Assembly (NCBI GenBank): GCA_021802485.1
Contig: JAJZXF010000017.1
Span: forward strand, 1-38,390
Direction of reading: 5' to 3'
DNA: 38,390 nucleotides
DNA from: Actinomycetes bacterium
GTDB taxonomy: Bacteria > Actinomycetota > Acidimicrobiia > Acidimicrobiales > JAJZXF01
Part shown: piece after piece, positions 1 to 38,390 of the stretch
How positions within the stretch are numbered: position 1 is the stretch's first letter
Layout of the letters: every line of letters starts with the position of its first letter
The notes under the pieces: model-generated
Seen by the model: only the letters and a program-made list of their open reading frames with translations
Told to the model about the DNA's origin: nothing
Database searches by the model: none
Position numbers and translations under genes: made by a program

Positions 1-252
1 CGACGAGCCAGTAGCCGTGCCCGCCGGGCGTTGCTGCAATGCCGACGATTGGAGCGTTCAGAGGCTTTCCACCCATTGAGCCGTAGAACCTAGCGGTCCC
101 GAAGCTGAATATCCCGCCGTCTGATGCGACGAGCCAGTAGCCGTGCCCGCCGGGCGTTGCTGCAATGCCGACGATTGGAGCGTTCAGAGGCTTTCCACCC
201 ATTGAGCCGTAGAACCTAGCGGTCCCGAAGCTGAATATCCCGCCGTCTGATG
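1..252 (-). repeat. Perfect 126-bp tandem duplication coding the 42-aa repeat
   Basis: Bases 1-126 and 127-252 are identical by eye over the full 126 bp, which is exactly one 42-codon unit. Further copies may lie beyond the left edge. A diverged first unit lies just to the right, up to about 265. Confidence 0.93.
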
Positions 253-2722
253 CCACCTCTGAGTAGCCGGTTATCGGCGGCGCGTATGGGGGGAGCGACT
301 TGAGGATGGTGGTGCCGGTTTGAGCTGTGCTTCCAACTGCTGATGCATAGCACGTCGTGGCGGATGCACACGAGATTGCGATGACGCTGCTTATTCCTGC
401 AGGGAGTTGACTCGGTACCCACCTGGTTGAAATGGAGCTGGTTGGTGCAAGTGAGAGCGCGCGGCCACTTCCAGCTGCATAGCACACGGTGGTCGATGGG
501 CAGGCGATCGTGAGAACGTAGCCGGTTTCCTGCGGGACTGTGTCGAAGATCCACTTAGATGGTGCTGACAGCGAAAGGAGTTGAAGAGGGCCGTTCGGGC
601 TCAGCCCGCCCGCATAGCACACGGTCCTAGATGGGCAGGTGATGACGAAGATGTCTTGGGTCCCCTGCGGGACTGCGTCGAAAGACCATGTGTTCGGAGC
701 CGACAGGGACAGTATGTCCCCCATTCCGGCTGTGTAGCACACAGTTGCCGACGCGCACCCAAGTGTGTCGAGGTTGTCAACCTGTGAGGGCAGGGCGTCA
801 CTGGTCCATGTAGTCGCGCTTGACAAAGAGATGATGACGCTGGCGCCCAAGTAGTTGGCGCCTACTGCGTAGCACGCGGTGGTCGATGGGCATCTCAGGG
901 CAAGGAGCTGCGCAATCCCAGCTGGGATCGTGTCGTTCACCCAGGTCGTAGAGCTGGACGCTGACAGCGAGAAGATGACAGCGGTAGTGCCCGCGGCGTT
1001 TAGCCCAGCTGCGTAGCACGCGGTAGTCGAGGGGCATCTTAGTGTGTTCAGCACGCTCGACCCAGTGGGGATCGTGTCGTTCACCCAGGTCGTGGAGCTG
1101 GACACCGATAGCGAGAGGATGATACCTGAGCCGTCCGAGCTGAAGCCGGCAGCGTAGCAGACCCTTGCGCTCAGGCACGAGACCGCAACGAGCGCACTCA
1201 CTCCTGTGGGGATCGTGTCGCTCGCCCATGTGCCAGTGCTCGACAGCGAGAGGATGACGCCGTTGCCGTCGGAGCTGGAACCGGCCGCGTAGCAGACAGA
1301 AGGAGTCGGGCATGTGACGGAGTTCATATGGTTCACGGTCGATGGCGTGGTATCGCTGATCCATGTCGTTGGGGTGGAGATCGTGTTGGAGACGATGACG
1401 TCGTTGCCGCCAGCGCTAGTTCCGTATGCGTAGCAATTGCCGAAAGGAGCGCAGGTGAGCGCGAGATTGTTGGTAAATGCCGAGACGAACGGCAGGGTGT
1501 TGTAACTCCAAGTCGTAGGACCGGACAAAGAGAGGATGACAGCCTTGTTTGCTGCCATTCCCTGTCCGTAGTTAGGTGTGAAGATGAAGCAATCGCCGCT
1601 GGTAGAGCAGGCAATCGCGGCTGCATTAAAGGTGCCTATTCCCGGCGGGACGGTGTCGGCGACCCATGTGGTGGGACCGGACAAAGAGATCACCGCGAGG
1701 TTGTCGTTCGCGAAGGTGAAACCGGTCGCGTAGCAAGCCGGTAGAGTTGGTGCGCAGGTGACGGATAAGAGCAAGGCCCCGTTTGTTATCTCCGACGGGA
1801 CGGTGTCGGCGACCCATGTGGTGGGACCGGACAAGGAGATCACCGCGATTGGGAGGTCGCCGGTGGTGCCGTAGCAGACGTTCGCGTTTTGACATGCAAT
1901 TGAGTTCACGGAGCCGACTCCCGACGGGATCGTATCTGTGATCCACGTGGTCGTGTTCGACGCAGCGAGCGATAGGACTAGTCCCTGGTTGTTCGAGTAA
2001 GAGCCGGCGGCATAGCAAACGGTGCTCGACGGGCACGTGACGTCCCAGAGGTAGCTAATTCCAGCAGGTACTGAGTCCGCGACCCATGTGGTCGCGCTTG
2101 ACGCAGCGAGCGAGAGGATGACTGCGGCGCCGTTCGAGTTGGTTCCTGTCACGTAGCACGCCGTGGTCGAGGCGCAGGTAATCGTGTTGAGGACCAAACC
2201 CGCTGGCACTGAGTCTGTGACCCAAGTGGTCGTGTTTGACGCAGCGAGCGAGAGGATGACCGGGGCGAGGTAGGCGTTCATGCCTACTGCGTAGCAGGTA
2301 GTGGTCGATGGGCATGCGATCGCACTGACGCTCGTGCCAGGCGGGATCGAATCCTTCATCCACGCAGTTGAGCTTGACGGTTGAAGCGAAATGATGAGGC
2401 CCGTGTTGTTGGATGCGGATGCAGCTGCATAGCACACGGACGCGGATGGGCAGGAGATGGCGTAGATGCTTGTCACCGCTGGTGGGTAGGACGCGACCGA
2501 CTTCCATGCGGTCGACTTTGGCAGGAACCCCGGGTTCCTTGCCGACGCTGCACCTTCAATTCCCTTTGCGCCCTTGGCGCTTACAGCGCTTGCTGCTTGG
2601 GGAATTGCGACGAGTGTCATCGCAGCCAGCGCAAGGATCGAAGAGAGCGCTACTGTCCATCCGCCACCGCGTCCGTGCAGCCCAAAGCGCTGTGTACCCG
2701 AGCGGGATGTGCGCGATTGCAT
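1..2722 (-). CDS. Secreted Cys-pair repeat protein with C-terminal 42-aa 'DGGIFSFG' repeats (partial, runs off left edge)
   Basis: The frame is open from 2722 to the left edge, about 907 residues, with the stop outside the window. The N-terminus has an Arg-rich n-region, a hydrophobic stretch ([20 protein letters not shown]) and an Ala-Ser-Ala site, so it is probably exported by Sec. Then come about 16 degenerate repeats of roughly 45-50 residues. Each carries a short Cys pair (IxCPSxxxCYAAG style, e.g. [11 protein letters not shown]) and a 'LSLSxxTTWxxDxxP' segment. From about position 265 leftwards it switches to 42-residue units containing [20 protein letters not shown]. The paired cysteines suggest disulfides outside the cell. 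I do not know a function; a propeller-like surface or adhesion protein is inference. The gene at 13746 has the same two-part architecture. The start is uncertain: an in-frame ATG at 2827 would add 35 residues, and an AAAGGAGGT lies near 2795-2805 without a well-placed start. ATG 2722 gives the better signal peptide. Confidence 0.8.
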
Positions 2723-3098
2723 GTGACCGAGCGCACGTTTAATCCAGCTGTGGCACGCAGCAACCGCGGATCTGGAGCCAGTGTCCCGAAAAGCTACCTC
2801 CTTTGTCGTGGACCCGCTTGTTGGCATAGCGTCACTGCTCATCTCAGCGCTTCTCCCTTCGCTCGCTGTAGAGCACCTGTCCTCTTCTTTGTTTCCAGCC
2901 CATCTGCCCCCCTGTGTATAGCGAGCGCTGATTGGGAGCGAGCCTTTTCAAGACCTTACACCTCGCAAACCTGCAGTTTTCAAAGCGCGGTACTTGACTT
3001 GACTTGACTTGACTTGACTACTTCCTGTCGGGGTAGTCCTCGGTCTTCGCTGCGATCAAGGTCGCAGGATCTGTGAGACTTGAGCTAGCGTCCGGTAC
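2723..3098. other. Intergenic region between divergent genes
   Basis: This 376-bp stretch separates the divergent secreted protein and mdh, so it must hold both promoters. The ORFs crossing it look like shadows. The only striking element is the TTGAC pentanucleotide run described separately. I see no RNA gene. Confidence 0.5.
2994..3018. repeat. (TTGAC)x5 pentanucleotide repeat
   Basis: Five perfect TTGAC units lie about 80-105 bp upstream of the mdh start. TTGAC matches the first five bases of the -35 hexamer TTGACA, so the run offers several registers for a sigma-70-type -35 box. It could also slip in copy number. A promoter role is inference. Confidence 0.9.
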
Positions 3099-4109
3099 AT
3101 GAGCGAGCAAAGGAAACGACCAGTTCACGTAACAGTCACCGGTGCCGCTGGCCAGATCGGCTATGCGCTTTTGTTCAGGATCGCATCGGGACAGATGCTC
3201 GGTGTTGACCAACCGGTGGTCCTGAGGTTGCTAGAGATAGAGCCTGCAATGCGGGCTCTGGATGGCGTGGTCATGGAGCTCGATGACTGTGCGTTCCCGT
3301 TGCTCGATGATGTGGTTACAACGTCTGAGCTGAATATCGCCTTCGACGGCGCGTCGTGGGCCCTTCTGGTGGGTTCCGTTCCCCGGAAGGCAGGCATGGA
3401 GCGAAACGATCTCCTGAGCATCAATGGAGGAATCTTCGGCCCCCAGGGCGAGGCAATTGCCGCAAATTCTGCGAGCGATGTCCGCGTGGTGGTGGTCGGG
3501 AACCCGTGCAATACAAACTGCCTCATTGCTCGGGCGCATGCCCGGGAGATCCCCCAGGAGCGGTGGTTTTCGATGATGCGTCTGGACGAAAACAGGACCC
3601 GCTCTCTCCTTGCCAACAAGGCAGGAGTCAGTGTTACTGAGGTTACGAACGTTGCCATTTGGGGGAATCACTCATCAACTCAGTTCCCCGACTTTGCCCA
3701 TGCGAGGATCGAGGGGAAGCCTGTGATGGATGTAATCAAGGACCGCTCCTGGCTCGAAGGCGAGCTGATCATGACGGTCCAGAAGCGTGGAGCTGCGATC
3801 ATTGAAGCTCGGGGCGCCTCTTCAGCGGCCTCGGCAGCTAACGCGGTGATCGACTCAGTCTTGAGCATCAGGCAGCCGACAGCTAGCGACGACTGGGTAT
3901 CCCTTGCGGTGCCGAGCAGGGGGGAGTACGGGGTGCCAGAAGGTCTACAGTTCGGCTTTCCGGTTCGCTCTGACGCCAGTAGCTGTAGCGTTGTAGAGGG
4001 GCTGGAGCATGACGAGTTTGCACAGGCCAAGATCGCGGCTACGGTCTCCGAGCTCGAAGGGGAGCGGGATGCCGTTATGGACCTTATTCGCCAACCAACT
4101 TCGACGTAA
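3099..4109 (+). CDS. mdh: Malate dehydrogenase
   Basis: This 336-residue protein would interconvert malate and oxaloacetate with NAD(H) in the TCA cycle. The Rossmann loop GAAGQIG is at residues 15-21, close to the N-terminus as expected. The active-site region shows NPCNTN, the substrate-side segment [11 protein letters not shown], and [12 protein letters not shown] with the catalytic His near residue 191. Length and motifs fit the cytosolic-type (type 2) malate dehydrogenase of actinobacteria. ATG 3099 is placed immediately before the conserved N-terminal strand, although no strong Shine-Dalgarno is visible. The gene stands alone on the plus strand and converges on the complex I-like operon, with which it shares a terminator-like inverted repeat. 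Confidence 0.95.
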
Positions 4110-4161
4110 TCAGAGCAGGCGCTGTTAGCAGCAGCGTCTGCTCTGATTACAGCGCCTGCTC
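4108..4161. terminator. Convergent terminator-like region with two competing inverted repeats
   Basis: Two perfect inverted repeats overlap here. AATCAGAGCAG (4108-4118) pairs with CTGCTCTGATT (4138-4148), and GAGCAGGCGCTG (4113-4124) pairs with CAGCGCCTGCTC (4150-4161). They share bases, so only one can form at a time. The region starts in the mdh stop and ends in the stop of the minus-strand HyfB-like gene. It is therefore placed to end transcription from both sides. There is no long U tract. Confidence 0.7.
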
Positions 4162-6334
4162 AGTGGATCCCGGCCACTGCGGCAAGCAGCGCCATGAGAG
4201 CTACGAGCATGTAGGCGATGTACCAGGTGAGCTTTCCCGACTGCAGTTTTCTTGCCTGATGGGCTGCGAAGAGCCACAAGGTTCGCAGCGGGCGGTAGAG
4301 GTAGCTCTCGACGGGATCCGAGACGGTGTGGGAGTACCTTGTGTGGTAGCGCTCTGCGTGAGCACTTTCGAGTTCGACGCTTGCGTCATCGACGAAGGTA
4401 CTTGCAGTGGCGCTGGCCGCCCACGGCTGCACAGCAGACGGATCAAAGCCCAGCGCCTCCGCCTCTCCCGGGTCAAAGACCGCAGGGATAGCTGGTGCTT
4501 CTTGCACGCCTCTGCGACTTTGCAGCAGGTTTGCGAGTACATGTCGCAGCGGGTTTACGTACGCGAACGAGCTGTAGCTCGTCGGAGAGCGCTGCGTTAG
4601 CGAGGCCGACCTCCATGGCGCAACCTTGCGTACACGCAGGAACGAGCCGCGCGAGAAGAGAATGACGGCGGTAAAGGTTGCTGCGAGGAACGACCCAAGC
4701 GCGATCCACAGCCACGACGGCGACAGGATGGAGAAGTTCCGGAACACTGGCTGGAGCACGAAAGGCGACAGCAGGGCTCCATCTACAATGCGGGTTCTCA
4801 CAACCGGATCGAGGCCGCTCGCGATGAAGCGCACGACCAGAGGAGCGAGTGCTGCTCCGGCAAGGCACGATGCCCCGAGTACCGAGACGCCGAGCCGGCC
4901 GAAGAGACCCTCCGGCATGCGCCTTTGCGACGCGTGCTTGTCGGGTGTCCAATCGCGGACGTCACGATCACTGGAGCTGAGGACTGTGAAGCCGACGACG
5001 CGCGCGAAGGTGAGAGCGGCAAGCCCTGCGGTCAGCGCGACCATTGCGCCCGCTCCGGCGAGCACCAGGCGCAATGCGAGGTTCTGGACGCGGAATTGCT
5101 GCATGAGCGCTTCGAGCACGAACCACTCGGAGACGAACCCGATGCTCGGCGGAAGCCCGGCCAGGGTGAGTGCCGACGCAGCGAGCGCAGCCGCGTTCCA
5201 GGGGAGACGTCTAGCGAGTCCCGACAGGTCGTCAAGGCGTGTCGAGGCGCCGATGGTTTCCAGGTTTCCAGCAGCGATGAACATCCCGGCCTTTGCGAGT
5301 GCATGGGACAGCGCCTGCAGGGTAGCTGCGAGAAGTCCTGCAGCTACCAGCATGTCGTTGCCGCTTGCTGCGCCGACCAGTGCTACGCCGTATGCGGTGA
5401 AGATGATGCCAGCATTCTCGACGCTCGAGTAGGCGATTGTGCGAAGCAGATCGGACTGGACCGCTGCGAATGCTATTCCACCGAGAGCGGTGGCGCCACC
5501 GGCAAGAAGCACCCCCGCGGCAAGCAACTCGGGTGGATGTCCGAGAATCCCCAGAAAGCGCCACAGTCCGTAGACGCCAACGTTCATCCCGACAGCAGCC
5601 AGAGCTGCACGTGCGGGTCCGGGGGCAGATGGATAGGCGGCCGGCATCCAGACCGAAAACGGAGCGATACCGATCTTTGCAGCGAACCCCACGACGATGA
5701 GCAGCCAAGCGACATCACGAGCAGCGCCGGGCCCGACAGCGTGCCACGAGGACAGCGTAAGGCTGCCCGAGTGTCCAGCGAGGATGAGAAATCCGAGGAG
5801 AAGCGCTGCGCCGGACACCTTTGCGGTGGAAAGCGCCAGCCAACCCCGTTCGACGCGTTCCACCGAACGCCTTGTGTGAACGATGAGGATGTAGAAAGAC
5901 ACAGAGAGGAGTTCCCAGGCGAACAGGAATGAGAACGCGTCCCCGGCCAGGATGACTGCCGGCACTGATGCAGCTAGTAGCGCATACCCACCGGCCAGCC
6001 CGCGCCCAGCAGAGCGCCCTGCGCCCCGGGACCACGAGACGAAGCACATGGACGTGCATAGAGCTACAGCGGAGGTGATCACGAGGAACATCCCCGAGAG
6101 GCCGTCCAAGACAAGCAGCGTGTGCCCTACGCCGAAGAAGCGCCCGAGAGACACCTCCTGGTGCTTGGCACTTGACATTGCGATCACCCCTGTTGCAAGC
6201 AGGAATCCATTTGCGGTTGCGGCCAGCAGGTATGGCAGGGGGGGCGACCAGCGCGATTTGGTGCCGAATGCGAGGTCCGCCGCCATCGCTGCTCCAAGTA
6301 AGCAGAAGGCGACAACGAGGAGGCTTGCTGTCAT
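4160..6334 (-). CDS. HyfB/NuoL-like proton-conducting membrane subunit of Ehr-type complex
   Basis: This 724-residue, highly hydrophobic antiporter-like subunit belongs to the NuoL/HyfB/MrpA family, which moves H+ or Na+ in complex I-related machines. Charged residues typical of the family are visible in the membrane helices: FAWELLSVSFYILI (key Glu), GFAAKIGIAPFSVWMP (key Lys), and SHALAKAGMFIAAG (Lys in the discontinuous helix). After a hydrophilic stretch of about 120 residues the protein ends in a final helix (YIAYMLVALMALLAAVAG), as in HyfB/HycC. It is the last gene of the six-gene operon and overlaps the preceding ferredoxin/NuoB-like gene by ATGA. The stop lies in the convergent terminator. 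Confidence 0.9.
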   Translation of the reverse strand: MTASLLVVAFCLLGAAMAADLAFGTKSRWSPPLPYLLAATANGFLLATGVIAMSSAKHQEVSLGRFFGVGHTLLVLDGLSGMFLVITSAVALCTSMCFVSWSRGAGRSAGRGLAGGYALLAASVPAVILAGDAFSFLFAWELLSVSFYILIVHTRRSVERVERGWLALSTAKVSGAALLLGFLILAGHSGSLTLSSWHAVGPGAARDVAWLLIVVGFAAKIGIAPFSVWMPAAYPSAPGPARAALAAVGMNVGVYGLWRFLGILGHPPELLAAGVLLAGGATALGGIAFAAVQSDLLRTIAYSSVENAGIIFTAYGVALVGAASGNDMLVAAGLLAATLQALSHALAKAGMFIAAGNLETIGASTRLDDLSGLARRLPWNAAALAASALTLAGLPPSIGFVSEWFVLEALMQQFRVQNLALRLVLAGAGAMVALTAGLAALTFARVVGFTVLSSSDRDVRDWTPDKHASQRRMPEGLFGRLGVSVLGASCLAGAALAPLVVRFIASGLDPVVRTRIVDGALLSPFVLQPVFRNFSILSPSWLWIALGSFLAATFTAVILFSRGSFLRVRKVAPWRSASLTQRSPTSYSSFAYVNPLRHVLANLLQSRRGVQEAPAIPAVFDPGEAEALGFDPSAVQPWAASATASTFVDDASVELESAHAERYHTRYSHTVSDPVESYLYRPLRTLWLFAAHQARKLQSGKLTWYIAYMLVALMALLAAVAGIH

Positions 6335-7188
6335 CGCTCACCATCGGTATCACGAGATGGGCCGCGATCGGACTGCTCACGCTGGCTGATTTCAGCGCCA
6401 TCCCTCTGGGCGCCGGTTCGGACACTGAGGATACCTACTGCAATCAGAATCCCGTGGAGCAGGCTGAAGGGGCTTGGGGGTGATCCGGGCACCCACACGT
6501 CGACTGGGAGCAGGCGGCCTATGCCGCCTTCAGGGGCGATCATCCCTCCACTGACCGCGTCGACGCCCGCAGCCATGATCACCCTCGGCTCAGGCGTGGC
6601 TTCGATCGTGAGAGCGAGTGCCTCGCGCATTCCCTCGACGCCTGCCCCCGTAATCAGGAGGAGGTCCGCGTGACGGGGGCTGGCGGTGAAGAATATGCCC
6701 AGGCGCGCTACGTCGTAAATAGGGTTGGTGAGTGCAGCAACCTCCCACTCGTCGCTGCCATCGGAGCCCGAGTCAACGTGGCGTATGTGCACCGAGCGGC
6801 GCAGTGCTTTCGTTCTCTTGGCTAGCTCGGAGCTGACGATCTCGAGATTCAGGTCGTTTTCGGGAAGGGCTCCGACCACGAGGTGGTTGCGCTCCAAAGA
6901 TGCGATCTCGACCGAGGGATCGAACCTGAACAGATCGGGTCGGGCTGTGACGCATCTGCCGCACAGGATGCACTTTCCGCGGTCCACGCAGGCTTCGCCG
7001 TGCTCGATACTGATTGCCTGGGTGGGGCAGTTGCCCACGATGTCATCGGGGCGCGAGTCACCGGCGCGTCTTGGCGCGCCTGTGACTCGCGTCACGCTTG
7101 CTCGCCACGAGGCGCCGTAACCGTCCGGTGCGTGGGGGTAGCGCGTGGTGACGATACCCTCACGAAGGCCTTTCATGATCCAGGCCAT
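6331..7188 (-). CDS. Ferredoxin-NuoB/HyfI-like fusion subunit lacking the proximal-cluster cysteines
   Basis: The protein has 285 residues. Residues 50-90 are a half-ferredoxin: NCPTQAI (Cys54) followed by CILCGRC (Cys73, 76, 79). These four Cys are those expected for one [4Fe-4S] cluster of a 2x4Fe ferredoxin fold, and the ligands of the second cluster are absent. Residues 130-250 follow the NuoB/HycG pattern (ALTNPIYDVARLGI, ADLLLITGAG, PEPRVIMAAG). The ligand motifs are replaced: the usual GSCNxC region reads GSDGSDE (141-147), the GDCAxCGG region reads GVDAVSGG (208-215), and PGCPP reads PGSPP (234-238). This domain therefore should not bind the N2/proximal cluster. The C-terminal tail is hydrophilic. 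The start overlaps the large-subunit stop (TGATG). It probably sits at the membrane-arm interface with the NuoCD-like and NuoH-like subunits. Confidence 0.85.
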   Translation of the reverse strand: MAWIMKGLREGIVTTRYPHAPDGYGASWRASVTRVTGAPRRAGDSRPDDIVGNCPTQAISIEHGEACVDRGKCILCGRCVTARPDLFRFDPSVEIASLERNHLVVGALPENDLNLEIVSSELAKRTKALRRSVHIRHVDSGSDGSDEWEVAALTNPIYDVARLGIFFTASPRHADLLLITGAGVEGMREALALTIEATPEPRVIMAAGVDAVSGGMIAPEGGIGRLLPVDVWVPGSPPSPFSLLHGILIAVGILSVRTGAQRDGAEISQREQSDRGPSRDTDGER

Positions 7189-8642
7189 CAGAGGGACGCT
7201 CCCGCGATCGAGAGCCCGAAGCTCGCCTCTATGAACGCGAAGTCAGTGAGGATGTCTCCTCGAAAGACGCGAGGGAGTATCGAGAGGTTGTGAAATGACG
7301 CTGTTCGTGGGAGAACCGACTTGACGCGGCCCGCTTCGATGTCGACCAGCGTCAAGATCTCCCCGTGGGGCCCCTCTGCCCAGCCGATGCTTCGACCGTC
7401 GTGCACCTCGAGATGCTCGAGGTGCGATCCGCTGAGGCCGGCAACCTCTCCGAGCGCCTTTGCTGCAAGCTTGAACGAGACATCGAGTTCGTCGTAGCGA
7501 ACCTCCATACGCCCGAGAGCATCCCCTGAGTCGCGGGTCGCTGGTCTCAGCGGTCCTAGCTCTTCGTACGAGGCATAAGGGCGGTCGACCCGGACGTCCT
7601 CAGCAATGCCCGATGCCCGCGCTATCGGGCCGATGCTTCCGAGATACTTAGCAGTCCCGGTGTCGAGCACGCCTGTGCCGCGAAGGCGGTCTACGAACGA
7701 GGGGGTGCCAAGAGCAGCTTCGGTATCGCTGAGTACGTCGTGAGCGAGACCCTGGAGCACTGGCAGGAGACCGCTCGCGGAGGATGAGACAGGGTGCTCA
7801 ACGCCTCCGGGAATCACGACTCCGCGTCCGAAGCGATTTCCGCACAGCTGGGCTCTAAAGCGCATGACGCGCTCCTTGTGGATGCCAAAGCGAGCGTTGG
7901 CTACGGAAAGCCCTGCCGCTTCGCTCAGGCCTATAGCGACGTCCAGATGGTTTGCGATTCGTTCCAGCTCTGCGTGGAGAACTCGCAAGTGAGCGGCCTT
8001 CAAAGGGACGTGTGCTGCGCATATTCGTTCGACTGCTTGGCAGAAGGCCATTGCATGGGCTACTGAGGCGACCCCCTCGATCCGTTCGGCGAGCAGGACC
8101 CCGTCTGGTATTGTCGCGCCGACGAAGCGACTCTCGATCCCCCGGTGCTTCGGGTGAATGCCAACGTCCAGGCTTGGAATCTCCTCGCCAGGCGTCTCGA
8201 GTAAGTACTCAACCGCTTCGAATACCCCGGAGCGGACGGGGCCGTACGGGATGGTGAACATGCCTTCGCCGCTCACATAGCTGGGTGCTGAGGCGGCACC
8301 TGCGGTTATCAGGGGATACAGGTGGGGGTGGCCATCTGGGGCGAACCCGTGCATGTCGTGGATCTTGCGTTCGTACCACTCTGCGGCAGGCACCGAGCGA
8401 GTGAGCGACGGCAAGGACATGCCGCTGTTGGCCGATGTGGATGACCCAGGCGGGATGTGTGCCACGAGGACCTGGATCCCGTCCTGGTCGAGGAGAAGCG
8501 CATAGACACCTCCCCCAGCGGGTTGTTCTGCCGAGGCCACGAGGCCACCAAAGCGCATCCCGTGTTCGACGCGGGTTGCAACAGCTCGTGCAAGGTCCCC
8601 AGCGCGCACTTGTGAGAATTCTATCCGGTCACTGTGGGTCAC
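7188..8642 (-). CDS. HyfG/NuoCD-like large subunit without NiFe-ligating cysteines (Ehr-type)
   Basis: The protein has 484 residues and starts at GTG 8642, which overlaps the upstream stop as GTGA. Longer readings of this frame run into the preceding gene and have no family similarity. Residues 1-115 are NuoC-like (AEWYERKIHDMHGF near 87-100, then GHPHLYPL). The rest is the NuoD/hydrogenase large-subunit fold (GPVRSGVFEA, HPKHRGIE). At the N-terminal metal-ligand position, where hydrogenases have RxCGxC, it reads ERIEGVASVAH (186-196), so Glu and Ala replace both Cys. The C-terminus reads ASFGLSIAGASL where DPCxxC is expected, so both of those Cys are gone as well. It cannot hold a NiFe centre. 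No maturation genes (hypA-F) lie nearby. This fits the family described as energy-converting hydrogenase-related complexes. Its electron donor and acceptor are unknown. Confidence 0.9.
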   Translation of the reverse strand: MTHSDRIEFSQVRAGDLARAVATRVEHGMRFGGLVASAEQPAGGGVYALLLDQDGIQVLVAHIPPGSSTSANSGMSLPSLTRSVPAAEWYERKIHDMHGFAPDGHPHLYPLITAGAASAPSYVSGEGMFTIPYGPVRSGVFEAVEYLLETPGEEIPSLDVGIHPKHRGIESRFVGATIPDGVLLAERIEGVASVAHAMAFCQAVERICAAHVPLKAAHLRVLHAELERIANHLDVAIGLSEAAGLSVANARFGIHKERVMRFRAQLCGNRFGRGVVIPGGVEHPVSSSASGLLPVLQGLAHDVLSDTEAALGTPSFVDRLRGTGVLDTGTAKYLGSIGPIARASGIAEDVRVDRPYASYEELGPLRPATRDSGDALGRMEVRYDELDVSFKLAAKALGEVAGLSGSHLEHLEVHDGRSIGWAEGPHGEILTLVDIEAGRVKSVLPRTASFHNLSILPRVFRGDILTDFAFIEASFGLSIAGASL

Positions 8643-10123
8643 CTGGATACTCTCCCCGGTGTGTGGAGCTCGGCGGCCGCCCGGTGTAGCAGGTGTATCA
8701 GCCCTCCAGGTACATGAACCCCGAGGACGGCGAGCAGCCCGATGCCGACCACCATCGGAGCTACCATCCAGGCGCTCAGCTCGCCTCGGCGCGGGGCGTC
8801 TCGCGACGCGGGAGCAAGAAGGATGCGCGAGGTGGACCAGGAGAGCCCGAAGAAGGCCGCTGTAACGAGCACGACGAGCGCAGAGGTAGCGATGCCGCTC
8901 GATGTCGCAAGGCCACCTTGGACGATCATGAACTCGCTGCGGAAGATCGCAAAGGGCGGGAGGCCTGAGAGCGCCAGCACGGCCAGCAAGAGGATCGTTC
9001 CGCTCCACGGAAGGAGGTGGATCCCGCCTCGCATCGTGGTCATGTCCTTTGTGTGGAGCTTCTCCTTCAAGCTCCCTGCTCCGAAGAACGCTGTAGATTT
9101 TGCGCAAGCGTGGGCGAGAACCTGCAGAAGTACTCCGGTGATCGCAATAGGTGCAGCAAAGCTCATCCCAATAGCGAGGATGCCCATGTGCTCGACACTC
9201 GAGTAAGCGAGGAGGCGTTTCAGATCTCGTTGGCTTGCGAGGTACAAGGAGGCAAGCAGGAGAGATAGGAGGCCAAAGGCGAGCAGCACATCTCTACAGA
9301 AGGCGGGGCCCAGGGTCGTTGCCGCGACCTGGAAGTAGCGCAGGATCGCGTAGAAGCTCACCGCGAGAAGGGCCCCCGACAAAAGGGCAGATATTGGTGT
9401 GGGAGCCTCGGAGTGTGCATCCGGAAGCCAGGTATGGACCGGGGCGAGCCCCATCTTCGTGCCATATCCGAGAACTGCTAGGACGAACGCCAAGCGCACC
9501 ATCTGAGGCGGAAGCTTCTTCGCGGCGGCCATAATTGGGGTGAACCCAATGCTGAATCCGTGGCCGATCCCGACAGCTCCCGCGGCGTAGATGAGCACGG
9601 TCGCGAGCAGTGCCAGCCCTAGGCCCATTGACGCGATCAGCATGTACTTCCATGAGGCCTCGGTTGCGCCGTCGGTATCGTCTAAAGCAACGAGCAACGC
9701 AGAGATCACTGTTGTGATCTCGATTGCTACCCATACAAGCGCCAAGCCGTTGACGATCGTAGCCATGTTCATCGCCCAGCAGAAGATGTTGAGGCCAATG
9801 AAGAAGCGCTGGTTGAACAGCCTTGACGAGCCTGCGTCCCGGTGCTTCACGTACCCGAGCGAGTAAGCCGAGGTTGCCGAGTACAAGAAGGTCGCCGCGA
9901 GACAGAAGACCGCCGACAGCGGATCTGCTGTGAGCAACGACCCGAGATGTAGCGAACGTTCGCCGCCTGCCAACAGGTTGGTGATCGCGATGGCTGAGAG
10001 GAAGCTAACGAACCCCGCGGACACGGTCGCGATCCGTTTCACCTTTTCCCCAGCTATCCAGGATAGGCCCGCAGCGACGAGGGGCACGATAGCAATTGAA
10101 GCGAGCGCTACTCTTGCAATCAT
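8639..10123 (-). CDS. HyfF/NuoN-M-like proton-conducting membrane subunit
   Basis: This 494-residue, many-helix membrane protein belongs to the NuoL/M/N antiporter-like family and is closest in style to HyfF. Diagnostic segments are VWVAIEITTVISALL (Glu in TM5), GYGTKMGLAPVHTWLPDAHS (Lys in TM7, conserved His), EAPTPISALLSG, AYSSVEHMGILAIG, and ACAKSTAFFGAGSL (Lys). It is one of two antiporter-like subunits in the operon. It overlaps the HyfE-like gene upstream by ATGA and the large-subunit gene downstream by GTGA, which implies translational coupling. Confidence 0.92.
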   Translation of the reverse strand: MIARVALASIAIVPLVAAGLSWIAGEKVKRIATVSAGFVSFLSAIAITNLLAGGERSLHLGSLLTADPLSAVFCLAATFLYSATSAYSLGYVKHRDAGSSRLFNQRFFIGLNIFCWAMNMATIVNGLALVWVAIEITTVISALLVALDDTDGATEASWKYMLIASMGLGLALLATVLIYAAGAVGIGHGFSIGFTPIMAAAKKLPPQMVRLAFVLAVLGYGTKMGLAPVHTWLPDAHSEAPTPISALLSGALLAVSFYAILRYFQVAATTLGPAFCRDVLLAFGLLSLLLASLYLASQRDLKRLLAYSSVEHMGILAIGMSFAAPIAITGVLLQVLAHACAKSTAFFGAGSLKEKLHTKDMTTMRGGIHLLPWSGTILLLAVLALSGLPPFAIFRSEFMIVQGGLATSSGIATSALVVLVTAAFFGLSWSTSRILLAPASRDAPRRGELSAWMVAPMVVGIGLLAVLGVHVPGGLIHLLHRAAAELHTPGRVSR

Positions 10124-10785
10124 CCCCGCAACCTTGTGATCTGCTCTGTGGATAGGGTCTTTGCTCTACGATGATGCACTCGCATCAAGAGGCCGAAGGC
10201 AACTACTGCGACAAGCAGGTCGAACAGGAAGGCAATCTCCATTATCACGGGAAGCGCGGTCGCGACCACAAGGCTCGCTACCGACACGGAGTTTTCCAGC
10301 GAGAAGAAGGCGATCCCCTGCGATAGGACGTCAGAGCGCAGGATCACGAGAAGGAAAGAGATGAGGAGGCTTGCGACAGCAATGCTCAATGCAGGGCCCG
10401 GCAGCGTGCGTACGGGAAGGTGTAACGCCCCGATCGCGAAGAACCCGAATGCGCTTGCCCCCCCAGCGAGCAGCAGCATGGACGCAGTCTTCAGCCTTGC
10501 GCTCGATGAGAGGTCAGCGTCGAGGCTCGGCGCGAGCCGTGCCATGATTTCGGGGACGACCACGACCTTTGTGGCAAAAGAGATCGCCGCTAGCGCGTAC
10601 AGACCATCGAGGTGATGTGTCGAGGCGATCACGATGACGAGTGCAGTCACCGCGAGGGACTGGAACCTGTAGATGCGAACCTGGGAGCGTACGAACGGCG
10701 CCCGGAGCATTGCCATGACGCAAAGGAGCACGAGAAGGCTCGTCACATCGGCGGCGCTTGCAAACGCAGACGGGGGTGCGGTCAT
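10120..10785 (-). CDS. HyfE-like small membrane subunit
   Basis: The protein has 221 residues with about six hydrophobic segments. Size, position between the HyfC- and HyfF-like genes, and the segment RSDVLSQGIAFFSLENSVSVAS match HyfE, the part-NuoK-like subunit of hydrogenase 4. I chose ATG 10785 because it overlaps the HyfC-like stop as ATGA. The in-frame sequence upstream lies inside the HyfC-like gene and is not membrane-like. A charged, Arg-rich C-terminus (MRVHHRRAKTLS) follows the last helix. Confidence 0.85.
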   Translation of the reverse strand: MTAPPSAFASAADVTSLLVLLCVMAMLRAPFVRSQVRIYRFQSLAVTALVIVIASTHHLDGLYALAAISFATKVVVVPEIMARLAPSLDADLSSSARLKTASMLLLAGGASAFGFFAIGALHLPVRTLPGPALSIAVASLLISFLLVILRSDVLSQGIAFFSLENSVSVASLVVATALPVIMEIAFLFDLLVAVVAFGLLMRVHHRRAKTLSTEQITRLRG

Positions 10786-11756
10786 CCGCCCCCCAGGTAG
10801 TAAAGAAGTACCGCTAGGACTGCGAGGACGAATGCGGCCGCAAGGAATTCGGTGATCTTGAAGAGGCGCAGCTTCGCGAAGGAGTTGTCCACGATGCTGA
10901 AGATGCATCCTACGAGGAGCGCTTTTGCTATGAGGGTGGGGATCGCAACCAGGACTGCCCCAGCTGACCTCGATGCCCCGAGGCCCCACGGTGCAACGAA
11001 CACGTCAGCGAGGATCGTGTAGAGGATCATCTGCTTCATTGCCGATCCCCAGGTGAGAAGGGCAAGCGCTGGCCCAGAGTGCTCGAGAGTCTGGGCTTCG
11101 CCAATCATGCCGAATTCCAGCGTTCCCGAGTGGGTCTCGACGGGGATGCGCCCGGTATCTGCCAGCACGACGAGGAAGAATGCGACAGCGGCGAGTATGT
11201 GGGCTGGCCTTATCTCCTGGGCTATTGAGGAGTGAAGGGTTGCCGCCATCGCATAGGGCAGGTCCGTCGCGGTGATGAGGCCGACCGCGAACACGACGAA
11301 GAGAATGGTGGGTTCGATCAGCGCTGCAAAGGTCATCGACCTGCTGCTGCCGAGCTGGGCGAATGGAGCGCCGGTCCCTGCTGCTGCAATCGCTACAGAG
11401 AACCCCGCGAGTGCGAGGATAAAGCCCCCGCCAAGGATGTCTCCGGTGTAGCCGAGCGGCAGGGGGTATGAGGTGAGCACCGGTATGAGCATTGGAACGA
11501 CGAGGTAGCAGGAAAAAGCGATTATCGGAGCGCTGAGGAAGAACCAGCTCGATCCTTCGGGAGCGAGGGTCTCCTTGCGAAAGAGCTTTCTGATGTCGTG
11601 ATAGGGCTGGAGGACTCGGGGGCCGCGTCGACCCTGGATGAGGGATCCCAACTTCGCGATCACCCCGCTCACGAACGGAGCAGCCACCAGGATCGTAAGC
11701 ACCTGGAGTAGCTGTATCTGCCAGGGTGCCAGCTCAAAATCTAGGGTGGTTGACAA
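10782..11756 (-). CDS. HyfC/NuoH-like membrane subunit, first gene of Ehr-type operon
   Basis: The protein has 324 residues and about eight transmembrane segments, and it is the NuoH/HycD/HyfC family member that anchors the hydrophilic arm. The first cytoplasmic loop has the family signature QGRRGPRVLQPYHDIRKLFRKE (about residues 41-62). Further on, ETHSGTLEFGMIGEA resembles the NuoH/HyfC loop near the quinone or connecting channel. The start is TTG 11756 with GGAGG 5 bases upstream; no ATG or GTG fits better. This is the promoter-proximal gene of the operon, and transcription should start in the divergent region shared with the ammonium transporter. Confidence 0.9.
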   Translation of the reverse strand: MSTTLDFELAPWQIQLLQVLTILVAAPFVSGVIAKLGSLIQGRRGPRVLQPYHDIRKLFRKETLAPEGSSWFFLSAPIIAFSCYLVVPMLIPVLTSYPLPLGYTGDILGGGFILALAGFSVAIAAAGTGAPFAQLGSSRSMTFAALIEPTILFVVFAVGLITATDLPYAMAATLHSSIAQEIRPAHILAAVAFFLVVLADTGRIPVETHSGTLEFGMIGEAQTLEHSGPALALLTWGSAMKQMILYTILADVFVAPWGLGASRSAGAVLVAIPTLIAKALLVGCIFSIVDNSFAKLRLFKITEFLAAAFVLAVLAVLLYYLGGG

Positions 11757-12300
11757 TCTGCCTCCGGGCGCCTGCGTCTTTGTATACGTATCGCTCAGAG
11801 GCCATCAACCCGAGGTGCGTTGCGATTATTGCCGCTTGGAGTGGCGACTCACCGTGACAACGCTAACTGGGGTGTTCGGGCAATGCCCACCGGAGCCTCA
11901 TCCGGTTGCGTGTAACTGTAGCAGCATAGCTTGTGATAGGTCGAATGGACCCAATCGGGTGAGAAGCCGATCGTGAGATTCGACACGCAACTACCCAGTC
12001 GGCCTGCGTACTGCTCGCGAATCGGGGTGTGACGCCGAAAAGCCCACCCACTCGGCTGGCTTTGACTCTTGCGAGTTTGCCAATCGGTGCAGCTCGAATG
12101 GTTCAAGTGAGCGTGTTGGCAGGCGAGTTGCGTGGGACGGCATCTGCTTGGGAAACTCTCTATCGCCCGCGGCACAGATCATCCCTTCGTCAGATCATCC
12201 GGATGTAAGTGTGGTCTGTGCGGCTTCGCAATTGGCAAGGCTTGGGTTCTTCGGAGCGCTGCGGAATGCGCGCGTGGTCTGGGACGGAGAGGATCAAAGG
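11757..12300. other. Divergent intergenic region, Ehr-type operon / ammonium transporter
   Basis: About 540 bp between the TTG start of the HyfC-like gene and the GTG start of the transporter. The plus-strand frame is open back to an ATG at 12148. That extension (about 51 residues) does not resemble Amt proteins, so I treat it as leader. I see no convincing operator, riboswitch or RNA gene, and no glnK. Confidence 0.5.
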
Positions 12301-13551
12301 GTGCACTACAACGCAGGTGACACGGCATGGGTGCTGGCAAGTGCAGCTCTAGTGTTGTTCATGACACCGGGACTCGCGTTCTTCTATGGCGGCATGGTGC
12401 GGCGCAAGAACGTGCTCGGAATGCTCATGCAGAACTACGTTGCAATTGGAATTGTCGGGGTGCTGTGGGTCTGGATTGCCTACAGCCTCGCGTTTGGCGT
12501 CGACTGGGGTGGCTTCGGGCTGATCGGGACCCTGCACTTCGCTGGGCTTGCCCATGCAAGCCAGCATGTGCCGGGGTACAAGGGCGCATCGGCCCAGACC
12601 GTGCCCCCCCTCGCGTTCGTCATCTTCCAAATGATGTTCGCGATCATCACCCCGGCTCTCATTACTGGCTCGACGGCCGACCGGTTGAAGTTCAGCGCTT
12701 TCGTCGTTTTCGTGGTCCTGTGGTCCCTTTTCGTCTACGCGCCCGTTGCACACTGGGTCTTCTCGCCTACTGGCTGGCTGCACAAGTTGGGAGCGGAGGA
12801 CTTTGCGGGTGGGATTGTGGTCCATGTCAACGCTGGCGTCGCGGCGCTCGGCCTGGCAGCCGTATTGGGAAGGCGTAAGGGCTGGCCCAAGGAGCAGATG
12901 CCGCCACATAACGTTCCGTTCATCCTACTTGGCACTGGGATGCTGTGGTTTGGCTGGTTCGGCTTCAACGCCGGCTCCGCTCTCGGCGCCAACGTTCTTG
13001 CTGCTCATGCTTTTATCAACACGAACACTGCTGCTGCTGTTGCGATGCTGTGCTGGCTTGGTGTGGAGAAGCTGAAGGGTGGCAAGGCGACCACTCTCGG
13101 TGCTGCGTCAGGAGCGATAGCGGGACTTGCTACCATTACACCTGCCAGCGGGTATGTGAATCTTCTAGGCGCCACCATCATCGGTATCGCAGCGGGGACG
13201 CTATGTGCGCTGGCTGTGGGGATCAAGTTCCGCTTCCGCTTGGATGATTCCCTCGATGTTGGCGCGGTGCACCTGGTGGGTGGGGTTATCGGGTCTCTTG
13301 CAGTAGGGCTTTTCGGAACCTCGGCGATCGGTGGTGCGGACGGCCTCTTCTATGGCGGGGGATGGTCGCTTCTCGCAGACCAAGCGGTGGCGGTCCTCGC
13401 AGTAGGGGCATTCTCCCTAGTTGTAACTGTTCTCATCGCGATGGCCATAAAGAAGGTGATGGGGCTCCGAGTGAGCGAGGACCAGGAGCTTGAGGGTCTT
13501 GACACGAGTCAACACGCAGAGACCGCCTACGAACTCGGCGGGATCGGCTGA
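12301..13551 (+). CDS. amt: Ammonium transporter (Amt family)
   Basis: The protein has 416 residues from GTG 12301, preceded by GGAGAGG about 9 bases upstream. It is an eleven-helix channel-like transporter taking up ammonium. The N-terminus [20 protein letters not shown] is the usual first helix of Amt, which is why I reject the longer ATG 12148. Also visible are [19 protein letters not shown], the twin pore histidines (PVAHWVFSP and GAVHLVGG), and [16 protein letters not shown] carrying the Phe-gate region. The C-terminal tail is cytoplasmic and acidic. No PII gene (glnK) is adjacent, which is unusual for bacterial amt genes. Confidence 0.96.
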
Positions 13552-13745
13552 ATTGGGTAGGTAACACCCTCGAGTTTGGCGCGCAGCCTATGGCCGGGAG
13601 GCTACACTTCGATTCCATCGGGACTGCGGCTGGGGTCAAGTGCATGCCAGCTGGTTTCCCTGAGGTTGGAACTCCCGTGGGACTGGTGAGCGATGAGGTG
13701 CATCTGGTGCGTTTTGTTGGGTCTTTGCGTGTTGGAAGTTCGAGG

Positions 13746-15410
13746 ATGGGCTTTGCTAGGCGTTGCTTGCGCACGCGTGCCACGATGCCGCTTGCAGTGG
13801 CTTTCGTCGCGGTTGTTGCACTTGTGCAGCCAGCCACAGCTAACGCCCGCGCTAGTGGCGCGCTAACCTCGAGCGTTGCGAGTGCTTCACTTTCTCAGCG
13901 GGCTGTCTCGAGTTCCGCTGGGATCATGGTCAATCACCTTACGGCCGTCTCATGCACCAGCAAGTCATTTTGCATCGCTGCAGGCTATTATCTAAATGGC
14001 GGCACCGGCCAGAACCTCTTGCTGACCTGGAACGCAAGCACGTGGTCGCTCGATAGCGCGTCTTCGCTTTCGACTTCAGCCTCCGAAGACAATCGCCTAA
14101 TGGGCGTCTCATGTGTGTCAACGACCTTCTGCGTTGCTGCTGGTGTGTACTCGAACGGAACCAGGTTGCAGAACCTCCTGCTTACGTGGAATGGCAGTAC
14201 CTGGTCGCTGGATGATGCGCAGGCGCTGTCGACATCCGCATCGCAGAGCAACGTTCTGACCGGCGTCTCGTGCGTATCGGCGAGCTTCTGTGTGGCTACA
14301 GGCTATTTTGTCAACAGCATTGGCTCCCACGGACTCATGCTCACATGGAACGGTAGCTCTTGGGCGCTCGCTGCCGGGCCCTTTAGCATCGCAGCAACCC
14401 AGGCCAGCCTGACCGGCGTCTCGTGTGCGAGCACGAGCTTTTGCGTCGCGCTTGGAAACAACTACAACGGCACGAATTACCAGAATTCGATCCTTTCCTG
14501 GAACGGCAAGGGGTGGTCTGCTGACACTTCGGCAGCTCTGTCCACTTCCCCGTCAGAGGACAACTTCCTCGCGGGTGTCTCATGCGCGTCCGCTAGCTTC
14601 TGTGTTGCTGCGGGCTACTACGACAACGGAGTCGACTTTCAGAACCTTGTTCTTACCTGGAACGGGACGTCCTGGTCGCTCAACTCAGCGGGGTCTCTGT
14701 CGAGTTCCGGATCCCAGAACAACGAGTTCACAGGTGTCTCATGCGCGTCAGCGAGCTTCTGTGTAGTGACAGGCGAATACATCTTGAAGTCAACCGACCA
14801 GAACCTTGTCGCTACCTGGGACGGAAGCTCATGGTCGCTCAACTCCTCGGGGTCTCTGTCGACTTCAGCGTTTCAGACCAACCAGATTTACGGTGCCTCT
14901 TGTGTATCCGCTAGCTATTGCGTCGTGGTCGGTTCCTACAGCGGCGATGGCATGAGCCAGGATCTCGTTCTCACCTGGAATGGGAGCAAATGGGTGCTCG
15001 ACTCCGCCGCCTCGCTTTCTAGCACGACCTCGACCCTCCCGGGTTACTGGTTCGTCGCCTCAGACGGGGGAATCTTCAGCTTTGGCGATGCCGCGTTCTA
15101 CGGCTCCATGGGTGGAAAGCACCTGAACGCTCCAATAGTTGGCATGGCAGCTACGCCAGATGGCAAGGGTTACTGGTTCGTCGCCTCAGACGGGGGAATC
15201 TTCAGCTTTGGCGATGCCGCGTTCTACGGCTCCATGGGTGGAAAGCACCTGAACGCTCCAATAGTGGGTTTGTCGTCGAGTTCGGATGGTCGCGGCTACT
15301 GGTTCGTGGCCTCTGATGGCGGCATCTTCAGCTTCGGAGACTCCGCGTTCGATGGCTCAATGGGCGGCAAGCCGCTCAACAAACCTATAGTTGGCATGTC
15401 GTCAACCTGA
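13746..15410 (+). CDS. Secreted Cys-pair repeat protein with three C-terminal 42-aa repeats
   Basis: The protein has 554 residues from ATG 13746. That start places a typical signal peptide (Arg-rich start, then [21 protein letters not shown]) at the N-terminus; the frame is open upstream to 13590 without signal features. Seven repeats of about 50 residues follow, each with a Cys pair (SCxSxSFCVAAG) and LLTWNGSxWSLDSAxSLSTS. Three 42-residue units ([20 protein letters not shown]) close the protein. It shares its design with the partial gene at the left edge and probably its transcript with the gene 35 bp downstream. It is extracellular by inference, and its ligand or function is not known to me. 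Repeats of this type can form beta-propellers, which is a structural guess. Confidence 0.85.
15045..15410 (+). repeat. Three 126-bp repeat units (42 aa each)
   Basis: Units start at 15045, 15171 and 15297. The first two are nearly identical at DNA level for about 100 bp, and the third is more diverged. This is the same module as at 1-265, 18503-19240 and 33448-34188. Confidence 0.9.
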
Positions 15411-15445
15411 TGGCGGAAAGATCGGCTGTAGGCCAGTGAGGGCGC

Positions 15446-18400
15446 ATGCGAGTACGAACCAGCAAACTTGTTGCAGCAGGGCTGATGCTGGTTTCCTCTG
15501 CCTCGGGGGCCTTGGCCGGCATTATTGATGCTTCAGCTAGCCCAGCTTCGGGGCTGCAGGGCATTGCAGGACTAGCAACCGGCGCTCGCGCCGGTGCGCA
15601 GCACCAGATGTTGGATCCGCGTGCGGTCGCGGCTTTTCTCCGGTCCCAAAGGGCAGGGGAGGGCACGCGGGTCCAGGCAGCGCAGCGTTATGCGCGAGCC
15701 GTTGCTCGGACTCGGGTGCTGCAAGCAGAGGCTGTCCATACTGCGGGCAGCATCAGCTCGGCACGATGGAGTTCGCTCGGGCCCACCCAGATCAGCCAGA
15801 GTGCGACCGGCGGGCAGAATTCAGGGCGTGTGACGGGGCTCGCGGTGGTCTCTGGGAGTTCCGACACGGTATACTTGGGGTCCGCTGGCGGCGGTGTGTG
15901 GTCGGCGAGCATAGCGGGAACGAGCACTACGTGGGCGACCCACACTGACGGACAGCCCGATATTGCGATCGGTGCTGTCGCTGTGGATCCGAGCGATCCG
16001 AGTGCATTATTCGCGGGAACTGGGGAGAACAATCACTGCGGCGACTGCTACCCTGGTGGCGGAGTCCTCGAATCGACCGATGGCGGCGCGACATGGAGCA
16101 TGTCCAACCCCGGCGGCATGTTCACCGGGGTTGACGTCTCCGCTATCGTGGTCGAGCCAGGCGCCTCGTCGCTGTCGGCCACGACAGTGCTCGTTGCTGC
16201 GTCAACAGGGCTGTTCGTCTCGACCGACGGGGGTGCGAGCTGGTCCCATGAGGCCGGGAGTGGTTGGCGGGCCGGCTCTACGTCGGCGATTGTTGTGAAT
16301 CCACTTACGAGCCCGTTCACCCTCTACGCGGCGGTTGTTGGCACAGGTATCGAGGAGAGCACAGACAATGGCACGAACTGGACGACGTTGTCGGGCACCG
16401 GGCTGCCCTCCGCCTCGTCTTTTGGCCCAACAGCGGTCGCGATCTCGCCAGCGTCGAGCACGTCCTCGACGACACTTTACGTCTCGATCGGCTCAAACTC
16501 CGGGTATGTGGGGATGTACAAGTCCACTGACGGGGGGGCATCGTGGGCTCAGCTCAGCCCGCCGGCGTTCACGGACCAGTCCTACGCCTATGGCTCAGGC
16601 ACATCGGACCAGAGCTGGTATGACAACGTGATCGCGGTGGAGCCCGGGAACCCGAACGTGGTCGTTGCTGGCGGGATCGCTGCGATCGAGAGCACGGACG
16701 GTGGAACTACTTGGTATAACCTCAACGGCCAGACATTCTTCGGATCTGGCACCAACCTCTTGCACCCAGATTTTCACGCGCTTGCGTTCGACTCGTCGGG
16801 GAACCTCTACCTGGGCTGCGACGGCGGCGTCTGGGAGCTCAATGCGGCTGGCGTGTCGAATCCGGGCGCGGTCACGGCGTCCGACTACACCAATTTGAAC
16901 ACGAACCTAGATATCACCCAGTTCTATGAGGGCTTGAGCGTCTACAACAACGGCGCACAGATCCTCGGCGGTTCCCAGGACAACGGCACCTCCCTGTACT
17001 CTGGATCGAATCCGTGGCCACAGGTCCTTGGCGGGGATGGCGGCTACAGCGCGATCAACCCGCTCGACTCCACACAGCAGTTCGCCGAAGCCGATGCTGG
17101 CCTTTACGTGACCTCCGATTCCTGGGCTTCCACTCAGGCGAACATCACACCCAATGGAGGGGCGGGTGGAAATTTTGTCCCGCCGGCGACCATCGTTGCG
17201 AACAGCGCTTCCCCGGATGCGCCAACTTTGTATTACGGCGGGTCTGATCTGTGGGAAACCACAGATCCTGCCAGCAGTTCCCCGGCGTGGACGCAACTGA
17301 CCACCTACGGGGGCGCGAACAACACTGCGGTCTCTGCGATCGTAGTAGCTCCGTCGAACCCATCGGTGCTGTATGTCGGCTTCGACAACGGGGAACTGAT
17401 GGTCTCGACGAACGCGACGTCCTCCATTCCCACGTTCAGCACCGTGGCAACGCTAGGGGAGTGGATCACTCACATCGCAGTTGATCCCACGAACTCCGCG
17501 GAGGTTCTGGTGAGCCAGAGCTTCAGTGATACCCAGGACAAGCTGGCGAACCCCCAGGTGCAGCAGATCACAGGCGCAACGACTTCGAGTCCGACTGTGA
17601 CGAACGTAACCGGAGATCTGCCGGGGGGAATCTCCTCGAACTCAGTGGTTTTCGATGGTTCTTCCTACGTAGTCGCAACGGACGTCGGGGTCTTCGTTAC
17701 GTCGGCTCTAAATGGATCCGCCACCTCCTGGAGTTCGGTTGGCACGGGGCTCCCGACGGTTCAGGTTGTTGGCTTGAGCGTCGACGCCAATGGGGATCTA
17801 TACGCCGCTACTCACGGCCGCGGGGTTTGGGAGCTGGCGCTTCCGCCGAAGCTCGCGTTCACCACACAGCCACCTTCTACTACGCAGGCAGGATCTCGGT
17901 TCGCTGTAGCTGTGTCAGTCGAGGACGCGGCGGGCAACGTGGTCACCTCAGACTCTACAGACCAGGTGACGCTTGGAATCGCCGCTGGCACAGGAGCGAG
18001 CGGTTCGAGTCTCCGCTGCGCGCGGAACCCGGTTACGGTCTCAAGTGGCGTAGCTGACTTCAGCTGCTCGATCAACACCGCGGGGAGCGGCTACACGCTC
18101 TCTGCGACGAGTGGCTCGCTCACCCCAGCGACATCTTCTGGGTTTCAAGTGAGCGCAGGATCGCCATCGAAGCTCGCGTTCACCACACAGCCACCTTCTA
18201 CTACGCAGGCAGGATCTCGGTTCGCTATAGCTGTGTCAGTCGAGGACGCGGCGGGCAACGTGGTCACCTCGGACTCTACAGACCAGGTGACGCTTGGAAT
18301 CACCGCTGGCACAGGAGCGAGCGGTTCGAGTCTCAGTTGCGCAGCGAACCCGGTGACGGTCACGAGCGGGGTAGCTGACTTCAGCTGCTCGATCAACGAC

Positions 18401-19243
18401 GCGGGGAGTGGCTACACGCTCTCTGCGACGAGTGGCTCGCTCGCCCCAGCGACATCTTCCACACTTGATGTGAGCGCGGCCATTTCCTCGAGCGCCAAGG
18501 GGTATTGGTTCGTAGCATCAGATGGCGGCATCTTCAGCTTCGGTGATGCAAAGTTCTACGGCTCAATGGGTGCAAAGCACTTGAACGCTCCGATCGTCGG
18601 TATGGCAGCTACCCCAGATGGCAAGGGGTACTGGTTCGTAGCATCAGATGGCGGCATCTTCAGCTTCGGTGATGCAAAGTTCTACGGCTCGATGGGCGCA
18701 AAGCACTTGAACGCTCCGATCGTCGGTATGGCAGCTACGCCAGATGGCAAGGGGTACTGGTTCGTAGCATCAGATGGCGGCATCTTCAGCTTCGGTGATG
18801 CAAAGTTCTACGGCTCGATGGGCGCAAAGCACTTGAACCAGCCAATAGTCGGTATGGCTGCTACGCCAGATGGCAAAGGTTACTGGTTCGTAGCGTCAGA
18901 CGGCGGAATCTTCAGCTTCGGTGACGCGAAGTTCTACGGCTCTATGGGTGCAAAGCACTTGAACAAACCAATAGTCGGCATGGCAGCTACGCCTGATGGC
19001 AAGGGGTATTGGTTCGTAGCGTCAGACGGGGGCATCTTCAGCTTCGGTGATGCAAAGTTCTACGGCTCTATGGGTGCAAGGCACCTCAACAAACCAATAG
19101 TCGGCATGGCAGCTACGCCTGATGGCAAGGGTTATTGGTTCGTAGCATCAGACGGCGGAATCTTCTCATTCGGTGATGCAAAGTTCTACGGCTCCATGGG
19201 TGCAAAGCACTTGAACAAGCCAATCGTCGGTATGGTCGTTTGA
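15446..19243 (+). CDS. Large secreted Asp-box (BNR/sortilin-like) propeller protein with Ig-like and 42-aa repeats
   Basis: The protein has 1265 residues. A signal peptide (LVAAGLMLVSSASGALAG) opens it. Residues 100 to about 795 contain repeated Asp-boxes (STDGGATW near 209, STDGGASW twice, STDNGTNW, STDGGTTW). These are typical of sialidase/Vps10-type beta-propellers, which are often carbohydrate-binding or glycosidase-like but not necessarily enzymes. Two Ig-like repeats of 107 residues follow (from about 801 and 908, each starting KLAFTTQPPSTTQAGSRFA). Six 42-residue [20 protein letters not shown] units (about 1020-1265) end it. No sortase motif or C-terminal anchor is visible. It is probably co-transcribed with the preceding gene and ends before a strong terminator. 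An enzymatic activity cannot be claimed. Confidence 0.87.
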   Translation: MRVRTSKLVAAGLMLVSSASGALAGIIDASASPASGLQGIAGLATGARAGAQHQMLDPRAVAAFLRSQRAGEGTRVQAAQRYARAVARTRVLQAEAVHTAGSISSARWSSLGPTQISQSATGGQNSGRVTGLAVVSGSSDTVYLGSAGGGVWSASIAGTSTTWATHTDGQPDIAIGAVAVDPSDPSALFAGTGENNHCGDCYPGGGVLESTDGGATWSMSNPGGMFTGVDVSAIVVEPGASSLSATTVLVAASTGLFVSTDGGASWSHEAGSGWRAGSTSAIVVNPLTSPFTLYAAVVGTGIEESTDNGTNWTTLSGTGLPSASSFGPTAVAISPASSTSSTTLYVSIGSNSGYVGMYKSTDGGASWAQLSPPAFTDQSYAYGSGTSDQSWYDNVIAVEPGNPNVVVAGGIAAIESTDGGTTWYNLNGQTFFGSGTNLLHPDFHALAFDSSGNLYLGCDGGVWELNAAGVSNPGAVTASDYTNLNTNLDITQFYEGLSVYNNGAQILGGSQDNGTSLYSGSNPWPQVLGGDGGYSAINPLDSTQQFAEADAGLYVTSDSWASTQANITPNGGAGGNFVPPATIVANSASPDAPTLYYGGSDLWETTDPASSSPAWTQLTTYGGANNTAVSAIVVAPSNPSVLYVGFDNGELMVSTNATSSIPTFSTVATLGEWITHIAVDPTNSAEVLVSQSFSDTQDKLANPQVQQITGATTSSPTVTNVTGDLPGGISSNSVVFDGSSYVVATDVGVFVTSALNGSATSWSSVGTGLPTVQVVGLSVDANGDLYAATHGRGVWELALPPKLAFTTQPPSTTQAGSRFAVAVSVEDAAGNVVTSDSTDQVTLGIAAGTGASGSSLRCARNPVTVSSGVADFSCSINTAGSGYTLSATSGSLTPATSSGFQVSAGSPSKLAFTTQPPSTTQAGSRFAIAVSVEDAAGNVVTSDSTDQVTLGITAGTGASGSSLSCAANPVTVTSGVADFSCSINDAGSGYTLSATSGSLAPATSSTLDVSAAISSSAKGYWFVASDGGIFSFGDAKFYGSMGAKHLNAPIVGMAATPDGKGYWFVASDGGIFSFGDAKFYGSMGAKHLNAPIVGMAATPDGKGYWFVASDGGIFSFGDAKFYGSMGAKHLNQPIVGMAATPDGKGYWFVASDGGIFSFGDAKFYGSMGAKHLNKPIVGMAATPDGKGYWFVASDGGIFSFGDAKFYGSMGARHLNKPIVGMAATPDGKGYWFVASDGGIFSFGDAKFYGSMGAKHLNKPIVGMVV
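17849..18490 (+). repeat. Two 321-bp direct repeats coding Ig-like domains
   Basis: 17849-18169 and 18170-18490 code two 107-residue domains. The first 150 bases or so differ at only a few positions, which points to a recent duplication or gene conversion. Confidence 0.88.
18503..19240 (+). repeat. Six 126-bp tandem units (42 aa each)
   Basis: Units start at 18503, 18629, 18755, 18881, 19007 and 19133. Neighbouring units differ mainly at synonymous positions and at a few residues (for example HLNAP, HLNQP, HLNKP). Confidence 0.93.
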
Positions 19244-19263
19244 TTCCAACCGTTATTTGTGCA

Positions 19264-19288
19264 GCCCGAAGGCTTTTCGGGCGTTTTT
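19264..19288 (+). terminator. Rho-independent terminator
   Basis: GCCCGAA (19264-19270), loop GGCTT, TTCGGGC (19276-19282), then GTTTTT. It lies 20 bases after the stop of the propeller gene. Confidence 0.9.
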
Positions 19289-19312
19289 GCCTCACGGCGA
19301 CGTTTGCTCGAC

Positions 19313-19318
19313 TATGAT
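19313..19318 (+). promoter_or_regulatory. Putative -10 box (TATGAT) of the leuB-ilvE-cimA operon
   Basis: TATGAT ends 7 bases before ATG 19326, so transcription could start at the A of that ATG and give a leaderless leader-peptide mRNA. No clear -35 box at 17-18 bp; TTGCCT at 19287 is 20 bp away. It lies just after the previous terminator. Confidence 0.5.
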
Positions 19319-19325
19319 GTGTTGC

Positions 19326-19361
19326 ATGCTTCGTTTGCAGGCAGCAGTAATTATCGAATAA
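19326..19361 (+). CDS. Putative branched-chain amino-acid leader peptide (attenuator)
   Basis: ATG 19326 opens an 11-codon frame, MLRLQAAVIIE, ending in TAA at 19359-19361. An earlier in-frame ATG at 19314 would add MMCC. Five of 11 codons are Leu, Val or Ile, including Val-Ile-Ile in a row just before the stop. It sits between a terminator and a hairpin, about 280 bp ahead of three branched-chain amino-acid genes. Stalling at the GTA-ATT-ATC codons under Val/Ile shortage would fit classic attenuation. The TATGAT box 7 bases upstream suggests a leaderless message. All of this is inference from sequence. Confidence 0.5.
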   Translation: MLRLQAAVIIE

Positions 19362-19392
19362 ACAGGTGCCCCCGAACGGGAGTGCCTTGTAG

Positions 19393-19415
19393 TGCCGTCC
19401 ACTTGGTGGGCGGCA
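19393..19415 (+). promoter_or_regulatory. Hairpin downstream of leader peptide (possible attenuator stem)
   Basis: T-GCCGTCCAC / loop TTG / GTGGGCGGC-A forms a 10-bp stem with one G-T pair, followed by TTTGT. Upstream GTGCCCCC (from about 19366) can pair partly with GGGCGGCAT and could act as the alternative stem. The U tract is weak. Confidence 0.45.
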
Positions 19416-19614
19416 TTTGTCGTCTCACCTGCTCTGGTGTCACAGTGCTTCAGGAGCGGAGTTTCGCACGATCCCACATGCGAGAAGTTGTTCCTCCGGC
19501 TCTGGCTGGCGAGGCAGACAAAGTGCCGGGCGAATATGGTGTGCGGGATAGTTGACGTCGAGACGTTGGAGACAGCGAGGTCGCAGGCGTGAGAAGGCGG
19601 GAAGGATTATGGGA

Positions 19615-19644
19615 ATGGGTTTGAAAACAGCACGGCGATCATGA
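19615..19644 (+). CDS. Possible upstream mini-ORF coupled to leuB
   Basis: ATG 19615 (or 19609) follows GAAGGA by 8 bases and reads MGLKTARRS before a TGA at 19642-19644 that overlaps the leuB ATG (ATGA). LeuB itself has no visible ribosome site, so it may be translated by coupling. It could be chance. Confidence 0.3.
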
Positions 19645-20762
19645 CGAGCGAATCTATCGTCGGCGGAGGCGGGTCTGCGCGCAGCGCTGGGCAGGCGTCT
19701 TCCAGGCAGGGTTCAGCTTTCAGGGTTGGTGTGATCGGCGGGGATGGGATCGGCCCCGAGGTCGTTGCAGAGGCATTGAAGGTGGTTGATGCTGCTGGTA
19801 TCGCACTCGAGACCGTCGCGTACGACCTTGGCGCAGGTCGCTACCTTCGTACCGGTGAGGTACTCCCTGCCTCCGTCCTGGATGAGCTGAGGGAACTGGA
19901 CGCGATCTTGCTGGGAGCGGTCGGGCCCCCGGTCGGGAGCAGTGAGGTTCCGTCGGGACTCCTCGAGCGGGGGCTATTATTGAAGCTCAGGTTCGAGCTA
20001 GACCTTTACATCAACCTCCGCCCGTTTACTCCGACTCCGGGATCTATCGCAGAGGGCTCCGATTTTGCGGTGGTGCGCGAGAATACCGAGGGATCTTACG
20101 CTGGCGAAGGCGGGTTTTTGAGGAAGGACACCGCTCAGGAGGTTGCTACCCAAGGGGCGGTGAACACGCGTTTTGGTGTTGAGCGATGCCTGAGGTTTGC
20201 GTTCGATCTTGCCCGGACGCGCGAGCGCAAGAGCCTAACCCTCGTGCACAAAGCGAACGTGCTGACATTCGCAGGGGACCTTTGGCGCAGGGCCTTCGAT
20301 GAGGTGGGCGATGGCTTCCCCGAGGTGCACCGGGCTTACGATCATGTGGACGCGTCGTGTATCTACCTCGTCGAGAAGCCATCGCGCTATGACGTGATAG
20401 TCACTGACAACCTGTTCGGGGACATCATCACTGATCTGGCAGGGGCGGTGAGCGGCGGGATCGGGCTGGCAGCTTCTGCGAACCTGAATCCGGAGCGTAC
20501 GGGGCCGTCTCTCTTCGAGCCGGTTCATGGGGCTGCCTGGGACATAGCGGGAAAACACACAGCTAACCCGTTGGCAGCGATTCGCTCGGCTGCGCTGATG
20601 CTGGACCACCTGGGGGAAGCCGAGGTTGCTGCACGTATAACAAAGGCTGTGGTCGAGCATGCCGTCTCGTCAAGCGCCCGGAACACGCCGGGTGGGTCGT
20701 ATACCGGAAAATCACAAATGAGCACTGCCGAGATAGGCGATGCGATAGCAGAGAAGGTCTGA
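19641..20762 (+). CDS. leuB: 3-Isopropylmalate dehydrogenase
   Basis: The protein has 373 residues and performs oxidative decarboxylation of 3-isopropylmalate in leucine synthesis. Beside cimA it may also oxidise 3-methylmalate in the citramalate route to isoleucine. Family motifs: [14 protein letters not shown] after a Gly/Ser-rich extension of about 27 residues, [16 protein letters not shown] (substrate arginines), [20 protein letters not shown] (catalytic Lys) and [14 protein letters not shown] (metal-binding Asp). It ends 3 bp before ilvE, so the two are one operon. The N-terminal extension has no obvious role, and a downstream start is possible. Confidence 0.93.
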
Positions 20763-20765
20763 CTC

Positions 20766-21695
20766 ATGCCGATAACTCCGACGGAGAAGATATGGATGGA
20801 TGGAGAGCTCGTTGACTGGAGCGCGGCCCAGGTGCATGTGTTGTCTCATACGCTCCACTACGGCTCCGGCGTGTTCGAGGGGATACGTGCCTATGCTACC
20901 CGCGTTGGACCGGCGATCTTCCGTCTTGGAGATCACATGACGAGGCTGCTGGACTCAGCCCGGATCCTCTTGATTGAGGTGCCGTATTCGCACGCAGAGT
21001 TGGTTGCTGCCGCGAAGGCGGTTGTGCGGGTCAACGGCCTGGACAACGGCTGTTACCTGCGGCCGGTGGTTTTTCTTGGCTACGGGGAGATGGGACTGAA
21101 CCCGCTCCCATGTCCGGTCCAGGTTGCTATCGCTGCCTGGCCCTGGGGCACCTACCTTGGCGACGAAGGGGTGAACTCCGGCGTGCGGCTCAAGATAAGT
21201 TCCTGGCGGCGGCATGACCCGAACGCGATGCCGACCGCGGCAAAGGGCATTGGCATGTACGTCAACTCGTCGATGGCGAAGGCGGAGGCGTTGAAGGCGG
21301 GCTACGACGAGGCCGTTATGCTCTCACCGACCGGGCAGGTCAGCGAGTGCTCGGGTGAGAACATCTTCGTTCTGCGAAAGGGCCGTCTCGTGACGCCAGA
21401 TTCAGCCGCATCGGGAGCGCTCGAGGGAATCACCCAGGACGCGGTGATCACAATCGCTAGAGACCTCGGCTACGAGGTGGAGCGTGGCGCGCTCGTGCGC
21501 AGCGATCTTTACGCGGCTGATGAGGCTTTTATTACTGGCACAGCAGCAGAGGTGGTTCCGATCCGATCGGTGGATGATCGTGTGGTGGGAACAGGCGAAC
21601 CGGGTCCGGTCACGCGCAAGATCCAAGAGGTGTATTTCGCTACCGTGCGTGGTGAGGTTGACCGCTACAGCAGCTGGTTGGATCATGTCCGCTGA
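20766..21695 (+). CDS. ilvE: Branched-chain amino-acid aminotransferase
   Basis: The protein has 309 residues, a PLP fold type IV transaminase making Leu, Ile and Val from their keto acids. Seen: the N-terminal KIWMDGELVDW, THTLHYGSGVFEGIRAY-type segment (here SHTLHYGSGVFEGIRAY), the PLP lysine in TAAKGIGMYVNS (Lys160), and SECSGENIFVLRKG with the cofactor-phosphate-binding region GITQDAVITIARDLG. Length is normal. It starts 3 bp after leuB and its last 11 bases overlap cimA, so translation is probably coupled. Confidence 0.94.
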   Translation: MPITPTEKIWMDGELVDWSAAQVHVLSHTLHYGSGVFEGIRAYATRVGPAIFRLGDHMTRLLDSARILLIEVPYSHAELVAAAKAVVRVNGLDNGCYLRPVVFLGYGEMGLNPLPCPVQVAIAAWPWGTYLGDEGVNSGVRLKISSWRRHDPNAMPTAAKGIGMYVNSSMAKAEALKAGYDEAVMLSPTGQVSECSGENIFVLRKGRLVTPDSAASGALEGITQDAVITIARDLGYEVERGALVRSDLYAADEAFITGTAAEVVPIRSVDDRVVGTGEPGPVTRKIQEVYFATVRGEVDRYSSWLDHVR

Positions 21696-23427
21696 CCCGG
21701 ATGCAGACGTAGAGCGAGCTGCTCGAGCGACGGATCAAGTTGGACGGATGCCAGCTGGCAGCTTTTCGCCGACGAGCGCTTCAGACACTCGCGGACCCAA
21801 TTCCACCCTTGGGTTGCATGTTGACGTCTTTGACACGACGTTGCGCGACGGTAGCCAGCAGGAGGGGCTGTCGCTGACGGTGGATGACAAGCTCCGGGTG
21901 GCCCGCCAGCTCGACCATCTTGGAGTCGCATACATAGAGGGTGGTTGGCCAGGTGCAAACCCGAAGGACGACGAGTTCTTCGCGAGGGCAAAGGCTGAGC
22001 TCAGTCTCGACATTGCGACGCTCGTAGCGTTTGGCTCAACAAGGCGTGCAGGCGTGAGGGCTGAGGATGACGATGCTCTAGTCCGTCTCGCGGGAGTGGA
22101 GACGGACGTGGTGTGCATCGTCGCGAAGGCATGGGATCGCCATGTCGTCGATGCGCTGCGAACGAGCCTTGACGAAGCGGTCAACATGGCCTTTGATTCG
22201 GTGCAGTTTCTGAAGGGATTGGGACGTAGGGTCTTCTTCGACGCGGAGCACTTCTTCGACGGCTATAGGGATAACAGCGAGTTTGCACTCAGGGTTCTGG
22301 AGGCAGCAGAGGCTGGTGGAGCGGAGATTCTGGTCCTGTGCGATACGAACGGGGGCAGCCTTCCTGATGATGTGAGCCAGGTTGTCTCGAGGGTTGTCGC
22401 AGAGCGTTCAGCTGGCATCGGTGTTCATTTCCACAATGACGGCGGCTGTGCGGTAGCCAACTCGCTTGCAGCGGTCCGCCAGGGCGCTGTTCAGGTGCAA
22501 GGGTGTGTGAACGGCTACGGCGAGCGCGCAGGGAATGCGGATCTTTGCGCGGTGATAGCGAACCTTGGGCTCAAGATGGATGTCTCCTCGATCCCCGAGG
22601 ATCGGATGGAGCGGCTAACCCCGGTAGCGCATCACATTGCCGAGCTGGTGAACATCCCGCCAAGCCCCCAGCAGCCATACGTAGGGTCAAGTGTCTTTGC
22701 CCACAAGGCGGGTCTCCATGTCAGCGCGATAGCACGCAGGCGCGACGCATACGAACACATCTCCCCTGATCGCGTGGGCAATGGCGCCCGATTCGTGGTA
22801 AGCGAGCTCGCTGGGCGTTCCACCCTGGCGTTGAAGGCCGAGGAGCTCGGCTTGTCCCTGGACGGTGAGGCATTAACCGGCGTTCTCGACAGGCTGAAGC
22901 ACCTGGAGCACGAGGGTTACCACTTCGAGGTGGCCGATGCCTCGCTGGAGCTTCTCATGCGGGCTGCGAGCGGGTGGGAGCAGGACTTCTTTCATCTGGA
23001 GTCCTTCAGGGTCACGACCGACCTTTTCGCGGGCGGCCGCCAAGGTCCTCCAGGAAAGTTGATGACCGACGCTACGGTCAAGCTACATGTCGCCGGCGAG
23101 CGCACGGTCGCAACTGCTGAGGGCAACGGTCCGGTTCATGCACTAGATGCCGCGCTGCGCAAGGCAATTGGCGCGCGTTACCCGCAGCTTGAATGCATCC
23201 ACCTCACTGACTTCCGAGTGCGCGTGCTGGATACATCGAAAGGTACCGGGGCTGTGACGCGTGTTCTGATCGACTCTACGGACTCAGAGCGCACCTGGTC
23301 GACTATAGGGGTGTCGGAGAACATCATCCAGGCGTCGTGGGAAGCCCTCGAGGACTCGATAGTGTATGGCCTGTTGTACGCTACGGGGGACATGGTCATG
23401 GATCCAGAAACCGAAGGGAGTGAGTGA
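21685..23427 (+). CDS. cimA: (R)-citramalate synthase
   Basis: The protein has 580 residues from ATG 21685, which overlaps the ilvE end by 11 bases. It condenses pyruvate with acetyl-CoA to citramalate, the first step of threonine-independent isoleucine synthesis. The DRE-TIM catalytic motif is VFDTTLRDGSQQEG (about 48-61). The metal HxH motif is GVHFHNDGG, and GNADLCAVIANL follows. Residues from about 440 form the LeuA-type regulatory domain. The pattern (early GWPGANPKDDEFF, long spacing, two-part C-terminus) is that of CimA rather than 2-isopropylmalate synthase. A low-complexity N-terminal extension of about 40 residues precedes the barrel. Its presence with leuB suggests that Ile is made from pyruvate here. 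Confidence 0.92.
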   Translation: MSADPDADVERAARATDQVGRMPAGSFSPTSASDTRGPNSTLGLHVDVFDTTLRDGSQQEGLSLTVDDKLRVARQLDHLGVAYIEGGWPGANPKDDEFFARAKAELSLDIATLVAFGSTRRAGVRAEDDDALVRLAGVETDVVCIVAKAWDRHVVDALRTSLDEAVNMAFDSVQFLKGLGRRVFFDAEHFFDGYRDNSEFALRVLEAAEAGGAEILVLCDTNGGSLPDDVSQVVSRVVAERSAGIGVHFHNDGGCAVANSLAAVRQGAVQVQGCVNGYGERAGNADLCAVIANLGLKMDVSSIPEDRMERLTPVAHHIAELVNIPPSPQQPYVGSSVFAHKAGLHVSAIARRRDAYEHISPDRVGNGARFVVSELAGRSTLALKAEELGLSLDGEALTGVLDRLKHLEHEGYHFEVADASLELLMRAASGWEQDFFHLESFRVTTDLFAGGRQGPPGKLMTDATVKLHVAGERTVATAEGNGPVHALDAALRKAIGARYPQLECIHLTDFRVRVLDTSKGTGAVTRVLIDSTDSERTWSTIGVSENIIQASWEALEDSIVYGLLYATGDMVMDPETEGSE

Positions 23428-23430
23428 GCT

Positions 23431-23952
23431 GTGACGCAACCCAACTACGTCCCAATCAGTGAAGCGGACCAGGTGCGTGGAGCGTTGCGACTGCGACAGC
23501 CTCCGGGATGGAAACCCACCAGGCCGGGTGAGCTGAAATTCCCGGTCAGCGTAGGTGGATCTTTGAGAGGCGCGCCGGGACCGGATCAGGGGTTCGCGCT
23601 CCATCTGGCGCAGCTCTTCGAGCCCAAGCTCGTGCTTGCCGCTGGCGAGCACGTACCGGACCTGATGGCGGCCTGTTCAGCGCAGGCGATGCGTCGGGCC
23701 GCGCTCTGGGGGAGGGCGCCGATGCTCGGGGACTGCGAAGCTGCCCTCACCCTTTGGGGGTGCCTCGCGGCTGCTCCTGACGACCTGGTCGGGTATCGAA
23801 AGGAACTGTTCCTCGGGGCAGCACACGACTACTCTGTCCAGCGAAGGATCTGCGATCGGGTGCCAAAGGACGTCGCGAAGCTGAGCGCGGCCGAGATACG
23901 GGACCGCTTGGAGGGACCCGGCGGCTGGAGAGCGCTACTCCCTGCGAGCTGA
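23431..23952 (+). CDS. Conserved hypothetical protein in the leuB-ilvE-cimA operon
   Basis: The protein has 173 residues from GTG 23431, three bases after the cimA stop, so it is almost certainly co-transcribed. I do not recognise a named domain. The N-terminus is Pro/Gly-rich (LRLRQPPGWKPTRPGELKFP). The middle and end are helical, with HLAQLFEPKLVLAAGEHVPDLMAACSAQA-type segments and several Trp and Cys residues but no metal motif or membrane helix. It is probably a small cytoplasmic protein. The context hints at a role linked to branched-chain amino-acid or acyl metabolism; this is only guilt by association. Confidence 0.75.
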   Translation: MTQPNYVPISEADQVRGALRLRQPPGWKPTRPGELKFPVSVGGSLRGAPGPDQGFALHLAQLFEPKLVLAAGEHVPDLMAACSAQAMRRAALWGRAPMLGDCEAALTLWGCLAAAPDDLVGYRKELFLGAAHDYSVQRRICDRVPKDVAKLSAAEIRDRLEGPGGWRALLPAS

Positions 23953-23989
23953 GCTTCCTTGATCTGGGCGTGCCCGTGTGATCAGGTGA

Positions 23990-24997
23990 TTACTTAGCTG
24001 AGATCACGCCGATGAGCTCCGGTGGCGTAAATGCCGGCGCGGGGGAGTGCAGCAGTGTCACATTGCCAGGTGGGGACTGCCTTGCGGAAGAGGGAGGGTA
24101 GGGGTCAAAGGTGGTGGTGAAGCGCTTCACGGCCCGGCACCCAGTTCGGTTGAAGGGAAAGCTCACCGTGACATTCACCGTGATGACCCAGGTGTGGACG
24201 TTGCCGTTGGATGACACGCCTTGAAGGATGGAACACACTGGCGCTTTGTAGCTGATGGTGGTGCTGGCGCTAGTAGGTCCCAGCTTCTGCCAGGCAACCG
24301 ACGCCAGAGCGTCGGCAGTGGATGCCCTCGGGCCGATCGTTCCCGCTCCGCAAGGTAGGGAGCCCCCGGTGCTGTACAGGAGGGCGCCCCGCCCACCTTG
24401 GCCGTAGAACACGACAGCTTGCTCAATGGCATGGAACGCGGGTCTTGCTGACCCCAGCGGAGATGACGGTGACGGTCTCTGCGGGATCGTCTCTGCGGGG
24501 CAGTTGACCGCGTAAGGCGCGGCGGCGCTCGGGAGAACGATTCCCACCCAGGCGGGCCTCGCAACGAGTGCCAGCGTGCCAGTGGGAGTGGCGACTCCCG
24601 TGAGGGTCACCAGGCCGTAGCCGACCACCTGGCGACCGGGGAGCAGGCCACCGGTAAGGCCTACGTACCGCTTGGCCTCTGCGAGGTCGAGACCGAGGGG
24701 CGCGGCTTGCATGCTTGGCGGGGCTTTCGCGATTCGAAGCCCACCGATGGTGACCGGACGCACAAAGCGGCCGTCCGTGACGGCGCTGGCTGGTGACGCA
24801 CTCATCCGGGTGGTGCGCAGCTGGGTACTCAGTGAAAGTGGCTTTGTCCTCTTGACCACGGGACTGCTGTTCGTCCCACAGGATGACAGCGCGAGCGCGC
24901 TGGCCATGACGGCTCCGAGAATCGCGGTACGTCGTAGCAGGTGGTGGCGTAGCTGCCCCGTGATTAGCCGGTCATATTGAGCGTTATTTGCAGCCAT
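23990..24997 (-). CDS. Secreted lipoprotein of unknown function
   Basis: The protein has 335 residues. After an n-region of about 23 residues with RHHLLRR comes a hydrophobic stretch and the lipobox LALSSCG (Cys40), so it should be lipidated and face outward. The mature part is Ser/Thr/Pro-rich with segments such as GYGLVTLTGVATPTGTLALVARPAWVG. Mature cysteines (in VNCPAET, GSLPCGAG, APVCSILQG and RTGCRAV) may form disulfides. I see no enzyme motif. The gene converges on the cimA operon, leaving only 37 bp between stops. A solute-binding or envelope role is possible but unsupported. Confidence 0.8.
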   Translation of the reverse strand: MAANNAQYDRLITGQLRHHLLRRTAILGAVMASALALSSCGTNSSPVVKRTKPLSLSTQLRTTRMSASPASAVTDGRFVRPVTIGGLRIAKAPPSMQAAPLGLDLAEAKRYVGLTGGLLPGRQVVGYGLVTLTGVATPTGTLALVARPAWVGIVLPSAAAPYAVNCPAETIPQRPSPSSPLGSARPAFHAIEQAVVFYGQGGRGALLYSTGGSLPCGAGTIGPRASTADALASVAWQKLGPTSASTTISYKAPVCSILQGVSSNGNVHTWVITVNVTVSFPFNRTGCRAVKRFTTTFDPYPPSSARQSPPGNVTLLHSPAPAFTPPELIGVISAK

Positions 24998-25971
24998 GAG
25001 CCTTGTATCTTCGTCCCTGCTCTGTCGTTACTAGCCAAACCCACCTATACGTTGGACGCTGGACCCGGGCTATTGGTTCCGCCGCTTGCGCCGGCCGATG
25101 GGCTCACCGCTGTGCTGTCGCGGCCCTGAAGGAACCATCCGTCCTAAGTGTCTGAAAGATCACGCGCCCAGCACGAGGAGTCCTTAGTGGACGTGAAGTC
25201 CCTGGTACCAGGTTAGCTGCCTCGAATCCTTCAGGGACACCAGCGGGTCGCGTTGGCGGCGCCTAATGTCCTTGTTGCAAATCGGTCGCGTAGAGACACA
25301 CGTTGCTCGGACTCGGCATCTCCTCGTGCAGGCGTTGCGGGCGCCTGGTGTCGCGAAGTGGGTCGTGGCAGCTCCATGTGCTCGGTGCTCGGGCTGGATG
25401 CCTCCTCGATCCTTCAGGTGCTCTGTAGCAACGACGAAGAGACGGACATACCCATGGAAAGCGCCTACGACGTGAGCTCATCTGCGTTGCTGGCCGTGTC
25501 ACGAGCCATGCGGGACGCATAGAGGTTCACACTGCCTCCGAGCGCACCATGACGGACTCTTCGCGATAGCGTGACACACACTCGACGTGTTGCTCGCTGG
25601 TGCTGGCCCGTAACCACTGATCCGTTACCGGCCGCACCGAGATACCAAGCCCCAGGCGAGCGGCAGTTCGAATGACAAGCTCCCCCTCAGTTTGGTCGGA
25701 CACGCCTCAGCATAGGAAATCCGGCAGTCACCGGCTTGCAGAGATCGGAGAATCCCGCCACGTGCTCTGGGCCAGGGGCGCGGCGGCTTACTCGTGGATC
25801 TCGGTCTGAGAGCTGTGCCGGGCCTAGAAATGGGAACGAAGGGGCGGACACCAGCGGTGTGGACGGGGCTGCATGGAAGAGGTCGTGCCTGCACCTCTCA
25901 TGCCTACGCCTCGTGGTAGAGGTTCGAAAGCCGCGGTGGAGGTTTGAAAGCCCCGTTGTGAGGCGAGAAGT
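24998..25971. other. Gene-poor region, no supported gene
   Basis: About 970 bp. Short frames exist on both strands (e.g. 25253-25522 plus, 25625-25894 minus) but none resembles a protein I know or has a good ribosome site. Visible structure: the inverted repeat CCCTGAAGGA (25124-25133) / TCCTTCAGGG (25227-25236), a 12-bp palindrome CCTGGTACCAGG (25201-25212) between them, and the short tandem repeat at 25919. It may be decayed mobile DNA. Confidence 0.5.
25919..25958. repeat. Two 20-bp tandem direct repeats
   Basis: GAGGTTCGAAAGCCGCGGTG (25919-25938) is followed at once by GAGGTTTGAAAGCCCCGTTG (25939-25958), 17 of 20 bases identical. They end 14 bp before the stop of the SDR gene. Subterminal repeats of an element are one possibility. 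Confidence 0.8.
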
Positions 25972-26781
25972 TTACTCGGGGGTCACATAAGCCGCGGTGA
26001 GACCGCCATCGACGACAAAGGTCGCACCGTTCACGTACGATGACTCGTCGCTCGCGAGGAACAGAGCGGCATTCGCGATCTCGAGCGGCGTTGCGAGCCT
26101 CCCCATCGGCAGGTGAACCCTGCGGCGCTCGTACGCATCGGGATTCTCCTCAAAGAGTCTCATGAGCAGTGGCGTCTCGACAGGTCCAGGGCAGAGCGCA
26201 TTCACACGTACCGACTGGCGCGCGAACTGAACTGCGAGCTCTCTAGACATAGCGAGGACCGCACCCTTGGACGCGGTGTAGGAGATCTGGGAGGTCGCTG
26301 AGCCTGCGAGAGCGACGAAGGAGGAGACGTTGATCACGGAACCTCCTCCGCGTTCGATCAAGCGCGGTATCCCGTACCGGCAGCACAGGAAGACGCCCTT
26401 TGTGTTCACCGCCTGCACCCTGTCCCATGCTTCGGGAGATGTTATGAGAACCGAGTCGTCATCTGCGGGCATGATCCCCGCGTTGTTGTAGAGGATGTCG
26501 ACGCCACCGTAGTGCTCGCAGGCGGTATCGAAGAGCTGAGATACGCTCGTCGGGTCGCTCACGTCGGTATCCTGAAAGATCGCATCCGCGCACTCGCTCG
26601 CGGTGCGTGTGCCAGCTTCGTGATCCGTGTCGGCTACAACCACCTTCGCCCCCTCGTGTGAAAAGAGCAGAGCGGCCTCGCGGCCGATGCCGCTTGCCGC
26701 TCCGGTGATGACCGCGACCTTGCCGTGCAGGCGTGTTCTCGCGCCGGATTGATCCTGCGTGCCCGTGCTTATCGTGCTCAT
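25972..26781 (-). CDS. Short-chain dehydrogenase/reductase (SDR)
   Basis: The protein has 269 residues, a classical SDR that oxidises an alcohol or reduces a carbonyl with NAD(P). The cofactor loop is TGAASGIG (about 26-33), then VVVADTD (acidic residue after strand 2, favouring NAD+), NNAGIM, and the catalytic YTASK with Ser upstream in NVSSF. The C-terminus has the usual YVNGATFVVDGG. A good Shine-Dalgarno (AAGGAG) lies about 10 bases upstream. It is the last gene of the amine-catabolism operon, 64 bp after the aldehyde dehydrogenase. From this context I infer that it oxidises a gamma-glutamyl amino-alcohol to the aldehyde. Specificity cannot be read from sequence. Confidence 0.9.
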   Translation of the reverse strand: MSTISTGTQDQSGARTRLHGKVAVITGAASGIGREAALLFSHEGAKVVVADTDHEAGTRTASECADAIFQDTDVSDPTSVSQLFDTACEHYGGVDILYNNAGIMPADDDSVLITSPEAWDRVQAVNTKGVFLCCRYGIPRLIERGGGSVINVSSFVALAGSATSQISYTASKGAVLAMSRELAVQFARQSVRVNALCPGPVETPLLMRLFEENPDAYERRRVHLPMGRLATPLEIANAALFLASDESSYVNGATFVVDGGLTAAYVTPE

Positions 26782-26845
26782 CTTTTCTCTCTCCTTTTCC
26801 CAGCTCTTGCTGTCATCTTGCGTGTCGTAGCTTCGTGTGTCGATC

Positions 26846-28234
26846 TCATGGCTCGGTTGATACGAAGACGTTCTTGACCTCGGAATAGCCGTCCAGTGCC
26901 TGCATGCCGAGTTCTCTGCCGAAACCGGACTGTTTCATGCCGCCGAACGGGGTGGCTGGCCTCACTGAGGTATTCGAGTTGATTGAGACAACCCCGGTCT
27001 CGAGGGACCGGGCCACCCTGAGAGCGCGGCCCCCGTCTTTCGTCCAGATGGAACCTGAGAGCCCGTAAGGCGAGTCGTTCGCAATGCTCACCGCCTCTTC
27101 CTCGGATGAAAATCGGATTATTGCAGCAACCGGACCAAAGACCTCTTCGCGTGCTATGCGATCAGAGTTAGACGCCTCAACGAGGGTGCACGGGTACCAG
27201 AATCCCCGTTGGTTCGCTGGAACATTCCCTCGAAAGACCACGGAGGTATCACCAGCGCCGGGATTCTGGCCAGCGGGGTCTCGGCTTGTCAGGTACGAGG
27301 CCACCGTCGTGCGATGCTCAGCCGAGATCAGCGGCCCCATCTCCGTAGCGGTGTCCTCAGGATCTCCCACTACGATCTGTGACGTCGCAGCGGCCAGAGA
27401 GGACAGGAATTCATCGTAGACCGCATCCTCTACGAGGATGCGGCTGCGGGCGCAGCAGTCCTGGCCTGCGTTGGAAAAGACGGCATAAGGCGCGCTTGCA
27501 GCTGCCCGCTCGATATCTGCGTCAGCGAAGATGATGTTCGCCGACTTGCCTCCAAGCTCCAGTGACACTCTCTTCAGGGTGCTTGCAGCCGAACGCATGA
27601 CGCTCATGCCGACTTCGGTTGAGCCAGTGAAGCTGACCTTTGCCACGCCTGGGTGCTCCACGATTCGTTGGCCAGCGATGCTGCCGGGTCCCGTCACGAC
27701 GTTTATCACACCCTCGGGAATGCCCGCGTCGAGCGCAAGTTCTGCGAGCCGCAGCGTGCTCATCGGCGTCAACTCTGCTGGCTTTATGACAGTGGTGTTC
27801 CCACACGCAAGTGCCGGCCCAAGCTTCCACGTGGTGATGTTCAGCGGGAAGTTCCACGGGACGATCAGCCCAACCACGCCCAACGGCTCGTGGAATGTCA
27901 TGTCCACGCCGCCTGCAACCGGGATGGTGGATCCGTGGTGCTTGTCCACCGCTCCGGCATAGAAGTGGAGCACTTGCGCTGCCATCGCGACCTCGGAGCG
28001 AGAGTCCGAGATCGGCTTTCCGACGTTTCTCGTCTCGATCAGAGCGAGCTCTTCCAGGTGATCCTCCACGCTCAGTGCGAACCGGCGCATCAGCATCCCT
28101 CGATCGGTAGGCGCTATGGCGCGCCACGTGCGGAAAGCCATTGTGGCCTGCGTAACCGCCGCGTCGACGGCATCTGCGCCACCGTCTGGCGTCTCTGCAA
28201 TCACCTGTTCAGTTGCGGGGTTCCTGATCTTCAT
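26846..28234 (-). CDS. NAD-dependent aldehyde dehydrogenase (PuuC/IpuI-like role)
   Basis: The protein has 462 residues, from the ALDH superfamily, oxidising an aldehyde to the acid. Seen: PWNFPLN near residue 125, the cofactor loop FTGSTEVG, the general-base Glu in LELGGKSANIIF, and the nucleophilic Cys in NAGQDCCARS (about residue 262). Also TPFGGMKQSGFGRELG near the C-terminus. AAGGAG lies 6 bases before ATG 28234, which overlaps the upstream hydrolase stop as ATGA. With the glutamine-synthetase-like ligase and the gamma-glutamyl hydrolase, it should act on a gamma-glutamylated amino-aldehyde. Confidence 0.92.
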   Translation of the reverse strand: MKIRNPATEQVIAETPDGGADAVDAAVTQATMAFRTWRAIAPTDRGMLMRRFALSVEDHLEELALIETRNVGKPISDSRSEVAMAAQVLHFYAGAVDKHHGSTIPVAGGVDMTFHEPLGVVGLIVPWNFPLNITTWKLGPALACGNTTVIKPAELTPMSTLRLAELALDAGIPEGVINVVTGPGSIAGQRIVEHPGVAKVSFTGSTEVGMSVMRSAASTLKRVSLELGGKSANIIFADADIERAAASAPYAVFSNAGQDCCARSRILVEDAVYDEFLSSLAAATSQIVVGDPEDTATEMGPLISAEHRTTVASYLTSRDPAGQNPGAGDTSVVFRGNVPANQRGFWYPCTLVEASNSDRIAREEVFGPVAAIIRFSSEEEAVSIANDSPYGLSGSIWTKDGGRALRVARSLETGVVSINSNTSVRPATPFGGMKQSGFGRELGMQALDGYSEVKNVFVSTEP

Positions 28235-29025
28235 GCGTTCTCCTTGGTTTCAGGGTTATCAATCCTCATGCGCCGACGACGGGCTGCAGCGATCACCAAC
28301 TTGTCGAAGAGAGCGGATGCCTCCTCCTCTTCAGGGTGCCAGAGGACTCCGAGAAGGAAGCTTTCGCCTCCAGCCTCGATCGCCTCGACGGTAGAGTCAC
28401 TTGCCCTTGCGACGGGCTCCATTGGCTGAGCGGTGCGTCCCAATCCCTGGTGATGGTAGGAACGGATGCGCCGGCGCGTGCCGAGAATTCGCGACAGCCC
28501 GCTCTTGTCGGAGATATGAACTTCGTGGTCGCGGAAACAGCCGGGACCTCCGCGGTGGATGTCCAAACCGTCGCCGCCTGCATCTGCTGGTGTGAGCCGG
28601 TCCGGTAGGTGCTGGATCAAGTCGCCGCCGAATGCCACATTGAGGATCTGGCAGCCTCTACAGATGCCGAGGACCGGCACCCCAAGTTGGGCCGCACCCC
28701 TAGCCAGAGCGATCTCGAGTTGGTCACGGGTTCGCGACACCCCGCCGGTCTCCGGGTGAGGTCGGGCGCGATAAGTTGCCGGATCAATATCGCCGCCGCC
28801 TGTGAGCACGAGGGCATCGATGCTGGTGAGAAGCGATTGGATATCCGGGTGTCCATCATTGCCGGTTTCGGACCATGGAGGTATCAGGATGGGTTGCCCG
28901 CCGGCTCGTTCTACCGCGCGTAGATACGTAGCTGGCAGAACGGCTGCCTCGGTGTCCCATGGCCCAAAGGTGGCCTGCTGGCGATAGGTGGTGAGGCCGA
29001 CTAGCGGCATGGTTCCGGTGGTCAA
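28231..29025 (-). CDS. puuD: Gamma-glutamyl hydrolase, class I glutamine amidotransferase-like (PuuD-type)
   Basis: The protein has 264 residues, from the peptidase C26/PuuD family, which cleaves the gamma-glutamyl amide of the oxidised product and returns glutamate. The nucleophile Cys is in VLGICRGCQILNVAFGG. The His-Glu partners are in GVLWHPEEEE, and the oxyanion-side segment LTGGGDIDP is near residue 75. The start may be TTG 29025, overlapping the ligase stop as TTGA, or ATG 29010 (MPLVGLTTYR), which fits the conserved first strand equally well. It is the second gene of the operon. The symbol follows the E. coli pathway; the true substrate may differ. Confidence 0.88.
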   Translation of the reverse strand: MTTGTMPLVGLTTYRQQATFGPWDTEAAVLPATYLRAVERAGGQPILIPPWSETGNDGHPDIQSLLTSIDALVLTGGGDIDPATYRARPHPETGGVSRTRDQLEIALARGAAQLGVPVLGICRGCQILNVAFGGDLIQHLPDRLTPADAGGDGLDIHRGGPGCFRDHEVHISDKSGLSRILGTRRRIRSYHHQGLGRTAQPMEPVARASDSTVEAIEAGGESFLLGVLWHPEEEEASALFDKLVIAAARRRRMRIDNPETKENA

Positions 29026-30356
29026 GTGCGCTCGAAGAGCCTTTCGCGCTCGTAGCAGGTGACTTCCTGATCGAACAGCTGTTGTTCGATCCTCGCGTAG
29101 TTGAGATAGTGGTCGATCATCTCGTCGCCGAAGGCGTCACGGGCCATCGTGGAGCGCTCTAGATGGGCTATCGCGTCGCGAAGGGTCGCGGGGAAGCGTT
29201 TGGCGTCCGACTCGTATGCATTGGTCTCATACGGAGGCCCTGGATCAAGTTTGTTCTCGATGCCGTAGATGCCCGAGGCGATGATCGCGGCGAAGGCTAG
29301 GTACGGGTTGGCATCGGCTCCGGGGATACGGGATTCGATCCGAAGTCCCTGGCCCTCACCTACGGATCTGAAGCCGCACGTGCGGTTGTCGCGACCCCAG
29401 ACGAGGCTCGTGGGCGCCCAGCTACCCTGCACGTAGCGCTTGTACGAGTTGACGTTTGGGGCGAAGAAGAGCGCTAGCTCTTCAGCGCAAGCCAGCTGTC
29501 CTGCTATGAAGCTCTTGAAGAGTGCTTCATCGGCAGCGAAGGCGCTGAAGCCGTCTCGCCACAGGCTCGCATGCACGTGGCAGGAGCTGCCGAGCGAGTC
29601 ATGGTATGGCTTCGCCATGAATGTGATGGACCGTCCCTTGAGGTGAGCTATCTCTTTTGCGCCGTTCTTGTAGACGCTGTGGTTGTCGGCCATCTCAAGG
29701 GCGGTCGTATAGCGCAGGTTCAGCTCGTGCTGGCCAGCAGACGCCTCTCCCTTGGAGCATTCGACGCTGATCCCGGAACGCTCCATGTAGTTACGAAGAT
29801 CTCGCAGTATCCCTTCGGAGAATGTGGTCGCGAGCACATGGTAGTCAAGAACATAGGGGACCGACGGTGTGAGCGAGCGGTAATGCTGGGAACGGGCTCC
29901 AGAATATGTCTCATCGAAGAGGTAGAACTCCAACTCGGAGCCGATCATCACATCAAATCCAAGGGATCGAGCCCTCTCGATCTGATTGCGCAGCACCTGC
30001 CTGGGCGAGGCCGCTACTGGCCTCGCGTCATGCCAAACGAGGTCGCACAACACGAGAGCAGTTCCCTCCAGCCATTCCAGCTTTCGCAGGGTGCTCATGT
30101 CGCAAAGCATCCGGAAGTCGCCGTAGCCGCGGTCCCAGCTGGACATCGCGTAGCCTGGCTTAGGCTCCATCTCCATATCCACTGCAAGCAGGTAATCACA
30201 GCCCTCGACACCTCGATGAGCTATGTCTGCGTCGAGGAAGTAGCGGGCGCTGAGGCGCTTTCCGAGCAGGCGGCCCTGCATGTCTGTAAATGCGACAACG
30301 ACGGTGTCGATGGTCGACGAAGCGACTGCTGTCTCGAGTTCTTCCAGGGTGATCAT
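29022..30356 (-). CDS. Glutamine-synthetase-like gamma-glutamylamine ligase (PuuA/GlnA4/IpuC-type)
   Basis: The protein has 444 residues from ATG 30356. The frame is open further upstream, but that sequence is Arg/Pro-rich and unlike the family, whereas MITLEELETAV is the usual opening. It is an ATP-dependent ligase joining glutamate to an amine. Seen: GSELEFYLFDE (metal Glu), ECSKGEASAGQHELNLRY, GSSCHVHASL (His), NSYKRYVQGSWAP, and RIPGADANPYLAFAA. No ammonium-assimilation partner genes are adjacent. Instead the hydrolase and dehydrogenases of a gamma-glutamylation pathway follow with overlapping starts. Polyamine, ethanolamine or alkylamine are all possible substrates. Confidence 0.9.
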   Translation of the reverse strand: MITLEELETAVASSTIDTVVVAFTDMQGRLLGKRLSARYFLDADIAHRGVEGCDYLLAVDMEMEPKPGYAMSSWDRGYGDFRMLCDMSTLRKLEWLEGTALVLCDLVWHDARPVAASPRQVLRNQIERARSLGFDVMIGSELEFYLFDETYSGARSQHYRSLTPSVPYVLDYHVLATTFSEGILRDLRNYMERSGISVECSKGEASAGQHELNLRYTTALEMADNHSVYKNGAKEIAHLKGRSITFMAKPYHDSLGSSCHVHASLWRDGFSAFAADEALFKSFIAGQLACAEELALFFAPNVNSYKRYVQGSWAPTSLVWGRDNRTCGFRSVGEGQGLRIESRIPGADANPYLAFAAIIASGIYGIENKLDPGPPYETNAYESDAKRFPATLRDAIAHLERSTMARDAFGDEMIDHYLNYARIEQQLFDQEVTCYERERLFERT

Positions 30357-30642
30357 GCGGGCGCGTTCGCTAGCTTCGCGGCTCTGTGGGGAGGGTTCAT
30401 CCTTGCATTCTGTTCGATACAGCGGGTCGCGGGCCAGCCGTGAGCTTCGAAGGCGCCGATTCGGACGCAAGACGCGTTGACAGAGCCTTGCATCCGGTTC
30501 CATACTGTAACGGTCAGGGCCTGGCAGCGGGCGGGGTGGGTAGTCGCGTGAGCCGGTGTGGGTTGCCGGAAGAGCGACTTGTCTCAAGTCTGGGCTGACG
30601 GGGAGGCTGCCTGAAGCAGTCCAGATTGCGAGGAGATGTGCG

Positions 30643-33600
30643 ATGGTCCGAAGGCAGAAGCCCGCGTGGTTACTGGTGGGCGTGGCAGCGCTCGGGGCAA
30701 TGGTTTCAATGTTGGGGGCGCCTGCAGCTCTCGCTGCAGGTCATGGCACCAGCTCATCGAGTGCCAGTGGGACCTTTCTACATGGGTCGTCGGTGCTTGT
30801 TCCCCATCGCCCGGGCGGCGTTACGATCGGAACTGGGACTGAGACCGCAACCGTCTTTCGAGACTCCTACGGCGTTCCACACATCTATGCGACCACGATG
30901 GCAGGCATGTGGTTCGCTGACGGCTGGGTGCAGGCCCAGGACCGCATGTTCCAGCTGGAGCTGACCAGGCTCGCAATCGAGGGCAATCTGTCCAAGATCT
31001 TCGGGCCGAGCGAGCTGAGTACCGACAAGGCTCAACGCAACTTCTTCTATACCCCCCAAGAACTGCAGCAGCAGTACAACGCGTTGCCGGCCACTGGCCA
31101 GCAGTCCCTCCAGTCGTTCTCGGCAGGTATCAATGCCTACGAGAATAAGGCCTTTGCCACTCCGTCGAGTCAGCTATCGATGGTCCCCCAGGAGTTCTGG
31201 GTTGTCGGCCAGGACTTGATGGGGATGAGCGGGCCGTACAAGCCTTCTCCGTGGACCGCGACCGACACTCTCGCAGTCGGCGTCTACCTGGCGCGCGCCT
31301 TCGGCTCAGGTGGCGGAAGCGAGCTGCAGAACCTCTCCTTCTTGCAGTACCTCGAGGCCGAGTTCGCGAAGATCGGAGCTTCGAGCCCTGCAGCGAACGC
31401 GATGGCGGTGTTCAACGACGCTCGTTGGATCAACGACCCGACCGCTGTTACGACGGTGCCGAGCACATGTCCTGATGGACCGGTGCTCACGAACCCTTCC
31501 CAGTCGAAGCCGAACGTCTGCCTTCCCGGGCCTTCGTCCGGAGCGAAGACCTCGCCGCTCGCTGTGACTCCCTCTAGTCAAAGGCAGTTGGCGATCACAG
31601 CTGCAATTCGCAGCACTCCCGCGACAGCTGTCACCAAAGCTGCCCAGCAACTCCAGCAGGATAAACAGCTGATGCTTGATCGCGGAAACGTGATGAAGGT
31701 CATCTCCCATGGCGGTTCGAACGCGTTTGCTGTAGCGCCGTGGCGTTCTGCGGACCATCATGCGCTCTTGTGGGGCGCGCCCCAGGAGGGATTTGGCACA
31801 CCAAGCGTAAATTACGAGGTCTACCTGCACGGGCCGGGATATGACGCTGGGGGTATGGCTATCACTGGCGAGCCGTATGTGCTCATAGGCCGCAACGCAA
31901 ACATCGCCTGGACGACGACCAGCGAAGAGACCTACGACCAGTCTGTTTATGTCGAGCACATGAACTTCTCGGTGAACCCGCCAACTTACTACTACAACGG
32001 CAAGTGGATTCCGGTCCAGGTTGTCAACGAGTCGATCCCCGTGTTGGGTCAGTCCACTCCGACGAGCTATACGGTTTGGCGAACCGTGGACGGACCGATC
32101 TTCTCCACTGATCCTGCCCAGGGGGTGGCCTTCTCGCTTGACATGGCGTTCTGGATGCATGAGTACGGTTCATTGGTCGGATTCTCGCAGCTCGGCGGCG
32201 ACACGAACTTGACTCAGTTCGCACACTCAATGAGCAAGATCACAACGCTTCACAACTTCATATATGCGGACCGTCAGGGTAACATCGCGTACTATGCCGC
32301 CGGTTGGGTTCCCCAACTCGCGCCCATCAACGCCGTCGACCCGAGGTTGCCAAAGCTGGGGGACGGTTCCCAGCAGTTCTTGCCGCCGATTCCGTTTTCC
32401 CAGATGCCCCATAGCGTCAACCCGGGCCAGGGTTATCTGTTCAATTGGAACAACAAACCTTCCCAGCAGGTGTACTACCAGCAGAATGGTGGCGAGGAGT
32501 ACTGGGGTACGATCATCCACGCGCTACGCATTCCGCAGATGCTCAGCGCGAGCACGAGCATGAACATTGCCTATCTCCAGAGTGTGGAGCACTCGATCGG
32601 CCAGATAGACAACAACAACACTCGTGTCGCATATCCGTACTTCATGCCGTACCTCTTGGGCGCCTATCAGAAGCTCGTCGCAGAGGGATCGACCCTTGTG
32701 TCCCCGGCGACTCATCCAGACCTTGCCGCCGCGATGTATTCGCTGGAGACTTGGAACGGTCACACCACGTTGGGAAACTCAGCAATGTCGATCTGGGTCC
32801 AGTTCATCCAGGCGCTGATCCTGAATGTGTTCAGCAATGGCTGCCACGTTGCAGCAAGCTCCAGCTGCACATCTCCGGATCCTTATATTGGCGGCGTGAA
32901 CTTCAACGACTCCTCGCTAGGTCTCGGGACCTTTGGCGGGCCTGACGGGATGGCCACGATCGACCTCGTGTATCACATCCTCTCGGGAACGAGTGGTCTC
33001 GTTCCATGCAACACCTTGTGTTACAAAGGTCACTACTTCCAGGGACGGCGAGCACACATACTTGTTCAGAGCCTCAACGATGCGATCACCATCCTCTCTG
33101 GAACCGGCCCCCAGCTGGGTCACAACGCGAAGGGATTCGGAACACCGAACATCGCGTCGTGGGGTTGGACGCCGTCCCAGAGCATCAACTGGAACAACCT
33201 CGATCCGGTCCTATCTGCTGTTGGCGCGACATCAACGTGTCCGACCAGTGCGGCTCAGAATCGCAGCAGCTACTTCATAGCGATGGACATGGCGCCGGAT
33301 CCGTTCGGCTACGATCTGCTTCCCCCTGGCGAGAGCGGTTTCTTCAATGCATTTGGCAAGCCCTCGCCACACCTGTGTGATCAGGTGGGCCTGTTCAACA
33401 ACTTCCAGTACAAGCCGATGCCGAATGCTGTGCCGCTGCAGGGTGGTTACCGGCTGGTCGCCTCCGACGGGGGAATCTTCAGCTTCGGAAACGCGAAGTT
33501 CTTTGGCTCTATGGGCGGCAAGCGGCTGGTGAAACCAATCGTCGACATTGCCGCTACCCCATTTGGCGCAGGATACTGGGAGGTTGCCGCTGACGGGGGA

Positions 33601-34191
33601 ATCTTCAGCTTCGGCAGTGCGAAGTTCTTTGGCTCTATGGGCGGCAAGCGGCTGGTGAAGCCGATAGTTGCCATGGCGCCGGCACCCGACGGAATGGGCT
33701 ACTGGGAGGTCGCCTCTGATGGCGGCATCTTCAGCTTCGGCAGTGCGAAGTTCTTTGGATCGATGGGCGGCAAGCCGCTCAATTCCCCGATCGTCGGGAT
33801 GGCACCGGCACCCGACGGAATGGGCTACTGGGAGGTCGCCTCTGATGGCGGCATCTTCAGCTTCGGCAGTGCGAAGTTCTTTGGATCGATGGGCGCCAAG
33901 CCGCTCAATTCCCCGATCGTCGGGATGGCACCAGCACCCAACGGCCAGGGTTACTGGCTCGTAGCGGCCGACGGGGGTGTTTTCAGCTTCGGCAGTGCTC
34001 AGTTCTATGGATCCATGGGCGCCAAGACGCTTAATTCCCCGATTGTGTCAATCGTGGCGACCGAGGACGGCCAGGGATACTGGCTCGTCGCCGCTGACGG
34101 TGGGGTGTACGCGTTCGGCAGTGCTCAGTACTTTGGCTCAGTGGGCGCGAAGCGGCTGAATGCACCGATCGTGAGTGGCGCTGAGACCTGA
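30643..34191 (+). CDS. Secreted penicillin-acylase-family (S45, Ntn) amidase with C-terminal 42-aa repeats
   Basis: The protein has 1182 residues from ATG 30643, with AGGAGA 7-8 bases upstream. A signal peptide (LLVGVAALGAMVSMLGAPAALA) opens it. The alpha-chain region has FRDSYGVPHIYATTMAGMWFADGWVQAQDRMFQLEL, the family hallmark (about residues 69-104). The autocatalytic nucleophile is Ser359 in HGGSNAFAVAP, where cleavage between Gly358 and Ser359 would free the N-terminal Ser. Further on is IAWTTTSEETYDQ, containing expected oxyanion-hole residues. The family hydrolyses amides such as penicillins, acyl-homoserine lactones or other N-acyl compounds; the substrate here is unknown. Residues 936-1182 are six 42-residue repeats shared with three other proteins in the window, an unusual fusion. 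It is divergent from the amine operon. Confidence 0.93.
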   Translation: MVRRQKPAWLLVGVAALGAMVSMLGAPAALAAGHGTSSSSASGTFLHGSSVLVPHRPGGVTIGTGTETATVFRDSYGVPHIYATTMAGMWFADGWVQAQDRMFQLELTRLAIEGNLSKIFGPSELSTDKAQRNFFYTPQELQQQYNALPATGQQSLQSFSAGINAYENKAFATPSSQLSMVPQEFWVVGQDLMGMSGPYKPSPWTATDTLAVGVYLARAFGSGGGSELQNLSFLQYLEAEFAKIGASSPAANAMAVFNDARWINDPTAVTTVPSTCPDGPVLTNPSQSKPNVCLPGPSSGAKTSPLAVTPSSQRQLAITAAIRSTPATAVTKAAQQLQQDKQLMLDRGNVMKVISHGGSNAFAVAPWRSADHHALLWGAPQEGFGTPSVNYEVYLHGPGYDAGGMAITGEPYVLIGRNANIAWTTTSEETYDQSVYVEHMNFSVNPPTYYYNGKWIPVQVVNESIPVLGQSTPTSYTVWRTVDGPIFSTDPAQGVAFSLDMAFWMHEYGSLVGFSQLGGDTNLTQFAHSMSKITTLHNFIYADRQGNIAYYAAGWVPQLAPINAVDPRLPKLGDGSQQFLPPIPFSQMPHSVNPGQGYLFNWNNKPSQQVYYQQNGGEEYWGTIIHALRIPQMLSASTSMNIAYLQSVEHSIGQIDNNNTRVAYPYFMPYLLGAYQKLVAEGSTLVSPATHPDLAAAMYSLETWNGHTTLGNSAMSIWVQFIQALILNVFSNGCHVAASSSCTSPDPYIGGVNFNDSSLGLGTFGGPDGMATIDLVYHILSGTSGLVPCNTLCYKGHYFQGRRAHILVQSLNDAITILSGTGPQLGHNAKGFGTPNIASWGWTPSQSINWNNLDPVLSAVGATSTCPTSAAQNRSSYFIAMDMAPDPFGYDLLPPGESGFFNAFGKPSPHLCDQVGLFNNFQYKPMPNAVPLQGGYRLVASDGGIFSFGNAKFFGSMGGKRLVKPIVDIAATPFGAGYWEVAADGGIFSFGSAKFFGSMGGKRLVKPIVAMAPAPDGMGYWEVASDGGIFSFGSAKFFGSMGGKPLNSPIVGMAPAPDGMGYWEVASDGGIFSFGSAKFFGSMGAKPLNSPIVGMAPAPNGQGYWLVAADGGVFSFGSAQFYGSMGAKTLNSPIVSIVATEDGQGYWLVAADGGVYAFGSAQYFGSVGAKRLNAPIVSGAET
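33448..34188 (+). repeat. Six 126-bp units (42 aa each) in the acylase C-terminus
   Basis: Units start at 33448, 33574, 33700, 33826, 33952 and 34078; the last is shortened. Units 3 and 4 are almost identical at DNA level. The consensus here is [20 protein letters not shown], a sub-type distinct from the YWFVASDGG form at 18503. Confidence 0.92.
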
Positions 34192-34328
34192 CCCGGGGTT
34201 CAGCGTGTGCCGCTTACGGTGCACGGTTCAGCGCATGAGCCGAGTGACTCCAGCCCAGCTAACCTTGAGTACGTATTCGCTGAAGTAGGCCCCTGTCACA
34301 GGGCACGGAGTTCCCTCCAGGTGCCTAC

Positions 34329-34918
34329 TCAGCCCAGGGGTGCGGTGAGCTGGCGGCGAAAGTTGCGGCGCACCAAGGGGTAGAGGTGGATGTCCTTCAG
34401 CGGGAGTGCGTAGTTGTTGTAGCGGTCGAGCTTGCCCCGACCTTTGGTGCGACCGACCTCGGCGGAGGTCTCAACGAGGAGTCACTTGTAGCTGTAGCGG
34501 GCCTGTTGGTCGTATTGGAGCCTGCGGGTTATGGTGCCAAGCAGGTGGGAGGCGAGGTGGGGAACGTGCACCCAACCTGTGACGAGGAAGCGGGGGTTGC
34601 CAACCACGAGATGCAGGCGGGCCTTGCGCTGCTCTGTACTCCAGCCGATGTAGTTGTCACGGTCTTCGAACGCCCAGGCAGAAGCAGCGAAGCTGATCGC
34701 GGCTATAGGAGCCCCGCCTGCGGTCATGACTAGATAGCGTAGCTGGGCACCCGAGGCTGGGGTATAGCCGAGGTAGTGAAAGCGGCTGATCATCTCGTTC
34801 CATGTCGCTGACGCGTCGGTAGCTCTTTTGACAACTGCGATCTCGATCTCTTTGAGCTCACAAAGCGAGTAGGCGATATCTGGCCCGGGAGTGATAGTGG
34901 CCTCAAGGTGGCGGAATC
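34329..34918 (-). pseudogene. DUF4338 (DruA-like) gene remnant
   Basis: The minus-strand frame from about 34918 reads the C-terminal half of the DUF4338 family: WNEMISRFHYLGYTPASGAQ, LRYLVMTAGGAPIAAISFAA, WAFEDRDNYIGWSTEQRKAR, LHLVVGNPRFLVTGWVHVPH, LASHLLG. It hits a TGA after ARYSYK (about 34481), then continues in the same frame as LLVETSAEVGRTKGRGKLDR and LPLKDIHLYPLVRRNFRRQL to a stop at 34329-34331. The section normally between LLxET and the GRGKLDR motif is shortened, so there is a deletion as well as a stop. The N-terminal half is missing. DUF4338 proteins occur in Druantia defence loci and near transposable elements. This copy is probably dead. Confidence 0.8.
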
Positions 34919-35132
34919 ACCGGGTAGTCAACAGTTCCGCTCCAGAGAACCTAGACATTCCTAGGTCACACCCTGCCACCCGCGTGGGCGTTTCGGCTCG
35001 AGCCCGTAGAGAAAGTTCTCACAGCTTGTGCAACCAGGGATTACACTGCTGCTGGTGCTGACGTCAGGGGGTGCGGAAGGCGGTCCCGGATGCCTCGGCT
35101 CCCAGGATGACGCCGCCACACAAGAAGTACCA

Positions 35133-35164
35133 GTGACAGTTGTCACAACTGAGACTGGTATTAT
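35133..35164 (+). promoter_or_regulatory. Operator-like dyad and -10 box of the AAA ATPase gene
   Basis: GTGACA-GT-TGTCAC (35133-35146) overlaps CAGTTG-TCA-CAACTG (35137-35151). A TATTAT box (35159-35164) ends 6 bases before ATG 35171, so the message may be leaderless. The dyad would sit over the -35 region. An autorepressor or local regulator site is inference. Confidence 0.5.
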
Positions 35165-35170
35165 CTGGCC

Positions 35171-36643
35171 ATGGTCATCAATCCTCCCGCCGATCTGTAC
35201 GACCGGGTCTCCGAGTGGTCCTCGCTCGTCAGCTGGGCGACGGACGACAGACCAGGGCTGCAGGTGGCTGTCGTCTGGGGACGCCGCCGCCAGGGGAAGT
35301 CGTATCTCCTCCGGCGACTTTGTGCTGCAACCCAGGGGATGTACTACCAGGCTGTTCAGCGGACAGCCCCCCAGTCGCTCAGCGAGCTCGGGGCACGCGT
35401 AGGGAGCCACCTCGGCGTAGGCAGACTTGCCCTTAACGACTGGGACGAGGCTCTCGGAGCGCTCGCCCAGGTAGGAGCACGCCGCACTGTGGGGTACGGT
35501 GGAGCTGCTGTAGCTGTCGTTGATGAGTTTCCGTACCTGCATCGCGAGGCGGCAGAGCTCCCGTCGGTGATCCAGCGCGCCGTGGACCGCTCTGTGGACG
35601 AGCAGGGTCCGCCCGTCCGGATTATTCTCTGTGGGTCGGCGTTGTCACTGATGACAGATCTGCTCACCCCGCGGTCACCTCTCCACGGGCGCATCACCTT
35701 GCAGTTGCTCGTGAAGCCGTTCGACCACCTCACCGCGGCTGCATTTTGGGGCATCAGCGATCCGCAGCTTGCTCTTCGGGTGTTCGCTGTGGCGGGAGGT
35801 ACACCGGCCTACCGCGATCTGGCCCGCTCCCGGCCGAATGCGTCTGACGATTTCGACCGTTGGGTCGTCGACGGCGTCTTGGCCCCGACAAGCGCCCTCT
35901 TCCGAGATGACGAGCTCCTCCTTGCCGAAGATCTTGAGATCACAAATCACACCATCTACCAGGGAATCCTCTCGGCGGTCGCCGAGGGCGAGTGCACACA
36001 GTCGAAAATCGCGGCGGCGGTAGGTCGCAAGATCAATGCGGTCCAATTCTCGTTGGAGAACCTCGTGCGCGCTGGGTTCTTGACCAAACATGAGGATGCG
36101 ATCCGCCAGCGTCGTCCGGTCTACTCGATCTCTGATCCCCTCATCCGCTTTCACCAAGCGATTCGTGACCCCGATGCCGCCCGCTTCGAGGACGGCGAGG
36201 GTCCAGCGGCGTGGCAAGACGCCGCGAACCGGTTCCGTTCTGCGATCCTCGGCCCGACGTGGGAAGACCTGGTGCGAGAACACGTCCGCCACTGCGGGCA
36301 AGACCTGTTCGGCGATGCCGTGAAGGCGGTGGGCCGCGCAGCGGTTCCAAACCCGGAGCGTCGGTCGGAAGAAGAAGTTGTCGTGGTAGCGCTCGGGATG
36401 GGATCGGGTCCGAAACGAAAGATCGTCCAGGCGCTAGGGGAAGCGAAGCTTCGGGAGTTGGGCGCCCGCGACCTACAGCGGTTGGAGGGGATTGCACGGC
36501 GTCTCGCTGGTCCGAACGTTCGTGTCCGCCAGCCGCACTACGTGCTTGCGTCGGCGTCGGGGTTCTCGAAGGATCTCGTACGCAGTAGCCGAGCAAGGCG
36601 AGACGTCCAGCTCGTGAGGATCGACGATGTCTATGGCCGGTGA
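35171..36643 (+). CDS. AAA ATPase with DUF234-type C-terminal domain
   Basis: The protein has 490 residues. Walker A is GRRRQGKSYLLRRL (about 37-50), Walker B is VAVVDEFPY, and a sensor-like segment is IILCGSALSLM. After the ATPase come a winged-helix-like part (TQSKIAAAVGRKINAVQFSLENLVRAGFLTKHE) and a C-terminal domain (about 330-490) with PNPERRSEEEVVVVALG and KRKIVQALGEAKLRELG-like segments. These resemble the restriction-like fold of DUF234 ATPases, common in archaea and some actinobacteria. The protein is cytoplasmic. Its function is unknown; members are often suspected in mobile-element or DNA-related roles. It stands alone between a broken DUF4338 gene and a transposase, so horizontal acquisition is plausible. 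Confidence 0.87.
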   Translation: MVINPPADLYDRVSEWSSLVSWATDDRPGLQVAVVWGRRRQGKSYLLRRLCAATQGMYYQAVQRTAPQSLSELGARVGSHLGVGRLALNDWDEALGALAQVGARRTVGYGGAAVAVVDEFPYLHREAAELPSVIQRAVDRSVDEQGPPVRIILCGSALSLMTDLLTPRSPLHGRITLQLLVKPFDHLTAAAFWGISDPQLALRVFAVAGGTPAYRDLARSRPNASDDFDRWVVDGVLAPTSALFRDDELLLAEDLEITNHTIYQGILSAVAEGECTQSKIAAAVGRKINAVQFSLENLVRAGFLTKHEDAIRQRRPVYSISDPLIRFHQAIRDPDAARFEDGEGPAAWQDAANRFRSAILGPTWEDLVREHVRHCGQDLFGDAVKAVGRAAVPNPERRSEEEVVVVALGMGSGPKRKIVQALGEAKLRELGARDLQRLEGIARRLAGPNVRVRQPHYVLASASGFSKDLVRSSRARRDVQLVRIDDVYGR

Positions 36644-36647
36644 GGTA

Positions 36648-36712
36648 CCTGCCGTCGCGGACGGCAAGGCACCGTGGCGGCTGCTCCGGGTGGCTAAGCC
36701 CGGAGCAGCCGC
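36648..36712 (+). terminator. Two tandem hairpins after the ATPase gene
   Basis: TGCCGTC-GCG-GACGGCA (36648-36664) is followed by a perfect 14-bp stem, GCGGCTGCTCCGGG (36677-36690) / CCCGGAGCAGCCGC (36699-36712), with an 8-base loop. There is no U tract, so it may be a GC-rich actinobacterial terminator. Confidence 0.7.
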
Positions 36713-37635
36713 ATAGCGCTTGGTCCGTGCAGTGATGAGGCAACCGATCGTCGGAGGATCGTCCTGGCGTGCGCGAGACGGACGGATTCCGCCATGTGGG
36801 CGTTGTCGACCAGAGGATCTTGTTATTCGCTCAGATGTCAGCGCTTTGGTGGTCGTCTGCGGCCGAGCCAGACCGCTCGGCGCGCGTTGAGGTGATGGCG
36901 ACCGAGAGCCCACACAAGGCGTCGAGTGCTCGCGTGAGCACGTCACGCCACGGCCAGAGCGGCGGTGAGCGAAGCATGGGCAGGCCGGACCGGTTAACGA
37001 GACGACCGGGCATGGCGACTGTCAGGCGTGCCGGAGCAATGGGCCTCACGAGAAGACGGTGTCCGGTCACGGCGATTACGCCGGATGACCGTCGCACCTC
37101 CTCACGTAGGGAGTCGGTCAAAGTACCCTGGCGTAACTACATGACAGGCGCTTCGTCTGGCTCAGGAGCCGCCGTCTGCAGGTGCTGAGGGCTCGATCGC
37201 AGAAAAAGTACTCATAGCGTGATGAGCGAGCGGAATGGCCGGGTGAGCAACAGTTCCCGTATCGGTAGGCCATAGTTGGCCAAACACTCGTGCTCCGGAC
37301 GTACGTCAGCGCTGTGGACCTCGATAGGTCATGATTGGCATACGAACATAAGTGCTGCTATACGGACGCCCCTGAGCGTTTGGCGCGCTTTCGCGTTGGT
37401 GAACGTCTCCCTCCCCTGGCCAGAGAGGGCAGAGGAGTGACCAGATTCGGGTGCGGAAAACGGGGCTAGCGCCCCGATGCCGATCCGGACCGCAAGTCGA
37501 CCGCCAGGAACTAGCTGCTGCCCTGGTCTTGCCATGCAAGTAATAGACCGAACTTACGAGGCCCCACCGGAATGGATCGGGCTCTGAGCTGGGCGGATGT
37601 TGCCTCAGAGCTTGTAGGAAGTAGTTGGTGTCTGG
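36713..37635. other. Gene-poor region before the insertion sequence
   Basis: About 920 bp. Small frames occur on both strands (e.g. 36831-37121 minus, 96 codons) but none is recognisable or well supported. It probably contains the left end of the IS1634-type element and older decayed DNA. I could not define a terminal repeat because the other end lies outside the window. Confidence 0.45.
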
Positions 37636-38390
37636 CTACAGCTTCAATGCGAGCGGGATAGGAGCACCAAGCAGTTCGAACACACGGCGCTGTACAGGTG
37701 TTGGTACGGTCAGCTTTTCGATCCGCTGTCCGTTGAAGTTGATCCTCTGGCGATCGAGGGTGGAAAGGTGATCAAGCAGATCCTGGTAGCTCCTGACGCG
37801 TAGTGAGTCATGGTTGCGCTTTGTAGCATCCTTTGAGCGTGCATCCTTCGAGCGCTTTGCTGGTGCGACGGGGTCATCTGGATAGGGGATATCTTGATCA
37901 GTGAAGGTGAGCTCTGCGAGTGCCTCACGCAGGTGCCAGGTTAGGTAGGCCGCTAGCATGCAGATGAGCACATGGGCACGGACCCTATCTGCTAGGTAAT
38001 GGTAGATAGGGCGTAGATTGAGATCATCTGCTTTCGTGATGCGAAAGTCACGCTCGACATACTTGAGGTTCTTGTAAGCGCTCACAGCACCCGCAGAATC
38101 GAGGATATCTTCTTCGACGCTTGTGCGTATCACGTAGATGCCGTCTGTTGCGGCCTCAGCTGCGATCCTCTCTTCGTCCCGCTGGTAGGTAAAGGACCCT
38201 TGCGTGATTTGTGTGATGAAGTGCTTTGCAACCTTGCGCTTGTTGATCACCTTGCCAACGCGGATGCCGATCTTCTCGGGGTCCTTTGAGTATCCCTTGG
38301 CAACAGAGACCTTGATCTTTTCCAGTTCAGCCTCTGTAGAGCCGAGCAAGGACTCGCGCTTTCGGGCCCGCTCTGAGGCTAGAGAGGGGT
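37636..38390 (-). CDS. IS1634/IS4-type transposase, C-terminal part (cut by right edge)
   Basis: The frame is open from the right edge to the stop at 37636, about 250 codons, with the N-terminus outside the window. Hallmarks of the IS1634 branch of the IS4 superfamily are visible: GIYVIRTSVEED, then AYKNLKYVERDFRITK with the catalytic Glu of the DDE triad and downstream Arg and Lys, then LRPIYHYLADRVRAHVLICM and AAYLTWHLREAL. A Lys/Arg-rich linker (KRSKDARSKDATKRNHDSLR) precedes the C-terminal RINFNGQRIEKLTVPTPVQR. The visible part has no stop or frameshift, so the element may be intact and active. Confidence 0.88.
   Translation of the reverse strand, partial: PSLASERARKRESLLGSTEAELEKIKVSVAKGYSKDPEKIGIRVGKVINKRKVAKHFITQITQGSFTYQRDEERIAAEAATDGIYVIRTSVEEDILDSAGAVSAYKNLKYVERDFRITKADDLNLRPIYHYLADRVRAHVLICMLAAYLTWHLREALAELTFTDQDIPYPDDPVAPAKRSKDARSKDATKRNHDSLRVRSYQDLLDHLSTLDRQRINFNGQRIEKLTVPTPVQRRVFELLGAPIPLALKL

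Follow-up and report, generated by a model that had tools for sequence, protein, structure and literature searches.

In C. glutamicum, attenuation by a translated leader peptide has been shown experimentally for the ilvBNC operon (PMC11857589), following the same logic as is proposed here for a leuB operon. In that system and in the ilvB-II motif (PMC11857589, PMC10272879), the leader start codon lies one nucleotide from the transcript start, the control codons specify branched-chain amino acids and include a conserved GUA, and the last of several hairpins is the terminator. The antiterminator of ilvBNC has been modelled and tested by mutation, and an anti-antiterminator overlaps the leader region. 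In S. lividans, ilvL, leuL1 and leuL2 are leaders of leaderless transcripts with peptides of 12-15 codons, upstream of ilvBHC, leuA and leuS; ilvL and leuL2 have a Rho-independent terminator (PMC8079986). An attenuator at ilvB1 of M. tuberculosis has been proposed with reporter and SEnd-seq data (PMC13236596). Its 166-nt leader precedes ilvB1 in the ilvB1NC operon and carries LVVI control codons, a regulatory GUA codon and a Rho-independent terminator, with a proposed switch between terminator and antiterminator. For Actinobacteria, Seliverstov 2005 (PMC1262725) described elements of trp, cys, ilvB, leuS, leuA and ileS, and reported seeing no conserved RNA structures in several other pathways. 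Finally, mycobacteria have leaderless regulatory short ORFs of the polycysteine type (Shell 2015, PMC4633059; Canestrari 2020, cited in PMC13236596). They respond to cysteine and are classed as translation attenuation, and no conserved terminator has been reported for them.

The element described here lies in a window of 38,390 nucleotides, the whole stretch of DNA analysed, from an Acidimicrobiales genome of 2.86 Mb. Like the C. glutamicum system it has branched-chain control codons with GUA among them and a terminator-type hairpin at the end, and its leader start codon is predicted to lie at or near the transcript start. By contrast, its first hairpin (H1) starts after the leader stop codon, no antiterminator was found, and the operon is leuB-ilvE-cimA. 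The S. lividans leaders have the leaderless design that is predicted here, but precede neither leuB nor cimA. The M. tuberculosis element has comparable control codons, GUA among them, and a terminator, but a different operon and a proposed antiterminator switch. The ilvB, leuS and trp leaders of PMC1262725 resemble the present element in having leader peptides and terminators, as here before branched-chain genes, but neither leuB nor cimA is among the cases in that work. The same work describes the LEU element, a pseudoknot that overlaps the leuA Shine-Dalgarno sequence and has no terminator (PMC1262725). The present locus does not fit it, as leuB lies downstream and a terminator-type hairpin is present. 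With the mycobacterial short ORFs the element would have in common a leaderless reading frame matched to an amino acid, albeit a different one. No relevant report of leader-peptide attenuation for leuB or citramalate synthase was found in the open-access literature searched. The kind of element is known, and its target operon and stop-adjacent layout of two hairpins appear to be new.

The leader upstream of leuB, ilvE and cimA

All features given with coordinates in this section from the intrinsic terminator onwards are on the forward strand. A gene at 15446-19243 encodes a protein of tandem repeats of 42 residues (126 nt), and the repeat DNA also occurs on many other contigs of the genome. 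This gene has its own intrinsic terminator at 19264-19289, called by the terminator scan as an 8-bp stem followed by GTTTTTG, which separates it from the leuB operon. The initial annotation had assigned the downstream genes to the synthesis of leucine, isoleucine and valine, and NCBIfam models agree. The first gene, leuB (19641-20762, start codon putative), encodes 3-isopropylmalate dehydrogenase (NF002898 above cut-off, 481 bits). It is followed by ilvE, a branched-chain aminotransferase gene (20766-21695; TIGR01122 above cut-off), and by cimA, which encodes citramalate synthase (21685-23427; TIGR00977 above cut-off, 658 bits). Judging from its translation, cimA would start at the ATG at 21685, overlapping the end of ilvE. 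An ORF of 173 residues (23431-23952) begins 3 nt past cimA, apparently in the same operon; it gave no match in NCBIfam or Pfam.

Between the upstream terminator and leuB, the sequence TATGAT (19313-19318) forms a -10 box, and a gap of 7 nt (19319-19325) separates it from an ATG at 19326, just as the initial annotation had reported. No recognisable -35 element was seen in the window and the promoter scan gave no full sigma-70 site. The reading frame that follows (19326-19361; ATG CTT CGT TTG CAG GCA GCA GTA ATT ATC GAA TAA) is predicted to be translated without a leader and encodes MLRLQAAVIIE, the frame noted earlier, with its tandem Val-Ile-Ile codons GTA ATT ATC at 19347-19355. Hairpin H1 (19362-19390) begins directly after the stop codon and is conserved in leuB relatives. 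It is followed by the terminator hairpin T (19391-19417), which has the core TGCCGTCCAC/GTGGGCGGCA. The 10-bp hairpin that had been placed after the frame is the stem of T, in which 19393-19402 pairs with 19406-19415, including one G.U pair, and which can be extended to 12 bp (19391-19417). The whole region from 19320 to 19445 folds at -51 kcal/mol, against a mean of -38.7 for shuffled sequences (z = -3.5), and none of 200 shuffles folded as well. An alternative pairing segment had also been proposed. Such pairing can be drawn in the window, for example between CAGGTG (19363-19368) and CACCTG (19426-19431), but relatives have no conserved counterpart, and this part of the earlier reading is not supported.

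T is followed by a degenerate U-tract, TTTGT (19416-19420). The terminator scan did not call T in the window; the U-tract there is poor. The corresponding tract is TTTGTATTT in the congener and mostly TTTTTCATTT in other genera. With so poor a U-tract behind T in this genus, the species may terminate transcription there only partly or with the help of a factor. Two hallmarks of an attenuator are found at the locus. The first is a short upstream ORF, predicted to be translated, with codons for the products of the operon. The second is a terminator between leader and first gene, formed in relatives by a hairpin with a U-tract and in the window by a strong hairpin with a poor one.

Conservation and gene-matched control codons

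The small frame and its hairpins were compared among relatives in Acidimicrobiaceae, Acidimicrobiales and Ilumatobacteraceae, as the initial annotation had suggested, and both are conserved (alignment A1). In 42 of the 110 leuB loci compared, a frame with Val/Ile-rich control codons is followed by a terminator, mostly 30-38 nt past the stop codon. The congener's leader reads RAVVIIA. The relatives' terminator is of the type CCGTCCAC-loop-GTGGGCGG, with TTTTT after it in most cases and often CATTT; the tail after leuB terminators averages 5.6 T in 8 positions. In one genome without the leader (L022), a short direct repeat, CTCGCTCATGACCTGCT, occurs several times immediately upstream of leuB. 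A covariance model, R1, was built from 41 leuB-leader sequences, the window's element and its relatives; the core of T is near-invariant across these 41 aligned sequences. In the window R1 matches 19344-19421 (49.6 bits, E 2e-8).

Of the 57 genomes of the order that have leuB, 33 have an R1 match directly before this gene and 24 do not; some of these 24 (G005, G007) have the element before cimA instead. Counting matches anywhere in the genome, R1 hits 108 of the 198 Acidimicrobiia genomes. Sixty of the weaker matches in the class were fetched and all lie before branched-chain genes (30 cimA-like, 24 ilvB, 6 leuB); two of the 30 cimA-like genes, with 34% identity and Leu codons in their leaders, are probably leuA. 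The phylum sample yields matches in five genomes beyond the class: two before leuB-ilvE, two before ilvB, and a fifth, partial one downstream of which no branched-chain gene was detected. With leaders before leuB-ilvE in genomes of the phylum that fall outside the class (L258, L260), the element type must be either older than the class or more mobile. Among control sequences, the detection rule gives a hit in only 0.5-1.2% of shuffled upstream regions and in none of 163 reverse-complemented ones. The counts are taken over related sequences, hence are not independent, and those of elements are lower bounds, the automatic scan having missed the leuA leader of this very genome, which was found by reading the stretch.

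The promoter arrangement of the window recurs in these leaders. A hexamer xAxxxT ending 5-10 nt before the in-frame ATG or GTG is present in 73 of 74 leuB leaders, against 9.8 +- 3.1 in shuffles, and in 36 of 40 ilvB and 34 of 49 cimA leaders, against about 7 and 7. Motifs resembling a Shine-Dalgarno sequence are rare (8 of 74 leuB leaders). The spacing of the -10 box therefore suggests that transcripts should begin at the leader start codon or a few nucleotides upstream.

The genome of the window has three leaders of the same layout: the one before leuB, with VII; one before ilvB (L151, G000:C97:32990-33065), with LVVV in a peptide that ends LVVVT; and one before leuA (L313, G000:C97 at about 10060, minus strand), with VLLL in a peptide that ends VLLLS and a terminator CCTCCTG..CAGGGGGTTTTTT. 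No leader was found for ilvD of this genome.

The identity of the control codons tracks the downstream gene. Codons were counted in 163 non-identical elements, each of which had to carry at least three V, I or L residues in its last five codons, an entry rule that cannot produce differences between genes. At codons -5 to -2 the leuB leaders have V104, I156 and L1, the cimA leaders I183, V3 and L1, and the ilvB leaders V91, L48 and I20, while leuA leaders use Leu control codons. The earlier suggestion that the window's element is keyed to valine and isoleucine gains force from this comparison, since that choice is specific to the leuB operon, ilvB leaders being of the Val/Leu type and those of stand-alone cimA of the Ile type. 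Where cimA lies apart from leuB (L164, L166, L197-L201 and others) it has a leader of its own with three or four consecutive Ile codons, for example ATC ATC ATT ATT, and this is a single-amino-acid version of the element. One further leader (L264, G041:C22:246020-246097), which combines codons for Val, Ile and Leu, stands directly before an apparent ilvE, the first gene in its operon.

Codon usage within the leaders is also distinctive. Of the Val codons, 58% are GTA in the leaders, as opposed to 5.3% in the genes behind them (odds ratio 25). The relatedness of the sequences makes the p-value too favourable, yet the position of GTA within the run shifts. ATT is enriched as well (40% versus 17%). 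Since the genome has tRNA-Val genes with the anticodons UAC, CAC and GAC, GTA should report on one isoacceptor, in line with the theory set out in PMC1183508.

Candidate modes of control

Taken from the sequence, the element is very probably a ribosome-mediated transcription attenuator, with a leader peptide that would be made from a leaderless or almost leaderless mRNA. The transcript would begin at the leader ATG or within a few bases of it, and a ribosome would translate the 11-codon ORF as RNA polymerase proceeds to H1 and T. With sufficient charged tRNA-Val and tRNA-Ile, the ribosome would arrive at the stop codon and the polymerase would terminate at T. When valine or isoleucine is scarce, the ribosome would wait on GTA-ATT-ATC and the polymerase would read through into leuB-ilvE-cimA. 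With the 26-nt ribosome footprint used in PMC13236596, which extends about 13 nt past the codon centre, a ribosome at the stop codon would cover the 5' arm of H1 and one on GTA would leave H1 free. Several points count against this reading: the poor U-tract and missing -35 element of the window, the distance of about 220 nt from T to the leuB start used, the 24 order-level genomes with no match next to leuB, and a search for a base-paired antiterminator that gave nothing better than chance.

H1 is likely to be the reader of ribosome position because it starts directly after the stop codon. Measured from the first base of the stop codon, its start lies 0-3 nt downstream in 73 of 74 leuB leaders; its stem has a median of 11 bp, and T follows after 0-6 nt with no bases in common between the two. 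In leuB relatives the H1 region folds with a mean z of -4.9 against shuffles, and many different pair types occur at each position. A tentative extension is a class-wide attenuator type of Acidimicrobiia that has no need of a conventional antiterminator, in which H1, melted by the ribosome or intact, controls the adjacent T and tRNA-Val(UAC) serves as the preferred valine sensor.

A conventional attenuator is a possible but doubtful alternative. A ribosome at the last control codon would half-mask H1, and the 3' arm of H1, once freed, would form an antiterminator with the 5' arm of T; otherwise H1 would form and T would terminate. Among the control positions, conservation is highest for Ile at codon -2 (68 of 74 leuB and all 49 cimA leaders), which would suit such a switch. 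Furthermore, when the RNA is free only from +8 past the stop codon, part of the 5' arm of T pairs upstream in 33 of 74 leuB elements, and leaving T unformed then costs about 6 instead of 16 kcal/mol. Against it, the 3' arm of H1 and the 5' arm of T form a duplex no stronger than shuffled arms do (z = -0.16), and no co-evolution is seen, native H1-T pairs being no better than swapped or random partners across gene families. Over the masked ribosome positions, leaving T unformed costs 6 to 17 kcal/mol. In leuB leaders the 5' arm of T can pair weakly, though not better than with shuffled or swapped partners, and in those of ilvB and cimA the pairing is weaker again.

It is improbable that control is translational, with stalling in the leader altering access to leuB or reinitiation there, as at the mycobacterial polycysteine leaderless short ORFs, and with T incidental. 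The U-tract is indeed weak in the window, and in some relatives the gene starts within a few tens of nucleotides of the terminator, but about 220 nt lie between T and the leuB start used in the window, and relatives have both T with its U-tract and a conserved distance of some 30-38 nt between it and the leader stop codon. T might otherwise be a constitutive or factor-dependent partial terminator, the leader peptide setting only basal read-through. The degenerate U-tract of this genus would fit; control codons that change with the downstream gene are not predicted by it, and it is very improbable. A chance frame beside the terminator of the previous gene has next to no probability: the frame has only 11 codons, but its conservation across the class and beyond refutes a chance origin, and the gene-matched codons and the separate terminator of the upstream gene (19264-19289) also count against it. 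A riboswitch that binds tRNA or a ligand, such as a T-box or another Rfam class, might be thought of before an amino acid biosynthesis operon but is hardly credible, as the conserved parts are an ORF and two simple hairpins, and a search of Rfam, including ilvB-II and T-box, gave no match in the window at gathering score and only chance-level matches in the leader region at E<=10.

If the element is a ribosome-mediated attenuator, the missing antiterminator, if real, calls for a different switch. The excess of GTA in these GC-rich genomes touches the selective-charging theory of control codons. The leaders form a natural series, suited to testing tRNA sensing, in which the gene downstream goes with the choice of Ile, Val/Ile, Val/Leu or Leu codons on one scaffold. 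With leuB-ilvE-cimA and cimA on its own, leader-peptide attenuation would be extended to isoleucine synthesis by way of citramalate.
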